From Gloeomargaritales cyanobacterium VI4D9 (lineage in GTDB: Bacteria; Cyanobacteriota; Cyanobacteriia; Gloeomargaritales; Gloeomargaritaceae), in NCBI GenBank assembly GCA_927797885.1, contig OV696605.1, forward strand, positions 533,157 through 597,156: a stretch of 64,000 nucleotides of DNA, given 5' to 3'. The translations under genes were made by a program, and so were the position numbers. Position 1 is the first letter of the stretch. Every line of letters starts with the position of its first letter. Positions 1 through 64,000 of the stretch are shown piece by piece. The notes under the pieces are model-generated. The model did no database searches. It was given only the letters and a program-made list of their open reading frames with translations, and was not told the origin of the DNA.

Positions 1-2
1 TC

Positions 3-965
3 GGTTCCTATACGGTGGGGTTAAATTTCACCGATTGGGAACGGGCGGCTTTGAATGAATACAATTTCACCTACCGGGCACCGATTAACCCGATGGATGG
101 GACGGTACAGGTACGGGCGTTGGTGACCAATAATCGCATTACCGATGAGACTTTTGAGGTGCTGAATATCAGTGGGGAATCCCAATTGTATGAGTTCAGT
201 TTCCGGCAACCCATTATTCGCAGTGTGCGGCAGGAATTGGCTTTATCTACAGGATTTACCTGGCAACAGTCACAAACATTTACCTTTGCCGGACCAACGC
301 CTTTTGGTTTGGGGCCAGATGAAAAAGGATTTAGCACCACCAGTGTTTTGAAATTTGGCACAGATTACATTTATCGGGATGCGACCGGTGCCTGGTTAGC
401 TTTAGGGCAATTTAATTTGGGGTTGCCGATTTTTAATGCCACCCAAAATACGGATGGTCCTATTCCCGGCAAAATTATCCCAGATGGGCGGTTTTTCAGC
501 TTCCAAGGGCAGGGGCAACGGGTGCAGAACTTGGGCAATGATTTTCTCCTGATTGTGCGGGGAGATGTGCAACTGGCGGCTACACCCCTATTGGCGCAAC
601 AGCAATTTGTGATTGGGGGCGCCCAGTCGGTGCGGGGCTATCGTCAAAACGCCCGGGCGGGGGACAACGGTTTTCGCATTTCCCTGGAATCCCGGGTACC
701 GATGGTGCGGGACAGAAATGGGCAGGTTTTTTTCCAATTGGCACCCTTTATCGAATTTGGTCGGGTGTGGAATAATCGTGCCAATCCGAACACGTTAGCG
801 ACCCCCAACACCCTAGCGGGGATGGGCATGGGCTTGCTTTGGAACCCAATTCAGGGGATGGATGTGCGGTTAGATTTGGGCGCACCTTTAATTTACAACC
901 AAGACCGGGGCACAGATGCCCAGGATTATGGCATTTATTTCAATGTCAATTACCGGGCTTTTTAG
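3..965 (+). CDS. ShlB/FhaC/HecB (TpsB, Omp85 superfamily) outer-membrane transporter, C-terminal part
   Basis: The reading frame is open from the left edge, so the 5' end (POTRA domains and signal peptide) lies outside the window. What remains is about 320 residues of alternating aromatic and polar beta-strands. It carries the loop-6 motif VRGYR, diagnostic for the Omp85/TpsB family, about two thirds of the way along, and ends in an aromatic residue (NYRAF) as outer-membrane barrels do. TpsB proteins secrete a large partner (TpsA) across the outer membrane, but no partner is visible here. It could also be a more general Omp85 protein. The barrel assignment is firm; the substrate is unknown. 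Confidence 0.8.
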   Translation, partial: GSYTVGLNFTDWERAALNEYNFTYRAPINPMDGTVQVRALVTNNRITDETFEVLNISGESQLYEFSFRQPIIRSVRQELALSTGFTWQQSQTFTFAGPTPFGLGPDEKGFSTTSVLKFGTDYIYRDATGAWLALGQFNLGLPIFNATQNTDGPIPGKIIPDGRFFSFQGQGQRVQNLGNDFLLIVRGDVQLAATPLLAQQQFVIGGAQSVRGYRQNARAGDNGFRISLESRVPMVRDRNGQVFFQLAPFIEFGRVWNNRANPNTLATPNTLAGMGMGLLWNPIQGMDVRLDLGAPLIYNQDRGTDAQDYGIYFNVNYRAF

Positions 966-1476
966 AAGGGTCAGCAGGTGGATTCATTTCTGAGCCACAA
1001 CTGCCAGATTCCAGGCCAAACGTTTCATTCCCGGCAGATATTTCAACAACCGATCAATCCGTTCCAAAAACAGGTATGTTGGTCGAAGACGCTGATGCTC
1101 CATAATAATTTTTTTCCAGTAACGCTCTTGGTTGGGATGCACTTTTTCAATCAGATAAAATTGTAAAAAAATCCACAGACTCGCCAACCAAAAGGTATCC
1201 CATGTGATGGAGTTAAATAGGGGGCGAATTTGGTGAATGATTTTTATATTTAGGGGGGTTTCATCCGGCGTGCGGACTTGGGTTGCCATGCGGCGGTAGA
1301 TATTGATAATTGGATTATGAATTAGCGGGTCCCAAAAACATACATATCCCCCTGGTTTGACCACCCGTTGCATTTCCCGCAGGGCGACCAAGGGGTCAGG
1401 GATGTGATGGAGTAAATTCGCCGCATAAACCATATCAAAGGTTTGGTCGGGAAAATCAATTGCCATTGCATTAACC

Positions 1477-2584
1477 CACAAGTGTTGAATCCTGCAATAA
1501 AACTTTACATATTTAGGCGTGGGACGACCCGATTGAGCCAATGGACAAAATTCCACTCCTGCCGTATTAAGATTTGTATATATCGGAACTTATCTGCCAA
1601 TTTACTTCCGTACATCCGTGGAACTTTTAACAGTTGCAATATCAAGTAAACTATTAAAATTACATAAATTTGAATGGTAATTCCATTCAAATTTTTACTC
1701 ATCATTTTATCGAGCTTTAAGTTCATCTTTAGAAATTTCCATAGTACCTCTATCGCCCAGCGTTGTCTATAGGCTTCCCCTATCTCTTCATTACTCATTA
1801 CATCCTCAGGAATATTGGTAGCTAAATAATAGTCTACTTTCTGTTGAACATTGCCAAAACAAACTACTCTCGCCTTACCTCGTTCTGTGGTGATATGATA
1901 GTTTTCATCCCATTTCCAATTCGACTTAATACGGATAATAAAAAGGGCATCATTTTCGATAAATTGTTCAAATACTTTGTGACTGCAAAACCCTCTATCC
2001 CCGACTGCGACTCCATTTTCCGGTAGCATTTTCACAATATCTTCACCAAAATTAATCTCATGTGCCTGTCCAGGACTAACAATTAAATGACCAGTAGATT
2101 TCGTATCTTGATTCAAAGTGGTTATTAACTTTACTTGGCGATAGCCTTGGAGCCAAAATAACTTACTCATCAGCGGTATTACGGTAGCATCAAAAGGACA
2201 TAAAACCAACCTCTTTTCAGGATGAGCTTCCTCAATATAATGCAATAATTTATGATAAAGATGCATAAAAATTTGTGGGTCTCTTGTCTTGTTCGCCTTA
2301 GAAAACGTGGATAAGTCAACCTTAATGCCCGCATGATTTAATTGGTAAAATAAGTCCCGTAAACTGTTGATTCCTTTGTCTAAAATGCCAGCAAACCAGA
2401 TTGAACAAAATAAGCGAGAATTTAGAACTGGATAATCATTAGTTGGCAGGTCTTTGAGTAAAAATTTGACAATCCCGGGAAAAGAATTGAATTTCATAGT
2501 TGTTTCATGTTTTGGTTTATATGAATTAGAATACCATATTTTGACCCCTCTTTTTCTGCCTTTACCTACCTTTCAACACTTCTG
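1477..2584 (-). mobile_element. intact IS4-family insertion sequence, copy 1 (1108 bp)
   Basis: The ends are imperfect inverted repeats: CACAAGTGTTGAA on the left, and CAGAAGTGTTGAA as the reverse complement of the right end. The 9-bp direct repeat GCATTAACC lies at 1468-1476 and 2585-2593. The element carries one transposase gene on the minus strand. Its transposase is identical in sequence to that of the copy at 58705, which points to recent transposition. It sits inside a methyltransferase gene. Confidence 0.93.
1505..2497 (-). CDS. IS4-family transposase, 330 aa (copy 1)
   Basis: This is a DDE transposase that cuts and joins the ends of its own element. The catalytic triad fits D103 (CPFDATVIP), D167 (VGDRGFCS) and E250. 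The last lies in the IS4-family YREK signature Y243-x2-R246-x3-E250-x6-K257 within YRQRWAIEVLWKFLK. An N-terminal helical domain precedes the RNase H fold, and a hydrophobic segment follows it. The frame is intact and nearly fills the element. The protein is identical to the one at 58733-59725 and differs at scattered positions from the one at 2954-3946. The IS4 subgroup cannot be assigned without comparison to an IS database. Confidence 0.93.
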   Translation of the reverse strand: MKFNSFPGIVKFLLKDLPTNDYPVLNSRLFCSIWFAGILDKGINSLRDLFYQLNHAGIKVDLSTFSKANKTRDPQIFMHLYHKLLHYIEEAHPEKRLVLCPFDATVIPLMSKLFWLQGYRQVKLITTLNQDTKSTGHLIVSPGQAHEINFGEDIVKMLPENGVAVGDRGFCSHKVFEQFIENDALFIIRIKSNWKWDENYHITTERGKARVVCFGNVQQKVDYYLATNIPEDVMSNEEIGEAYRQRWAIEVLWKFLKMNLKLDKMMSKNLNGITIQIYVILIVYLILQLLKVPRMYGSKLADKFRYIQILIRQEWNFVHWLNRVVPRLNM

Positions 2585-2925
2585 GCATTAACCACTTTGC
2601 CGGTCACAGATACCCCGTATTTGGCGGCCAATGTCTGTGCTAGATGCACCATTTCCGGTGAGTAATCCCCCGCTACACATTGGGCACCCCGCAGAGCGAA
2701 ATAAACGCTATTTTCACCGGCACCACAGCCCAAATCCAAAATGTATTTCCCACGAATGTCGCCTAAATGTCTAAGGATAAAACGATTTTCTGGCGCAGTA
2801 CAGGCTTCGAAGTAATCGGGCACATGAATCCCATCCCTATCAATGGCTTTTGCCCAGGCATCATGAAAGTCTCGCTCACGCCGAAGCACTTCCTCAAGCA
2901 TAATATTGCACCTTAACATTGCGAG

Positions 2926-4033
2926 CACAAGTGTTGAATCCTGCAACAAAACTTTACATATTCAGGCGTGGGACGACCCGATTGAGCCAATGGACAAAAT
3001 TCCACTCCTGCCGTATTAAAATTTGTATATATCGGAACTTATCTACTAATTTACTTCCATACATCCGTGGAACTTTTAACAGTTGCAATATCAAATAAAC
3101 TATTAAAATCACATAAATTTGAATAGTAATCCCATTCAAATTTTTACTCATCATTTTGTCCAGCTTTAAGTGCATCTTTAGAAACTTCCATAGGACTTCT
3201 ATCGCCCAGCGTTGCCGGTAGGCTTCTCCTATCTCTTCATTACTCATTACCTCCTCAGGAATATTGGTGGCTAAATAATAGTCTACTTTCTGTTGAATAT
3301 CACCAAAACAAATTACTCTCACTTTACCTCGTTTTGTGGTGATATGATAGTTTTCATCCCATTTCCAATTCGACTTAATACGGATAATAAAAAGGGCATC
3401 GTTTTCGATAAATTGGTCAAATACTTTGTGACTACAAAACCCTCTATCCCCGATGGCAACTCCGTTTTCCGGTAGCATTTTCACAATATCCTCACCAAAG
3501 TTAATCTCATGTTCCTGTCCAGGATTAATGATTAAATAACCCGTGGATTTCGTATCTTGATTTAAATTAGTTATTAACTTCACTTGACGATAGCCTTGGA
3601 GCCAAAATAATTTACTCATTAGCGGTATTACGGTAGCATCAAAAGGACATAAAACTAACTTCTTTCCAGGATGAGTTTCCTCAATATAACGCAATAATTT
3701 ATGATAAAGACGCATAAAAATTTGCGGGTCTCTTGTCTTGTTCGCCTTAGAAAACGTCGATAAGTCAACCTTAGTGCCCCCATGATTTAATTGGTAAAAT
3801 AAGTCCCGTAAACTGTTGATTCCTTTGTCTAAAATACCAGTAAACCAGATGGAACAAAATAAGCGAGAATTTAGAACTGGGTAATCATTAGTCGGCAGGT
3901 CTTTGAGTAAAAATTTGACAATCCCTGGAAAAGAATTCAATTTCATAGTTGTTCTGTGCTTTAGTTTACATGGGTTAGAATACCATATTCTGACCCCATT
4001 TTTTCTGCCTTTACCTATCTTTCAACACTTCTG
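2926..4033 (-). mobile_element. intact IS4-family insertion sequence, copy 2 (1108 bp)
   Basis: It has the same length and ends as copy 1, with the 9-bp duplication CATTGCGAG at 2917-2925 and 4034-4042. The body differs from copies 1 and 3 by scattered substitutions, so it is an older or separate arrival. It landed about 25 bp upstream of the start codon of the same methyltransferase gene that copy 1 interrupts, separating it from its promoter. Confidence 0.93.
2954..3946 (-). CDS. IS4-family transposase, 330 aa (copy 2)
   Basis: Full-length DDE transposase with the same layout as copy 1: CPFDATVIP, a conserved GDRGFCS and the YRQRWAIEVLWKFLK signature. Scattered substitutions relative to copy 1, for example FTGILD for FAGILD and INPGQEHEI for VSPGQAHEI, leave all catalytic residues intact. 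It is therefore probably active. Confidence 0.92.
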   Translation of the reverse strand: MKLNSFPGIVKFLLKDLPTNDYPVLNSRLFCSIWFTGILDKGINSLRDLFYQLNHGGTKVDLSTFSKANKTRDPQIFMRLYHKLLRYIEETHPGKKLVLCPFDATVIPLMSKLFWLQGYRQVKLITNLNQDTKSTGYLIINPGQEHEINFGEDIVKMLPENGVAIGDRGFCSHKVFDQFIENDALFIIRIKSNWKWDENYHITTKRGKVRVICFGDIQQKVDYYLATNIPEEVMSNEEIGEAYRQRWAIEVLWKFLKMHLKLDKMMSKNLNGITIQIYVILIVYLILQLLKVPRMYGSKLVDKFRYIQILIRQEWNFVHWLNRVVPRLNM

Positions 4034-4244
4034 CATTGCGAGCATACTACCATAATTTACCCACCACCTTAGGTTGGCTCCGTGACATCCTTGCAACTTT
4101 ATCGGTACCTATGCGGAAAAATTGCCTCAGCCCAACGTTTCACCATCGGCACGATTGGGTGGGATGGCGATGGAAATGTTCTGAAAATGGTGAGACATCA
4201 TCCCTTAAAATAAAGTTTGGTAGGCATTTACAAATAGGTGCTAC

Positions 4245-5855
4245 GTGACAGAATCCCTTGTCCTAACAGCCATAGACGTTGGTACCAATTCAATTCACAT
4301 GGTGGTGGTGCAAATTCAACCCCAGATTCCTGCCTTTACCGTCATTGCCCGGGAAAAAGAAACCGTGCGATTGGGGGAACGCTGTCCCCAGACTGGGAAT
4401 CTCACCCCAGAGGCGATGGCACGGGCGTTGGATGCTCTAAAACGCTGTTTGACCCTTTCCCAAATTCATCAGGCAGAAGTCACGATTGCTGTTGCCACCA
4501 GTGCCGTGCGGGAAGCCCCCAACGGTGTGGAGTTTCTCCAACGGGTCGCCGCTGAAACCGGTTTGGTGGTGGATTTGATTTCTGGGGTGGAGGAAGCCCG
4601 TTGCATCTACCTCGGCGTTCTGTCCGGGATGGAGCTAGACCGGAAAAACCATATTGTGATTGATATTGGCGGCGGTTCCACGGAATTAATCCTGGGGGAT
4701 GGGGGTGAACCTCAGTACCTTAGCAGTACAAAGGTCGGGGCAGTGCGACTTACCCAAGAGATGATTACCACCGACCCAATCAGCAATACAGAGTATGAAC
4801 GGTTGCGCGCCTATTTGCAGGGGATGTTGGAATGGCCGACCCACGACCTGCGCCAGCGATTGCGCCGTCAAACGGTACGGATGATCGGCACCTCGGGCAC
4901 CATTGAGGCTCTATTTCTCCTGCACGCCCAGATGACGGGTTCCCCACCGCCGCAACCATTACAAGGGCAAAAACTCACCCGTACGCAAGTGCAGAACCTG
5001 GTACAAAAATTACGTTATCTGAATGATCAACAACGCCGGGAGCAGTTACATATACCCCCCAAACGCTCAGAAATTATCCTGGCTGGGGCGATGATTTTAC
5101 AAGAAACGATGAACCTGTTGGATTGCGACCAAATTATTTATTGTGAACGGGCATTGCGGGAGGGAATTATTGTCAATTGGATGCTCAATCACGGGTTGAT
5201 TGCTGACCATTTGCGCTATCAAAGTTCCGTGCGCCAGCGGAGTGTTTATAAACTAGCGGACAAATATCGAGTGCGCTTGGATCATAGCAAACAGGTGGCA
5301 AACTTAGCCCTTGAATTTTTTGACCAAACGAAAGGGATTATTCATCCGGGCGATAGCTTGGAGCGGGCTTACTTGTGGGCGGCGGCGATTTTGCACAATT
5401 GCGGGCATTTTATCAGCCACGATGCCCATCACAAACATTCCTATTATCTCATCCGTTACGGGGAATTGCTCGGCTACACGGAAAATGAGATTGAAATGAT
5501 TGCCAACATCGCCCGTTACCATCGCAAAAGTCCCCCCAAACGCAAACATGAAGGTTATGCCCGTCTGGATAAATCAGGCCGCATTACTGTGGAGCGATTG
5601 AGTGCTTTTTTACGCATTGCCGTTGCCCTTGACCGTCGCCAAATTGGGGCAATTGAGCATCTGGAATGTCGGGTCGAGTCTCCGAATTTACACCTATATT
5701 TATATCCCCAGAAGCCGGAGGATGACTGTGCCTTAGAATTGTGGAATTTAAGTTATAAAAAATCCTGGTTTGAGTCCCTCTTTAATCTGAAAATTCAGCC
5801 CCATCTTGCCACTCCGAAAGTTACCAAAAAGAAAAAGGTATCAAAACACTCTTAA
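4245..5855 (+). CDS. ppx: exopolyphosphatase / pppGpp phosphatase family (Ppx/GppA) with C-terminal HD domain
   Basis: A 536-aa cytosolic enzyme that should remove terminal phosphates from polyphosphate, with possible activity on pppGpp. The N-terminal actin-like fold shows phosphate-1 motif AIDVGTNSIHMVV (residues 9-21) and the phosphate-2 motif IDIGGGSTELI near residue 140. The C-terminal third has HD-type residues (AAILHNCGHFISHDAHH), as in long Ppx proteins. The GTG start at 4245 gives the usual N terminus; I see no better ATG. The tail is lysine-rich (TKKKKVSKHS). It stands alone, about 200 bp downstream of IS copy 2, so its promoter lies between 4043 and 4244. Confidence 0.92.
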   Translation: MTESLVLTAIDVGTNSIHMVVVQIQPQIPAFTVIAREKETVRLGERCPQTGNLTPEAMARALDALKRCLTLSQIHQAEVTIAVATSAVREAPNGVEFLQRVAAETGLVVDLISGVEEARCIYLGVLSGMELDRKNHIVIDIGGGSTELILGDGGEPQYLSSTKVGAVRLTQEMITTDPISNTEYERLRAYLQGMLEWPTHDLRQRLRRQTVRMIGTSGTIEALFLLHAQMTGSPPPQPLQGQKLTRTQVQNLVQKLRYLNDQQRREQLHIPPKRSEIILAGAMILQETMNLLDCDQIIYCERALREGIIVNWMLNHGLIADHLRYQSSVRQRSVYKLADKYRVRLDHSKQVANLALEFFDQTKGIIHPGDSLERAYLWAAAILHNCGHFISHDAHHKHSYYLIRYGELLGYTENEIEMIANIARYHRKSPPKRKHEGYARLDKSGRITVERLSAFLRIAVALDRRQIGAIEHLECRVESPNLHLYLYPQKPEDDCALELWNLSYKKSWFESLFNLKIQPHLATPKVTKKKKVSKHS

Positions 5856-6007
5856 AAATAAGTTGTATGGGTGTAATACCGGGATTTAATTCTTAATCAA
5901 CATTGGCTCGTTAATCAGGTAATTGCCTAGTATCCTCTTGTCATGATTATCATCAGTAGGCATACGACCTTCGCCCATGGTAACCTAATAGCAGATAGCG
6001 GCAAATT

Positions 6008-6928
6008 ATGGTATCAAAAATGGAATTGGTTGCCCAGGATTTGTGGAAATACTATAAGGAACGAGCGGTGGTGCAGGGGGTGAGCCTGAATCTCCAGCCG
6101 GGGGAAATTTTGGGACTACTCGGACCCAACGGTGCCGGGAAAACTACCACGGTTGGGATGCTCTACGGGGCAGTAATTCCGAGCCGGGGGTTTGTCCAAG
6201 TGGGTTCTTACCATGTCCATCGGCACGGACGGCAGGTGCGTCAAATTCTCGGTGTAGTTACTCAGGAAAATAATCTTGACCCGGATTTTACCGTGCTGGA
6301 AAATTTGGTGTTTTTTGCTCACCATTACAAGATTACCGGGCGACCAGCCCAGCGGCGGGCGTGGGAACTTTTAGAACAGGCGGGATTAACCGCCTATGCC
6401 CACCAACGGGTGGATGTACTGTCAGGTGGCTTAAAGCGGCGTTTGGTCTTGGCACGGGCGTTAGTGCATTATCCGAAAATTGTCTTTCTGGATGAGCCAA
6501 CGACGGGGCTTGACCCGGATGCCCGTCAGGAATTTTGGCGGAGTGTTTCGCTCCTCAAACAGGCGGGGTGCAGTGTTTTATTAACCACCCATTACATGGA
6601 TGAGGCGCAACGGCTATCGGATCGGTTACTGCTGTTGCAAAAAGGGGTGATCGTGGATCAGGGGGCACCAGCAGATTTGATCCAGCGAATTATTGGGGCG
6701 GAGGTGGCGGAAATTGAGGGGGTGGAGCGGGAGGCGGTGCAACGGTTGGCAGAAGCGGCGGGGGTGTGGTGGCGACCCTTGGGGCAGGGGTTTGTGGTCA
6801 GTTTACCCGCCCATGATACAGCGTTGTGGCAGGCATTGCAGGCAATCCCAAGCACCCGCTTGAGTCGCAGGCAGGCAAATTTGGAGGATGTGTTTTTGCG
6901 CTTGACGGGTCAGGAATTGGCGGATTGA
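6008..6928 (+). CDS. ABC transporter ATP-binding protein, DrrA/NatA-like
   Basis: A 306-aa ATPase subunit. It has Walker A GPNGAGKT at residues 39-46, signature LSGGLKRR, Walker [12 protein letters not shown] and H-loop [10 protein letters not shown]-terminal regulatory tail ends in [12 protein letters not shown], which is typical of drug and polysaccharide export ATPases of the DrrA/CcmA type. A permease would be expected next to it, but the following genes face the other way and none encodes one, so its membrane partner must be elsewhere. A second in-frame ATG (codon 5) is possible. The substrate cannot be inferred. Confidence 0.9.
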
Positions 6929-7065
6929 CGGCGGCGGCGACACCGTTCAGAACAGTATTTTATGTCAGCCCAGCAGTCAGCCCATTTTTTGCGCCAGGTG
7001 AAGGGACGACCACAGACGGGGCAGATTTTTTCGGGCAGGTCGGATTTACGGATTCCCTTGGGCAT
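6910..7065 (-). CDS. DUF2256 small zinc-ribbon-like protein, 51 aa
   Basis: A short frame reading [20 protein letters not shown], then PFTWRKKW and [10 protein letters not shown]. The four cysteines in two pairs (CPVC and CSERC) around a basic, tryptophan-rich middle match the DUF2256 family, which is common in cyanobacteria and proteobacteria. It probably binds zinc; its role is unknown. It is squeezed between neighbours: its 5' end overlaps the last 20 bp of fcl and its 3' end overlaps the convergent ABC ATPase gene by 19 bp. The overlap with fcl suggests translational coupling. Confidence 0.85.
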
Positions 7066-7987
7066 GGGTCACGTACCAGGCGTAGGTTTTTTCAATCCCC
7101 AGGGGCAAAGGGGTCTGCGCCCGCCATCCCAGGCGATGAATGCGGGAAACGTCCAGGAGTTTGCGGGGGGTGCCATCGGGTTTGCTGGGGTCGTAGCACA
7201 GTTCGCTGGTGTAGCCCACGATTTTTTTGATGAGATTTGCCAGTTCGCTAATACTTAAATCCTCACCCGTACCCACATTAATGATTTCCGGTTCATCATA
7301 ATTTTGCATGAGAAAAATACAGGCAGTCGCTAGGTCTTCGACATACAAAAATTCCCGTCGGGGAGTACCAGTGCCCCAGATGGTGACCTGGGGTTTGTTT
7401 TGGATTTTGGCTTCGTGAAATTTGCGGATCAAAGCGGGTAAGACATGGGCATTGTGCAGGTCAAAATTATCTCCGGGACCGTACAGATTGGTGGGCATGG
7501 CACAAATAGCAGACCAGCCGTATTGTTGTCGGTAGGCTTGACAGAGTTTGATCCCGGCAATTTTGGCAATGGCATACCATTGGTTGGTGGGTTCTAAGTC
7601 ACCAGTTAACAGATATTCTTCTTTAATTGGCTGGGGAGCAAATTTGGGATAAATACAGGAGGAACCCAGAAATAATAATTTTTTGACACCAGTACGGTGG
7701 CTGTGGTGAATGAGGTTAATTTGTATCTGCAAATTATCCTGAAGAAAATCCACTGGATAGGTGGCATTGGCAAAAATTCCCCCCACTTTGGCGGCGGCGA
7801 GAAAGACGTATTCTGGTTGATGGCGTTCAAACCATTGCCCCACCCTTTGGCTATCCCGCAAATCCAATTCCGAACGGGAAATAGTTAAAGTATTTTCAAA
7901 ACCCTGTTGTTGCAATTGGCGATGAATAGCGGAGCCGACCAACCCCCGGTGACCTGCGACATAAATACGGCTGTGCCGTTGCATCAT
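7046..7987 (-). CDS. fcl: GDP-L-fucose synthase (GDP-4-keto-6-deoxymannose epimerase/reductase)
   Basis: A 313-aa short-chain dehydrogenase that turns GDP-4-keto-6-deoxy-D-mannose into GDP-L-fucose, using NADPH. It shows the nucleotide-binding motif GHRGLVGSA at the N terminus, the family signature [17 protein letters not shown] with the catalytic Ser, and the YAIAK Tyr-x3-Lys pair. The C-terminal substrate domain is full length. The partner GDP-mannose dehydratase (gmd) usually sits next to it but is not in this window. The start ATG at 7987 follows a second upstream ATG codon and gives the standard N terminus. Confidence 0.93.
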
Positions 7988-8085
7988 GGGTAATTTGTGA
8001 CCTGTTTGCTGTGATCCTAACCCAACCGGGGACGGCTTTGGTGTACCTTAGAAAAGCACGTGGCTAACGGTGTCATTTGTATTGA

Positions 8086-9381
<1,296 letters not shown>

Positions 9382-9391
9382 AGGAGGGGCT

Positions 9392-9931
9392 ATGGAGCAT
9401 ATGCCAGCGATTGTGGTGAGTTTGGTGGTGTTTATCCTGAGTGCGTTGGTGCTCTTGGGTGCCCAGGTAATGGGCAATGGCAATCCGCCCCCAGCCCTGG
9501 CGATGACGGAAGCCCTGCCGGAAGAACAGCCCGCCATCCCCTCTGCCCCGGTGGAGGTGAGTCAAAAACCCAGCACCACCCTGGACGATTGGATCATCAC
9601 CCCTTCGGGACTGCGCTACCAGGAACTCCAACCGGGGAAAGGAGCCAGTCCGCAACGGGGGCAAACCGCTGTGGTGCATTACATGGGAACCCTCGCCAAC
9701 GGCAAAAAATTCGACAGTTCCTATGACCGCAACCAACCCTTCCGCTTCCGGGTCGGCGTGGGGCAGGTGATCAAAGGCTGGGATGAGGGGGTCGCCTCCA
9801 TGAAGGTCGGGGGCAAACGCCGGTTGGAAATTCCCCCGGAGTTGGGCTACGGAGCCCGGGGGGCGGGCGGGGTGATTCCCCCCAATGCCACCTTGTATTT
9901 CGACGTGGAACTGCTGGCAATCCAGCCCTAA
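9392..9931 (+). CDS. FKBP-type peptidyl-prolyl cis-trans isomerase, membrane-anchored or exported
   Basis: A 179-aa protein with an N-terminal hydrophobic segment (IVVSLVVFILSALVLLGAQV, residues 7-26), a proline-rich linker, then a complete FKBP domain from about residue 70. The domain carries YMGTLANGKKFDSSYDR, GVGQVIKGWDEGV and YGARGAGGVIPPNATL, the residues that line the active site. It should catalyse proline isomerisation in the periplasm or thylakoid lumen. The ribosome site GAGGAGGGG lies just upstream. The stop overlaps the convergent next gene by 4 bp. Confidence 0.93.
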   Translation: MEHMPAIVVSLVVFILSALVLLGAQVMGNGNPPPALAMTEALPEEQPAIPSAPVEVSQKPSTTLDDWIITPSGLRYQELQPGKGASPQRGQTAVVHYMGTLANGKKFDSSYDRNQPFRFRVGVGQVIKGWDEGVASMKVGGKRRLEIPPELGYGARGAGGVIPPNATLYFDVELLAIQP

Positions 9932-11151
9932 ACTTGGGATTCCCGGTTCTCCTCGGGCGATAGCGTCATCCCCGCCACGTTGGTTTGGGGGGGCGTAGCC
10001 TTAAGGGGAATGTTTTCGTTAATCGCCTGAATTTCCTGCATCGTATATTCGTTGGTTTGGTGAATATATTCCGGTAAAATCACTCCCAACCGCTGGGTAT
10101 AAAATCGGTGTAGGCTGAAATTAGGAGTTGCCCAAAAACCCCGCCGTTTCTTGTGCCGTCCCCCAGCGCCGGGGTCAAAGGTTTGGATTCCCCGCTCAAT
10201 TGCCCAGGCAAGCGGGGTGTAATAACAGGTTTCAAAATGCAGAGAATCCACCTCTTGCCATGCACCCCAATACCGACCATACAATTGCTGGTTCTTAGTG
10301 ATACAAAAAGCCATCCCTACTGGCTCATTTGCCCCCTGCGCCGTCGTCGCAACGCTGAACAACAACCGATGGCGATAGTCCCGGTGTAAACCTTGAAAAA
10401 ATTGCCGAGTTAAATATTTACTTCCCCAAAGAAATCGGTCGCAGGTGTGGCTGTACAGGTCATACATCACATTCAAAAAATGCTCGGGAATCTCCGCCCC
10501 GTGAACGGTGTGCATCTGTAGCCCCGCTTTTTGTACCGCCTGCCGCTCCCGTTTGATATTGCGCCGCTGATTGGCATTGAAATGCGCTAAATAATCCTCA
10601 AAGGACTGGTAATGGTGGTTCTGCCAAAGGTAATGATGATGCAGCCAGCGATGCCATCCGAGGGGCACAATTGCCTCACTCCATTGGGGGTCAGCAAACA
10701 AAAAATGGCAACTGGAAATGCCCTCCTCTTGGCAAAACTGGTCAATGGCTTCCAAAAACAGCTCATTCACCCCAGTTTCCCCCTCTGCCACCAAAAACCG
10801 GTAGCCCACCGCCGGGGTAAAAGGGGTCATCCCCACCAGCTTCGGGTAGTAGGGTTCCCCCAGCCGATAGGCCAATTCCGCCCACTGGTGGTCAAAGACA
10901 AACTCCCCGTAGCTGTGCCCCTTGAGGTACAGGGGAGCCGCCGCCACCAGGGTATTCCCCCGCCAGAGGGTCAAATGCCGGGGCAACCAGCCCGTGCGGG
11001 CGATAGCACTGCCGGAAGTCTCCAAGTGGTTCAACCACTCCCACTCCAAAAAAGGCGTTTCCAGGGGCAACGCCAGCGCATTCCATTGGGGGGCGGACAC
11101 CTCCCCTACTCCCTTGAGCCACCGCAGGGTGTAACCAGTCTTCTGAAACAA
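9928..11151 (-). CDS. FemAB/GNAT-like acyltransferase, DUF482 family
   Basis: A 407-aa protein with the DUF482 layout, a group annotated as peptidoglycan-related FemAB-like proteins. Recognisable parts are TPFLEWEWLNHLETSGSA near the N terminus, the block LVAAAPLYLKGHSYGEFVFD, and the core NANQRRNIKRERQAV followed by the GNAT-like half with GAGGRHKKRRGFWA. The only plausible start I see is TTG at 11151, since an in-frame stop lies a few codons upstream and no ATG follows soon. Function is inferred from the fold only; the acyl donor and target are unknown. Confidence 0.82.
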   Translation of the reverse strand: MFQKTGYTLRWLKGVGEVSAPQWNALALPLETPFLEWEWLNHLETSGSAIARTGWLPRHLTLWRGNTLVAAAPLYLKGHSYGEFVFDHQWAELAYRLGEPYYPKLVGMTPFTPAVGYRFLVAEGETGVNELFLEAIDQFCQEEGISSCHFLFADPQWSEAIVPLGWHRWLHHHYLWQNHHYQSFEDYLAHFNANQRRNIKRERQAVQKAGLQMHTVHGAEIPEHFLNVMYDLYSHTCDRFLWGSKYLTRQFFQGLHRDYRHRLLFSVATTAQGANEPVGMAFCITKNQQLYGRYWGAWQEVDSLHFETCYYTPLAWAIERGIQTFDPGAGGRHKKRRGFWATPNFSLHRFYTQRLGVILPEYIHQTNEYTMQEIQAINENIPLKATPPQTNVAGMTLSPEENRESQV

Positions 11152-11275
11152 GTCTTTATATTTTTTTAATGTTTACACTCCTTAATAATACCGTGATTGG
11201 AGGTAAGCGGGGGCGGCTGGAATTGGTTTAGACTAGATTTGCCTGTGATTTCACCCAACCTGTATCAAAAGCGCT

Positions 11276-11869
11276 ATGTCGGAAGCCTGGTTAACCACTT
11301 TGGTCTGGACGTATTATCGGCTGGCGGTGGTGTTTTATGTGTTTGTGCCGCTAGGGTTGCTGGTATGGGCGTGGAGTCAGCGGGCACGGGCGATAGTCAC
11401 CCTATTGCGGATTTATTGGCAGGTGGCGAGTTTATTGATGATCAATGTGTATTTGATGATTGCGGCTCTGCCAGTGAGTTTTTTCACTTCGTTTTTGGCG
11501 CAGGTATTGATCCCGGTTTCCCTGTGGTTTTGGCTGGACTTGAACGAGGAGATTGTGGAACGTCCGGGGCTGTTGGCACGGGTGACGAACATCTGGCGGT
11601 GGATTGTCACCTGGTCAGCGGGGTTGGGGGCACTGGCGATGGTGCCTTTTTGGGGCTGTGGGCTGAAGCCTATGTCTGCCCTGTTGGCGGATAGCCAATG
11701 CCGGGTGTGGCTGGCGGCGCCCTGGGGCTATCGGGAGCTATTTCATCGGGGGACATCCCCAGCGGATTTAGGTTTTTGGGGGATTGTAGGCTTGGTGGTG
11801 TATGGTTTTTGTCTGGCTTATTTCCTGCTGGTACGGTTAGCCAAACAAGGTCGCACTGCCCTTTCTTGA
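11276..11869 (+). CDS. DUF3177 family integral membrane protein
   Basis: A 197-aa protein with five or so hydrophobic segments (for example AVVFYVFVPLGLLVWAW, LIPVSLWFWLDL and VYGFCLAYFLLVRL). The pattern and the conserved middle DLNEEIVERPGLLARVTN fit DUF3177, found almost only in cyanobacteria. The function is unknown. It precedes a 98-aa conserved gene by 26 bp on the same strand, so the two may form an operon. It diverges from the FemAB-like gene across a 124-bp promoter region. Confidence 0.8.
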   Translation: MSEAWLTTLVWTYYRLAVVFYVFVPLGLLVWAWSQRARAIVTLLRIYWQVASLLMINVYLMIAALPVSFFTSFLAQVLIPVSLWFWLDLNEEIVERPGLLARVTNIWRWIVTWSAGLGALAMVPFWGCGLKPMSALLADSQCRVWLAAPWGYRELFHRGTSPADLGFWGIVGLVVYGFCLAYFLLVRLAKQGRTALS

Positions 11870-11895
11870 GCAATTTTTTTAGATTTTTTTAACCA

Positions 11896-12192
11896 ATGCC
11901 GACCCCCCAAGAACGTTTAGAAAATTACAGCCGTTCCCACCCCAGGGAGGTATTGCGGTTAACCGTGCGGGATGCGATGGGGGAAGGGGAAGTTTTAATC
12001 TACAAAGGCTTTACCAGTTCCCTGACCCGTGCCACCGCTTTTGAACCGGATGTGCCGGTTTTAGAACCGGATGCGGAAATTCTTTGGGTGGATCGCATCC
12101 AAGCCCCCTATCAACCGCAGAATATTCGGTTTTTGGAGCAAAACCTAAGCTGGACGGAGTTTGAGCAAAGATTGGCAGATCGGGGCTACTGA
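11896..12192 (+). CDS. small conserved cyanobacterial protein, 98 aa
   Basis: An acidic soluble protein without membrane segments. It reads PTPQERLENYSRSHPREVLR followed by a beta-rich stretch with GEVLIYKGFTSSLTRATAF and a tryptophan-containing end (SWTEFEQRLADRGY). It resembles a small family shared by cyanobacteria and plastids (possibly DUF7734), but I cannot confirm this without a search. It lies 26 bp after the DUF3177 gene. Downstream begins the IS graveyard, so it is the last intact gene of this block. Confidence 0.7.
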   Translation: MPTPQERLENYSRSHPREVLRLTVRDAMGEGEVLIYKGFTSSLTRATAFEPDVPVLEPDAEILWVDRIQAPYQPQNIRFLEQNLSWTEFEQRLADRGY

Positions 12193-12279
12193 CAATGGTC
12201 AAAAAGTGTTACAAAAGGGCATCTCTAGGTTGTGTTGATCTTATGTCAAATAGAGGGGATTATTGATGGAGGGCAAAAG

Positions 12280-12490
12280 ATGAGTGTTGTGGTTTTAGAT
12301 GAAAATAGATGGCATTTTACAGACAGAAGACAGAGTCAATATATGGCTACGCCACGCTTCGCTATGGGAAAGAAGCAGGATGTAAACGGTTTATTGAAGC
12401 GGTTCTCTGGATAGCTCGCTCTGGTGCGCCTTAGCGTTATCTCCGGGAAACCTATGGCAAATGGTCTACAATTTACCAAAGATCAGTAGC
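12280..12490 (+). pseudogene. IS5-family transposase remnant (N-terminal part)
   Basis: A broken frame that reads MSVVVLDENRWHF, then, after a short insertion rich in TGGCTACGCC, KRFIEAVLWIARSGAP, a stop codon, and RYLRETYGKWSTIYQR. The pattern FxEAVLWIxRxGAPWRxLPxxYGKWxTxYxR is the N-terminal signature of IS5/IS1031-type transposases. It has an internal stop, an inserted repeat of about 24 bp, and no C-terminal half. Confidence 0.72.
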
Positions 12491-12826
12491 GTTGAATGTC
12501 TGTAACGAAACTTAACAGGTCAGAGTTACCCTACCAGGGGCTCTACACCCACAAGTTCCATAAAGGTACAGTGTCTGCCTATTTCTATCTGTAAATATCG
12601 CAACTTATCCATAAGTTCATAAGTCTTATTCTGACTTACCTCTAGTAATTTCAAAATCAGATAACCAATCGATACAGCATAAATCTGTAGCCGCACGCCG
12701 TTCTCATTCTTAGTAAGAATTTTATCCAATTTTAAGTGCATCTTCAGTGCCTTCCAAAGCAGTTCAATTCGCCAGCGCAAACGATAGGCTGAACTAATCT
12801 CTTCATCACTTAAAGTTTATCTATCA
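12484..12826 (-). pseudogene. C-terminal remnant of a second IS4-family transposase
   Basis: It starts at an IS end (CAGTAGCGTTGAATG) that resembles the ends of the 1108-bp element. On the minus strand it encodes SDEEISSAYRLRWRIELLWK and the following hydrophobic block, which contains the YREK signature. It is clearly related to, but diverged from, the intact transposases in this window. It is cut off at about 12820, where a family-3 repeat begins, and lacks the whole N-terminal catalytic half. Confidence 0.78.
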
Positions 12827-12898
12827 ATTAAAGGATACAAAAAGCCTCGATTATCCTAAAGGCTTACCATGATTGACCTACAGCAAGTGGGATTCAAC
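12820..12898 (+). repeat. family-3 repeat, truncated copy
   Basis: It shares CAATTAAAGGATACAAAAAG, then GGCTTACCATGATTGACC and GCAAGTGGG, with the copy at 26471-26582. It has lost its TACAGTC left end, where the IS4 remnant abuts, and its right end, where a family-1 MITE abuts. Confidence 0.75.
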
Positions 12899-13000
12899 TA
12901 TAGCAATCCTACTTGATTTACAAACAAGAATTTTCCAGAACCAAGGACGGGGGCGGTGCCCCTGCGACCCTCTGTTCCATTCTCATTCAGGATTGCTATA
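12899..13000 (+). repeat. family-1 MITE (TATAGCAATCC ends), copy A
   Basis: Terminal inverted repeats TATAGCAATCCTA and AGGATTGCTATA flank an internal palindrome GGGGGCGGTGCCCC. The TA at each end is the target duplication, as shown by the copy at 25980. It carries no coding capacity of its own. Confidence 0.88.
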
Positions 13001-13127
13001 TCTAAATAATCATTTTGATATACTACAAAGTCTAATTCCTTGCTTGCTCTAAGAGGCTACATTGCCCAGATCGAGCAGGATTGTCCCAATTTATTATGTA
13101 GACTAGATATAGAGTCTGGTATTTAAG

Positions 13128-13691
13128 ATGATCGCCAACCCCCAGCCCCAATGGATGTCAGTAACCCAATACCTAGAGTGGGAAGCCAAGCAACAAATCC
13201 GTCATGAATACCTAAACGGGCAGGTTTATGCCATGACAGGCGGAACAGTTCCCCACAATGATATTGCCCTCAACCTAGCTACTGCGCTCAAAACTTTTCT
13301 CAGAGGTACAGACTGTAAAGTGCAGATGTCTGATGTAAAGGTGATTATGTCAGAGCAAGGACCTTACTTTTATCCTGATGTAGTAGTGAGTTGTGATGCA
13401 ATAGACCGTCAAGCTAGGGATGGAATTAGATCGCCTAAATTAATTGTGGAGGTGCTGTCACCCACTACAGCAGGCTTTGATTATGGGCAAAAGTTTCGCT
13501 ATTATCGACGCATTCCTAACTTGCAAGAATATGTTTTAATTGATTCTGAGAATATCAGTGTAGATTGTTATCGGAGGAACGATCATCAATGGCAATTAAC
13601 CAGCTATCCTGAAAGTGGGGATACAGTACATTTAATCAGTATTGATTTTCAATGTCCTTTGTCTTTATTATATGAGAATGTAGAGATTTAG
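13128..13691 (+). CDS. Uma2 family (DUF820) PD-(D/E)XK nuclease-like protein
   Basis: A 187-aa protein with the family layout: YLEWEAKQQIRHEYLNGQVY with the first acidic residue, then YFYPDVVVSCD and KLIVEVLSPTTAGFDYGQKF, where PDV and the E-V-L-S block form the restriction-nuclease-like active site. A C-terminal LQEYVLIDSENISVDCYRR strand follows. Uma2 genes are multicopy in many cyanobacteria and their function is unproven. It is intact, and lies next to IS remnants and a methyltransferase stub. Confidence 0.88.
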   Translation: MIANPQPQWMSVTQYLEWEAKQQIRHEYLNGQVYAMTGGTVPHNDIALNLATALKTFLRGTDCKVQMSDVKVIMSEQGPYFYPDVVVSCDAIDRQARDGIRSPKLIVEVLSPTTAGFDYGQKFRYYRRIPNLQEYVLIDSENISVDCYRRNDHQWQLTSYPESGDTVHLISIDFQCPLSLLYENVEI

Positions 13692-13693
13692 CT

Positions 13694-13900
13694 ATGCCCA
13701 TAACCAAGTTCACCCCCACCTTCAACCTAGAACAAGAAAGGATCGAAGCCCTCAAGCAACTCATCCCCGAAACGGTATCGGACGGTAAGATCGAATGGGA
13801 AGTGCTAAAAGAGGCTTTAGGGGAGTTTGCCGAAGAAGAGGGAGCAGAACCAGAAGTGTTGAATGTTAAGAAAAGGGGCTCTCCTGGCTTTATGGTGTGA
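13694..13900 (+). pseudogene. N-terminal stub of a type III restriction-modification methyltransferase (Mod-like)
   Basis: A 68-codon frame whose first 40 residues (FNLEQERIEALKQLIPETVS, then EWEVLKEALGEF) look like the N terminus of type III Mod adenine methyltransferases. The rest (LNVKKRGSPGFMV) is off-family, and no catalytic motifs follow. An ISL3-type remnant starts 37 bp later, so the gene was probably cut by that element. It lies 2 bp after the Uma2 gene. The family match is from memory of Mod N termini. Confidence 0.5.
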
Positions 13901-13936
13901 AGTGTATAAGGGATTACTTTGATAGGGGTGCTGACC

Positions 13937-14472
13937 ATGAGTTTTGAACTAGATGCTTTGCTGAATATCCCTGGGGTTACAGTGGAAGTGTGTTCTTATC
14001 AAGACCAGGAAGTCTATCTGACCTTGGGATTATTGACGGATAGTTGCGTCTATCCTCACTGCCAAAACCATACCCAACAAATTCATCAAAATCGTCCCAT
14101 TTTGATACGAGATTGACCCGTTTTTGGGAAACGAGTTTATCTCCTTCCCGTCGTCAATTTTATTGTGCTGACTGCCAGCGTTATTTCACGGAGAGGCTTG
14201 ATTTTGCGGGTTGGGAACGCCGATACCCCCACCGCTATGAAGCCTATATTTATCAGAAAGTTCAGAGTTCTAGCCTGGAACAAATTGCTCGGGAGGAAGC
14301 GTTAAGTTTTGATCAAGTTCAGGGAATATTTAACCATCAAAATGCTCAAAAAAAAAACAGAGGATTGGGGAGGGGTTAGGCGCTTGAGTATTGATGAGAT
14401 TAGTCAGCGTAAAGGGCATAAGGATAACGAAAAAGACTGTATCAATCCTGTCATAGGGTTCACCCTGGAGTA
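13937..14472 (+). pseudogene. ISL3-family transposase remnant, frameshifted
   Basis: Three pieces in different frames read in order. The first, MSFELDALLNIPGVTVEVCS, includes a zinc-ribbon start (CVYPHCQ). The second reads FYCADCQRYFTERLDFAGWE and continues through a helix-turn-helix-like SLEQIAREEALSFDQV. The last reads RLSIDEISQRKGHKD, the start of the catalytic domain with its first Asp (IDEIS.RKGH). At least two frameshifts and the loss of the rest of the catalytic domain make it dead. Confidence 0.75.
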
Positions 14473-14555
14473 ATGGCTAGAACGGGAATAAACCGCCTTG
14501 CAAGAATCGCACCAGAAAATGACACAATAATTAGACGAGTTCATTCCCCGCCCCC

Positions 14556-16166
14556 ATGCTTAGGAAATGGGTTCATCATCTACGCTCTCCTGACCAGCCC
14601 TACCTGGTAGCCACTGTTTTTTTCGTGGTAATTTTCAGCCTGTTACTTCTGCGTTATGGCACGTTCTTTGCCACCTACGACCAGGGGATTTTTAACCAAC
14701 TGTACTGGAATAGTCTGCACGGGCGTTTTTTTGAAAGTTCCCTCTCTTCCGGGTTATCGGTTGCCGTGCGTTTGGATGGGGATGTTGCCAGTGTGTTTTA
14801 TCACCGCCTCGGTCAGCATTTCACCCCCGCCCTGATGCTTTGGCTCCCCGTTTATGCCCTGGCTCCCTCACCGGTTACATTAATTTTACTGCAATCGTTA
14901 TTACTTACCGCTGGGGGCATTGTCCTCTACTTTTTAGCCCGTCACTGGCTGGAACCTCCCTTGGCATGGTGGATCAGCACCAGTTATTACACAGCGGGGG
15001 CGGTGATTGGACCAGCCTTGGGCAATTTCCACGATGCGGTGCAATTACCCCTATTTTTATTTGCGGGTATCTTAAGTTTAGAACGCCGGTGTTGGTGGCT
15101 GTTTTGGCTACTGATTTTACTCACATTAATGATTCGAGAAGATACGGGAATTGTGGTGTTTGGTTTGGGGGTTTATTGGTTACTTAGCCGCCGGTTTCCT
15201 TGGGTGGGTTTAACCGTTTGTGCTATCAGTTTTTTGTATGTGGTGTTGGTAACAAATGTTTGGATGCCAGCCTTTTCAGAAGATTTAAGCCGCCGCTTTT
15301 TGCCGGGATATTTTGGTCAGGTAACGGGCGATGAAACCGAAGCCACCAATACCCTAGAAATCCTCAAAGGCATCCTGACTAACCCCCTACAAGTCCTACT
15401 CATTTTGGGTCGCCGTCCCCTACGCATTGTACTGTATTTATTAGGACAATGGTTGCCCTTAGCGTTGGTTCCTGCCGTTGCTTGGCCCGCCTGGCTGATG
15501 GTGGTCTTTCCCCTGGGGCAGAGAATCTTACAAAATTCCCACATTGCCCTGCTGTTGAATGTACGTTATGCAATTAACTTAGTACCTGCACTTTTTTATG
15601 GCGCAATTCTGTGGTGGGCACAGCATCGGGAGTGGTTTCAGCGGCGATGGCAAACATTTTGGGGCTGGTGTATGGCGGTGTCGGTGGTGCTGATCATTCT
15701 TGCTAATCCCAACAATAGCTTTTCCTGGGTACTGCCGGATTCTGTACAGCCTTGGGTTTGGGTTCCCCTGCATCAACGCTGGCACCATCGGGGAGAAATT
15801 CAGCAACTACTGGCGCAAATTCCTACTAATGCAACCGTAGCCGCTACGAACCAACTGGTTCCTCCCCTCTCTAGTCGGCGGGGCATTCTGCGGTTCCCTC
15901 AGTACCAACTACGTCTGGACAATAACCAAGTACAATCAGTGGACTATATCATTACGGATTTGTGGTACTGGCGGCGATTTAGTCTGCCTTGGAAAAACGC
16001 CTGGGATATTCGGGAATTGCACCAACGGATCACCCAGGGAGAATATGGGATCATGGGTCTGCGGGATGAGGTGGTGTTACTCAAAAAAGGGGCAGTAACG
16101 TCCCCAGAATTGCAACAACAATGGCAGACTTTATACCAAGAATTGCTGTCTTTGTGGCAACCATGA
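14556..16166 (+). CDS. DUF2079 family polytopic membrane protein
   Basis: A 536-aa protein with about ten hydrophobic segments. The DUF2079 signature near the N terminus reads ATYDQGIFNQLYWNSLHGR, followed by HFTPALMLWLPVYAL. The acidic pair in the first loop and the large C-terminal soluble part after residue 380 resemble GT-C glycosyltransferases that use lipid-linked sugars, although DUF2079 activity is unproven. Its stop overlaps the rsmA start (ATGA at 16163), so translation is probably coupled. Confidence 0.85.
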   Translation: MLRKWVHHLRSPDQPYLVATVFFVVIFSLLLLRYGTFFATYDQGIFNQLYWNSLHGRFFESSLSSGLSVAVRLDGDVASVFYHRLGQHFTPALMLWLPVYALAPSPVTLILLQSLLLTAGGIVLYFLARHWLEPPLAWWISTSYYTAGAVIGPALGNFHDAVQLPLFLFAGILSLERRCWWLFWLLILLTLMIREDTGIVVFGLGVYWLLSRRFPWVGLTVCAISFLYVVLVTNVWMPAFSEDLSRRFLPGYFGQVTGDETEATNTLEILKGILTNPLQVLLILGRRPLRIVLYLLGQWLPLALVPAVAWPAWLMVVFPLGQRILQNSHIALLLNVRYAINLVPALFYGAILWWAQHREWFQRRWQTFWGWCMAVSVVLIILANPNNSFSWVLPDSVQPWVWVPLHQRWHHRGEIQQLLAQIPTNATVAATNQLVPPLSSRRGILRFPQYQLRLDNNQVQSVDYIITDLWYWRRFSLPWKNAWDIRELHQRITQGEYGIMGLRDEVVLLKKGAVTSPELQQQWQTLYQELLSLWQP

Positions 16167-16987
16167 CCCCCCGCCCCCGCAAATCCCTGGCGCAATACTG
16201 GCTTAAACGGGAAGATATTCTGCAAAAAATTGTAGAGGCGGCTGAATTAAAAGCAACCGACAGTGTTTTAGAAATTGGGCCGGGTACGGGAAATTTAACC
16301 CGCTATTTACTGCCCCAAGTACAGGGATTATTGGCGGTAGAATTAGACCAGCAATTGATCCCATTTTTGCACAAAAAGTATGGTCATCATCCCCATTTTT
16401 GGTTAATTCAAAAGGATATTTTAACCCTAGATTTACCGGCAGAATTACGCCAAAATCCTACGTTTCCACCGCCCAATAAAGCCGTTGCCAACATTCCCTA
16501 TCACATCACTGGCCCCCTGTTGCATTATTTGCTGGGTTCCCCAAGCCGTCCCTGGCTTTGGCCGTTTCAGCGGGTGGTATTGCTGGTGCAAAAAGAAGTC
16601 GCCCAACGGTTGATTGCCCAGCCCGGAAGTAAAATTTTTGGGGCATTGTCAGTACGAATACAGTATATTGCCCACTGCGCTTGGGTGTGTGATGTGCCTG
16701 CTAGTGCGTTTTATCCCCGCCCGCAAGTGGATTCAGCCGTGATCTGCCTCACGCCTCGCCTACCTGACCCGATAGCACGGGAACCCCAGCGATTTGAGCA
16801 ATGGGTGCAACAGGGGTTTAGTCAGCGGCGCAAGATGTTGCGGAATACGTTACCGGTGGCGCCAGAGATTTTAACCCCCCTGCTGACCCAGTTAGGCTAT
16901 CCCGAAACTGTTCGTGCTGAAGCGATTACCGCCCCGGATTGGGTACGTTTATGTAATTATTTAAGCGATTATGCTCTAGGCGAATAA
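16163..16987 (+). CDS. rsmA: 16S rRNA (adenine-1518/1519-N6) dimethyltransferase
   Basis: A 274-aa enzyme that dimethylates two adenines in the 3' hairpin of 16S rRNA during 30S maturation. SAM motif I EIGPGTGNLTRYLL, motif IV KAVANIPYHITGP with the catalytic NIPY, and the conserved start PRKSLAQYWL are all present. I use the ATG at 16163, which overlaps the stop of the DUF2079 gene. An earlier in-frame ATG at 16121 lies inside that gene and would add an untypical N terminus. Its 3' end overlaps the convergent next gene by 12 bp. Confidence 0.95.
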   Translation: MTPRPRKSLAQYWLKREDILQKIVEAAELKATDSVLEIGPGTGNLTRYLLPQVQGLLAVELDQQLIPFLHKKYGHHPHFWLIQKDILTLDLPAELRQNPTFPPPNKAVANIPYHITGPLLHYLLGSPSRPWLWPFQRVVLLVQKEVAQRLIAQPGSKIFGALSVRIQYIAHCAWVCDVPASAFYPRPQVDSAVICLTPRLPDPIAREPQRFEQWVQQGFSQRRKMLRNTLPVAPEILTPLLTQLGYPETVRAEAITAPDWVRLCNYLSDYALGE

Positions 16988-18226
16988 CTGTCGGATAAAC
17001 CGTAGATCGACAATCCCGAAATGCAAACTGAAGGCGAGTTTAACATTTTCTAAAACTTTAATCAGCCAACGCACCTGCCCCTGGGCTTGTTCGGCGTAGT
17101 GGTTAAATAACAAACAGATCAATCGCTCCAAATAGCCCTTGACTTTTTTGCAGATTAAAATAATTTTTAATAAAAGCCCCACCATTTTGGTCGGCCCCAG
17201 TTGGCAAATCAGGTCAATAAAGGTTTTGTGATTGGCATCTTTATTATTTTCAATTACCAAAAAATTCAGCAAGCGGCTACAGGTACGGGTGATCAGAAAA
17301 TCATTCACCCCTTGGGTATCAAATTGGGGGAAAAGTTCATCCATGAATTGATACAATTTCCGCTCAAATATATCCCGGTCTTTGCTAGGAGGAATGGCGG
17401 CAATCAGATAGGCGGCTAAGTTGTATTTATACAGGCGATAATTTTGCCCTTCGGGATTTTCCCGCAAAAATTGCTCCGCCCGCTCCTGATAGGTCAGCCC
17501 ATTGTCCACCTTTGTCCCAAACAATTTGAACGCCACAAATAGCTCCTGATTGGTGAGCATGGTGGGATTTTTCACCGGCTCCAAATTTTTGGCGGAACCT
17601 AAAGAACGCCGGTACTCGTAGGTCACATAACGACCCAATTCATGTTCAAATTGCTGTTGCACTTGGGTCTGGAGCTTATGCACAATGTCCAACTGCTCCT
17701 GGAACTGCTGCCGGTCTTCCGCCCCCGCCAACTGGGCTTCGTAGAGATAGGGATACCGGCGCAACAAACAGGCCAGGGGCTGATCCTCGGCGGGTTCATC
17801 AGTGGCTTCGAGCAGGGCAACGGTTTGGCACAACCGCAGGTATAAATCCGTCCCCTGAAACGCCTGGAATAACCGGCGCAGGGTACCCACCGTTTTTCCC
17901 CGGTCGCCGCCTCGCAACGGGGTAGGGGTCGCCAAAATATCCACCAACTGGCGGATCGCCCAGCGATGTTGGGACTGGTTTTGCCAATGGTTGATGAGAA
18001 TATAACAACTCCGGTTGAGGATAAACCGGAACCGCTGGCTGGCTTCCGGGCGCAAAATCAGCCGCTCCAGAGCCGCCACCACCGACGGATTGCCGCATTT
18101 TAACTCGGTGAATAATGCCCGAAACCGCTCCAGTACCGACGTGGGCGCTTCCCGCTGTACCCACTGGTAAATGCAGGTGTAAATCACCTCTTCCTCGGGA
18201 TTGCTCAGCATATCTACAGCGGCCAT
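16976..18226 (-). CDS. uncharacterised 416-aa protein
   Basis: I do not recognise a named family. It is a soluble, helix-rich protein with no signal peptide and no membrane segment. Landmarks are MLSNPEEEVIYTCIYQWVQR at the start, a glutamine-rich stretch near residues 175-200 (QEQLDIVHKLQTQVQQQFEH) that could form a short coiled coil, and a conserved-looking end KLAFSLHFGIVDLRFIRQLF. Codon use matches the surrounding backbone, so it is probably native. The ATG at 18226 gives a clean N terminus. It is convergent with rsmA. Confidence 0.7.
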   Translation of the reverse strand: MAAVDMLSNPEEEVIYTCIYQWVQREAPTSVLERFRALFTELKCGNPSVVAALERLILRPEASQRFRFILNRSCYILINHWQNQSQHRWAIRQLVDILATPTPLRGGDRGKTVGTLRRLFQAFQGTDLYLRLCQTVALLEATDEPAEDQPLACLLRRYPYLYEAQLAGAEDRQQFQEQLDIVHKLQTQVQQQFEHELGRYVTYEYRRSLGSAKNLEPVKNPTMLTNQELFVAFKLFGTKVDNGLTYQERAEQFLRENPEGQNYRLYKYNLAAYLIAAIPPSKDRDIFERKLYQFMDELFPQFDTQGVNDFLITRTCSRLLNFLVIENNKDANHKTFIDLICQLGPTKMVGLLLKIILICKKVKGYLERLICLLFNHYAEQAQGQVRWLIKVLENVKLAFSLHFGIVDLRFIRQLFA

Positions 18227-18532
18227 TACCCCACCTCCTGGGCAAGGAACCCAACCAGGGTTATCAGTAATAATACGGACAGTTTGTACGACATTGTTTG
18301 TACATTTCGGTAGAATTACGGAGAATGCGAATCCTCGATTGGATGCACCTTTCCCCTAGTTCCTATTAGATGAGATAAATGTTTTTTTCTGTGTAAGTCA
18401 GATCACAAGGGGTTGGCGATCTGGGTTACGGGTCGAGGGTTGGGGCTGGAATCACCAAGACCTTTATGACTGGCACCGCTGCTTCTCGACCTTTACAATG
18501 GGGGATGTAACGAAACGTAAAGGTATGACCCC

Positions 18533-19426
18533 ATGACGGCAACTCGGGTGGACAGCCAACACCGTACCTGGCAGGGGTGGCGTACCCATTGGGTGCAGGC
18601 GGGGAATCAAGGACCGGCGATTCTGCTGATTCATGGGTTTGGGGCTTCGACGGCCCATTGGCGGTACAATCTCCCGGATTTGGCGCAGGACCATCGGGTG
18701 TGGGCGGTGGATTTGTTGGGGTTTGGGCGCTCGGAGAAACCGCCGGTGCTGTACACGGGGGAGTTGTGGCGGGAACAACTGCGGGATTTTGTGACCCAGG
18801 TGATTGGGGAGCCGGTGGTGCTGGTGGGAAATTCTCTGGGGGGCTATGCGGCCTTGTGTTTTGGGGTGGATTGTCCCCAATGGACGCATGGGGTGGCGTT
18901 GTTAAATTGCGCCGGGCCGGTGGGGGAAGATAGCATCCGTCCTAACCCAGTCCAGCGGTTGTTGTTCCAAATTCCGGGGGTGGTGGAACTGGCGAGTGCT
19001 GGTCTATTTTTTTATATGCGGAATCCCTGGGTGATTCGGCGGATTTTACAACAGGTGTACAAAGACCATACGCACATTGACGACGAACTGATCCAAAGTA
19101 TTTACGAACCGGCCTGGGATGCGGGGGCTTTGGGGGTGTTTCGAGCGGTGTTTAAGTCGCCTCCCGGTCGCCGGTTGGATCAGTTGATGCAGGCGTTAAC
19201 GTCGCCGCTGTTGCTGATGTGGGGGACGGCAGACCCGTGGATGACCGTAGCGCGGGCGGAAAAGTGTAATGCCTTGGTGCCGGCAGCCCAGGTGGCATGG
19301 TTGGATGCGGGGCATTGTCCCCACGATGAACGCCCGGATTTGGTCAATCCGCTGTTGCGTCGCTGGGTGCAAACCGTCGTAGAATCACGCTCGAACGGGG
19401 ATTGGCCAGGTATTGGGGCGTGGTGA
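18533..19426 (+). CDS. alpha/beta-fold hydrolase
   Basis: A 297-aa hydrolase. The oxyanion motif LLIHGFGASTAHWR, the nucleophile elbow VGNSLGGYAA (Ser), the acid in LLMWGTADPWMT and the histidine in LDAGHCPHDERPD complete a catalytic triad. The layout resembles cyanobacterial and plant relatives of pheophytinase, which remove phytol, but that specificity is a guess. The gene follows a roughly 300-bp region with no other feature I can identify. Its 3' end overlaps the glgX 3' fragment, which runs the other way, by 83 bp. Confidence 0.88.
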   Translation: MTATRVDSQHRTWQGWRTHWVQAGNQGPAILLIHGFGASTAHWRYNLPDLAQDHRVWAVDLLGFGRSEKPPVLYTGELWREQLRDFVTQVIGEPVVLVGNSLGGYAALCFGVDCPQWTHGVALLNCAGPVGEDSIRPNPVQRLLFQIPGVVELASAGLFFYMRNPWVIRRILQQVYKDHTHIDDELIQSIYEPAWDAGALGVFRAVFKSPPGRRLDQLMQALTSPLLLMWGTADPWMTVARAEKCNALVPAAQVAWLDAGHCPHDERPDLVNPLLRRWVQTVVESRSNGDWPGIGAW

Positions 19427-21519
19427 CGGGGGAGCCGGCGGGGTCAATGGCACCGGGGAGATGAGTGTCCAACAGCCGTTGCCAGGGGTGGGGCGGCAGG
19501 GTGAAGGGCAAGCCTTCCCAGTAGCTATTGAGAATCACATACAGATGTTCCCCGGCCTTGGGCATGACCATTTCCAGGGCGAGGGCGTGGCTGTCCGGGT
19601 GCCAGCCTTGTTGTCCCAATTCGGTGCCGTGCCAGACCACGTAGGGATAGGGGACAGGTTCTATAGCTAAGTACGGTTAGGTTGTCGCCTCAAAAATTCT
19701 GGAGAACCAGTGCGTGGCTACGCCCTGCGACCCATATCTATGTCAACCTTTGCGTGTTTAGCTATACCACTGGATAGGTTTCCACCCGCAGGCGGTTTTC
19801 CTCTTCAAACAGGCGCAGGGATTGCATCCAGTGCAGGAGTTTTTGCCAGAAGTGGAGCATTTCCCGATGCCGATGTACCAAATCCCAGTCAAACCAACTG
19901 ATTTCGTTGTCCTGCCCGTAGGCGTTGTTGTTTCCCCGTTGGGTGCGGCGCACTTCGTCCCCCATCAGGATCATGGGTGTGCCCTGGGCGAGGGTGAGAA
20001 TGACCAGCAAGTTTTTGATTTGTTTGATGCGGAGGGCTTCGATCTGGGGGTCGTCGCTGGGCCCTTCCTGCCCACAGTTCCAACTGTAGTTGTCGTTGGC
20101 TCCGTCCCGGTTGTCCTCCCCGTTGGCCTCGTTGTGTTTTTGGTTATAGGAAACCAGGTCATTCAACGTAAAACCGTCGTGGCAGGTCATGAAATTGATA
20201 GTGCGGTTGGGGATTTGGTGGGGCTCCCGGTACAGGTCGGGGCTACCCAACAGGCGGGCGGCCAACCAGCCCAGCATCCCCCGGTCGCCCTTGACAAAAC
20301 AGCGCACATTATCCCGAAAGGGGCCATTCCACTCGGCAAACCGTTCCCCAATAAAGGAACCCACCTGGTACAATCCGGCGGCATCCCAGGCTTCGGCAAT
20401 GATTTTGGTGCCCGCCAACACCGGGTCGGATTCGATCAGCCAGGGCAGGGGCGGGTCCGCCAGGGGAAAGCCGGTTTTACTGCGGGATAAAATTGAAGCC
20501 AAATCAAACCGAAACCCATCCACGTGCATCACATCCACCCAGTAGCGTAGGGAATCCAGGATCAAGCGCCCGACAATTTCGTGGTTGGCCTTGACCGTAT
20601 TGCCGCAACCGCTGTAGTTGGCATAAAAAGCCGGGTTATGGGACTCCAAAATGTAATAGGCTTGGTTTTCGATCCCCCGAAAGCAGAGGGTCGGCCCCTG
20701 GTGGTTGCCCTCGGCGGTGTGATTAAAAACCACATCCAGAATGACTTCGATCCCCGCCTTGTGTAGGGCTTTGACCATATCCCGAAACTCGTCTAGGGGA
20801 CCCAGTAAGGATTGGTCAGAACTATAGGCCCGGTGGGGGGCGAAAAAGCCTAGGGTACTGTAGCCCCAATAGTTGACCAAACCGGGGGGGGCATCCTGGG
20901 GGTCAAACTGATGGACGGGCAGTAATTCCACCGCCGTAATTCCCAGGGATTGCAGGTAGGGGATTTTCTCGATCAGCCCCGCATAGGTGCCCCGTTTGCC
21001 CTCGCTCACCCCGGAATTGGGATGCGCCGTAAAGCCTTTGACGTGCATTTCATAAATAATGGTGCGGGCGTAGGGAATTTCCAGGGGCACATCCCCTTCC
21101 CAGTCGTAGCAACAGGGGTCAACCACCACCCCCCGCAGGGCGGTCGCGCAGTTATCCCCCACACGGGTGGCCGCCCCCCGGTCATAGCGTTCCCAACCCA
21201 CCACGGCCCGGGCGTAGGGGTCAAGCAAGACCTTACTGCCGTCAAACCGGTGGCCTAACTCCGGGGCAAAGGAGCCATACACCCGGTAGGCGTACACCTG
21301 TCCATGCCCAATCCCGGCGACAAAAATATGCCAATAGTTGGCCGTGCGATGGAGGGGGGCGGTGAGGGAGAGCACATGGGTGGGTTTGGGGTCATTCGCC
21401 TGGTCAAAGAGCAATAGCTCCACCCGCTCGGCGTGTTTGGAAAATAGGCAAAAATTCACCCCCCCGGCGGTAACGGTCGCTCCCAAGGGAAAACTGCGTC
21501 CCCGTTGCGTACTCAGCAT
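19344..21519 (-). pseudogene. glgX: glycogen debranching enzyme GlgX, interrupted by a MITE
   Basis: An isoamylase-type enzyme that would trim alpha-1,6 branches of glycogen. The main piece (21519 to 19762) holds the N-terminal carbohydrate-binding fold (TVTAGGVNFCLFSKHAERVE), GH13 regions ILDVVFNHTAEG, DGFRFDLAS, KIIAEAWDAAG and FMTCHDG, and then runs into a TAG inside the MITE. The rest (VWHGTELGQQGWHPDSHAL to the stop) lies on the other side. Removing the element core and one TA gives exactly 691 codons and reads ETYPVVEPVPYPYVVWHG in frame. A truncated 585-aa protein with the catalytic domain could still be made, so residual activity is possible. Confidence 0.92.
19662..19766 (-). repeat. 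family-2 MITE (TATAGCTAAG ends) inside glgX
   Basis: Terminal inverted repeats CTATAGCTAAG and TTAGCTATA, with TA duplicated at both edges (19662-19663 and 19765-19766). In reverse orientation it matches the copy at 43444-43567, sharing CAAAGGTTGACAT, ATGGGTCGC, GGGCGTAGCC and GGCGACAACCT. The 101-bp core plus TA adds 103 bp, which shifts the glgX frame and also brings a stop codon at its edge. Confidence 0.9.
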
Positions 21520-21787
21520 GGTTGGTTCGCCCCAGTTGCCACCCTAGATTATCCAGGACATCGCCCGACCCAATTACAATTACCCCGGAAAATTAACAAA
21601 TATCGCTTTCCAAGTCGGTTACAGGCAAGCAGAGATGGGGGGGAATCATTGGCTGTGGGTGGTTCCATATTTTTAATTTTTTAATTGGGATTTTTATTTC
21701 TAGGCGCTCAGAACCTGCTCGGCTGGCATTGGCATCGGCATCATCGGGGCAATTTTCAGTTAAATTGGGAGCAATCCCTTGGGTACA

Positions 21788-23491
21788 ATGCCCTCCATGT
21801 CCCCTCTTCCCCCAACGGCGGCTGATCCGGAACCCATGTATTTACATTTACACGTCAATAGCCAGGAACTATGGCTGGGTACCATGCGACCGGTAGCCTT
21901 TTTGGGACGCAACCCCGCCAGCGACCTGGTGGTGGATAATGGCTATGCCTCCCGCACCCATGCCCGCATCGAGTACCGGCATCAGCATTTTTATCTGCGG
22001 GATGACAGTCGGAATGGGACGTTTGTGCGCCTGGGGGATACCCAGCAGGTGATCCATCTACGGGGGGAGGAGATGCCCCTGGGAGAATCGGGAGAAATTA
22101 GTCTGGGCTGTCAGTTTGACCTGGAACCCCGGGGGGTGATTCAGTTTCGGCGCACTCCCAATTTGCCCCCCGAACTCATGGCGCAGGTCAACCTGGTCAC
22201 CACCCCTGAAGAGGAAACCGTGGCGGTGCTGCCCATGCCCCCCCAGGCGATGGCGCAAATCCCCCCCGAATTGCACCTGACCCAGGTGTTGGAGTCGCTG
22301 GTGGCGGAATTGGTGGTGGTTCTCAGTCCCGAAGGGGTGGTTTATTACCAAAATCCGCCGCTCACCCGTCTGTTGGAAAAAAGTCTCTCCGAGGTGCTGG
22401 GGCAAGATTTTTTGAGTTTACTCCATCCCGAAGACCGGCAGACATTTTTGGATGTGTCCACGCAAGTGTTATTACAAAATCCCACGCCAGCCCCCACCCT
22501 GTCCGGGCGTGTGCAGGGGAAAAATTCCCAATGGCATCCCTGTCGCTTTAGCGTCCGCTGTCTGCCTCCCACGGCGGGGGTACCGGGGTTACTGCTGGTG
22601 GGGGAATCGGCAAGCCAGCCCCTCCCCTCCCCCAAACGTCAGGAATTGCTCGGGAATCGGTATCTGCGGGAACGGAGTTTAGCCACCGGCGGCTTTTGCG
22701 AAACCTATCTGGGGCGGGATACCCAACGACCGGGGGAACCCAAGTGTGTGATCAAGCGGCTCCGCCTGGATAGCCATGACCCCAAGGTATTGACCACTGC
22801 CCGCCGGTTGTTTGCCACGGAGGCAGCCACTTTGGAACGGTTGGGTCGCCATGACCAGATTCCCCTGCTGTTGGCCTATCTGGAGGGGGAGGAGGAAGTC
22901 TATATCATTCAGGATTTTATTGAGGGGCAAGCCCTGAGCCAGGAATTGGGGTTGGACCGGCCTTGGGCGGAAATGGATGTGGTGTGGTTATTGTGGGAAT
23001 TATTAACAATTCTGGATTTTGTCCAAAGCCACAAGGTGATTCACCGGGATATTAAGCCGGATAATGTGATTCGGCGGGCAACGGACCGCAAGTTGGTGTT
23101 GATTGATTTTGGGGCGGTGAAGGTTTTACCCTCATCCTTGTCGGGGCAACTCCACCAGAAACCCGCCAGTGCCACCGTGGCCGTCGGTACCCCTGGGTAT
23201 ATGGCGCCGGAACAGCGCTGGGGACAGCCCAACCTGACCAGTGACCTGTACTCGATTGGCGTGATCGCCGTCGAAGCCCTGACCGGCCAATCCCCGCAAG
23301 TTTTGCCCAAAATTCCCAATACCAATCAATTGGACTGGCAGGGGCAGGTTTCCTGTAGCCCGGAACTGACTGAGGTTTTGAGCCACCTGCTGGATGTGGA
23401 TTGGCGCCAGCGGTTTCAGTCGGCTCGTTTGGCCTTAAAACGCCTGGATACCCTGTTTGGCCCGCCCCCCCGGCGTACGGATTTTCTGTAA
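21788..23491 (+). CDS. serine/threonine protein kinase with N-terminal FHA and central PAS domains
   Basis: A 567-aa signalling protein. Residues about 10-110 form an FHA phosphothreonine-binding domain (FLGRNPASDLVVDNGYASRT, then HFYLRDDSRNGTFV). Residues about 165-260 form a PAS-like sensor (SPEGVVYYQNPPLTRLLEKS, then DFLSLLHPEDRQTFLDV). The kinase fills the C-terminal half: GGFCETYLG glycine loop, CVIKRL lysine, HRDIKPDNVI catalytic loop, LIDFGAVK metal-binding DFG and GTPGYMAPEQ. No membrane segment is visible. The ATG at 21788 is preferred to a TTG three codons upstream. The combination suggests that the kinase is gated by a ligand and by phospho-partners. Confidence 0.92.
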   Translation: MPSMSPLPPTAADPEPMYLHLHVNSQELWLGTMRPVAFLGRNPASDLVVDNGYASRTHARIEYRHQHFYLRDDSRNGTFVRLGDTQQVIHLRGEEMPLGESGEISLGCQFDLEPRGVIQFRRTPNLPPELMAQVNLVTTPEEETVAVLPMPPQAMAQIPPELHLTQVLESLVAELVVVLSPEGVVYYQNPPLTRLLEKSLSEVLGQDFLSLLHPEDRQTFLDVSTQVLLQNPTPAPTLSGRVQGKNSQWHPCRFSVRCLPPTAGVPGLLLVGESASQPLPSPKRQELLGNRYLRERSLATGGFCETYLGRDTQRPGEPKCVIKRLRLDSHDPKVLTTARRLFATEAATLERLGRHDQIPLLLAYLEGEEEVYIIQDFIEGQALSQELGLDRPWAEMDVVWLLWELLTILDFVQSHKVIHRDIKPDNVIRRATDRKLVLIDFGAVKVLPSSLSGQLHQKPASATVAVGTPGYMAPEQRWGQPNLTSDLYSIGVIAVEALTGQSPQVLPKIPNTNQLDWQGQVSCSPELTEVLSHLLDVDWRQRFQSARLALKRLDTLFGPPPRRTDFL

Positions 23492-23517
23492 CCGGCGGGC
23501 GGTACGCTGGAGGAGTG

Positions 23518-24843
23518 ATGGGGGTGGGTATGGCGGCTAAAAATCCTTGGGAACGGTGGGGGCGCTGGTGGCATTCCCCCCTGCCAGTAGTGGTGGGGGT
23601 GGGGTTGGGGATTGGGGTGGGGGTCTGGGTGCCCGCCCTGGCGATGAGGGTACAGGTGTTGGGGGAGGTGTACCTGGCCTTGTTGAAATTATGCGTGTTA
23701 CCCATCCTCTTGGCCGCCGTGACCATGAGTGTCAGCCGTCTGGCCAGCAATCAGGGGATGGGGCAATTTTTGCGGCGGTTACTGCTGGTGTTTGGGCTGG
23801 GGCTGGTGGGGGTAAGTGGCGTGAGTGTGGTGACCGGGGCCCTGGTTCAGCCGGGGGTGATTCGCAATCCCGAGGTGTTGGCGACCCTGGGGCGTTACAT
23901 CCAAAATACCGGGGTGGATGTGGAGTTAACCTTGCAGGCACCGGCGACCCCGCCGCCCCCCTCGATCCTGGTGCAATTTGTGCGGGCGTTGTTTCCCGAT
24001 AATATCTTTGCCGCCCTCAGCCAGGCCAACGCCTTGCAGGTGGTCACCTTTGCGGTGCTGTTGGGGATCAGCCTGGGGGTGCTGAACAATGGGGCCACCG
24101 CCCGGGTTCTGAGGGGGTTGGAGGGGGTTTACGAAACCTTTAACGCCCTGATCCGGGGGATTACCCTGATTTTGCCCCTGGGGATTTTTTGTCTGATTGC
24201 CCCCCAGGTGGCTGGGACAGGGGTGGAACCGGTGTTGGCAATTTTGCGGTTTGTCCTGACGGCGGTGCTGTTGCTGGTGGGTTTGTTCATGGCTGGGACG
24301 GGGGTGATCCTGGGGCGTTCCGGTTGTCCACTCCGGCAAGTGTGGCAGGAACAGGGTTCAGCGGCGGTGTTGGCCTGGACGACCAGCAATAGTTTGGCTT
24401 CCCTCCCGGCGGCGATTCAGGGGTTGGGCAATTTGGGGTTTGACCGTCAACAGGTGAATCTGATTGCGCCTCTAGGGATTACGGTGTGCCGGTTCGGGGT
24501 GGTGGCCTATTTTGCCCTGGTGAGTGTGTTCACGGCGCAGTTGTACCAACAGAATTTGGCGTGGCCAGCCTGGTTGGTTCTGCTGTTGGGGGCGGTACTG
24601 GGGGGGGTGGCGACGGCGGGGGCGGTGGGGGTGGCGACCCTGGCTTCCGTGGGCATTGTTTTACAACCCCTGGGTTTACCCCTGGATGGGGTGCTGGCCT
24701 TGCTGATTGCCGTTGACCCGCTGGTGAATCCCTTCCGGGCGTTGGTGACCGTGCATGGGGGGATGGTCGCTACGGCGCTGGTGGCTAAATCCCTGCCCCA
24801 TCCAGAAATTCCCCAATCACCCGTTGTTGTTCCGCCACCGTGA
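23518..24843 (+). CDS. dicarboxylate/amino acid:cation symporter (SDF family)
   Basis: A 441-aa membrane transporter of the GltP/GLT fold. Many hydrophobic segments are present, with the family regions [18 protein letters not shown], the serine-rich hairpin [18 protein letters not shown] (the first re-entrant loop), and a C-terminal [19 protein letters not shown] plus [16 protein letters not shown], the substrate-binding helices. It probably takes up glutamate, aspartate or C4-dicarboxylates with H+ or Na+. I chose the ATG at 23518 next to GGAGGAG; the frame stays open further upstream into the kinase gene. The 3' end overlaps convergent cysE by 59 bp. Confidence 0.9.
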
Positions 24844-25504
24844 CAGCCGCCGGTTCCGGGGCCGCTTGACCCTGGCGCAGGGCGAGGACTTGTCGTTCCA
24901 ATTCGTCAATCCGGTCCACCAGCACCCGAATCGCCTGGGCTTCCGAATCCGGCAGACGCCCATGTTCTAGGGGCTCAACCGTGGCATCTTTGCAAATCAG
25001 ACGACCGGGAATCCCCACCACCGTACAGTGGGAGGGCACCGGGCGCAGGACGACCGAACCCGCCCCCACCCGCACATGGTTCCCCAGGGTGATATTCCCC
25101 AACACCTTGGCTCCCGCCCCCACAATCACGTGATCCCCCAGGGTGGGGTGACGTTTGCCCTTTTCCTTACCCGTACCCCCCAGGGTCACCCCCTGGTAGA
25201 GCAGGCAATAATCCCCAATCACCGTGGTTTCCCCAATCACCACCCCCATCCCATGGTCAATGAAAAAGCCCCGCCCAATTTGCGCCCCCGGATGAATCTC
25301 AATCCCGGTCAGGAAGCGGGCGATGTGGGAAATCAACCGGGGAATCAGGGGCAACCGCCATTGGTAGAGGGCGTGCGCCAAACGGTACAGGACAACCGCG
25401 TGCCAGCCGGGGTAACACAGCATCACCTCCAGGGGGTTGCGAGCCGCCGGGTCCCGTTCAAAAATAATCCGAAAGTCGGCAACCAAGGTTTCCAATACCC
25501 GCAT
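24785..25504 (-). CDS. cysE: serine O-acetyltransferase
   Basis: A 239-aa enzyme that acetylates L-serine with acetyl-CoA, the first step of cysteine synthesis. It shows the N-terminal helical part ([19 protein letters not shown]), then the left-handed beta-helix hexapeptides with [20 protein letters not shown] (catalytic His and Asp), and [19 protein letters not shown]. The extended C-terminal tail (about 60 residues, ending in [11 protein letters not shown]) resembles the tail that docks cysteine synthase in other bacteria. It converges with the SDF symporter. Confidence 0.94.
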
Positions 25505-25626
25505 CCCAGATTATCCCCATCACTTTTATCCATCATAAGATCATAAACAATTTCTGTCTCCTCCCCCTTGTGACCCGGTACAGTTTTGGCTACAGTCATG
25601 GGTAGAAATATTCAAAAGGTTGCCCC

Positions 25627-25827
25627 ATGAGTCAAAATACCCAGTCTATTTTGCCCGGTTCCCCCGTGCGGGTCGTAAACCCCGGCGATATGTATTACGG
25701 ATTTCAAGGGCAAGTGCAACGGATCAGCGATGGCTGTGCCGCCGTGTTGTTTGAGGGGGGCAATTGGGATAAATTAGTAACCTTTCGGTTGCAGGATTTA
25801 GCCTTAGCGGATGCAACCACGAAATAA
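25627..25827 (+). CDS. ndhS: NAD(P)H dehydrogenase (NDH-1) subunit S
   Basis: A 66-aa SH3-like subunit of the thylakoid NDH-1 complex, where NdhS helps bind ferredoxin for cyclic electron flow. The sequence [20 protein letters not shown], then [20 protein letters not shown] and FRLQDL, matches the small cyanobacterial NdhS (Ssl0352 type) over its whole length. The start has TTGCCCC close by rather than a strong ribosome site. Upstream, TTGTGACC about 50 bp before the ATG could serve as a promoter element, but this is weak. Confidence 0.9.
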
Positions 25828-25916
25828 TCCCACGCCTTTTAGGACAATCCTATTCATGGGCATCCCTGGAAAATTATCCCCTTAAGGGCTATGCCCACAA
25901 CCCATAGGGCACCCCC

Positions 25917-26470
25917 CAGAAGCGTTGAAAGATAGGTAAAGGCAGAAAAAGAGGAGCCAAAATATGGTATTCTAATCTCTATAGCAATCCTAAATAAGAA
26001 TGGAACAGGGGTCGCAGGGGCACCGCCCCCGTCCTTGGTTCTGGAAAATTTGTGTTCGTTAATCAAATAGGATTGCTATATAAACCAAAATGAGAAACAA
26101 CCATGAAATTCAATTCTTTTCCAGGGATTGTCAAATTTTTACTCAAAGACCTGCCGACTAATGATTATCCAGTATTCTCGCTTATTTTGTTCCATCTGGT
26201 TTACTGGTATTTTAGACAAAGGAATCAACAGTTTACGGGACTTATTTTACCAATTAAATCATGCGGGCATTAAGGTTGACTTATCCACGTTTTCCAAGGC
26301 GAACAAGACAAGAGATCCACAAATTTTTATGCATCTTTATCATAAATTATTGCATTATATTGAGGAAGCTCATCCTGAAAGGAGGTTGGTTTTATGTCCT
26401 TTTGACGCTACCGTAATACCGCTGATGAGTAGATTATTCTGGCTCCAAGGCTATCGTCAAGTGAAGTTCA
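25917..26470 (+). pseudogene. decayed IS4-family element, copy 4 (5' part only)
   Basis: It begins with the IS end CAGAAGCGTTGAAAG and runs through the start of the transposase (ATGAAATTCAATTCTTTTCC at 26103). The coding part is frameshifted: CCAGTTCTAAATTCTCG of the intact copies is reduced to CCAGTATTCTCG here, a loss of 5 bp. It stops at about codon 124, where a family-3 repeat begins, and the rest of the element is absent. A family-1 MITE lies in its leader at 25980. Confidence 0.88.
25980..26080 (-). repeat. family-1 MITE, copy B, inserted in the decayed IS
   Basis: The intact IS copies read CTAATTCATATAAACC at this point; here the sequence is CTAATCTCTA, the 97-bp core, then TATAAACC. 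This filled/empty comparison shows the target was TA and was duplicated. Ends are TAGCAATCC and GGATTGCTA. Confidence 0.93.
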
Positions 26471-26582
26471 TACAGTCCATTTATCAATTAAAGGATACAA
26501 AAAGCCTCGATTATCTTAAAGGCTTACCATGATTGACCTATGGCAAGTGGGGTTTAACTGTATCCCATAACCACAGACTGTA
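26471..26582 (+). repeat. family-3 repeat (TACAGTC...GACTGTA), complete copy
   Basis: A 112-bp copy with terminal inverted repeats TACAGTC and GACTGTA. It shares ATTTATCAATTAAAGGATAC, CATGATTGACCTA, GGCAAGTGG and ACTGTATCCCATAA with other copies. It forms the junction at which the decayed IS ends. Confidence 0.8.
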
Positions 26583-26618
26583 TTAGTTGGTATGAATTTA
26601 ATTAATTCTTAGTGGATC

Positions 26619-27260
26619 ATGCAACCGTTATTTACCATTGGGCATTCCCAGCATTCTTTGGAGCATTTTATTGCCCTACTTCAGCAACACAATGTAACGG
26701 CTTTGGCGGATGTGCGTTCCATGCCCTACAGCCGACGGTTGCCCCAATTTAACCGCCAAGTTTTAGAAAAACAGTTACCCCAAGCGGAAATTCGTTATGT
26801 GTTTTTGGGGAAAGAATTGGGTGCCCGTCCTGAAAATCCCAGTTGCTATGTGGATGGGAAAGCCCTATATGAACATATCGCCGCTACCCCAGAATTTTCC
26901 CAGGGAATCAAGCGGATTCTCAAAGGGGTGCAAAGCCATCGGATTGCGCTGATGTGTGCCGAAAAAGACCCGATTACCTGCCATCGGGCGATTTTAGTTT
27001 GTCAACATTTAGTACCCTTTAACTTAGAGATAGGTCATATTCTCCATGATGGTTCCTTGGAGTATCACGAGGATTTAGAGGAACGAATGTTAAAACTGCA
27101 TCACCTACAGGAGGAAAAATTGGGAAACCAACTTTCTTTATTTGCAGATGATCCCACGCCCAAATTAACTCGGGAAGAACGATTGAAAACCGCCTATCAT
27201 CGCCAAGGGTTAAAGATTGCTTATGTAGAAAAAGAACAAAATGAGAACCACGATGATTAA
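26619..27260 (+). CDS. DUF488 family protein, long paralogue (213 aa)
   Basis: DUF488 proteins are small cytosolic enzymes of unproven reaction. This one has the family start LFTIGHSQHSLEHFIALLQQ, the acidic block ALADVRSMPYSRRLPQFNRQ, the middle IRYVFLGKELGARP, and the diagnostic ALMCAEKDPITCHR with paired Cys and His-Arg. An extra C-terminal 60 residues are charged and lack a known motif. It is the first gene of a three-gene operon with a second DUF488 and a dual-OB protein; the next start lies inside its last codons. Lower GC than the flanking backbone suggests acquisition. Confidence 0.88.
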   Translation: MQPLFTIGHSQHSLEHFIALLQQHNVTALADVRSMPYSRRLPQFNRQVLEKQLPQAEIRYVFLGKELGARPENPSCYVDGKALYEHIAATPEFSQGIKRILKGVQSHRIALMCAEKDPITCHRAILVCQHLVPFNLEIGHILHDGSLEYHEDLEERMLKLHHLQEEKLGNQLSLFADDPTPKLTREERLKTAYHRQGLKIAYVEKEQNENHDD

Positions 27261-27690
27261 ATTATTTACCATTGGATTCACCCGTAAATCTGCCGCCCAA
27301 TTTTTTGAGGGATTAAAAAAAGCAGGCGTGAAAAAACTAATTGACACTCGGTTAAATAATACCTCTCAATTATCGGGGTTTGCCAAACAATCTGACCTAG
27401 AGTATTTCCTAGATAAAATTGGGCAAATTAGATATGAACATTGTTTACCATTGGCTCCAACCCAAGATATTTTAGATGGATATAAAAAGAAAAAAATTTC
27501 TTGGAATGAGTACGAAAAAGCCTATTTAGAACTGATTCAAAAACGGCAGATAGAATCCTTATTAAAACCAGAAGAGTTAGATAACGCTTGCTTTTTGTGT
27601 AGCGAAGATAAACCCCATTACTGCCATCGTCGTTTAGCGGCAGAGTACCTGCAATCTCGGTTAAATAATCTGGAAATCATTCATCTTTAG
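27253..27690 (+). CDS. DUF488 family protein, short paralogue (145 aa)
   Basis: Starts MIKLFTIGFTRKSAAQFFEG and keeps the acidic KLIDTRLNNTSQLSGFAK block and the signature CFLCSEDKPHYCHRRLAAEY, with the same Cys-x-E...CHR arrangement as its neighbour. The two paralogues are quite different in sequence, so they are not a recent duplication. I prefer the ATG at 27253 to the one at 27241 because it gives the standard family start; either overlaps the end of the upstream gene, implying coupling. The dual-OB gene follows after 8 bp. Confidence 0.88.
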   Translation: MIKLFTIGFTRKSAAQFFEGLKKAGVKKLIDTRLNNTSQLSGFAKQSDLEYFLDKIGQIRYEHCLPLAPTQDILDGYKKKKISWNEYEKAYLELIQKRQIESLLKPEELDNACFLCSEDKPHYCHRRLAAEYLQSRLNNLEIIHL

Positions 27691-27698
27691 GAGGGGTT

Positions 27699-28505
27699 AT
27701 GCGGCGGGTCATTTGTCTGGCTAATTCCTATAAACATCAAGGGCGATGTATTGCCGGAATTGCTGTTGATTCTGGTGAATGGATACGCCCTATATCTGAG
27801 CTAGACGATGGGCGGATTCCCACCAATGACAGCCGGATACCATCGGAGCAAATTAACCTATTAGACATCGTAGATATAACACTTACCAAGGAACGGGGTT
27901 CCGGGTACGAAAGGGAAAATCGCCTTTATACAAATCAGAACTGGAACATTCTAGGAAAAGCAGAGGTTATTCAGATTCTGCGTTACCGTGAACAGCAATT
28001 ACTTTATCCAGAATTTGGTCGCAAGGTTCCTTCTGCTTATTTAAGCAAAATTAAACCCGCTCAGACGTTGCAACTCATTGAAGTTAAACAAATTCTATGG
28101 GAGAAATATGAGTATGCCGAATCTAGTAAATTTAAGGCATTTTTGTTAGATGAAATATATGATTGTACAGAAATTGGTTTTAGTATCACTGACCCAATAA
28201 CCCTTAGTAAATTACGCCAGGGGCAACCAGTGAGTTCTCATTGTTTACTCTGTATGAGTTTTAGTCAACCGTTTCAAGGATCAAATGACCCAGAACCGAT
28301 GTGTTATCGCTTGGTTGCTGGAGTCATTGAACTACTCCCTGAAATTGAAATGATTGGACAGGAAATGCAACGGGTAGGATGGACTATTACCGAAGGACGG
28401 AGTTATTTACAAACCCAATTTTCTAAAGAATCCCGTTACCAACTGACAGACTCCGAAGCCCAAGCCGTTGTGCAATTTTTACAAACCCTTCCCACCGCTG
28501 AGTAA
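27699..28505 (+). CDS. dual OB-fold domain protein associated with DUF488
   Basis: A 268-aa soluble protein with the start RRVICLANSYKHQGRCIAGI and GEWIRPISELDDGRIP, the pattern of proteins annotated as having two OB folds. OB folds usually bind nucleic acid or nucleotides. The ribosome site AGGAGGGG is strong. With two DUF488 genes directly upstream it forms a compact unit. I do not know its function; the family label is from memory. Confidence 0.7.
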   Translation: MRRVICLANSYKHQGRCIAGIAVDSGEWIRPISELDDGRIPTNDSRIPSEQINLLDIVDITLTKERGSGYERENRLYTNQNWNILGKAEVIQILRYREQQLLYPEFGRKVPSAYLSKIKPAQTLQLIEVKQILWEKYEYAESSKFKAFLLDEIYDCTEIGFSITDPITLSKLRQGQPVSSHCLLCMSFSQPFQGSNDPEPMCYRLVAGVIELLPEIEMIGQEMQRVGWTITEGRSYLQTQFSKESRYQLTDSEAQAVVQFLQTLPTAE

Positions 28506-28548
28506 AAGTACCATTGGAGGAAGAAAAGTTCTGGTTTACACTAGAGCT

Positions 28549-29139
28549 ATGGTGTTACTCCTGCACGAACCGGCTTGGGAGCGGCAACCCCGAGAACCCC
28601 AACGGGCATACCAAATGTTTTGCCGCTATCGGGAAATGGGTGCCCAGCGCCGCTTGGAACCCCTGTGCCAAGATTACCCCCTCGCACAGTTGTCTAAATG
28701 GCTCAACCGCTGGCAGTGGGTTGAACGAGCCGCCGCCTGGGATCAGTACCTAGCGATGTTATGGCAACAGCATTACAATGACCAGCAACAACACCAACAG
28801 GATGTTTGGCGGCAACGGCAGGAGCAATGGCGGGAAACCGAGTGGGACTACGTGCGGGCATTACAACGGAAAGTGGATACCATTTTGAGCCTGCCTGTCA
28901 CCCGCCAACGCACGGTTAGGGATGGCAAGACCGTCATTATTGAACCGATGAATTGGAGTCTGGGGGATGTCACCCAGCTTGTGCAACTGATCAGTGAGTT
29001 GGGGCGCAAGGCTCTGGTTCCACCCCAACCCGCTTTTCGACCTCTGCTCACCCTCCTGGCGGAACGGATGTCACCGGATGCCTACGGGGAATTGGTGCGG
29101 GCATTGCAGGAATTTGGTCAGGAGGGGTTGGAATCCTGA
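28549..29139 (+). CDS. phage terminase small subunit-like / homeodomain-like protein
   Basis: A 196-aa protein with the pattern PAWERQPREPQRAYQMFCRY, PLAQLSKWLNRWQWVERAAA and WDQYL. This is a tryptophan-rich helix-turn-helix region seen in phage terminase small subunits and in stand-alone bacterial relatives. A glutamine-rich helical middle (QQQHQQDVWRQRQEQWRETE) follows. No large terminase or other phage gene is near, so it is a stand-alone relative, not part of a prophage. I use the ATG at 28549; an upstream in-frame ATG at 28468 lies inside the dual-OB gene. The 3' end overlaps the convergent DUF760 gene by 22 bp. Confidence 0.65.
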   Translation: MVLLLHEPAWERQPREPQRAYQMFCRYREMGAQRRLEPLCQDYPLAQLSKWLNRWQWVERAAAWDQYLAMLWQQHYNDQQQHQQDVWRQRQEQWRETEWDYVRALQRKVDTILSLPVTRQRTVRDGKTVIIEPMNWSLGDVTQLVQLISELGRKALVPPQPAFRPLLTLLAERMSPDAYGELVRALQEFGQEGLES

Positions 29140-29447
29140 AGGGAACGATAATAATTGTCGAGGGCATAGCGTTGTTCCACGTTCCGCAGGAAATAACCAC
29201 TCACCATCGCTGAAGCCAGCAACCGCCCCAAATGCTCCCGATCCACCGTAATTTGCACCCGGAAATGTTCCGATGGTAGATGCCCCAATAGCCCTAAAAT
29301 GTTGCGTTCCATCACCTGACGGGCTTCCGGGCTGGTGGGCAGGGACAATTGTTCCACGACCTCCGGGGACAGGGATTGGACATATTCCCAAAGATGGTTG
29401 GTCTCTAATTCACTAGCTCCAAGCATAGGCAAAACAGTTAATAACAA
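29118..29447 (-). CDS. DUF760 family protein, 109 aa
   Basis: A small soluble protein with the conserved run LWEYVQSLSPEVVEQLSLPT, then RQVMERNILGLLGHLPSEHF and LGRLLASAMVSGYFLRNVEQ. This is the DUF760 signature, shared by cyanobacteria and plastids. The function is unproven in bacteria. It converges with the terminase-like gene. Confidence 0.88.
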   Translation of the reverse strand: MLLTVLPMLGASELETNHLWEYVQSLSPEVVEQLSLPTSPEARQVMERNILGLLGHLPSEHFRVQITVDREHLGRLLASAMVSGYFLRNVEQRYALDNYYRSLQDSNPS

Positions 29448-29520
29448 CCTAAGATCACCTTAACAAACCCCTGCGCCAACTACAGTGGGAGAAACCGAAC
29501 TTTATTCAACTTCATTTTAT

Positions 29521-29600
29521 CTCGTTGGGTCGAATACCCTGCCCTTCTAGGGCGGACTAACTCCCGGGGTTTACCCCGTGGGTTCATACCCTTGATAGAG
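29521..29600 (-). other. hairpin pair resembling an IS200/IS605 end remnant
   Basis: Two adjacent stems, GCCCTTCTAGGGC and CCCGGGGTTTACCCCGTGGG, lie in a gene-free stretch. The reverse strand reads CACGGGGTAAACCCCGGGAG then CCGCCCTAGAAGGGC. Such GC-rich hairpin pairs are typical of the subterminal ends of IS200/IS605-type elements, but no tnpA or tnpB is present. Also possible: a transcription terminator region downstream of the minus-strand operon. Confidence 0.35.
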
Positions 29601-29636
29601 GTGATAGAGGTACCCTACAGGTGTCCCTTATTTAGC

Positions 29637-29946
29637 ATTGGCAATTTTTGGTAGTGCTATCTTTGTAATGCTCAAAAAAGAGTCACAAGGATTTTTAGGG
29701 GGATAAGTCGTGTGGCATTTAAGGCAACCAACGAGGAGCCAACGGGAGGGCAATGGGGGATGATGGATTGCTCCCATGCCCATGAGATAAAGTTTTTTGG
29801 GAATTGCTCCCCTAATTTGCCTAGGGAGTTAGACCGACCACCCTCGGCAACGGCAGGGCCTTCGTTGGCAACCTATCGTGTCATTTATAATTATTTTATA
29901 ATAACAAACAATTACTTGGATAGTACTACCCAATTTTTTGCCATTG
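29637..29946. repeat. foldback element of about 310 bp at the end of the sugar operon
   Basis: The ends are imperfect inverted repeats: ATTGGCAATTTTTGGTAGTG on the left and, as reverse complement of the right, ATGGCAAAAAATTGGGTAGT. Inside are several smaller hairpins, for example CAATGGGGGATGATGGATTG and GGCAACCAACG paired loosely with CGTTGGCAACC. The right end covers the last seven codons and stop of the glycosyltransferase gene. A related string, TAGTGCTATCTTGGTAATGC, recurs at about 61046. It could be a MITE or a structured transcript. Confidence 0.5.
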
Positions 29947-30864
29947 TCTTTGTAAACGGGTCGGCATACCTTCTAAGTAACGTGCTACTCTGTAAATAAA
30001 TGGATATTTCTGATATAAATAAGACATTGTTTTATTCTTACGAATTTCGTACAAATTTGCGATAAGTTCACCCGCTAATCCCAACTTATCACTTACGCTT
30101 AATTTAGGATGAAAACTAACAAATCTAATTTCATATATTTTTTTTAATATATCAAACAATAAAGAATCCATGACTTTAAATGCAATAATTCCTAATCGTT
30201 TTTCCTTTTGAGTTGCCTGCTCATGAGAACCATCCCGAAAAGTCCGTGTGAGGTAAACCTGGTCGAATAATTTAACAGCTCCTTTACTAAAAACATGAGA
30301 CATCATAATTTGATCTCCACACCATATATTTGGGCAGATAATTGAACGCAGGATATTAGTTCTGTAAAGGCCATAAACCCCGTCAGAAAGACAACCCCGT
30401 TTAATCATTGCTTCTCGGAGAGCAGTCTTCAATTCTAGTTGGGTTGTATCTAAAAAACCTGTTAAAGGATAATCTTTAATTTTCATATTACTGTCCACAA
30501 AATCTACTCTTGAATAAGCCATAACAACTTCTGGATTTGCTTCCAAAAAATTGACTGCTACTTCCAGCCATTCTGGGTGAAAAAAATCATCAGCCGCTAA
30601 CCAACTAAAATATTTAGATTCGCAGTTCTGTAATAAAATCCAAAAATTCTCGTCAGCAGTGACTCGTCTAGGTTGTCTGTAATGTTTGATTCTCGAGTCA
30701 CTCTTACTGTAAAGTTTGATGATTTCATCAGTAGCATCAGTAGAAAAATTGTCTGAAACTATAACCTCAATATCTTGAAACGTTTGATTAATTACCGACT
30801 CAATTGCCCGAGCCACATATTTTTCTTCATTAAAGCAAGGAATGCCAACAGTAACAAGCTTCAT
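29926..30864 (-). CDS. family 2 glycosyltransferase
   Basis: A 312-aa GT-A fold enzyme. The N terminus reads LVTVGIPCFNEEKYVARAIE and IEVIVSDNFSTDATDEII, the nucleotide-sugar binding strands. SWLAADDFFHPEWLE carries the DxD-like metal motif. It should transfer a sugar from a nucleotide donor to a growing surface glycan. It is the last gene of the nine-gene minus-strand operon, 12 bp after the CmcI-like gene, and is AT-rich like the rest. Its C-terminal end lies within the foldback element, so its native end may have been altered. Confidence 0.9.
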   Translation of the reverse strand: MKLVTVGIPCFNEEKYVARAIESVINQTFQDIEVIVSDNFSTDATDEIIKLYSKSDSRIKHYRQPRRVTADENFWILLQNCESKYFSWLAADDFFHPEWLEVAVNFLEANPEVVMAYSRVDFVDSNMKIKDYPLTGFLDTTQLELKTALREAMIKRGCLSDGVYGLYRTNILRSIICPNIWCGDQIMMSHVFSKGAVKLFDQVYLTRTFRDGSHEQATQKEKRLGIIAFKVMDSLLFDILKKIYEIRFVSFHPKLSVSDKLGLAGELIANLYEIRKNKTMSYLYQKYPFIYRVARYLEGMPTRLQRQWQKIG

Positions 30865-30876
30865 GGTATTTTTAGA

Positions 30877-31635
30877 CTAATATTTTTTTCGCAAATATCC
30901 ATCAGGTGCTGCTGTAATTAGTAACTTGTGCTGAATACTTTTGTCAATCTCAAATTCTGGATGATTCTTTAAAAACTCCCAAACGGCAGTTTTAGGATTA
31001 TCGCCTTTACCCCAAGGACGATCAGGAAAAGACCCTGGTGGCATATCTTCAATACCTGTGTCGAGTACAATACAATAACTACTAGGTGTTACTATTTTCC
31101 CATATGCCTCTAATTCTAGTAATACATGGTTATGAGAATGATTTGAGTCCAAAAAAACCATTACTCGCTTTGCGAAACTAGCTCGTTCTGAAACTTGTTT
31201 AATAATATCTGGATTTACAGAAGAACCTTCAAGAATTTCAATACGATTTGCTAGAGGATGGGATTGGATAGCGACTCGATTATGCGAACGGATTTCAATA
31301 TCAATTCCCAAAACTTTACGCTCGATATTTTGTCTATTAGTATCGCAGTAGTCTAATAACGCTAGCATAGATGCGCTGAAAATCAATGAACCTCCATGGG
31401 CAATACCTGTTTCAATAATTAAGTCAGGTTTTACTTTCCAAATTAGTTCCTGCATGGCAAATACATCGCCGGGAAATTGAATGATTGGTCGACCTAGCCA
31501 AGTGAAATTATATTCCCACTTATAATGTGCTGCTTCTCTAATCCAAATACGAGAAAGTGCTTGCAGATCAGTATCTAAAGCAATTTGCTTAATACTGTTT
31601 TGAACTTCTAAGTTAAACTGCTCATGTTTGTCCAT
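30877..31635 (-). CDS. CmcI/cephalosporin hydroxylase family methyltransferase-like protein
   Basis: A 252-aa Rossmann-fold protein. DLIIETGIAHGGSLIFSASM forms the SAM-type glycine loop, RVMVFLDSNHSHNHVLLELE holds the metal-binding acidic and histidine residues, and DTGIEDMPPGSFPDRPWGKG is the CmcI family signature. In glycan clusters such proteins are thought to be sugar O-methyltransferases. The start ATG at 31635 overlaps the end of the WbqC gene by 14 bp; an earlier start would extend further into it. Confidence 0.82.
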   Translation of the reverse strand: MDKHEQFNLEVQNSIKQIALDTDLQALSRIWIREAAHYKWEYNFTWLGRPIIQFPGDVFAMQELIWKVKPDLIIETGIAHGGSLIFSASMLALLDYCDTNRQNIERKVLGIDIEIRSHNRVAIQSHPLANRIEILEGSSVNPDIIKQVSERASFAKRVMVFLDSNHSHNHVLLELEAYGKIVTPSSYCIVLDTGIEDMPPGSFPDRPWGKGDNPKTAVWEFLKNHPEFEIDKSIQHKLLITAAPDGYLRKKY

Positions 31636-32383
31636 AAAGAAACTCCTTCCAGTGAATGGTTTTAGAACAAATATACTTACTTCCAGCTTGACCACAATTT
31701 GCCACCAAGTCTAAACTACTAACAAAAGGGGTAAAGTCACCATGGAGTTGAGGGTATGGAGCACAGCAATACTGCATATATTCTACAACTATACCTTCAG
31801 AGTCAAAAGACTCATGATCTAAATAGTTTCTAGCACCATGTCCCGTGATATAGAAATTAGCTCCAAAATGCTTGACTATTTTCAAGATACGCTCAGAACC
31901 TCGCCCAGGAATATCTAATCTAGAAGAAAGAAAGAACCTTTTTCCATGATCAAGTTTAAAGTAATCAATCAGGAACCGCATAGACAGAATAGATAAATCA
32001 GAAAGTTTTTTCACGCCAATTGTCACATCAAAGAATGACATGGCAATATGCAACGCTTCTTGTTTGAAAGGTGCGTGAATAAAACTTTGTGTTAAAAGGT
32101 CTAAATGTTGTTTCTGCCAGTTTTGATAACTATCAATTTCTATTTCATTAATTTTTGCACCAGATTTGAAAGATTTGACAGGTATGGTCATCCAGACAGT
32201 TCCGTTTTTGAGTTTAACTTGTACTCTTTTAATAAAGGTTCGTCCTGAATTCGGAAATTGCACATCGTCGTAAAAAATAAAAACATCTGACAGTTGAATC
32301 TGCTCAAGCATTCCTATCCACGGAAAATACATTGGTTGAGAGATAACAACTTTGCAGATTGGGGGGGACACGGTACTACTCAT
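31622..32383 (-). CDS. WbqC family protein
   Basis: A 253-aa protein with the WbqC start KVVISQPMYFPWIGMLEQIQ, then DDVQFPNSGRTFIKRVQVKL and VWMTIPVKS, and the later FYITGHGARNYLD. WbqC-like proteins occur in O-antigen and exopolysaccharide clusters next to sugar aminotransferases and are suspected to acylate or amidate aminosugars, though no reaction is established. It lies 8 bp after the small methyltransferase gene and overlaps the CmcI-like gene. Confidence 0.88.
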   Translation of the reverse strand: MSSTVSPPICKVVISQPMYFPWIGMLEQIQLSDVFIFYDDVQFPNSGRTFIKRVQVKLKNGTVWMTIPVKSFKSGAKINEIEIDSYQNWQKQHLDLLTQSFIHAPFKQEALHIAMSFFDVTIGVKKLSDLSILSMRFLIDYFKLDHGKRFFLSSRLDIPGRGSERILKIVKHFGANFYITGHGARNYLDHESFDSEGIVVEYMQYCCAPYPQLHGDFTPFVSSLDLVANCGQAGSKYICSKTIHWKEFLYGQT

Positions 32384-32391
32384 TGGAAGAC

Positions 32392-33087
32392 CTATTCAAT
32401 AATTTTTCTCCGCTCAAAAAATGGCCGATGCCCACCATAATGCATTTGAGGTATGTCTGGTTTATACAAGTAAATTGTATAATCAAACAATGGGTAGCTG
32501 TGATCTAAACGCACTTTAGGAGTTAACTCAAACATGCACCAAGACAGAAGTTCATTGGGGTTAGAATAATAGAGATTTGGGCTAGTAAAATTTACATATG
32601 TCGTCATGATATTAAATGCAATCCCAATTCTACTAAGATCATACATCCGTTTGATCATCTTTTTAACAAAATCAGCCATTTCAGGAATTGAGTAATCCAG
32701 TTTAAGTGTAAGGACTCCACTACAAACGATAAAGTCGTAAGGAGGCAATTCAACCTCCAGAATATCACCGACTAACCAGTCAGCATTTGGATTGTTTTGT
32801 CGAGCTGCTTCGATCATATCAGGCGATATATCAATGCCTGTATAACTAACAGGGATATTTCGTTCTTGAATCAGTTCTAGAAGACTACCATATCCACATC
32901 CAACATCTAACAAAGTAAATGGAACTTGTGCAGGAACTGGCATACGAAGAAGTTCTAACATCCGGTCGTTACGCAGATAATGATCGGCTTCATCTCCGCC
33001 CCAGTCAACACCTCTCCAATTACAGCCAAACTTTTTAAGGGTTTCTTCACAGTGCTTTTGAACCGCTTGACTAATTGGGTGAGACAT
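32392..33087 (-). CDS. class I SAM-dependent methyltransferase
   Basis: A 231-aa protein with motif I TLLDVGCGYGSLLELI, acidic loop YTGIDISPDMIEAARQ and motif IV DFIVCSGVLTLK. The chosen ATG (33087) is preceded by GGAGG at good spacing; an upstream in-frame ATG at 33105 contains that ribosome site and is less likely. In this operon it probably methylates a sugar hydroxyl or an amino group. Confidence 0.87.
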   Translation of the reverse strand: MSHPISQAVQKHCEETLKKFGCNWRGVDWGGDEADHYLRNDRMLELLRMPVPAQVPFTLLDVGCGYGSLLELIQERNIPVSYTGIDISPDMIEAARQNNPNADWLVGDILEVELPPYDFIVCSGVLTLKLDYSIPEMADFVKKMIKRMYDLSRIGIAFNIMTTYVNFTSPNLYYSNPNELLSWCMFELTPKVRLDHSYPLFDYTIYLYKPDIPQMHYGGHRPFFERRKIIE

Positions 33088-33105
33088 GGTTAACAAGACC
33101 TCCAT

Positions 33106-34230
33106 TTAAACTCTTGAGTTTCTACTGAACAATGAATGTATTATAGCAGTAACTCGTTGCATATCTATTTCAGTCATGTCGTGGTAGCTGGGTAAATTAA
33201 TAGATCTACTAGCAATATCAGAAGATCTTTCATTAAAGAAATTCGATTTTTGAAACATGGGCATACTGGAAAGAGGCCAGAAAAAAACCCGAGCATCTAT
33301 ATTAAATTCTCGAAACTTTTTCAAAAGGATGTCCCGCGTGATACCAAGTCCAGCATCAAAAACAACTGTCGGCATCCATCCACCATTGATAGTGCCTTCT
33401 GGTTCTAGATTCATGGATACTCCACCAAGACACTCCAGATTATTTTTATAGTACCCTAGAATTTCACGTTTACGGTCAATTAGTTCATCAATTCGTTGCA
33501 TTTGAGCATAACCGATCGCCGCTTGAATATTAGACATTTTATACTTAAAGCCGACCATATCTGCCCAAAATTGCTTAGTTTGCCCTCTAGCCCTTCCGTG
33601 ATTAGAGAGCGTAAGTACAGTCTCATACAAATCTGCGTCATTGGTAACAAACATTCCGCCTTCGCCAGTGGTAAGAGTTTTTGTCCCATGAAAGGAGAAT
33701 ACACCAAACTTACCCATGCTACCCGCTCTTTTGCCATGATAGACAGAGCCAATCGCCTCAGCCGCATCCTCAATAATTGGAACATTGTACTTTTCTCCAA
33801 TCTCCAGCAACCGATCCATATCGCACAGATTACCATACAAGTGTACTGCCACGATCGCCTTAGTGCGTGGAGTGATTGCCTCCTCTGCCAAATCGGGATC
33901 AATACACCAACTATCGGGCAGAATATCCACAAATACTGGTTTTGCTCCCAAATGCACGATCGGTGCAACGGTAGCAATCCAATTAGTATCAGCCAAAATC
34001 ACTTCATCACCTACGCCAATCCCCAATGCTAACATTCCCATATGCAAAGCGCCTGTACAGCTTGAAGTAGCAATTGCATACTCTACAGCGAGATGCTTTC
34101 TGAAAGCCTCTTCAAACAGATTGATGTACTCATAACAGCGATCGCCCCAACCATTGCGAGCGGCATCCATAGCATACTCAACTTCTAATTCGGTAATAGA
34201 AGGTTTTGTATAATAAATACGAGAATTCAT
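33106..34230 (-). CDS. DegT/DnrJ/EryC1/StrS aminotransferase (perosamine synthase-like)
   Basis: A 374-aa PLP enzyme that would aminate a nucleotide-linked keto-sugar. It shows TSSCTGALHMGMLALGIGVG (cofactor phosphate site), IIEDAAEAIGSVY (Asp that contacts PLP nitrogen) and GVFSFHGTKTLTTGEGG with the Schiff-base lysine in SFHGTKT. The start ATG at 34230 overlaps the TGA of the upstream gene (ATGA) and follows GGAGGT. Having an aminotransferase in a CDP-sugar cluster suggests an amino-deoxysugar. Confidence 0.93.
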   Translation of the reverse strand: MNSRIYYTKPSITELEVEYAMDAARNGWGDRCYEYINLFEEAFRKHLAVEYAIATSSCTGALHMGMLALGIGVGDEVILADTNWIATVAPIVHLGAKPVFVDILPDSWCIDPDLAEEAITPRTKAIVAVHLYGNLCDMDRLLEIGEKYNVPIIEDAAEAIGSVYHGKRAGSMGKFGVFSFHGTKTLTTGEGGMFVTNDADLYETVLTLSNHGRARGQTKQFWADMVGFKYKMSNIQAAIGYAQMQRIDELIDRKREILGYYKNNLECLGGVSMNLEPEGTINGGWMPTVVFDAGLGITRDILLKKFREFNIDARVFFWPLSSMPMFQKSNFFNERSSDIASRSINLPSYHDMTEIDMQRVTAIIHSLFSRNSRV

Positions 34231-35504
34231 AGCACCTCCAGTTGAAAAATAGCAACGACAAAACTTCCTCCCCAATCTCTAACGTACTCAGGCTGAGCCA
34301 GAATTTCTTTTTTTAGATTCCAAGGGAAAACAACCACATACAGTCTTTTCAGGGATTTTGGGGTATAGGAGAGTTGTCCATACACCGATGGGAGGGATTC
34401 GAGTTGTACCCTGTAATCAACAAAAAGACTGTAACTCGATTTGGTATTCTCGATGTAGCTTTCATCTACAATCGGAGTCTGACTCCCTGACATAAACTTG
34501 CCCTGCTTCACCAGGCTACAATGTACCACAAAAGGAATTAAATCAGGACGAACTCCCGCATAATTCATTAGTGTATTTGCTTTTGCCGCCGCTCCATAAC
34601 CTACTACAATTTTCTGTTGGCGTTGAGCTTCCAGTAAAAAAGTTAAAAAATTATTTTTAATTTGGTTAACCTTTCTCTGAAAATTAGTGTAGTAGTTAGT
34701 TTCACAAATTCCAATCTGCAACTCTTGGGCAAGTAACTTAGTAACATTAGTATTTATAGAATATTTTCCAGAATCCTGTCGTTGAGTAAAAACCCGCAAG
34801 CTACCGCCATGGGTTGGTTGTTCTTCCACATCAAATATACTCAACCCGTTTGCATTAAAAATCTGGTTGGCGGCTGTTAAAGAAAGATAAGAGAAATGCT
34901 CATGGTAAATAGTGTCAAACTGACTTCCTGCAATCAATTTTACCAGATGGGGAAACTCAAAGGTTGCCACTCCTTGAGGCTTAAGTAATATAGCAAAACC
35001 TGTAACAAAATCGTTGATATTGGGTACATGAGCTAAAACATTATTGGCAACAATCAGATCAGCACACTTTCCTTGGTCAAGCAATTTTTTTGCCAAAACA
35101 CTCCCAAAAAACTCTTCTACTATCGGGATTGCCTTGAGACGAGCCGTTACTGCTGTACTAGCTGTTGGCTCAATGCCTAGACAAGGAATACTATGATTTC
35201 GAAAGTACTGCAATAGACAGCCATCATTCGCTCCCACCTCGACCACATAGCTGTCTTGATTCAGATCAAAGCGATCAATCATTTCTAACACATAACGCTC
35301 GCAATGGGACAACCAACTTTTGGAAAAGCCGCTGAAGTACGCATAGTCTGCATCAAATAGTTTATCAGCTTCAGTAAAATCTTCAGTCTGCACCAGCCAG
35401 CAAGATTCACAGACTAACATCCGCAATGGAAACCAGCGTTCTGGAGCATAAAGTTTTTCTTTGGTAAGTAATTTTAGTTCTGAACCACAATGACGACATC
35501 TCAT
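34227..35504 (-). CDS. nucleotide-sugar C-methyltransferase (TylCIII/NovU type)
   Basis: A 425-aa three-domain enzyme. An N-terminal zinc site (MRCRHCGSEL...CESCW) is followed by the SAM domain with SYVVEVGANDGCLLQYFRNH and DLIVANNVLAHVPNINDF, the signature YHEHFSYLSLTAANQIF, and the C-terminal domain with VVGYGAAAKANTLMNY. This family adds a methyl group to a carbon of a 4-keto-sugar, making a branched sugar. It overlaps both neighbours by 4 bp (ATGA), so the operon is tightly coupled. The CDP-sugar genes upstream supply the likely substrate. Confidence 0.92.
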   Translation of the reverse strand: MRCRHCGSELKLLTKEKLYAPERWFPLRMLVCESCWLVQTEDFTEADKLFDADYAYFSGFSKSWLSHCERYVLEMIDRFDLNQDSYVVEVGANDGCLLQYFRNHSIPCLGIEPTASTAVTARLKAIPIVEEFFGSVLAKKLLDQGKCADLIVANNVLAHVPNINDFVTGFAILLKPQGVATFEFPHLVKLIAGSQFDTIYHEHFSYLSLTAANQIFNANGLSIFDVEEQPTHGGSLRVFTQRQDSGKYSINTNVTKLLAQELQIGICETNYYTNFQRKVNQIKNNFLTFLLEAQRQQKIVVGYGAAAKANTLMNYAGVRPDLIPFVVHCSLVKQGKFMSGSQTPIVDESYIENTKSSYSLFVDYRVQLESLPSVYGQLSYTPKSLKRLYVVVFPWNLKKEILAQPEYVRDWGGSFVVAIFQLEVL

Positions 35505-36067
35505 AAGACAAAACCCCGGAAATCTTTAGAAAGGAATGGATGAGAAGAATCCCGATCAGAAACATCCGTTACTTTCAAGAGCCAGGGAATATTCAGTTTA
35601 GGATCGCTATAGCGAATTCCACCTTCAGATTTTGGCTCATAATGTGCGGTAGTTAAATAAAGTAACTCACTTCCCGCTTCCAACACTTGAAATCCGTGAG
35701 CAAAGCCCTCTGGTACAACAATCATTAGCTTATTTTCCGCAGAAAGTTCCACACCGTACCATCGAAGAAATGTAGGAGAGCCTTTTCGTAAATCAACAAC
35801 TACATCCCATACCCTGCCCTGGAGACAACGGATCATCTTCATTTCGGCGTGAGGCGGATATTGAAAATGAAGACCGCGAATAGCACCTGCTCGGTGAGTT
35901 ATAGAAAGATTAACTTGTCTAATCTTTTTACCAGATAAAATATCATCTAACTCTCGATCGCAAAACCCCCGATAAAAAATGCCTCGTTCATCTTGATAAA
36001 GATGAGTCTCAACTAGTAGCACTCCAGAAATAGGTGTTGTATGTATCTCTAGTTTCCGCCTAGTCAT
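35501..36067 (-). CDS. dTDP-4-dehydrorhamnose 3,5-epimerase family (RfbC-like cupin)
   Basis: A 188-aa cupin. The active-site stretch INLSITHRAGAIRGLHFQYP resembles NxSxS..GxxRGLHxQ and includes the catalytic His; FAHGFQVLEAGSELLYLTTA includes the second conserved region with the tyrosine. In this context it likely epimerises a CDP-4-keto-6-deoxyhexose rather than the dTDP form. Starts and stops overlap the neighbours by 4 bp. rfbF-rfbG-rfbC-like order is conserved in other cyanobacteria. Confidence 0.9.
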   Translation of the reverse strand: MTRRKLEIHTTPISGVLLVETHLYQDERGIFYRGFCDRELDDILSGKKIRQVNLSITHRAGAIRGLHFQYPPHAEMKMIRCLQGRVWDVVVDLRKGSPTFLRWYGVELSAENKLMIVVPEGFAHGFQVLEAGSELLYLTTAHYEPKSEGGIRYSDPKLNIPWLLKVTDVSDRDSSHPFLSKDFRGFVL

Positions 36068-37131
36068 GGGAGCATTGCCTGATAATCAGAGATTTGCTTG
36101 AAGGTGAACTTTTGCATATCTTCGCCGTCTAGCCAAGTTTTATACCATGATACCGTCACTTCTAACCCTTGATCCACAGACCAATGAGGATGCCAACCGA
36201 GTTTATCAATTGCTTGGGAACTATCTAATCTTAAAGTCTCAGATTCGTGAAAATTTATGCTCTGAACGAGATTAATCATTATTGGTTTTGACCAAAGTCT
36301 AAATAAACTTTCTACTACTTCTTGAACGGTCTTTTCTTGAGTGGATGATGATCCAAAATTCCAAGCAGTTAAATACGAGATATCATGCCAGATTGATGAT
36401 TTTTCTGCAAGCAATAAATACCCATACAATGGTTCTAAGATATGTTGCCACGGACGGATCGCTTGAGGGTATCGCAACTCTATTGGTATATTCCCAATTA
36501 ATGCTCGCACGCAATCAGGAATTAACCTATCCATAGACCAATCTCCCCCCCCAATAACATTTCCTGCTCGTACTGTGAACAGTTTAGGAGAGTTTTCGTT
36601 ATAAAAAAAGCTGGATCGGTAACTATCAACAAGCATTTCAACCATTGCCTTACTCGCACTATAAGGGTCTTGTCCACCCAAAGGATCTATTTCTCGGTAA
36701 GGATATACCCAGTTGCGATTCGCATAGACTTTGTCTGTTGTCACAATAATAACAGTCTTCACAAATGAACATTGACGTATGACTTCTAGCAAGTTCGCTG
36801 TTCCCATAACATTAACAGCAAATGTATCTAAAGGGTGATGATAAGCATATCGAACTAATGGTTGTGCCGCAAGATGGAAAATGATCTCTGGCTGAATTTC
36901 GATTATGTAACTACTGAGAGTTTCCAAATCACGAACATCACCCCGCTTATCTGCAAGTAAAAGTTCTGATATGTGAGCAATTTCAAATAAATTAGGAGTG
37001 GTAGGTGGATCAAGTGAAAAACCATATATGTCAGCACCCAATAAACTCAGCCACAGGCAAAGCCAAGAGCCTTTAAATCCCGTATGCCCCGTAACTAATA
37101 CTGATTTGCCTTGCCAAAAGGAAGATGTCAT
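36064..37131 (-). CDS. rfbG: CDP-glucose 4,6-dehydratase
   Basis: A 355-aa extended short-chain dehydrogenase that turns CDP-glucose into CDP-4-keto-6-deoxyglucose. It shows VLVTGHTGFKGSWLCLWLSL (NAD loop), AAQPLVRYAYHHPLDTFAVN, TTDKVYANRNWVYPYREIDP and the YSASK catalytic pair, then AGNVIGGGDWSMDRLIPD, a dehydratase-specific block. I choose the ATG at 37131, seven bases after the rfbF stop; a longer frame reaches into rfbF. Confidence 0.94.
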   Translation of the reverse strand: MTSSFWQGKSVLVTGHTGFKGSWLCLWLSLLGADIYGFSLDPPTTPNLFEIAHISELLLADKRGDVRDLETLSSYIIEIQPEIIFHLAAQPLVRYAYHHPLDTFAVNVMGTANLLEVIRQCSFVKTVIIVTTDKVYANRNWVYPYREIDPLGGQDPYSASKAMVEMLVDSYRSSFFYNENSPKLFTVRAGNVIGGGDWSMDRLIPDCVRALIGNIPIELRYPQAIRPWQHILEPLYGYLLLAEKSSIWHDISYLTAWNFGSSSTQEKTVQEVVESLFRLWSKPIMINLVQSINFHESETLRLDSSQAIDKLGWHPHWSVDQGLEVTVSWYKTWLDGEDMQKFTFKQISDYQAMLP

Positions 37132-37138
37132 AGAAGAG

Positions 37139-37909
37139 TCACCATACTTTCCAAGGAGCATGCCCACCCTGCCATAGTTCTTCCAAATGATTTTTATCTC
37201 TTAGGGTATCCATTGCCTGCCAAAAACCCCGATGGATATAAGCGGTTAATTCTCGTTTTTCAACCAATTTTTTCAGAGAAGAATGCTCCCAAGAGGTCAT
37301 ATCCCCTTCAATTAGCTCTAAACAAGAAGGCGACAACACAAAAAAGCCACCATTGACCCAGCCGCCATCCCCTGGTGGTTTTTCCACAAAATCCTTGATA
37401 AAAATTCCGTCCAAGTCAATTGCTCCATACCGTCCAGTTGGCTGTACTGCCGTCATCGTTGCCCATTTGCCGTGCTCTTGATGGAACTTTACTAAATCAG
37501 AAATGTTAATGTCAGAGACCCCATCCCCATAAGTAAAACAAAATGCTTCTTCTGTTTCAATATGCTTTTTCACCCGCTTCAGTCTGCCGCCAGTGAGGGT
37601 GTTTTCCCCCGTATCAACCAGGGTAACTTTCCAATCCTCTGCGTATTTTTGATGAACATACATTTGATTATTCGATATATCAAAAGTTACATCTGACATA
37701 TGAAGAAAATAATTTGCAAAATATTCTTTAATGACATAACCCTTATAACCGCAACAAATGATAAAATCATTAATCCCATGAGCGGAAAATATCTTCATTA
37801 TATGCCAGAGAATTGGTTTGCCGCCAATTTCTATCATAGGCTTGGGCTTAAGATGGGTTTCTTCCGCTAGTCGTGTTCCCAAACCACCTGCTAAAATCAC
37901 TGCTTTCAT
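37139..37909 (-). CDS. rfbF: glucose-1-phosphate cytidylyltransferase
   Basis: A 256-aa enzyme that forms CDP-glucose from CTP and glucose-1-phosphate. The nucleotide loop MKAVILAGGLGTRLAEETHL, the substrate block KPMIEIGGKPILWHIM, the metal-binding CFTYGDGVSDINI and the late EHSSLKKLV all match. It is the first gene of the operon, so the promoter should lie between 37910 and about 38020, a very AT-rich stretch. Confidence 0.95.
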   Translation of the reverse strand: MKAVILAGGLGTRLAEETHLKPKPMIEIGGKPILWHIMKIFSAHGINDFIICCGYKGYVIKEYFANYFLHMSDVTFDISNNQMYVHQKYAEDWKVTLVDTGENTLTGGRLKRVKKHIETEEAFCFTYGDGVSDINISDLVKFHQEHGKWATMTAVQPTGRYGAIDLDGIFIKDFVEKPPGDGGWVNGGFFVLSPSCLELIEGDMTSWEHSSLKKLVEKRELTAYIHRGFWQAMDTLRDKNHLEELWQGGHAPWKVW

Positions 37910-38023
37910 AATTGATCGGTATTAAGTCATAATTGCATTTCATTATACTTCATAAAGAATAAACTTGTCAAGAAATTAAAAATTCTATTTTTTGCCCTGG
38001 TAATGCGTCAAAAAATAAATTTA

Positions 38024-38163
38024 TACAGTCTATTTATAAATTAAAGGGTACAAAAAACTTTGATTGCTTCTGAAAATATGGCTTTGCCACGCAAGCTGTC
38101 AGCATGATTGACCTCCGGCAAGTGGAATTTTAACTGTATCCCATAAATACTTAAAAGACTGTA
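38024..38163 (+). repeat. family-3 repeat (TACAGTC...GACTGTA), 140-bp copy
   Basis: Terminal inverted repeats TACAGTCTATTTATAAATTA and TTAAAAGACTGTA. It is longer than the 112-bp copy because it contains a small insertion with TATGGCTTTGCCACGCAAGC, a variant of a dispersed 24-bp motif. It separates the sugar operon promoter from the membrane gene pair. Confidence 0.85.
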
Positions 38164-38168
38164 ACTCC

Positions 38169-38924
38169 CTAAACCTCCTTAAAAAAACGGATTAAATCCC
38201 GCACTTGCCCCAAGACCCGACCATCTTCACTCAATTGGGCTATCGCTTGTTGGGCTTCCCGGGCGATACGTTGATGATCAGCCTGATTCTCTGCCGCAAC
38301 CACCGCCTGTTGACTCGCCAAACGCTGGACATCTTGACGGAGGGCTTCCCACTGACGTTGTTGGGTAGTGATCCAGGAAGTCGGGTCGTTTTCATCTAAT
38401 CTATGCCTTAAATTCTCCATTTGGTGAGCCAAATCCCCCACCTGCCCCCGCAGAGCCACCACATCTTCCCGGGGATAACGCACCTCCTGCTCAATTTGCC
38501 CCAACCGGCGGATCAGGAATTGATACGTCCGTAGGGTAGGGCGAAACCCCGTCAGTAACAAAGCCGCCCCCGCCCCCCAATAGCCAACCACGGCAATCTG
38601 CGCCCACCCCAGGAAAATCACACCGGAACCCAGATCTAACCCCAATGCCAAGGCCAAACTGCGACGGGCGACCGTGCGGGCATACTGCTCCCGCTCTAAC
38701 GGCACCGCCAAGCCCTGTTCCTGGGACAGAGCCAATTCCCCTAACACCTCCCGTGCCCGAAAATACACATTCCAGGGCACCGTGGTAATCAACACCAACC
38801 AACTCAACATCACCGCTCCGGTTGCCCAAGCAATCACAGTCGTCACCGGCACCCCCAACCCCCGCCCGGCCAACCAGGCCAATCCCAGCCCCAAGGTCAC
38901 TACGAATACTAATAGTATTGCCAT
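38169..38924 (-). CDS. uncharacterised membrane protein with C-terminal coiled coil, 251 aa
   Basis: Two pairs of hydrophobic segments (ILLVFVVTLGLGLAWLAG, TTVIAWATGAVMLSWLVLIT and FLGWAQIAVVGYWGAGAALLL) are followed by about 110 soluble residues rich in heptad-like Leu/Gln/Glu (for example RGQVGDLAHQMENLRHRLDE and QRQWEALRQDVQRLASQQ). I do not recognise a named family. I use the ATG at 38924, five bases after the stop of the 1375-aa gene and with GGGAG nearby, so the two are surely cotranscribed. Confidence 0.75.
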   Translation of the reverse strand: MAILLVFVVTLGLGLAWLAGRGLGVPVTTVIAWATGAVMLSWLVLITTVPWNVYFRAREVLGELALSQEQGLAVPLEREQYARTVARRSLALALGLDLGSGVIFLGWAQIAVVGYWGAGAALLLTGFRPTLRTYQFLIRRLGQIEQEVRYPREDVVALRGQVGDLAHQMENLRHRLDENDPTSWITTQQRQWEALRQDVQRLASQQAVVAAENQADHQRIAREAQQAIAQLSEDGRVLGQVRDLIRFFKEV

Positions 38925-38929
38925 TGTCG

Positions 38930-41900
38930 TTACTCCCAACTCGCTAATTCCCTCTGAAAAAAGGTCTGCATCAGTGCCATGACCTGGGTACGTCGGGTTT
39001 CAAAGGTAGCCGCCACCCAAAGCATTGCCATACCCAAACCTAGTCCCAACGCCCAGAGTAAAATACTGTACGTTGTGATAAAAATCCACACTTGAATTAG
39101 GGCTTGTAGGGCAAAAATCAACGTACCGCTAAACAAATAAGCCCGCACCCGCAGTCCCAAGCCCAACCCCGCCAAGCCCAACCCCAAACCCATCGTTAAC
39201 AACCCCGGCACCCAAGCCCCCTGGGACTCCCAAATCGCCGTCACCCCAAGCAAACCGGTTGCCATACAACGGAGAAAATGCCGCCGTTGCCGGGTATTCC
39301 CTGCCTGCCAATAGGGATCAATCTGGGCAATATAAAGTAAAGACACCCCCACGATCAGCCCATAAATCAAAAAAGTCCGCCAACCCTGCTCCCGCAAAAA
39401 TTTCAGCAACCCCCAATCCAGCAGTAGCAAACTCACATAACTCCGGCGCACATCCCGCTTGGCAGACCAGGCATAAAACGCCGCCGTTACCCAAAGGTTG
39501 GGCCAAGTGACCATCTCCCCACCAGCAATCCCAGCCAGCAATAGCACATTCACCCCCGGAATCAGCAGACCCACCTGTTGCCAAGGGCGGACATCCGACC
39601 AACCCCAACGTACCCAGGGCGCAGACATCAGCAGTACGCCCAACAAACTCGCCCCCGTCCCCGCCCAATTTACCAAGGTATGTTCCGGCACCACCAACAC
39701 CAAAATATCCCCCCACGCCGCCAAAAGGGTCGCCAACCCGCCCCACACCCATCGCCCTGACTGCCGACCATATCCCAGCGCATAAACGCCACATAAAATT
39801 AATACAATTGCATTACCAATTACCCCATTGGTACTAGTGGGAAAGCCAAAACGGATCGCCGCCAAACCAACCGCCAGCCCCCAATGCCCATGTCCCATGC
39901 GTGTCACCGCTAAAACCGGCACATTCCACCGCACCAACCAATGGCTTAACCCCACCCTCAAGCCCATATAGGCATAGCTCAAAACCACCCCCAAGCCAGC
40001 CAAAATCATCCACCCATCCCCCGGTTTCCCCGCCGGTAATTGCAGTAATTGGTACACCAAAAATTGGTACAAGCCCAGGGTAATGATGCCCATACCCACA
40101 TAGGTCAACGGTTGCCACCGCTCCCGCCTGCACCCCACCCCCAGACTCATCCCCCCCAACGCCACCGACATCCAACCGGTAAACGCCGTCAAACTCGTCC
40201 CCAACCCCACCAACACGCCGATGACCCCATAAAAGAGGGGAACGCCAACCAACGCCGTACCCCAAGCCTGCCGCCATACCAATAGAAGTAGTGCAAGTGT
40301 ACCTAAAACTGCATTACCCAAGCCCAGAATCAGCCAAGGATTGGGGGTGAATAATGCACTCAAAGCCAGCCCCACTTCCAAACTCCACACCAACCCATAC
40401 CCCACCCAAGGATGCACCTGCTGATAAAGGCGATACCCCAAGCCCAGGGTCAGCACCCCCACCACCCACAGCGACCACACTGATGGCGGGGACATATCCG
40501 CCAAATAATACCGGTAATCTGTATAAATTTCGTATGTAAAAAATACTAACATTATTCCCGTGACGACCCCTGCCCAAGCGTCACAAATTTGGGCATAAAC
40601 GTTATTGATAGAATTGACAGACCGCAACCGCTGGGTGAGGTAATGCCGCCCCGCCCAGACCCACAGCACATAAGCCCAGACGACCCCCGCCGACCAACTG
40701 CCCTGGGGCAAAAATTGGGCAACCAGTTTAGCCCATAGGGCGAACCCCAGACTCAGTGCCACCACGCCGGGAAATCCATGCCGCCACCGCCAAGCCCCCA
40801 ACGCCGCCACCCCCGTCGCCAGCCAAAGTCCCGGCATTTCCCACCCAGGCGGTAGGAACATGGCACTCCCCACCACGCTCACCAGGGAAATTCCCACCCA
40901 CCACCGGGGGGCTACGCACTGCGGTTGCCAGGACAAAATACTGAGGAAAATCCCAGGGATAAAGGCACTCAACACCCAGCCATTGACGGCATCCCCCCCC
41001 CCCACCCAGGGCAACCATTCCCCATACCCCAACCCCATCAGCACCAGCCCCACCAGCCAACCCGTGCGCCCCCAGGGGTGATCAGTACAACTCCAGCACC
41101 ATTGCCCCGCCGCCAGTACAAACAAAAGCAGTGCCCAAATTGCCGTTGGTAAATTCGGTGCCACGCGATCCACTGCGAATAATAGGGTACTCAAAGACAG
41201 GGTTTGCAAAAGATAAATCCAGCCCAGTTGCACCTGAGCTTGGCGGCGTAACCAGGACACTAAATAACACCCACATCCCCCCCAAACCAAAATCCGCCAG
41301 GTGGGATTACTCAGACTAAGTATGGACAAACTACTGCCCAAAGCCAGGGCAAACATGCCAGTTAATTTAGTTAATTTCGGGGCTGACCAACCCTGAAATA
41401 CCTGCCTTGCCAGCATGGTTAACCCCACCGCCGGTAACCACAAAATACTGAGCAGTACCGTAGGCATTCCCAAAGTTCCCCCCACCTGTTCCGCCCAGGT
41501 CAAAATTTGCACCCGCCCCGGGTTGGGAATCGCCCCCCAGAGTAACCAGAAGGCTTGCAGTTGCAGACCAAATAATCCCAGTAATGCAAAAAATTCTTGC
41601 CGAGAACGCAGGCGATGGTAGAGCAATTCCCCCAGCAAAATGACCATCACCAAAGCCTGCCATGACCAACGACCATCGGGCAAAAAACCAGTGGGAATCG
41701 CCAAAAACCAGCCCAAAAACGTTAAAAACCAGCCCACCAACCCCCAAGTGTGTAAGGCTTGCGAACGGGTTAACCAAACAATTAACCAACCGTTGAGACC
41801 AATCGCTAATGCCAGGTTATAATAGGGCGGCTGAAGCGTAAAAATGGCTCGGACAATCAGCAGACCCAGCCCGCCAAAGATGCCCACCCAAGTCAGACTC

Positions 41901-43057
41901 GACCAAGGGGCGTTGCGTCCCCGCCAAAGTACAGCAGTTGTCAGTAAACTTCCTCCATACACTGTACTGTAAATGATGCCAGGACTTTGCCAGCCAGATT
42001 GCAACCAAGGCAGAAGTAACACCAGTCCCAACCCCCAGGGCATCGCCGTCCGTCCCTGCAACCAAAATCCCAGCCCGGTTAACACCAAACCCGCCCCCAA
42101 CGGCACAATCGGCAAGCCCTGCGACCATAACCCCAACTGATCCATCGTCCAAAAATTAACGGGAATTAGCAGTACGGTTGCCACCTGGAGCATGAGGGCG
42201 GTTAATGGTACATTGTCCTTAGAACGTAACCACAATGCCATACCGCCAAATCCCAGAGTATAGAACCACAAAAGCCCATATTGCCCCAGGGTTCCCAAGC
42301 TATCCCACACACTCGCCGCCAATACCACCGAAGAAAGCAGTACCAAAAATACCCCCACCAGCGCCAGCCAGAGGACGCTTAATTCCGCCCGAAATGACCG
42401 CAACAATTGGGGTTGGGATATTTGCTCAGAAGTAGGGGTAACCGTAGCCGGAACCAAACCCCGCCGCCGGTTAGCCGATTGGGTCAAATTGGGGATCAAA
42501 AACACATCAATCAACTGCCCGAAAGCGCACAACCCCAGGGTAAACAGCCACAACAACCCCGGCACTACCTGTCCCAAGTACAGACGATGTAAACCGCATA
42601 ACCCCAAAAATCCCAACGCCCACAAGGCATAGGCTCTGACCATTGAAAGGGGTGTTCCCCCCCCAGCCACCGGAGTCGCTACGCCCGTCAACGGTTGCCA
42701 CCAATAGGTTTGACAAAACTGTCGCACGACTTGATCGGCAACCAATCCACTGCTTAACCAATGGTCTAAACCAGCGAGCAAAGATTCGGACAACTGCGGT
42801 AAAATAACTTTACATTGGATGGGCGAAGTAATAAGATTCAGTTCCGCCCAAGCCGCTAACCCCTGCGCCAATTGGGCAATTTGCGTCGAAGTCGTAGCGT
42901 TCAAAGTTAAATCCGTTTCCCCCTGGCGTTGTTGGATTTGGAGTGCCACCGTTGCCCCCTGGAGTAACCCTCGCTCCTGCCAATCCTGGATGCCAGCGAC
43001 CAGTGCCAGTGCGGTTGGGGGCGAAAATTTCAGGACATACCCTGGTTTGACGTTCAT
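38930..43057 (-). CDS. giant polytopic membrane protein with TM2 domain, 1375 aa
   Basis: The N-terminal 125 residues are soluble. Then comes a TM2 domain (residues about 140-195: ALWALGFLGLCGLHRLYLGQ, then GLCAFGQLIDVFLIPNL) and a linker, followed by a very long run of hydrophobic segments to the end, perhaps 30-40 helices. It resembles large cyanobacterial membrane proteins with repeated TM bundles of the DUF2157 sort, but I cannot assign one. The frame is intact over 4.1 kb and codon use fits the backbone. The start ATG at 43057 gives MNVKPGYVLKFSPP. Transport, sensing or structural roles are all possible. Confidence 0.82.
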   Translation of the reverse strand: MNVKPGYVLKFSPPTALALVAGIQDWQERGLLQGATVALQIQQRQGETDLTLNATTSTQIAQLAQGLAAWAELNLITSPIQCKVILPQLSESLLAGLDHWLSSGLVADQVVRQFCQTYWWQPLTGVATPVAGGGTPLSMVRAYALWALGFLGLCGLHRLYLGQVVPGLLWLFTLGLCAFGQLIDVFLIPNLTQSANRRRGLVPATVTPTSEQISQPQLLRSFRAELSVLWLALVGVFLVLLSSVVLAASVWDSLGTLGQYGLLWFYTLGFGGMALWLRSKDNVPLTALMLQVATVLLIPVNFWTMDQLGLWSQGLPIVPLGAGLVLTGLGFWLQGRTAMPWGLGLVLLLPWLQSGWQSPGIIYSTVYGGSLLTTAVLWRGRNAPWSSLTWVGIFGGLGLLIVRAIFTLQPPYYNLALAIGLNGWLIVWLTRSQALHTWGLVGWFLTFLGWFLAIPTGFLPDGRWSWQALVMVILLGELLYHRLRSRQEFFALLGLFGLQLQAFWLLWGAIPNPGRVQILTWAEQVGGTLGMPTVLLSILWLPAVGLTMLARQVFQGWSAPKLTKLTGMFALALGSSLSILSLSNPTWRILVWGGCGCYLVSWLRRQAQVQLGWIYLLQTLSLSTLLFAVDRVAPNLPTAIWALLLFVLAAGQWCWSCTDHPWGRTGWLVGLVLMGLGYGEWLPWVGGGDAVNGWVLSAFIPGIFLSILSWQPQCVAPRWWVGISLVSVVGSAMFLPPGWEMPGLWLATGVAALGAWRWRHGFPGVVALSLGFALWAKLVAQFLPQGSWSAGVVWAYVLWVWAGRHYLTQRLRSVNSINNVYAQICDAWAGVVTGIMLVFFTYEIYTDYRYYLADMSPPSVWSLWVVGVLTLGLGYRLYQQVHPWVGYGLVWSLEVGLALSALFTPNPWLILGLGNAVLGTLALLLLVWRQAWGTALVGVPLFYGVIGVLVGLGTSLTAFTGWMSVALGGMSLGVGCRRERWQPLTYVGMGIITLGLYQFLVYQLLQLPAGKPGDGWMILAGLGVVLSYAYMGLRVGLSHWLVRWNVPVLAVTRMGHGHWGLAVGLAAIRFGFPTSTNGVIGNAIVLILCGVYALGYGRQSGRWVWGGLATLLAAWGDILVLVVPEHTLVNWAGTGASLLGVLLMSAPWVRWGWSDVRPWQQVGLLIPGVNVLLLAGIAGGEMVTWPNLWVTAAFYAWSAKRDVRRSYVSLLLLDWGLLKFLREQGWRTFLIYGLIVGVSLLYIAQIDPYWQAGNTRQRRHFLRCMATGLLGVTAIWESQGAWVPGLLTMGLGLGLAGLGLGLRVRAYLFSGTLIFALQALIQVWIFITTYSILLWALGLGLGMAMLWVAATFETRRTQVMALMQTFFQRELASWE

Positions 43058-43169
43058 GGTAAAAGGTGGTGTGGGTGACGGATTGATCTCATGAATGTAT
43101 CACAAATGTATCGCATACGTGGGGCTGGCTGGCGGTGGAAATGGGTAGGGCTGAATCCATCGTCAATGC

Positions 43170-43705
43170 TATAGCAATATCATTCAAATTATGAATTATG
43201 AGCAAAAGTTTTATACTTGCAAATATCCTGACAAAATCAAGGGTCGCAGGGCACCGCCCCGTGCTGGTTTTTAGTAACCTTGGTATTCACACACATAGTT
43301 ATCTCAATTCAGTTTAGAAATAAGGGTTGCAGGGGTATCGCTCTATATTGGTTTTTAGTAACCTTGGTATTCACACACATAGTCATCTCAATTCAGTTTA
43401 GTTAGAAATAGGGGTCGCAGGGGTATCGCTCCATATTGGTTTCTATAGCTAAGCATACAAAGGTTGACATGATATGGGTCGCTGGGCGTAGCCCCACATT
43501 GGTTTCCCATAGCTTGCGTGGCGTAGCCATGAATCTTAAGGCGACAACCTTAACCTACCTAGCTATAGTAACCTTGGTATTCACACACATAGTCATCTCA
43601 ATTCAGTTTAGAAATAGGGGTCGCAGGGCACCGCCCCGTAAAAGAAGCACCTGCGGTGTATGGTTCTGGGAAATTTTTGTTGGTTAATCAAATAGGATTG
43701 CTATA
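43170..43705 (+). repeat. compound repeat locus: expanded family-1 element with internal array
   Basis: It starts TATAGCAAT and ends TAGGATTGCTATA like a family-1 MITE, but is 536 bp long. Inside are three near-identical units beginning AGTAACCTTGGTATTCACAC and ending TCAATTCAGTTTAG plus AAATA, each followed by a decayed GGGGTCGCAGGG block. A family-2 MITE is nested at 43444-43567. A motif AAAGAAGCACCTGCGGTGTA near the right end recurs, inverted, inside the family-1 copy at 63513. Confidence 0.82.
43444..43567 (+). repeat. family-2 MITE, nested copy
   Basis: Ends TATAGCTAAGC and CTAGCTATA. The flanks read TTGGTTTC-TA ... TA-GTAACCTTGG, while an empty site in the same array reads TTGGTTTTTAGTAACCTTGG. 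The target is therefore TA and was duplicated. It contains the dispersed motif CATAGCTTGCGTGGCGTAGC. Confidence 0.92.
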
Positions 43706-43867
43706 GATGGTTGGAAGAGCGAGAAATTCCGAAAGCGTCTCAAAGCGGTGTACCACTCCGTGGAAAATGGTGTGCTTCCCTACTTCGATAAGGACAAATT
43801 AGAAGACTACTGGCACCCTTTAGCAGATGTGGATCCAGACACGCTGATTTGCATGGGATTTGACTAA
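43704..43867 (+). pseudogene. C-terminal remnant of an unrecognised coding gene
   Basis: An open frame just after the compound repeat reads DGWKSEKFRKRLKAVYHSVE, then GVLPYFDKDKLEDYWHPLAD and VDPDTLICMGFD, then stops. The charged, non-repetitive composition looks like real protein, but there is no start codon and the left end is cut by the repeat. I do not recognise the family. Behind it (43868-43994) I see nothing coding. Confidence 0.4.
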
Positions 43868-43994
43868 ACAAATGGCGGCACAAATGCTATGACCAATTCC
43901 GGTATGTCTACTTTCCCACAACTAAGTCAGGAATGTTTCTTGATGGATGAGGACAAAGGGGGTGTATGACGACACTAATTTGAGACGATGACAC

Positions 43995-44112
43995 TACAGT
44001 CTATTTATAAATTAAGGAATACAAACAACCTTGATTATTCTAAATGCTCAACGTGATTGACCTACGGCAAGTGGAATTTCCAACGTATCCTATAATAGCA
44101 TAAAAGACTGTA
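43995..44112 (+). repeat. family-3 repeat (TACAGTC...GACTGTA), 118-bp copy
   Basis: Ends TACAGTCTATTTATAAATTA and AAAAGACTGTA. It shares GTGATTGACCTACGGCAAGT with the other copies. It lies 21 bp beyond the stop of the ABC exporter gene. Confidence 0.85.
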
Positions 44113-44133
44113 ATTTGCGATTGTACAGTACAA

Positions 44134-45882
44134 TTAGCCAACGTCCCCCCGACTATCGGGAAATTGCTGGCTATAAAATTGGGCATACCTGCCCCCCTGG
44201 CTAAGCAAAGCCTCATGGGTGCCCATTTCCGTAATTTGCCCCTGCTCCAGCACCACAATCCGATCCGCCCGCCGCACCGTGGACAGCCGGTGGGCAATAA
44301 TCAACACCGTCCGGTCTTGCATCAGGCGTTCTAGGGCTTCCTGCACCAACACCTCCGATTCCGAATCCAGTGCCGATGTCGCCTCATCCAAAATGAGAAT
44401 TTTAGGGTTCAACAAAACCGCCCGGGCAATCGCAATCCGCTGCCGCTGACCCCCAGACAAATTCACCCCCCGCTCCCCCACCAAGGTGTGATACCCCTGG
44501 GGCAGATCGGCAATAAACCCGTGGGCATTGGCTACCCGTGCCGCTTGCTCCACCCTCTCCAAATCCCAATCCGTTTGACCAAAGGCGATATTCTGGGCAA
44601 TCGTGCCGGAAAAGAGCAGGGTTTCCTGAGGCACCATACCAATCTGACGGCGCAAACTCTTGAGGCTCACCGTGCGAATGTCCACCCCATCAATCCGTAT
44701 GACTCCCCCCTGCGGGTCATAAAACCGCGGCAACAACTGCGCCAGCGTACTTTTCCCCGACCCCGAAGGCCCCACCAACGCCACCGTTTCCCCCGGCAGA
44801 ATCAGCAAATCAATCCCCCGCAGTACCGGCTGGCCCGCCTGATAATGAAACGCCACCTGCTGGTATTCCACCTTGCCCGTGATGGCTGGCAATGGTTGCG
44901 CCGTCGGGGATTCCTGCACCTGGGGCACCAGCGCCAAAAGCTCCAAAATCCGCTCCACCGAAGCCTGCCCCTGCTTGTACTCGTTGTAATTGCTCGTGGT
45001 AATCGTAATCGGGTCGAACAGCAACGCCACCGCCGCCGCAAACGCCACAAATTCCCCCGCCGTCAGCCAGCCCCGACTGATCTGTACACTGCCCAGCCAA
45101 AATAAAAACAACACACTCATAGCTTCCAAAAACCCCACCACCGGAAATTGCACCGCCTTTAACCGTTCTGCCCCCAACCGCGCCCGCCGATTTTGTTCCG
45201 CCACCTGGGTAAACCGTTGCAATTCATAATCCTCAGCGGCAAACGCCCGCACCAACCGCATCCCCGCCAGCACCTCCGTCAACAAAGCCGAAATATCCGC
45301 CACCTTCGCCTGACTCCGTTTCGACAACAGCAATAACCTCTGCCCAAACCAGCCAATCAACAGGGTCATCAACGGTGCCACCACAATCGTCGCCACGGTC
45401 AGCGTCCAATTCAAAAACACCATGTAACTCAACACCGCAATCAACTGGAGCACACAGGGCAAAAACTGGTGAAAGAGTTTATGCACCATTTCCCCGACCC
45501 GGTCCACATCCTCCGTCAGCCGGTAACTCAAATCCCCCGTGCGGGACTGCTCAAAAAAACCAATGTCCAGCTTTTGTAAATGCTGATACACCTGACAACG
45601 TAAATCCAAAGTTAACCGCAGTGCCACATCCGCCATCAGGGTATCCTGGCCGTATTGGAATAGCCCCCGCACCACAAAAAACAGCATCACCAGTCCACTG
45701 GTACGGGTAATCGCCTGCACATCCCCGCTCCCCACCATCGGTGCCAACACCCCAGCCAAATGCGCCAATGCTGGCATGGACAACACAAACCCCAGGGTAC
45801 ACACCAACGCCTGGGAAATGCGCCAGCGATAGGGATACAGGTACGGCAGAATGGGTCGCAGGGAGGTCGCTATCATCGGCAT
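44134..45882 (-). CDS. ABC transporter, fused permease-ATPase (MsbA/lipid exporter type)
   Basis: A 582-aa half-transporter that works as a dimer in the cytoplasmic membrane. Residues 1-310 carry six transmembrane helices with the coupling region FEQSRTGDLSYRLTEDVDRV. The C-terminal ATPase has VALVGPSGSGKSTLAQLL (Walker A), GERGVNLSGGQRQRIAIARA (signature), LILDEATSALDSES (Walker B) and IIAHRLSTV (H-loop). It probably exports a lipid or lipid-linked glycan, but the substrate is not readable. The ATG at 45882 is preferred over the TTG one codon earlier. Confidence 0.93.
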   Translation of the reverse strand: MPMIATSLRPILPYLYPYRWRISQALVCTLGFVLSMPALAHLAGVLAPMVGSGDVQAITRTSGLVMLFFVVRGLFQYGQDTLMADVALRLTLDLRCQVYQHLQKLDIGFFEQSRTGDLSYRLTEDVDRVGEMVHKLFHQFLPCVLQLIAVLSYMVFLNWTLTVATIVVAPLMTLLIGWFGQRLLLLSKRSQAKVADISALLTEVLAGMRLVRAFAAEDYELQRFTQVAEQNRRARLGAERLKAVQFPVVGFLEAMSVLFLFWLGSVQISRGWLTAGEFVAFAAAVALLFDPITITTSNYNEYKQGQASVERILELLALVPQVQESPTAQPLPAITGKVEYQQVAFHYQAGQPVLRGIDLLILPGETVALVGPSGSGKSTLAQLLPRFYDPQGGVIRIDGVDIRTVSLKSLRRQIGMVPQETLLFSGTIAQNIAFGQTDWDLERVEQAARVANAHGFIADLPQGYHTLVGERGVNLSGGQRQRIAIARAVLLNPKILILDEATSALDSESEVLVQEALERLMQDRTVLIIAHRLSTVRRADRIVVLEQGQITEMGTHEALLSQGGRYAQFYSQQFPDSRGDVG

Positions 45883-46348
45883 CAAGAGGGATTGGACTTA
45901 CCCTAGCACGGAGCCACCCTCCCAGCCCAAAAAAAAGAGTGTCGCGCCTAATGGCATGGACACCCCGCATTTCTCATCCTTCAGGAAAACTCAATACGTT
46001 TGATACGCCAACCTATCGAACTGCGCTCCCCAGATCCCGAATCGAGGTAATCCCCGCGTCTGATTGGCTAAGTTACTAATACTCTAAACGTTCTACTAAG
46101 GTACAAGGTCAAGCCCTATTCATCATAAAAACTTCTAATCTTTTAGTATCCAATGATATCAGTATAAACACTGAAAAAAAGGGGTTACCAAACCCATATT
46201 CCTAGGAATATACGGTTATGATACGGTAAATACAACCAAATTTTCTGTATCTTTCAAGAGGATACCTTTAGGTAATGGGCATTGCTGATCGGTGCTATGA
46301 AATTCCCTGTAGCGATAGCCAGAATCGGTTGGCGGGATTGTCTAAATT

Positions 46349-46626
46349 AAGGGCACCTCTATTTATTGATTTTTGTACTTACACAGCAGGGCTGGAAGCC
46401 CCATTCTTTCGTTAGGAATTATCAATAACCCAGGGGTCATCCGCAATAGCCGTGAATTAATAGAGCAATCCTACTTGATTTACAAACAAGAATTTTCCAG
46501 AACCAACGACGGGGGCGGTGCCCCTGCGACCCCTGTTCCATTCTCATTTAGGATTGCCATATCTCACAAATCCATCCGATAGCGTAGCCTGGTGTCAGCC
46601 ATAAGCCAATTAATAGAGGTGCCCTT
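46349..46626. repeat. family-4 repeat (GGGCACCTCTATT ends) carrying a nested family-1 MITE
   Basis: Inverted ends AAGGGCACCTCTATTTATTG and CAATTAATAGAGGTGCCCTT bound 278 bp. The left half (TTTTTGTACTTACAC, then GGCTGGAAGCCCCATTC) matches the copy at 63816-63934. A family-1 MITE occupies 46461-46561. Just before it, from 46275, an ATG opens MGIADRCYEIPCSDSQNRLA, possibly the start of a gene cut by this element. The remaining stretch 45886-46274 holds nothing I recognise. Confidence 0.65.
46461..46561 (+). repeat. family-1 MITE, copy D
   Basis: Slightly decayed ends (TAGAGCAATCCTA and AGGATTGCCATA) around the usual GGGGGCGGTGCCCC palindrome. It is nested in the family-4 element. Confidence 0.85.
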
Positions 46627-46638
46627 TAGCATAATTCT

Positions 46639-47208
46639 TCATCCGATACTCCAAGCATTACACCCATTCATAGCGTAGTCTAAACCCTGTTTTATCCCTA
46701 GTTCAATCACCCGCACTGCCTGGTCTAAAATGCTAGGTAATTTTTCTTTTTGTTCACTACTAAACGCTTCTAAAACGTAGTGGGCACTCTCTCCTAGCAC
46801 TGGGCGACCAATGCCGATACGTAACCGGGGAAATTCCTGGGTGCCTAAATGTTGAATAATGGATTTCATACCGTTGTGACCCCCGGCGGAACCCTGTTTT
46901 CGTAAGCGCAATTTGCCAAAGGGTAAATCTAAATCATCATAAATCACCAACACATAACGGGGCATAATTTTGAACCAATGGCACACCGACTGCACCGCCT
47001 GTCCCGAATGATTCATATAGGTATTGGGTTTCAGTAAAATCACTTCGTTACCTTGGGCAATCCACCCGTGCAATTTACTTTTTTCCTGCCAAGCAATACC
47101 CCATTTTTCGGCGAGTCTATCTACAGCCACAAAACCCACATTATGACGGGTAAACGCATATTTGCTCCCCGGATTGCCCAGACCGACGATTAACTGAAAA
47201 GGGGACAT
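46639..47208 (-). CDS. pth: peptidyl-tRNA hydrolase
   Basis: A 189-aa enzyme that frees tRNA from peptidyl-tRNA released by stalled ribosomes. The conserved start LIVGLGNPGSKYAFTRHNVG places the catalytic His at residue 22. KPNTYMNHSGQAV, YDDLDLPFGKLRLR and GSAGGHNGMKSII complete the active site. It starts 22 bp after the end of the reductase gene on the same strand, so it is probably cotranscribed with it. Confidence 0.95.
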   Translation of the reverse strand: MSPFQLIVGLGNPGSKYAFTRHNVGFVAVDRLAEKWGIAWQEKSKLHGWIAQGNEVILLKPNTYMNHSGQAVQSVCHWFKIMPRYVLVIYDDLDLPFGKLRLRKQGSAGGHNGMKSIIQHLGTQEFPRLRIGIGRPVLGESAHYVLEAFSSEQKEKLPSILDQAVRVIELGIKQGLDYAMNGCNAWSIG

Positions 47209-47230
47209 GAAATAAACATGAAATAATAGT

Positions 47231-50200
47231 CTAACCCTGGGGTTGTGCAGGTAATTCGCAGGTTACTCCTTCGCAGGCGGCAACTTGGGGAACTAACTCC
47301 AAATCCGGCTGGTCATAGCGGCGCAGTAATGCCCCAAAATCAGCCAATTTCCGCCGTTGTAAAACTTCCTGAACTAACTGTTCGTACTGTTCTTTACTAA
47401 TGGGTTCAAAAGGCAGACGGGGAAAGGTTTGCAGGGCATCAAACCGGGATAGTAATGCTGCACTAATATACCCCTCATCCCGTTGAATCGCTTGGTAAAT
47501 GCGGTCAGCTAATGCCTCGATTTCGTACTCCCGAAATTCAATCGTCGCCGAGGTATTGTGGGTGGTGTAATTCCGCTGGACATTCATATAAAAATCAAAT
47601 TGCGCTAGGGCATTGAACCGACTAATATCTATGCCCGCTTCATCGGCAATATCTGCCCAGGAAACCGCCACTGGAATTTCCACCAACCATTCATTACAGC
47701 GGGGATCAAAGGGATCATTGAGTAAATTGCCCTGTTCATCCTTATCCGATTGTCCCGGCACCACCGAGTACCCATAATCCATGCAGGCTAGGGCGACCGG
47801 GTCATTTTTAGCAAAGGTAATGCGGCGAATGTACCGTTGCGCTTTGGGAGGATGCCAACCGGGAGACGCATTGGTGAGTAAACTTTTCGTGCCTGCGGGT
47901 TGCACCGTAGTACAACGATTGGGTCGCCGCAGTCCATGCCGGTCACAATAATCCCACACCACCCGATGCACCACATCCCGCCAAAATTGCAGATAATCCG
48001 TTTCTTTTTGACGCAGAATTAAACCCAATTCACTCTTAGGTCGATCCGCCGCCCACCACTGCAACCATTCCTTACCAAAAGCGTGTACAAAAAAGTCAAA
48101 CAACCCGGTAAAAGACACCCCCACAATCGGGTCAAGTTCACGGGAATACTGGAATCTCGGTTCAACAAATCGGTGATTGAGCAGTGCCGCTACCGATAAA
48201 GCTCCGGCGGTAAATGCCCTTTCCTGCTCCTCAAAGTTATGGGGATCAATTTGATTCAGGTGAATCTCTGCTAAATTGCATTGCCCCGTCAATGTCCCGC
48301 CAAAAACCCCCTTATGAACTTCCAATTCATGGAAACAATAGGTGTCATGAAAACCAGGTAATAATTCCACCTTGCAAATCGTTTGCCATTTCCCTTTCGT
48401 GGGTGGTTGATGCCCCCGGGTCGTGTCCACTCGCTGGCAGGGAATCCCTTGGCAATCCGTGATTTGTAAATACCATAAATCCTGATGCCGCTGACCCAAA
48501 TTGGTGGTTGTTCCCGCCTTAGCACAGAGATTGATGGATGAATGAATCCCACATTTTAGCAGGAGTAAATAAATCCGATAGGCTCGGTCGTAATTCGATA
48601 TATAAAGCCATACCCCACCACTGGCAGTTGCTGTCCCATCCGCATCAATTAATCCGGCGACAAAATGTAAAATCGCCTCACGATTCCACTGGGCTAAAGA
48701 CTCTAAAGCTGTGGGAGAATATTTCAATTGTCGCACCCATTCTGGGTTAAATGCTTCCGCAAATCCGGTGTAAAGCAAACATGGAGTGGTCTGATTTTCA
48801 GTATAGTAAGTAACCTGCCCCGATGAACGACCAGCAATGGTCAAAGAGCGATAACTTTTCGCACCGTATAAACGCAATTGTAATTGAGGTTGACCGTGGG
48901 ATTGGCATAGGGAACCATCGCCTACCAATTGCCCCAACGTGTATGCCCAAATGGGGTCAACACATTCCCCATCCCTGTAATCAATACAAAAAGGTTCCGT
49001 ATGTAGTCGGTAGCCGCCCGATTCCAGATAGTTTTGAATCTCTTGGGTCGTCATTTCCAAGTAATCTTTGCCAAAACGATGGCGCACAAAAAAGCGATGG
49101 TAATCCGTCACATCCAACCAAGTACCATCTCCAAAATGCACCCGATACAATTGCCGTTCTCGCCCAGTTAATAGGGGTACAACTGCACTCCATCGCCGCC
49201 CATTCCAAACTTCAACAACTTGCCCCACTAAAGACTGAATCGAACCCAAACCCTTACGAGTAATTAACAGCGTATTTCCCGCCACACAATGGAAATCTGC
49301 CCCGATAATTTCACCACAATTATGGGCAACAAAACCATTGGCATCAAACCGGGCAACCCCTGGTACGGTGCAGTCATAAACCAACTCTTCTCCCTGGGGA
49401 ATGAGCGCCGTTACCACTGCTGTAAATCGTTCTCGGTTTAAGTTGCGTTGATAATTATTTAATAGGCTTTGCAAGCGTTCAGATTTTTGCGGTTCTTGAA
49501 ACCCAATAATTCGTTGAAATTCCCACAAATTATCATTACTAATCACCAACTCATATTGCGTTTGACAGGCATAGGGAACCAGTTGCCTTTGAGCATTGGG
49601 TAATAAATGCATTTCCGCCTGCCGTCGCTTGTAGATGCTGGCGACAATTCCCAAGCGCAACAACATCCTTTGGACAGCCTGTAACCGCAGTAAATGACTT
49701 TGTGCTAAACGAATGCTGACCCCTTGGTGGTGATTGCCCTGAACACTGCCATCCGCGTCGAATAAACCCCGCAAAAAACCGCAATAAAATTCATAACTTG
49801 CTCGTTCAATTTGCGGAGTAATGGCTTTATCATTGGCGGATAAACCGTAGTGTGCGGCTAGCTTAAATAAATGGGCACTCTTGATTTCGATATATTGATT
49901 TTTTTGATGAAGAAACCTGCGACTGGCAAAACTCGGAAAAACCTGGTGACAGGTGGCAAGGGCAAATTCAGCCATCTCGCTCTGGCTTTCTCCCCAGTAA
50001 CGCAAAATACCTTGCCGGGCATAACTGGGTGAATGTACGAAAAAACACCCGTCACCGATAAAATTACCCAACAACCAGCCTTCCGCCCAGGTGCCTGTCC
50101 CTGCCCAGGGTTGAATAGAGCGGTGGTTGTGCAGAAGAATCCTATCCCCCGGTTGTAGTTGTGCCGCTGGTGTCCATTCAGTGTACTGCGCTTTTTGGGT

Positions 50201-50515
50201 TTGCGCCGTGACTTTCAAGAGTGGGTGATTGCCGGTCAGCCGTAGGGTATAACCTGCTTGGGTATGCAGGGCAAATACGGGTTGTCTCCCAGTGCAGAAA
50301 AAACCCGCCGCCGTACTGCTGAAAAGTTCCCCATTCACGTAGGTACCGTGTTGCCGCCCGATCAACTCCCCTACCTGCCGTGCCCCCCACTCCGTATGTA
50401 CCCAGGTGTCTGCCGTAACACAGGGATTCAATCCATAGCGGCTCATGCGGTGGTCGAGTTCCGCTTCGATGGCGGGGTCGGCGGTCTGGGGCGGACGTTC
50501 AGGGGCTTGAGTCAT
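47231..50515 (-). CDS. nrdJ: class II (adenosylcobalamin-dependent) ribonucleotide reductase, C-terminal half, with two inteins
   Basis: A 1094-codon frame. Removing the two inteins leaves 390 residues: a short N-terminal piece (31 aa, ending HRMSRYGLNP), CGEIIGADFH, then CNLAEIHLNQIDPHNFEEQ to the end. NPCGE holds the radical Cys and the general-acid Glu; the Cys of HCNLAEI is one of the substrate-reducing pair. Also present are VQPAGTKSLLTNASPG and a C-terminal CEGVTC pair that passes electrons in. Class II enzymes have about 350 more residues before NPCGE. Here an in-frame TGA precedes the ATG by three codons, so the N-terminal half, with the second reducing Cys, is missing from this frame. 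Either the enzyme is encoded in two pieces or the gene is broken. Confidence 0.88.
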   Translation of the reverse strand: MTQAPERPPQTADPAIEAELDHRMSRYGLNPCVTADTWVHTEWGARQVGELIGRQHGTYVNGELFSSTAAGFFCTGRQPVFALHTQAGYTLRLTGNHPLLKVTAQTQKAQYTEWTPAAQLQPGDRILLHNHRSIQPWAGTGTWAEGWLLGNFIGDGCFFVHSPSYARQGILRYWGESQSEMAEFALATCHQVFPSFASRRFLHQKNQYIEIKSAHLFKLAAHYGLSANDKAITPQIERASYEFYCGFLRGLFDADGSVQGNHHQGVSIRLAQSHLLRLQAVQRMLLRLGIVASIYKRRQAEMHLLPNAQRQLVPYACQTQYELVISNDNLWEFQRIIGFQEPQKSERLQSLLNNYQRNLNRERFTAVVTALIPQGEELVYDCTVPGVARFDANGFVAHNCGEIIGADFHCVAGNTLLITRKGLGSIQSLVGQVVEVWNGRRWSAVVPLLTGRERQLYRVHFGDGTWLDVTDYHRFFVRHRFGKDYLEMTTQEIQNYLESGGYRLHTEPFCIDYRDGECVDPIWAYTLGQLVGDGSLCQSHGQPQLQLRLYGAKSYRSLTIAGRSSGQVTYYTENQTTPCLLYTGFAEAFNPEWVRQLKYSPTALESLAQWNREAILHFVAGLIDADGTATASGGVWLYISNYDRAYRIYLLLLKCGIHSSINLCAKAGTTTNLGQRHQDLWYLQITDCQGIPCQRVDTTRGHQPPTKGKWQTICKVELLPGFHDTYCFHELEVHKGVFGGTLTGQCNLAEIHLNQIDPHNFEEQERAFTAGALSVAALLNHRFVEPRFQYSRELDPIVGVSFTGLFDFFVHAFGKEWLQWWAADRPKSELGLILRQKETDYLQFWRDVVHRVVWDYCDRHGLRRPNRCTTVQPAGTKSLLTNASPGWHPPKAQRYIRRITFAKNDPVALACMDYGYSVVPGQSDKDEQGNLLNDPFDPRCNEWLVEIPVAVSWADIADEAGIDISRFNALAQFDFYMNVQRNYTTHNTSATIEFREYEIEALADRIYQAIQRDEGYISAALLSRFDALQTFPRLPFEPISKEQYEQLVQEVLQRRKLADFGALLRRYDQPDLELVPQVAACEGVTCELPAQPQG
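48281..49288 (-). mobile_element. intein 2 of NrdJ, 336 aa, with LAGLIDADG endonuclease and C-terminal Gln
   Basis: It begins CVAGNTLLITRKGLGSIQS (block A), with block B WLDVTDYHRFFV. Endonuclease motifs are LGQLVGDGSL and VAGLIDADGT. The end reads HDTYCFHELEVHKGVFGGTL then TGQ, followed by Cys of CNLAEI. The last residue is therefore Gln, and the one before it is Gly rather than His. Gln-ending inteins are known but uncommon. It is unrelated at sequence level to intein 1. Confidence 0.9.
49319..50422 (-). mobile_element. intein 1 of NrdJ, 368 aa, with LAGLIDADG endonuclease
   Basis: It begins with Cys (CVTADTWVHTEWGARQVGE, block A) and has block B LRLTGNHPLL with the TxxH-type Asn-His. LAGLIDADG motifs are LLGNFIGDGC and LRGLFDADGS. 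It ends with block F/G ELVYDCTVPGVARFDANGF then VAHN, followed by Cys. All splicing residues are standard (Cys1, His-Asn end, Cys+1). The +1 residue is the radical cysteine of the reductase. Confidence 0.92.
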
Positions 50516-50611
50516 GGGGGGCGTTCAGACAATGGTTGTTAGCCATGATATACCCGCAGGTTGAGTTTTGTAGCTACGCTATGATGGAAATAAAGGTTAC
50601 TGCCAGAGCCT

Positions 50612-50815
50612 ATGGCTACCTTGAGGATTGTACTCAGTGACCAGGTACTGGAACCTACATCGGTCTGCCAAAATTGCCCCCTCGCCGATCACACGGGTAG
50701 TCCCCGTTGGTTGAGTGGTCGGTTGGGGTGTGGTCATCCCGCCCAGCGGGGTGAAGCCCAGGAACCCCTTGCCTTTGAATGTGCGATGGGATTTCGGGTA
50801 GTGGCACTCCGCTAA
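50612..50815 (+). CDS. small cysteine-containing protein, 67 aa
   Basis: Reads MATLRIVLSDQVLEPTSVCQ, NCPLADHTGSPRWLSGRLGC and later FECAMGFRVVAL. The pattern of CxxC, a second Cys in a GRLxCG-like turn, and a final ECxMGF resembles a small conserved cyanobacterial family, and suggests a metal-bound fold. The function is unknown. It lies divergent to nrdJ and 60 bp before the DUF3318 gene. Confidence 0.6.
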   Translation: MATLRIVLSDQVLEPTSVCQNCPLADHTGSPRWLSGRLGCGHPAQRGEAQEPLAFECAMGFRVVALR

Positions 50816-50875
50816 TGCCTGAATTTGCCTATAGTTGTAAATAGTCATGAGTTAACCATTAGGAACGTACGGTTC

Positions 50876-51517
50876 ATGCCTGCCTACACTGCCACTGCGG
50901 ATGCCTACCAAGGGGAATTTCGCCGCCTGCAAGGACTATTACCTGGGGAAATGCGGGGTTGGGTGACGATTGTGGCTTCCACCGCCATGAATCCCCCCGT
51001 GATCACCACCGAAGAGGTGGATAAGGATCAGGTGGAGGTGCAAATTGACCCGGTGCGCTGGGAACAGTTGGCTTTGGATCAAAGAAATTTGCTGTTTTGG
51101 CATGAGGTCGCCCGCATCCAGAGCGATACCCTGCCCAAGGAGGGGTGGGAAATGGCTGCCTTGGCGATTGGTTTGGGAGGTACGGTCGGGGAACTGTGGG
51201 TGCAAGATACGCTCCTGCTGTTGCTGTCCCTGGGCTTGACCGGGTTTGCGGGGTATCGGTTGTGGCGGCGCAACCAAAAACAAAACGCCCTGAAACTTGC
51301 CATCAAAGCCGATGAACGGGCGATTCAACTGGCGACCCAATATGGCTACACCCTGCCGAATGCCTACAAGAGCTTGGGCAGTGCCCTGAAACTGTTGGCG
51401 GAACAAACCCCCGATAAAGCCCGTCGCCGCCGTTATGAAGCTCGCCTGGATGCCCTCAAACGCAGTGCCCAACGGGCGAAACAGGCAAGCCGTAGCCGCT
51501 CCCAAACTGAATCCTAG
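50876..51517 (+). CDS. DUF3318 family membrane protein, 213 aa
   Basis: Matches the DUF3318 pattern: EFRRLQGLLPGEMRGWVTI, KDQVEVQIDPVRWEQLALDQ then RNLLFWHEVARIQSDTLP, and GWEMAALAIGLGGTVGELWV. A hydrophobic pair (LLLLLSLGLTGFAGYRLW) and a basic C-terminal domain (DERAIQLATQYGYTLPNAYK) follow. The family is cyanobacterial and uncharacterised. The ATG at 50876 fits the usual start better than one 51 bp upstream. Confidence 0.88.
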   Translation: MPAYTATADAYQGEFRRLQGLLPGEMRGWVTIVASTAMNPPVITTEEVDKDQVEVQIDPVRWEQLALDQRNLLFWHEVARIQSDTLPKEGWEMAALAIGLGGTVGELWVQDTLLLLLSLGLTGFAGYRLWRRNQKQNALKLAIKADERAIQLATQYGYTLPNAYKSLGSALKLLAEQTPDKARRRRYEARLDALKRSAQRAKQASRSRSQTES

Positions 51518-51621
51518 GTACTTCTACCAAAAACTGGCTTGACAAACGTTTATAATGGAAGTGAGCATTACGCTTTGTTGCGTATTGTGTTATAAAATGC
51601 CGTTTTTTTAACTGATGTTAT

Positions 51622-52365
51622 ATGCCCCGGATTCTCGTTATTGATGATGATGCCGCCATCACCGAATTGGTCAGGGTGAATCTGGAACTAGCCGGTTACG
51701 ACGTGAGCGAAGCCAGTGATGGGGTGAAGGGGCAAGCTTTGGCGGTGCAACTCATGCCGGATTTGATCATGTTGGATTTGATGTTGCCCCGGGTGGATGG
51801 GTTGACCCTCTGCCAACGCCTGCGGCGGGATGAACGGACGGGGGATATTCCCATTTTGATGCTCACCGCCTTGAGCCAGACCCAGGACAAGGTAGAGGGT
51901 TTTAATGCCGGGGCGGACGATTATCTCACCAAACCCTTTGAGGTGCAGGAGATGTTGGCGCGGGTGCGGGCGTTACTACGTCGCTCTGACCGGGTACCCC
52001 AGGCAAACCACGGGGAAATTCTCAGCTATGGACCCTTGACCCTGATCCCGGAGCGGTTTGAGGCGGTGTGGTTCAATCAGACGGTAAAACTGACCCACCT
52101 GGAATTTGACCTCCTGCATTGTCTGCTCCAACGGCATGGTCAGACCGTTTCTCCCAGCGACATTTTGCGGGAAGTCTGGGGCTATGACCCCAACGATGAT
52201 ATTGAGACCATCCGGGTTCACGTGCGGCATTTACGCACGAAGTTGGAACCCGACCCCCGTCATCCCCAGTACATCAAGACGGTTTATGGGGCAGGTTATT
52301 GTTTAGAATTGCCCGCCCTGGACAACGTTGCCCTCGCCAATCGGAATGAAATGGCGGCTTCCTAG
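51622..52365 (+). CDS. rpaA: response regulator RpaA (OmpR/PhoB family)
   Basis: A 247-aa two-domain regulator. The receiver has acidic DDD at 8-10, the phosphoacceptor at about D52 ([13 protein letters not shown]), and lysine in [10 protein letters not shown]. The winged helix has [20 protein letters not shown] and [15 protein letters not shown]. The sequence is RpaA-like through the whole length: RpaA is the main clock output regulator in cyanobacteria, receiving phosphate from SasA, and affects phycobilisome energy distribution. Upstream, TTGACA and TATAAT occur at 51539-51557 but only 7 bases apart, so they do not form a normal promoter. It could instead be the paralogue RpaB. Confidence 0.88.
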
Positions 52366-52425
52366 ACCGGGGCTGGTACCATAGAACAAGCTGGATAAAT
52401 ACTCGGGATAAATGTTGGCAGGTCT

Positions 52426-52986
52426 ATGACCACGGAAACCACAACGGCAGAATGCTATATTGACCGGGTGCAGGGTACCCGGCGTTTGAGTAACTACTGG
52501 TGGGCAGTGGTGGTGGGCTTGGGCGGCGTGGGGTTTTTGCTGGCGGGCATTTCCAGCTATACCCATGTGAATTTACTTCCTTTTGCCGACCCGACCCAGT
52601 TGATTTTCATTCCCCAGGGGATTGTCATGGGTGCCTACGGGGTGGCGGGAATTGGGTTAAGTCTATTTCTCTGGTTGCTGATCTGGTGGGATGTGGGGGG
52701 TGGCTACAATGAGTACAATAAGCAGACCAATCAGGTGAAAATTTTCCGCTGGGGTTGGCCGGGGAAAGACCGGCGGGTGGAATTGATTTACCCCCTTGAC
52801 GAGGTGCAGGGGATTCGGGTGGATGTGAAGGATGGGTTTAACCCGAAGCGGGCATTGTACCTACGCCTGCGGGGGAAGCGGGACATCCCCCTGACCCAGG
52901 TGGGGCGACCTTTGGCTCTGTCCGAGTTGGAGGATCAGGCGGCTCGGCTAGCACGATTTTTAGGGGTACCGGTGGAGGGGTTGTGA
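52426..52986 (+). CDS. ycf4: photosystem I assembly protein Ycf4
   Basis: A 186-aa thylakoid protein needed for efficient assembly of photosystem I. Two transmembrane helices ([20 protein letters not shown] and [20 protein letters not shown]) are followed by the conserved soluble part [20 protein letters not shown] and [20 protein letters not shown]. The stop overlaps the start of the next gene (TGATG), so the cyclophilin gene is translationally coupled. Confidence 0.95.
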
Positions 52987-53711
52987 TGGGGCGTTGGTTG
53001 TTTGCGGGTTTAATGCTATTGTGCTTAATGGGTTGTCAAGCCAATGCGGACAGCCTGACCAGCGCACCAACTAAGGAGGGAACCATCGCCATGAGCAGTA
53101 CCAATTGCAATATCCCACCGGAATTGGTGCAACCCTTGCAGGGCTATCCCTGTTTGAATGGGAAGGCGACGGTGGACATGGTGGTCAACGGGCAAACCAT
53201 TACCCTGGAGGTAAATGGGGAGGATGCGCCGGTGACAGCGGGGAATTTCGTGGATTTGGTACAGCGGGGCTTTTACAACAATTTGACCTTCCATCGGGTG
53301 GTGCGGGAACCCCAGCCGTTTGTGGTGCAGGGGGGCGACCCCAAGGGCAATGGGACGGGGGGTTTTGTTGACCCACAGACCAAACGGGAACGGGTGATTC
53401 CTTTGGAAATCAAGCCGGTGGATGGTCAGCAAGCGGTCTATGGGCGCACGTTCCCGGAGCAAAACATCCGGCAAGCTCCTAAACTCAGGCACAATCGGGG
53501 GGCACTGGCAATGGCACGGTCGCAAAATCCCAATTCCGCTTCGTCCCAGTTTTACATTACCCTGGCGGAAACCAGTTTTTTGGATGGGAATTATGCGGTG
53601 TTTGGCTATGTGACTAAGGGTATGGAGGCGGTGGATAAAATTAAACAGGGGGATCGCATTACCAGTGCTACCGTAACAAAAGGACTTGAGAATCTCACCA
53701 CAATTAAGTGA
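52986..53711 (+). CDS. cyclophilin-type peptidyl-prolyl isomerase, lipoprotein
   Basis: A 241-aa protein with a lipobox ([12 protein letters not shown], Cys at residue 17) that should anchor it to a membrane after export. The cyclophilin domain shows [60 protein letters not shown] and [20 protein letters not shown], with the catalytic Arg in FHRV. It likely helps protein folding in the lumen or periplasm. The gene overlaps ycf4. Confidence 0.93.
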
Positions 53712-53815
53712 GTTGACTGAAGGGCATTTCTGTTTACTTGTACCAGCAGAACATCATCTCGCTGGAACGTAGGTATTGCCTAGAATTAAGTCTGGAAATT
53801 GCACCCCTGCAAACC

Positions 53816-53880
53816 TATAGCAATCCTAAATGAGAATAGAACAGGGGTCGCAGGGGCACCGCCCCCGTCCTTTGGTTCTC
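53816..53880 (-). repeat. family-1 MITE, copy E, truncated
   Basis: The end TATAGCAATCCTAAATGAGA and the CCGCCCCC palindrome half are intact, but the other end is lost after GGTTCTCA. Confidence 0.8.
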
Positions 53881-53957
53881 AATAATATTGGCATTCCAGC
53901 GAGATAACCTTCTGGTCATGCAAATAAATAGAGGTGCCCTAAAGATAATTATCTGCA

Positions 53958-54016
53958 TATAGTCTTTTAAGTAGTTATTGGACACAGCTAAACCCCACGT
54001 ACCGCAGGTCAATCAT
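53958..54016 (-). repeat. family-3 repeat fragment
   Basis: Reverse strand reads ATGATTGACCTGCGGTACGT, then TACTTAAAAGACTATA, matching the right half of the family-3 element. The remaining bases of 53712-54135 hold no gene I can see; a family-4-like end, AAATAGAGGTGCCC, occurs at about 53927. Confidence 0.7.
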
Positions 54017-54135
54017 ACTGATAACTTCCGTGTAAAGCCATGCCTTTAGAATAACCAAGCATTACTGTATTTCGTCCCCGACCGGAATCCCCATGACGTA
54101 GCATGAAGGAGTAACATTCATTGCCACCCCCCATC

Positions 54136-54525
54136 ATGTTCGGGCAGTTCCAACAAAGTGCGCTTCGGATTGAACTGCGAGCCACCAGGAACCAAATTCG
54201 TCAGGCATTGGTAGAACCGGCTGCGCTCCGGCAATGGTGGTTTCCGGGTTGGTCAACTGAGGAGCAGGGGGTTTTAGTCCCCGGTAAGACGGTGGAACTC
54301 TGGTTAGGAGTACTGCCCATTCATGCCCAAGTGCGGGAATTGGGTTTGGATTATCTGCGCTGGCAGTTCAGCCGGGGCGTAGATGGGCTACAAACCTGGT
54401 ACTGGGGCGAGGGTTGGGTACAGGTGCAGATGGAGGCAGTTTCCGTTTTACCCTTGGGGGTGGCGCAAATGGTGCAGTTGTGGCAATTACGCAGTTATCT
54501 GCAAAAGTTGCATTCCCCCCGATGA
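54136..54525 (+). CDS. SRPBCC-like small protein, 129 aa
   Basis: Starts MFGQFQQSALRIELRATRNQ with a region typical of START/SRPBCC folds: QIRQALVEPAALRQWWFPGW and the later WYWGEGWVQVQMEAVSVLPL. Such proteins bind hydrophobic ligands in a cavity. The family assignment is from fold-like motifs only. The ATG at 54136 is preferred to the TTG 15 bp upstream. Its stop overlaps the pgsA start (ATGA). Confidence 0.68.
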   Translation: MFGQFQQSALRIELRATRNQIRQALVEPAALRQWWFPGWSTEEQGVLVPGKTVELWLGVLPIHAQVRELGLDYLRWQFSRGVDGLQTWYWGEGWVQVQMEAVSVLPLGVAQMVQLWQLRSYLQKLHSPR

Positions 54526-55007
54526 CCCTGGCTTCCTGGCTGACCCTGAGCCGTCTGCTGGTCATTCCCGGCATTTTTGTGGCTATTGCACAGTCCGAAC
54601 GCTACTGGGCGGCGGGATGGTTTTTGCTGGGTGCCTTGACCGATTGGCTGGATGGCTACATTGCCCGTCGGTTCAACCAAGTAACTGACCTGGGCAAATG
54701 GCTTGACCCCCTGGTGGATAAATTGCTGGTTTTGGCTCCCCTGCTGGCTCTGGTGGAGGTGGGGGAGGTGCCGGGCTGGTTGGTCTTTTTACTGTTGGCA
54801 CGGGAATTGGGGATCACAGCGTGGCGGGCGCAGTTACCCCAGATGGCAGGGGCAAATATTTGGGGTAAACTCAAAACCGTGACTCAGGTGGGTGCCGTTA
54901 TCGGTTTAATCCTCTGGCCGGGTTGGCAAATGCAAGTTTTTTTCGGGGGAGCAGTGGTTATCAGTTGGATGTCGGGAATCATTTACCTGGGGTCTGGGCA
55001 AAAATAA
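54522..55007 (+). CDS. pgsA: CDP-diacylglycerol-glycerol-3-phosphate 3-phosphatidyltransferase
   Basis: A 161-aa membrane enzyme making phosphatidylglycerol phosphate, the precursor of the phosphatidylglycerol needed in thylakoids. The CDP-alcohol motif D-x2-DG-x2-AR-x8-G-x3-D-x3-D is complete (DWLDGYIARRF, then LGKWLDPLVD). Hydrophobic helices flank it. The ATG at 54522 overlaps the previous gene's stop, and the alternative longer frame upstream has no family similarity. Confidence 0.93.
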   Translation: MTLASWLTLSRLLVIPGIFVAIAQSERYWAAGWFLLGALTDWLDGYIARRFNQVTDLGKWLDPLVDKLLVLAPLLALVEVGEVPGWLVFLLLARELGITAWRAQLPQMAGANIWGKLKTVTQVGAVIGLILWPGWQMQVFFGGAVVISWMSGIIYLGSGQK

Positions 55008-55103
55008 TGTGGGGCAGTTTGTGATGGTCGTGGCACCCAATTTGAGCCAACATGATTCAGCAACCCTGCCTATTCCCTGTGCAAAAACGTTTGAGAAAAA
55101 ACC

Positions 55104-55688
55104 ATGAATGAAGGGCGACTGATTGTACTCACCGGGCCAAGTGGTGTGGGCAAAGGCACCTTACTCAAACACTTGTGCCAACGCCATCCCGACCTACAGG
55201 TTTCGGTTTCTCTGACCACCCGTGCCCCCCGCCCTGGGGAAATTCCTGGGCAGTCCTACATCTTTGTCAACCGGGAGGAATTTCAAGCCGCCATCCAAGC
55301 CAATGAACTTTTAGAATGGGCGGAATACGCAGGGAATTACTACGGCACACCCCGGCGACCGGTGGAGCAGGCATTACAAGCAGGCAAGTTGGTAATTTTA
55401 GAAATTGAAGTGGTAGGTGCCCGTCAAATTCGCCAAAATTTTCCCCAAGCCCATTTAATATTCATTGCTCCGCCAACTTGGGAAACCTTGGAACAGCGAT
55501 TGCGGCAACGGGGACAGGACTCGGAAACTGCCATGCAAAAACGGTTAGCGAGAGCCAAGGAAGAGTTGCAAGCCGCCCCGGAATTTGATGTGCAAGTGGT
55601 CAATGATGACCTCGAACAAGCCATTCACGCATTAGAACGACACCTCGGTTTAAGGTATAGCCAAAACAGCAACAATTCTGAATTTTAG
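55104..55688 (+). CDS. gmk: guanylate kinase
   Basis: A 194-aa enzyme converting GMP to GDP with ATP. The P-loop is [16 protein letters not shown] (residues 8-23). [20 protein letters not shown] carries the GMP-binding Arg, and [20 protein letters not shown] follows. The lid region [17 protein letters not shown] is present. The methyltransferase gene follows 9 bp downstream. Confidence 0.95.
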
Positions 55689-55697
55689 GTTAATGTT

Positions 55698-56639
55698 ATG
55701 GTTATCACTTCGCCAATCTCCCATTCATCAAATGTGCGGTTCATTCAGCGTTATCCTACTACAGAACTGATTCAACGTTGGCAACAGAATCTCAATATGG
55801 ACATCACTTCAGAATTGCACGGTCATTCTGCCGTTGAACTATATGAATGTTTAGATACCGGATTGTATTTCTTTGTGCCTTTGGATACGGCGGGTTCTGA
55901 AACCCTTTATCAAGAGTTACAAAAACTAGATTATTACTATATAGAAGACAAGTGGGAATATGATCAAGCCGTCCAATTACTACCGCTTTCATGCCCAGAA
56001 CTAAAAGTTTTAGAAGTAGGCTGTGGCCGGGGTTATTTTGTGAATAAATTAAAACAAATAGGCGTGGAAGTTGTGGGTTTAGAACTTAATCAATCGGCGG
56101 TTAACTATGCCCAAGCTCACCATCTCCCTGTCCACAGGGAATCCTTAGAAAACTGGACGCAAAAATACCCGCAACAATATACCGTGATATGCAGTTTTCA
56201 AGTCTTAGAACACATTGCCCAACCGAAGGAGTTCATTCAACAATGCTTAAATAGTTTAGCTCCGAATGGTCAGTTAATTTTAGGAGTTCCCAATGGTAAA
56301 AGTTTTACCCGTTACTTAGAGTATAATTTACTCGATATGCCTCCCCACCACATGACCCGCTGGCACGCCAAAGCATTTCAATCTTTAGAAAATTATTTTC
56401 CCATGACGTTGGAAGGGATTTTCTATGAACCTTTAGCCACTTACCATGTAGATTGGTATGTGAATTTACAGATGGATCGTCTATGGCAATTACCCAATCC
56501 CCGTCAATCTTTTGGGCATAAAATCATCTACAAAATCACTAAACCCATTTATACAAAATTACTACAATTCATCCTTAATTCGGGCTTAAGAAAATTCATT
56601 CAAGGCCACTCGTTGCTGGCATCCTTTCGGAAATTGTAA
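55698..56639 (+). CDS. class I SAM-dependent methyltransferase
   Basis: A 313-aa protein, AT-richer than its neighbours. Motif I reads VLEVGCGRGYFVNKLKQIGV, the acidic loop VVGLELNQSAVNYAQA, and motif IV CSFQVLEHIAQPKEFI. GVPNGKSFTRYL and MPPHHMTRWHAKAF are typical of methyltransferases acting on surface sugars or lipid-linked intermediates. The N-terminal 110 residues lack a clear domain. The composition suggests it was acquired. Confidence 0.85.
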   Translation: MVITSPISHSSNVRFIQRYPTTELIQRWQQNLNMDITSELHGHSAVELYECLDTGLYFFVPLDTAGSETLYQELQKLDYYYIEDKWEYDQAVQLLPLSCPELKVLEVGCGRGYFVNKLKQIGVEVVGLELNQSAVNYAQAHHLPVHRESLENWTQKYPQQYTVICSFQVLEHIAQPKEFIQQCLNSLAPNGQLILGVPNGKSFTRYLEYNLLDMPPHHMTRWHAKAFQSLENYFPMTLEGIFYEPLATYHVDWYVNLQMDRLWQLPNPRQSFGHKIIYKITKPIYTKLLQFILNSGLRKFIQGHSLLASFRKL

Positions 56640-56648
56640 CAGTTTATA

Positions 56649-56749
56649 TATAGCAATCCTATTTGATTAACCAACAAAAATTTCCCAGAACCAAGGACGG
56701 GGGCGGTGCCCCTGCGACCCCTATTCCATTTTCATTTAGGATTACTATA
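56649..56749 (+). repeat. family-1 MITE, copy F
   Basis: Ends TATAGCAATCCTATTTGATT and TTTAGGATTACTATA with the GGGGGCGGTGCCCC palindrome. A lone end, AAACTAGGATTGCTATA, lies at about 56779, so a second, decayed copy adjoins it. Confidence 0.9.
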
Positions 56750-56883
56750 GTATAGCCTACTTAACTGTTCTAAATCAAACTAGGATTGCTATATTTTCTC
56801 GTTTTGATAAATCAGCAAGAAACTTCTTGAGCTTTCTCTACTTTGTCTGTGCCCTCTTTTGGCTCAAATAAAAGATCAACTAG

Positions 56884-57058
56884 CAGAAGTGTTGAATCTT
56901 AAGATTTTGAGGGTTTGTGCCAAAATGTGCATCTAACCTGATGATACAAAACATTGTCATTTAGGGGCTAGATTCTCATTTATAACAAAAAATTTTCTCA
57001 TTAAGTGTTTTGCCTGGCTCGAATTTATGAACTTTTGTTGCAGGGTTCAACACTACTG
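56884..57058. mobile_element. 175-bp non-autonomous derivative of the IS4-family element
   Basis: Ends CAGAAGTGTTGAA and TTCAACACTACTG match the ends of the 1108-bp IS; the right end also keeps the subterminal CTTTTGTTGCAGG block (IS: CTTTTATTGCAGG, reversed). A perfect 9-bp duplication ATCAACTAG flanks it at 56875-56883 and 57059-57067. No coding capacity is left. On the minus strand the flanks read LVDLLFEPKEGTDKVEKAQE before a stop, perhaps the end of a lost gene. Confidence 0.9.
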
Positions 57059-57194
57059 ATCAACTAGGTAGTGAATTCCCACAAAGCCTTATCTCATGGA
57101 TATTTGAGCAATGTCTAACCCTACCCCGTGACACTTCTCCCTGGAGAAGTAAAGCCACCTAGTCCTTGTTACCGTTTCTTGAGCATTATAAAGA

Positions 57195-57295
57195 TATAGC
57201 AATCCTATTTGATTAACGAACACAAATTTCCCAGAACCAGGGACGGGGGCGGTGCCCCTGCGACCCCTGTTCCATTCTTATTTAGGATTGCTATA
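57195..57295 (+). repeat. family-1 MITE, copy G
   Basis: Perfect-looking ends TATAGCAATCCTATTTGATT and TTTAGGATTGCTATA. It is nearly identical to the copy at 61159. Confidence 0.92.
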
Positions 57296-57333
57296 GCACT
57301 ACCCAGCAATGCGATCCCCGTCTCAGGTTGTCA

Positions 57334-57843
57334 TCAATCAAACAACCGCAGGTAGGGATAACGCACGGGAGTTCCTGGCTCCTTATCCAAACAAAAATTA
57401 ATCACTTCCCAGCGGGGTTCCGTCTCCGGGTCGGGGCTGAAGACCACCGGCAGACCGTACAGCCGGTAACGGCATCCCTCCTCGCCAGGGCGATTGGCTT
57501 TTTCCAAGTATCCAGTCATCAATTCCTGATACCGCTGGGCAATCGTCACCTTCGTCGCCCGGTAGCCCTGGCTGTAGAGTTGATCCAACGCCTCATGGAT
57601 TTCAAAGCGGATACCGTCCGGGTGGGTATGTTGCCGGTACCAATGCTGTTGCCATTGCCGCCACCGTCGCCCCGATTGCAGATGCACCAATTCCCCGGTT
57701 TCCGGGTTGGCTTCAAACGCCCCATGCCGGGGACACAGATAGGTGTCCGTCAGGGTGAGGGCGGGAATCATTTGCCGACAGTGGGGGCAGGCGATCTCTG
57801 GCCCAAAAATCGGGTATTGCCAACTCGGTGAAATCAAGGGCAT
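57334..57843 (-). CDS. TIGR02652-like conserved cyanobacterial protein, 169 aa
   Basis: A soluble protein with a zinc-ribbon-like start PIFGPEIACPHCRQMIPALT then DTYLCPRHGAFEANP, which gives CxxC and CxxH pairs. HWYRQHTHPDGIRFEIHEAL and YRATKVTIAQRYQELM follow. This is the pattern of TIGR02652, uncharacterised and near-universal in cyanobacteria. I use the ATG at 57843, four codons after an alternative start. Confidence 0.85.
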   Translation of the reverse strand: MPLISPSWQYPIFGPEIACPHCRQMIPALTLTDTYLCPRHGAFEANPETGELVHLQSGRRWRQWQQHWYRQHTHPDGIRFEIHEALDQLYSQGYRATKVTIAQRYQELMTGYLEKANRPGEEGCRYRLYGLPVVFSPDPETEPRWEVINFCLDKEPGTPVRYPYLRLFD

Positions 57844-57875
57844 AACTCCCAACAACCTAATGCCATTGTAACGGT

Positions 57876-58253
57876 CTATTTATCCGGGATGGTGATAAAT
57901 TGTCGAGCAATACCAATGGTGCGATATTTACTCCCAAATAATTCGGTGGTATATAGGCTAAAGAAAAAATAGTTTTGCACCCGGGTATTTCGGCGCAAAA
58001 AGTCCTCAGTGGTACCCCGTATGGCGGTTAAAATATCAGTACAGGATTGATGCAAATAGGTGGTTAAAAATTCGGGAATGGCTTGGCCGTCGTTAGCTTG
58101 TTTGAGAATATCCGGCAGACGGGGGCAAAGTTCCTGACGCAGGGTGACAAAGGCAAAGCCGATAAATTCCTGCTCCGAGGGATTAGTCAACCCCAACCCC
58201 AAACCAACCGCCGCCACCACCCCCAAGGTAGCCAGTAGGACATTCTGTTTCAC
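57876..58253 (-). CDS. DUF4359 family exported or membrane-anchored protein, 125 aa
   Basis: An N-terminal hydrophobic segment (LLATLGVVAAVGLGLGL) acts as signal or anchor. The rest is soluble, with NPSEQEFIGFAFVTLRQELC and NYFFFSLYTTELFGSKYRTI, matching the DUF4359 pattern in cyanobacteria. The function is unknown. It precedes the TIGR02652-like gene by 32 bp on the same strand, so the two may be an operon. Confidence 0.82.
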   Translation of the reverse strand: MKQNVLLATLGVVAAVGLGLGLTNPSEQEFIGFAFVTLRQELCPRLPDILKQANDGQAIPEFLTTYLHQSCTDILTAIRGTTEDFLRRNTRVQNYFFFSLYTTELFGSKYRTIGIARQFITIPDK

Positions 58254-58593
58254 GAACCCTGACTCCCAAAATGTGGCCAGTAAAACCCGAGTTCTAATTG
58301 ATTTACAGATACCTCTATGAGTACAGAATACGCAAGGGCAGAACCCCCGTCCCCAGTTCTCTGTAGCATCAGTAGTCCATCAAGAGCGTTTTCTGTTATT
58401 GCCACTAAACAGAGGTGTCCCTCACTTATTGGCATAAAAATTATTCTACTGGATCAGCATCCACTCAAGCGACCTGTAGCCATCCCACTTGAATTGGGAG
58501 CAAAAATTTGATACCTGGACAGTCAAGGGTTCTAGGGAATTGCGGTATGCCTAAGGCACGCAGGCTAACGTTAATCAAATTAGGATTGCCACA

Positions 58594-58694
58594 TATAGCA
58601 ATCCTAAGTGAAAATAGAATAGGGGTCGCAGGGGCACCGCCCCCGTCCTGGGTTCTGGAAAATTCTTGTTTGTCAATCAAGTAGGATTGCTATA
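58594..58694 (-). repeat. family-1 MITE, copy H
   Basis: Ends TATAGCAATCCTAAGTGAAA and GTAGGATTGCTATA. IS copy 3 lies 10 bp beyond. The stretch 58254-58593 holds no gene; a solo end, TTAGGATTGCCACATA, is at 58580-58595. Confidence 0.92.
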
Positions 58695-58704
58695 TATCAA
58701 AAAG

Positions 58705-59812
58705 CACAAGTGTTGAATCCTGCAATAAAACTTTACATATTTAGGCGTGGGACGACCCGATTGAGCCAATGGACAAAATTCCACTCCTGCCGTATTAAGA
58801 TTTGTATATATCGGAACTTATCTGCCAATTTACTTCCGTACATCCGTGGAACTTTTAACAGTTGCAATATCAAGTAAACTATTAAAATTACATAAATTTG
58901 AATGGTAATTCCATTCAAATTTTTACTCATCATTTTATCGAGCTTTAAGTTCATCTTTAGAAATTTCCATAGTACCTCTATCGCCCAGCGTTGTCTATAG
59001 GCTTCCCCTATCTCTTCATTACTCATTACATCCTCAGGAATATTGGTAGCTAAATAATAGTCTACTTTCTGTTGAACATTGCCAAAACAAACTACTCTCG
59101 CCTTACCTCGTTCTGTGGTGATATGATAGTTTTCATCCCATTTCCAATTCGACTTAATACGGATAATAAAAAGGGCATCATTTTCGATAAATTGTTCAAA
59201 TACTTTGTGACTGCAAAACCCTCTATCCCCGACTGCGACTCCATTTTCCGGTAGCATTTTCACAATATCTTCACCAAAATTAATCTCATGTGCCTGTCCA
59301 GGACTAACAATTAAATGACCAGTAGATTTCGTATCTTGATTCAAAGTGGTTATTAACTTTACTTGGCGATAGCCTTGGAGCCAAAATAACTTACTCATCA
59401 GCGGTATTACGGTAGCATCAAAAGGACATAAAACCAACCTCTTTTCAGGATGAGCTTCCTCAATATAATGCAATAATTTATGATAAAGATGCATAAAAAT
59501 TTGTGGGTCTCTTGTCTTGTTCGCCTTAGAAAACGTGGATAAGTCAACCTTAATGCCCGCATGATTTAATTGGTAAAATAAGTCCCGTAAACTGTTGATT
59601 CCTTTGTCTAAAATGCCAGCAAACCAGATTGAACAAAATAAGCGAGAATTTAGAACTGGATAATCATTAGTTGGCAGGTCTTTGAGTAAAAATTTGACAA
59701 TCCCGGGAAAAGAATTGAATTTCATAGTTGTTTCATGTTTTGGTTTATATGAATTAGAATACCATATTTTGACCCCTCTTTTTCTGCCTTTACCTACCTT
59801 TCAACACTTCTG
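58705..59812 (-). mobile_element. intact IS4-family insertion sequence, copy 3 (1108 bp)
   Basis: It has the same length and ends as copies 1 and 2. The 9-bp duplication ATCAAAAAG lies at 58696-58704 and 59813-59821. The transposase is identical to copy 1, and the surrounding IS sequence appears identical when read side by side. Confidence 0.94.
58733..59725 (-). CDS. IS4-family transposase, 330 aa (copy 3)
   Basis: Identical in protein sequence to copy 1 (D103, D167, E250 and the YREK signature). An intact frame and matching ends suggest an active element. The intergenic DNA after it (59822-60003) has no recognisable feature. Confidence 0.94.
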   Translation of the reverse strand: MKFNSFPGIVKFLLKDLPTNDYPVLNSRLFCSIWFAGILDKGINSLRDLFYQLNHAGIKVDLSTFSKANKTRDPQIFMHLYHKLLHYIEEAHPEKRLVLCPFDATVIPLMSKLFWLQGYRQVKLITTLNQDTKSTGHLIVSPGQAHEINFGEDIVKMLPENGVAVGDRGFCSHKVFEQFIENDALFIIRIKSNWKWDENYHITTERGKARVVCFGNVQQKVDYYLATNIPEDVMSNEEIGEAYRQRWAIEVLWKFLKMNLKLDKMMSKNLNGITIQIYVILIVYLILQLLKVPRMYGSKLADKFRYIQILIRQEWNFVHWLNRVVPRLNM

Positions 59813-60003
59813 ATCAAAAAGTAAAGAGTATTGTCAACGTTAAGGCTTGGTCTAGTGGTAATTGATCCGTAAGGGCAGTCAGTTGGCTTAGTTTGTAATT
59901 GGCAAGCTAAAATGGTAGCCGGTGCTTGGTCTGGGGATCGGGACAATGGCAGGTGTTATGGCTGATTTCGTAGCAGGTTTGGCCTAAACGGGGGAAACTG
60001 GGG

Positions 60004-60492
60004 ATGTTGGAAAAATGGGGTTTTCGTGCTGACTGGTGGCGCAATCAACGGGGAGAATATTGGGTGTTGGGTCAAGCCATTTTAGGTGTTGTTTTTATCT
60101 TGCTACCCGTTGTCCCCATAGGTACGTTACCAATGAGCATCAAACTGCCACTTGTGATTGTCCTGGGGGCGGTGGGGTTGTTCTTTGGTATTGGTGGCAT
60201 TTGGCACTTGGGCAATCAGCTCACGCCTCTGCCCCACCCGACCGATGACAGCCACTTGGTGACTAGGGGAGTTTATCGTTGGGTGCGCCATCCAATTTAC
60301 GCTGGTGTGATTTTTCTAGCATTGGCCTACGCCCTGTGGCGGATGAGTTTATGGCATGGTATTTGTGCTTTAGTTTTCGGTTTATTTTTTGACCGCAAAG
60401 CTACCCAAGAGGAAGTATGGTTAACAGCCAAATTCCCGGAATATGAAACCTATCAACAAGGGGTGAAAAAGCTATTCCCAGGGATTTACTGA
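60004..60492 (+). CDS. isoprenylcysteine carboxyl methyltransferase-like membrane protein, 162 aa
   Basis: Several membrane segments (LGQAILGVVFILLPVVPIG and LPLVIVLGAVGLFFGIGG) precede the conserved C-terminal block HLVTRGVYRWVRHPIYAGVI, then EVWLTAKFPEYETYQQGVKK. The RHPxYxG motif with the later E-x-Y-x-x-Y is the signature of ICMT/PEMT-type methyltransferases in bacteria. The substrate is unknown. Its 3' end overlaps the convergent CheW gene by 7 bp. Confidence 0.88.
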   Translation: MLEKWGFRADWWRNQRGEYWVLGQAILGVVFILLPVVPIGTLPMSIKLPLVIVLGAVGLFFGIGGIWHLGNQLTPLPHPTDDSHLVTRGVYRWVRHPIYAGVIFLALAYALWRMSLWHGICALVFGLFFDRKATQEEVWLTAKFPEYETYQQGVKKLFPGIY

Positions 60493-60947
60493 TCCGCACA
60501 CAATGACTGGACAATACCCTGCCCGTCCAGCACCAAAAAAATCTGCTCCTGCACCCAATATCCCCGCAAACACTGGGCTAAAACCGGGGTCATTTCCGTC
60601 CCAGGAGGCGATTGTAGTTGCGCTAGGGGACACCAAAACATCTGCCCCACTTGGGCGACTACCAGCCCCAAGCGTTGTTTATCCTGAGTAATAATCATCA
60701 CATTGTAATTCATCTGTTGGGGGTACAATTCCGGGAGGGAACCAAAACCCAACCAGTAGGCTAAATCCAGCAACCACAGGACTTCTCCCCGCCAGTTGGC
60801 GACTCCCATCACTGCTGGGGGCATATCGGGAATCCCCACCACTTGGTTCACCGGTAACGGTAAAACTTCCAAGCATTCGTGGGCGGGGAGTAGGGCTTGG
60901 TTAGTAGGAGACAGGGAAAAACTCAAACAGAGCAGTTCTTGGTTCAT
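60486..60947 (-). CDS. CheW-domain protein, 153 aa
   Basis: A small scaffold of the CheW family, which joins chemoreceptors to CheA kinases for phototaxis or pilus control in cyanobacteria. LPLPVNQVVGIPDMPPAVMG and VANWRGEVLWLLDLAYWLGF form the typical beta-barrel core, and QRLGLVVAQVGQMFW follows. I use the ATG at 60947; an upstream ATG adds seven residues. No other chemotaxis gene is in the window. Confidence 0.88.
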   Translation of the reverse strand: MNQELLCLSFSLSPTNQALLPAHECLEVLPLPVNQVVGIPDMPPAVMGVANWRGEVLWLLDLAYWLGFGSLPELYPQQMNYNVMIITQDKQRLGLVVAQVGQMFWCPLAQLQSPPGTEMTPVLAQCLRGYWVQEQIFLVLDGQGIVQSLCADQ

Positions 60948-61077
60948 AGCGGCGGGCATCGGGGGCATTTCCGCAGTAGCTTTTAGAGTAATTAATTGCT
61001 TTAATTTAATACCACTGTAGCAACTTTGGAACTCTCAAAAAGGAGTAGTGCTATCTTGGTAATGCTCAAGAAATTGT

Positions 61078-61112
61078 ACAGATGTATCCCATGAGTACTT
61101 AATAGGCTGTAA
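61078..61112 (+). repeat. family-3 repeat, right-end fragment
   Basis: Reads ACAGATGTATCCCATGAGTA then CTTAATAGGCTGTA, matching the right end of the family-3 element (TATCCCATAA...ACTTAAAAGACTGTA). Confidence 0.6.
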
Positions 61113-61158
61113 TCATCTGGTTGACATTTGCGGGTAACTTTTTTAACTTCAGTTAAAC

Positions 61159-61259
61159 TATAGCAATCCTATTTGATTAACGAACACAAATCTCCCAGAA
61201 CCAGGGACGGGGGCGGTGCCCCTGCGACCCCTGTTCCATTCTTATTTAGGATTGCTATA
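61159..61259 (+). repeat. family-1 MITE, copy I
   Basis: Almost identical to copy G, with TATAGCAATCCTATTTGATT and TTTAGGATTGCTATA ends. The similarity indicates recent spread. Confidence 0.92.
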
Positions 61260-61261
61260 TG

Positions 61262-61670
61262 ATAATTTCACGAAATACACCCTAAAGTGCAGAGCGGGGA
61301 AGGGCTTACGGCGGGCGTTTAGGTTCGTCAGGGCGCAGTGTGATGAAGGCGGAACGGAAAACCTAGGGGAGTGTTGCAACTAGCCTAACTGACCATGTTG
61401 AGAAGCCTTCGCCGTACTTATCCGCAGTACTGGTTCGGGGATGAGCAAGGCATGGGTTCTTAAATCAAATTATGAGAATGGCACTTCTCAAAAAGCTAAA
61501 CCCTGACACAGCCCAGAGAACCTGCCTCTAAAATGCCCAGGAAGGCTTGTTTTATGAATTGTCTTTACGATTGCAAGGAGATGATAAATCTTAGCTCATT
61601 TGCTTCTATAAGCCTCTAGGACGAGTGGTCGAGATTAGGATTATCAAAATAGAGGCTGAACTCCCTAAAA
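61262..61670. other. gene-free GC-rich stretch with no identified function
   Basis: No open frame of interest. It includes CTTACGGCGGGCG (61307) and, on the other side of a GC-rich block, AGCCTTCGCCGTACTT (61405), which could pair. I found no match to tRNA, RNase P RNA, tmRNA or SRP RNA by eye. Confidence 0.35.
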
Positions 61671-61674
61671 ATTG

Positions 61675-62170
61675 TTACGGCGACGGGGTTTTCAGGTTTT
61701 TTGACAATAATTTTACAGCTTATTCATTAGCAAAATTATAATTTACTATAAGCAAAATGGTTGTTGAGACTGAGTTTTCTGGTTTTTTTATTATTTTTAT
61801 ATCCCAATGGTCACGTCAGGGCGAGTAACACCAAAATTCACTGAAATCCTTACGGCGACGGGATTTTAGACTTATTGAGGTGATTCTACAGGGTTCATTC
61901 TCGGACTTTTGGGATGGCTTAAGTGCAGTTAATGCCCGAAACACTCCCTTGGTTTTCTACCTCAATATACGGACTTATAAAATCATATAGGTAAGTTGCG
62001 AAATTGTTACGGCGAGATATTTATAAGACTTTCTTTATTAACTTAAATACTGTTCTTTTGAGTAAGATTCTTAATTATTTATCAGTAAAAATCAGCCATT
62101 TCTATTGAATGGGGTTTTTGTTTAACATTCCTAAAAATTTCTTTGCATAATTCTGACGGCGACAAGTTTT
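61675..62170 (+). repeat. four spaced copies of a TTACGGCGACGGGRTTTT motif upstream of trpB
   Basis: Copies start at 61675 (TTACGGCGACGGGGTTTT), 61850 (TTACGGCGACGGGATTTT), 62007 (TTACGGCGAGATATTTAT, weaker) and about 62153 (CTGACGGCGACAAGTTTT). The first and third follow AAATTG. Spacing is about 175, 157 and 146 bp, too long for CRISPR spacers. The DNA between is AT-rich and unrelated from unit to unit. No coding frame covers them. Confidence 0.7.
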
Positions 62171-62230
62171 CAAGGTTTGTTTACTACTTTGTAATACTTG
62201 TAGAATAGAGATCACCTCGCCAAAACCGGG

Positions 62231-62236
62231 TATAAT
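62231..62236 (+). promoter_or_regulatory. possible trpB -10 box
   Basis: TATAAT in GGGTATAATTACC lies 29 bp before the start of trpB, at a plausible place for a promoter. No good -35 box is seen at the usual distance. The ribosome site GAGGAAA follows. Confidence 0.45.
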
Positions 62237-62264
62237 TACCAATTATCTGAACGAGGAAACGGCG

Positions 62265-63458
62265 GTGACAGTGGCAACGGTACCGGATGCGTTGGGGCGG
62301 TTTGGGCAGTTCGGGGGGAAGTACGTCCCGGAAACCCTGATGCCTGCCCTGGCGGAACTGGAACAAATGTATTACCAATGTAAAGATGACCCCTCGTTTC
62401 AATCCGAACTACAATTTCTATACAAAACCTACGTGGGGCGACCTACTCCCCTGTATTTTGCCGAACGTTTGAGTGCCTATTACGGTCATGTTTTGATCTA
62501 CTTGAAGCGGGAGGATTTGAACCACACGGGGGCGCACAAGATTAACAATGCCTTGGGGCAGGTGCTCTTAGCGCAACGGATGGGCAAACGGCGGATCATT
62601 GCGGAAACGGGGGCGGGACAGCATGGGGTGGCGACGGCGACGGTGTGTGCCCGGTTTGGGCTGGAATGTGTGATTTATATGGGCGTGCAGGACATGGAGC
62701 GCCAAGCGCTGAACGTGTTTCGGATGCGGTTACTGGGGGCGAAGGTGCAACCCGTGAGTGCGGGGACGGGCACGCTCAAGGATGCAACTTCTGAGGCGAT
62801 TCGGGATTGGGTGACCAATGTGGAAACCACCCATTACATCCTGGGTTCGGTGGCGGGACCCCATCCCTACCCGATGCTGGTGCGGGATTTTCAGAGTGTG
62901 ATTGGCAGGGAAACCCGGATGCAGTGTGCGGAATTGTGGCAAGGTCTGCCGGATGTGCTCCTGGCGTGTGTGGGGGGTGGGTCGAATGCGATGGGTTTAT
63001 TTTATGAATTTGTCCCGGAGCCGACGGTGCGCCTAATTGGGGTAGAGGCCGCTGGCGAGGGCATTCACACGGGCAAACACGCCGCTACCTTGACCCAAGG
63101 GCGGGTGGGAGTACTACACGGGGCAATGAGTTATCTGTTGCAGGACGACCAGGGGCAGGTGGTGGAACCCCATTCCATCAGTGCCGGGTTGGACTATCCG
63201 GGGGTGGGACCCGAACACAGTTATCTCATGGAAACCGGGCGGGCGACCTACGTCAGTGTTACGGATCAGGAAGCTTTGGCGGCTTTGCAACGGGTGAGCC
63301 AGATGGAAGGCATCATTCCCGCTTTGGAAACCGCCCATGCGTTTGCCTATTTGGAAACCCTTGCGCCCCAGTGCAGTCCCGGCACTCGCATCGTCATTAA
63401 TTGTTCCGGGCGGGGGGACAAAGACGTGCAAACAGTGATGAAACATTTACAGGTGTAA
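62265..63458 (+). CDS. trpB: tryptophan synthase beta chain
   Basis: A 397-aa PLP enzyme that joins indole and serine to make tryptophan. [20 protein letters not shown] starts it; [17 protein letters not shown] holds the PLP lysine at residue 92; [20 protein letters not shown] (Glu for indole activation) and [13 protein letters not shown] (phosphate loop) follow. The GTG at 62265, after GAGGAAA, gives the normal N terminus. It stands alone without trpA, as is common in cyanobacteria. Confidence 0.96.
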
Positions 63459-63512
63459 TGGGTAGGGTCAGTGGTGTTGAATGGTCGTAATAAAAATCAA
63501 CATTGCAGGTTA

Positions 63513-63631
63513 TATAGCAATCCTACTTGATTTACAAACAAGAATTTTCCAGAACCATACACCGCAGGTGCTTCTTTGACGGGGGCGGTGCCCCTGCGAC
63601 CCCTGTTCCATTCTCATTTAGGATTGCTATA
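63513..63631 (+). repeat. family-1 MITE, copy J, with internal insertion
   Basis: Ends TATAGCAATCCTACTTGATT and TTTAGGATTGCTATA, but 119 bp long because CATACACCGCAGGTGCTTCT is inserted before the GGGGGCGGTGCCCC palindrome. The same insertion occurs inverted in the locus at 43170-43705. Confidence 0.9.
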
Positions 63632-63815
63632 GTTATGAGTACAGCCTATTCAGGGGTTACGGGATACGGTTGTGAACCCCCTTGCTTAAATCTCATTGAG
63701 GTCAAGCCTTAGCAACACAATTGAGAGTTTCAATTTACTAATGATGGCATGGGACATAACTTTAGCAAACCCATGGCTGTAACAGGATTTTGAGCGTTTA
63801 TTGCAGTATAGTGTC

Positions 63816-63934
63816 AGGCACTCCCACCGATTTTTTGTACTTACACGGCAGGCTTGGAAGCCCCATTCCTGGGTCAGCGACTATCAATAATGCGGGTGTC
63901 ATTCTCAATAGTCATGAACTAATGGAGGTGCCCA
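63816..63934. repeat. family-4 repeat, short copy without a nested MITE
   Basis: Ends AGGCACTCCCACC and GGAGGTGCCC. The interior (TTTTTGTACTTACACGGCAG, then TTGGAAGCCCCATTC) matches the copy at 46349, which is longer because it carries a family-1 MITE. The stretch 63632-63815 shows no gene. Confidence 0.6.
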
Positions 63935-63965
63935 TCATTATTTACTTGAGACTCTCGCACAATTT

Positions 63966-64000
63966 TTTTGTATCCTTTAATTTGTGAACAGATTGTATCA
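63966..64000 (-). repeat. family-3 repeat, partial at the window edge
   Basis: Reverse strand reads TGATACAATCTGTTCACAAA then TTAAAGGATACAAAAAAATT, close to the left part of the family-3 element. It continues beyond the window. Confidence 0.6.

What the first reader, a model, noticed from the sequence alone, without database searches (positions are those of the whole stretch)
47231..50515. Class II ribonucleotide reductase gene lacks its N-terminal half but keeps two full inteins
The extein sequence starts only 31 residues before the NPCGE active site. An in-frame TGA lies three codons upstream of the ATG, and the 95 bp before it show no reductase similarity. The two inteins and the C-terminal half, including the CEGVTC pair, are intact and undecayed, which argues against a simple dead fragment. 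A two-piece enzyme (split gene, perhaps assembled from two proteins) is possible, as is a recent break.
Basis: partly seen in the sequence, partly recalled or inferred. Interest (0 to 1): 0.65.

Follow-up and report, generated by a model that had tools for sequence, protein, structure and literature searches.

The report
Ribonucleotide reductase split across two loci
In the cyanobacterial genus Gloeomargarita, the only detectable enzyme for making DNA building blocks is encoded as two half-proteins at distant chromosomal sites, cut through the middle of the catalytic barrel, so the halves probably have to find each other and assemble before the cell can copy its DNA.

Summary
The window carries the C-terminal half of a monomeric-type (RTPR, TIGR02505) class II ribonucleotide reductase with two inteins. 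The N-terminal half (398 aa) is a separate ORF in the same one-contig genome, 0.74 Mb away by the shorter arc. All six near-complete Gloeomargarita genomes share the arrangement; a seventh, 83% complete, shows only the C half. The sister genus has one contiguous gene, and in other sampled cyanobacteria the listed pieces lie in one locus. No other reductase (NrdA, NrdB, NrdD, second NrdJ) was detected in the genus. Both halves are under strong purifying selection and together cover the RTPR profile except a variable linker. The cut falls just before the finger loop, between the two halves of the catalytic barrel, so active-site cysteines are shared between two polypeptides. No split-intein fragment or intron was found, and one species has no intein in either half. 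Best explanation: an obligate two-polypeptide enzyme from an old gene fission, reassembled non-covalently. Split RNRs are known (Pseudomonas NrdJab, phage Aeh1 NrdA); I found no report of a cellular one cut through the barrel with unlinked genes. Assembly and activity are inferred.

The parts
47231..50515 (-). nrdJ-C: C-terminal half of the class II (RTPR-type) ribonucleotide reductase, 1094-aa precursor with two inteins (390 aa after splicing). The partner gene nrdJ-N lies outside the window at G000:C1:3002498-3003691 (minus).
   Evidence: ORF and translation; TIGR02505 positions 387-723; same gene in six further Gloeomargarita genomes
50423..50515 (-). First extein piece, residues 1-31: new N-terminus MTQAPER..., conserved in the genus, then the linker helix up to the NP of NPCGE
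49319..50422 (-). Intein 1 (368 aa) with LAGLIDADG endonuclease; its +1 residue is the radical cysteine (Cys408 equivalent)
   Evidence: Pfam Intein_splicing and LAGLIDADG_3, NCBIfam intein_Nterm and intein_Cterm; boundaries read from the sequence
49289..49318 (-). Extein CGEIIGADFH: finger loop with the radical cysteine
   Evidence: aligned to NPCGE of RTPR 1L1L
48281..49288 (-). Intein 2 (336 aa) with LAGLIDADG motifs; C-terminal Gln; its +1 residue is the active-site partner cysteine (Cys419 equivalent)
   Evidence: sequence; absent at the same site in G001, G002, G005 and G006
47234..48280 (-). Main C extein (349 aa): second half-barrel and C-terminal reducing CEGVTC pair
50516..50611 (-). 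Intergenic stretch with a possible promoter element TATATCATG at 50544-50552 (largely conserved in the genus; function not tested)

Best explanation
This is one subunit of an obligate two-polypeptide, adenosylcobalamin-dependent class II ribonucleotide reductase, and the only RNR detected in Gloeomargarita. An old gene fission in the genus stem cut nrdJ in the variable linker just before the finger loop. NrdJ-N (398 aa) keeps the first half-barrel, one active-site cysteine (the NC motif, Cys119 equivalent) and the insertion domain of the nucleotide-specificity region. NrdJ-C (390 aa after removal of its two inteins) keeps the finger loop with the radical cysteine, its partner cysteine, the second half-barrel and the reducing C-terminal cysteine pair. 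The halves are expressed from separate loci and co-fold, without a peptide bond between them, into the usual RTPR fold; neither should be active alone. Shown: both genes, their conservation and selection, the absence of other detectable RNRs, the position of the cut, the absence of split-intein ends. Inferred: expression, non-covalent assembly, activity, separate promoters.
For: Separate N-half ORF in the same genome and in five other near-complete Gloeomargarita genomes, contiguous gene in the sister genus. No NrdA/dimeric NrdJ, NrdB, NrdD or second NrdJ in G000-G007, with working controls. dN/dS 0.04-0.11 for N and 0.00-0.07 for C over near-saturated synonymous distances. N and C together cover RTPR profile positions 17-353 and 387-723. 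New termini conserved; N-half stop overlaps the next gene start in G001 and G002; G002 has no intein in either half; no Rfam intron. The cut falls in a loop between helices 388-395 and 401-408 of a model whose best PDB match is RTPR 1L1L, in a linker that some cyanobacteria lack entirely. Precedent that split RNRs work: P. aeruginosa NrdJab and phage Aeh1 NrdA.
Against: No expression, interaction or activity data. The N half was not found in G005 (83% complete). The N half modelled alone has low confidence (pTM 0.56), so independent folding is not shown. RNA trans-splicing is not formally excluded.
Confidence: 0.86

Rival explanations
1. The pieces are joined before function, by RNA trans-splicing (a split group I or II intron) or by protein trans-splicing, giving one normal NrdJ chain.
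For: Cyanobacterial nrdJ genes often carry inteins and intron-like gaps; cyanobacterial dnaE is rejoined by a split intein (general knowledge).
Against: No intein fragment at the end of N or the start of C, and no intein at all in either half of G002. No Rfam intron at either locus. The N-half stop codon overlaps the next gene in G001 and G002, and each half has its own stop or start with a few new residues.
Confidence: 0.07
2. The halves are remnants of a dead reductase, or now do something else, and DNA precursors come from an RNR that these searches missed or from outside.
For: PF02867 does not detect the RTPR subfamily itself, so a very divergent RNR could be missed.
Against: Strong purifying selection on both halves; all catalytic motifs kept; RTPR-type searches find only these two halves; PF00268 and PF13597 are negative in eight genomes with working controls.
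Confidence: 0.05
3. Assembly or sequencing error that tore one gene apart.
Against: The same split occurs in six separate genome assemblies, two of them single-contig, with the halves in different conserved neighbourhoods and with conserved new termini.
Confidence: 0.01

Closest known systems
Pseudomonas aeruginosa split class II RNR, NrdJa/NrdJb (PMC4520616)
   Same: Class II, B12-dependent RNR made of two polypeptides, both needed.
   Different: There the catalytic site, cofactor and effectors sit in NrdJa and the small NrdJb mediates dithiol exchange; the genes form one operon and the cell has other RNRs. Here the barrel itself is cut, the genes are unlinked, the family is monomeric-type RTPR and it is the only RNR detected.
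Aeromonas phage Aeh1 NrdA-a/NrdA-b (PMC2988022, PMC3267527, PMC3653736)
   Same: A catalytic RNR chain broken into two polypeptides that assemble into a functional enzyme without splicing.
   Different: Class I, phage-encoded, split by insertion of the mobE homing endonuclease; no such element lies at the cut in Gloeomargarita, and the halves are on distant parts of a chromosome.
Thermus phage phiYS40 nrdJ-a/nrdJ-b (PMC3653736)
   Same: A class II nrdJ encoded by two ORFs.
   Different: Consecutive ORFs 12 nucleotides apart in a phage; where its cut falls was not compared here.
Lactobacillus leichmannii RTPR (PDB 1L1L) and contiguous cyanobacterial NrdJ
   Same: Same family (TIGR02505), same fold (Z 30.1 for the sister-genus model) and same catalytic cysteine motifs.
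   Different: One polypeptide.

Membership tests
Monomeric-type class II RNR (RTPR, TIGR02505) | Sequence covers the RTPR equivalog profile | tested here: met
   N half 17-353 (304.5 bits, below the full-length cut-off of 340 as half a protein) and C half 387-723 (358 bits); contiguous sister protein 694.8 bits
Monomeric-type class II RNR (RTPR, TIGR02505) | Catalytic cysteines: NC (Cys119 type), NPCGE radical Cys, partner Cys, C-terminal Cys pair | tested here: met
   All present, shared between the two halves
Monomeric-type class II RNR (RTPR, TIGR02505) | RTPR fold | tested here: met
   Contiguous sister-genus model matches 1L1L over 628 residues, Z 30.1, rmsd 3.5; the split pair itself was not modelled together
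Monomeric-type class II RNR (RTPR, TIGR02505) | Single polypeptide | tested here: not met
   Two unlinked ORFs in six genomes
Monomeric-type class II RNR (RTPR, TIGR02505) | Adenosylcobalamin-dependent ribonucleotide reduction | not testable with these tools
   Needs biochemistry
Split RNR (as P. aeruginosa NrdJab, phage Aeh1 NrdA) | One catalytic subunit encoded by two genes, both conserved | tested here: met
Split RNR (as P. aeruginosa NrdJab, phage Aeh1 NrdA) | The two polypeptides form an active complex | not testable with these tools
   Inferred from being the only RNR detected
Split-intein gene (as cyanobacterial dnaE) | N half ends in an intein N-fragment and C half begins with an intein C-fragment | tested here: not met
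   N half ends ...YLRELLLAQGS*; C half begins MTQAPER directly on extein; G002 has no intein in either half
Trans-spliced intron gene | Intron halves next to the two exons | tested here: inconclusive
   No Rfam intron at gathering threshold and little room after the N half in G001 and G002, but unknown intron types cannot be excluded

The most novel reading that the evidence does not exclude
A cellular RNR that exists as two separately encoded half-barrels whose obligate assembly controls its activity: a natural counterpart of the proposed half-barrel ancestor of the RNR fold, with unlinked expression of the halves as an extra level of dNTP control.
Probability: 0.2. Interest if true: 0.82.

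Novelty: new variant of a known kind. Interest (0 to 1): 0.68.

Why it matters
RNR is essential, and the only split RNR reported in non-viral organisms (PMC4520616) leaves the catalytic barrel whole. Here the barrel is cut between its two halves, active-site cysteines lie on two chains, the genes are unlinked, and it appears to be the genus's only RNR. Gloeomargarita is, from general knowledge, the closest known free-living relative of plastids. The case makes the suggestion that the ten-stranded barrel arose from half-barrels (PMC4390871) directly testable: express the halves apart and ask whether they fold, assemble and work.

Tried and rejected
Pseudogene remnant: rejected by selection and by the absence of another detectable RNR. 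Assembly error: rejected by six separate assemblies. Split intein: rejected by the sequence of both ends and by the intein-free halves of G002. Trans-spliced intron: no Rfam hit and no room after the N half in G001 and G002; not formally excluded. Ancestral locus: the contiguous gene of the sister genus (L108, next to dxs) shares no recognised neighbour with either half, so the fission route (for example duplication plus complementary truncation) could not be traced. Similar splits elsewhere: in the phylum sample the other multi-piece nrdJ genes whose pieces were listed lie on one contig (G065 and some further pieces were not listed), and the close phage relatives listed have adjacent N and C matches. 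PF02867 does not detect this RTPR subfamily (19.1 bits, cut-off 23.9), so its negative result bears only on class I and dimeric class II enzymes. The N-half model alone has low confidence.

Full report
OBSERVATION. The ORF at 47231-50515 (minus) is as described. It has 31 extein residues, intein 1 (residues 32-399), ten extein residues (CGEIIGADFH), intein 2 (residues 410-745) and 349 extein residues that include the CEGVTC tail. After splicing 390 residues remain. A TGA lies in frame three sense codons before the ATG. Upstream there is only an intergenic stretch of about 96 bp and a small conserved divergent ORF (50612-50815, plus). NCBIfam names the extein RTPR (adenosylcobalamin-dependent ribonucleoside-triphosphate reductase, TIGR02505), matching profile positions 387-723 of 724.

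THE OTHER HALF. A search of the window's own genome (one contig, 3,162,419 bases) with the N-terminal half of an intact Nostoc NrdJ found one match, G000:C1:3002519-3003610 on the minus strand, in an ORF of 398 aa from its ATG. It matches TIGR02505 positions 17-353. It lies 2.42 Mb from the C half one way and 0.74 Mb the other way, if the single contig is a circle. The last homologous residues are followed by only a handful of others (YLRELLLAQGS*), so no intein fragment is attached.

THE SPLIT IS GENUS-WIDE. The same two unlinked halves occur in G001, G002, G003, G004 and G006. The G006 contig has the same length, 131,301 bases, as that of Gloeomargarita sp. SKYG116, which places the genus. 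G005, 83% complete, shows the C half only. Among 386 cyanobacterial genomes sampled, 144 have a match. Many are interrupted by inteins or intron-like gaps, but wherever the pieces were listed they share a contig and strand within a few kilobases (G394 checked; G065 and some further pieces not listed). The dispersed split is therefore derived and, in this sample, seen only in Gloeomargarita. The N half keeps its neighbours (uvrA on one side; yggS-like, sepF-like and proC-like genes on the other; names from reading the translations) and the C half also keeps a conserved flank.

FUNCTION IS KEPT. Pairwise dN/dS is 0.04-0.11 for the N half and 0.00-0.07 for the C extein, with synonymous sites near saturation in many pairs, so the highest dS values and their ratios are rough. 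No class I or dimeric class II large subunit (PF02867), no small subunit (PF00268) and no class III enzyme (PF13597) was found in G000-G007, while control genomes rang. No second NrdJ was found. PF02867 misses the RTPR subfamily itself, so it tests only the other kinds. A free-living cell needs an RNR, so the split enzyme must work; that step is inference from established biology.

WHERE THE CUT FALLS. Contiguous homologues share a linker between SGEGAIQWAGEA and RYGLNPCGE. Gloeomargarita breaks after the stretch ending YLREL and before EAELDHRMSRYGLNPC, with a few new residues at each end (LAQGS on N; MTQAPERPPQTA on C). The AlphaFold2 model of the contiguous sister protein (mean pLDDT 75.8, pTM 0.81) puts this in the loop between helices 388-395 and 401-408. 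Its best PDB match is L. leichmannii RTPR, 1L1L, Z 30.1, 628 residues, rmsd 3.5. The RNR core is a ten-stranded barrel of two five-stranded halves joined by the finger loop (PMC9531940, PMC9669993). The cut lies just before the finger loop. N therefore carries the first half-barrel with the NC cysteine, and C carries the finger loop, the second half-barrel and the tail. Five other loci (L010, L014, L015, L034, L111) lack the linker altogether, so the chain can be altered here while the gene is kept.

HOW IT MOST LIKELY WORKS. Two proteins are made separately, the C precursor removes its own inteins, and the halves co-fold into one RTPR-like enzyme. Covalent rejoining is unlikely. G002 has no intein in either half. 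The N-half stop codon overlaps the next gene's start in G001 and G002. Rfam finds no intron. The N half modelled alone has low confidence, with pLDDT under 50 across the region of the last barrel strands, which fits a need for the partner but proves nothing. Possible separate -10 elements (TATAGT before N, TATATCATG before C, largely conserved) are suggestive only.

COMPARISON. P. aeruginosa NrdJa/NrdJb and its proteobacterial relatives are described as the only split RNR in non-viral organisms; there the catalytic and cofactor-binding part stays in one chain, NrdJb mediates disulfide exchange, and the genes form an operon (PMC4520616). Phage Aeh1 NrdA is split by a homing endonuclease and is fully functional (PMC2988022, PMC3267527). 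Phage phiYS40 has two consecutive nrdJ ORFs (PMC3653736). The Gloeomargarita case differs in the position of the cut, in the unlinked genes and in being the only RNR detected. Searches of the paper library found no description of it; that library lacks most subscription journals. The inteins themselves are ordinary: they sit at positions where many other cyanobacterial nrdJ genes are also interrupted.

VERDICT. Biochemical proof is lacking. It is a new variant of a known kind (split RNR).

Noticed in passing
L110 (G072) 2800-2840 and L031 (G014) 3900-3990: nrdJ of two other cyanobacteria changes frame within the same linker where Gloeomargarita is split, giving two overlapping ORFs; the sites are in or near homopolymer runs, so these may be sequencing indels or incipient tandem splits.
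   Followed up: partly
L010, L014, L015, L034, L111: These contiguous nrdJ genes lack about 40 residues of the linker before NPCGE (SGEGAIQWAGEAERRAQGKGRYGLNPC), so the region around the Gloeomargarita cut is dispensable.
   Followed up: yes
L046 and L030 (G003): G003, 97-99% identical in the C extein, has a different intein set: one in the N half (GNIRR|SAG), none at the radical-cysteine site, one at the CNL site and one at TVQPAG|TKS, so inteins come and go in both halves.
   Followed up: partly
window 48281-49288: Intein 2 ends in Gln with Gly before it instead of the usual His-Asn, and both window inteins have a catalytic cysteine of the reductase as their +1 residue.
   Followed up: no
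window 50612-50815 (+): A 67-aa ORF divergent from nrdJ-C shows a codon-like conservation pattern across the genus; function unknown.
   Followed up: no
L112 (G394): nrdJ here carries a group II intron-type reverse transcriptase ORF next to its 5' part, an intein, and a gap of about 290 bp between NPCG and the C-terminal ORF that looks like an intron.
   Followed up: no
L048 and L096 (Gloeomargarita sp. SKYG116): The 5' end of the N half appears frameshifted in this metagenome-derived assembly; the rest of the ORF is intact.
   Followed up: no
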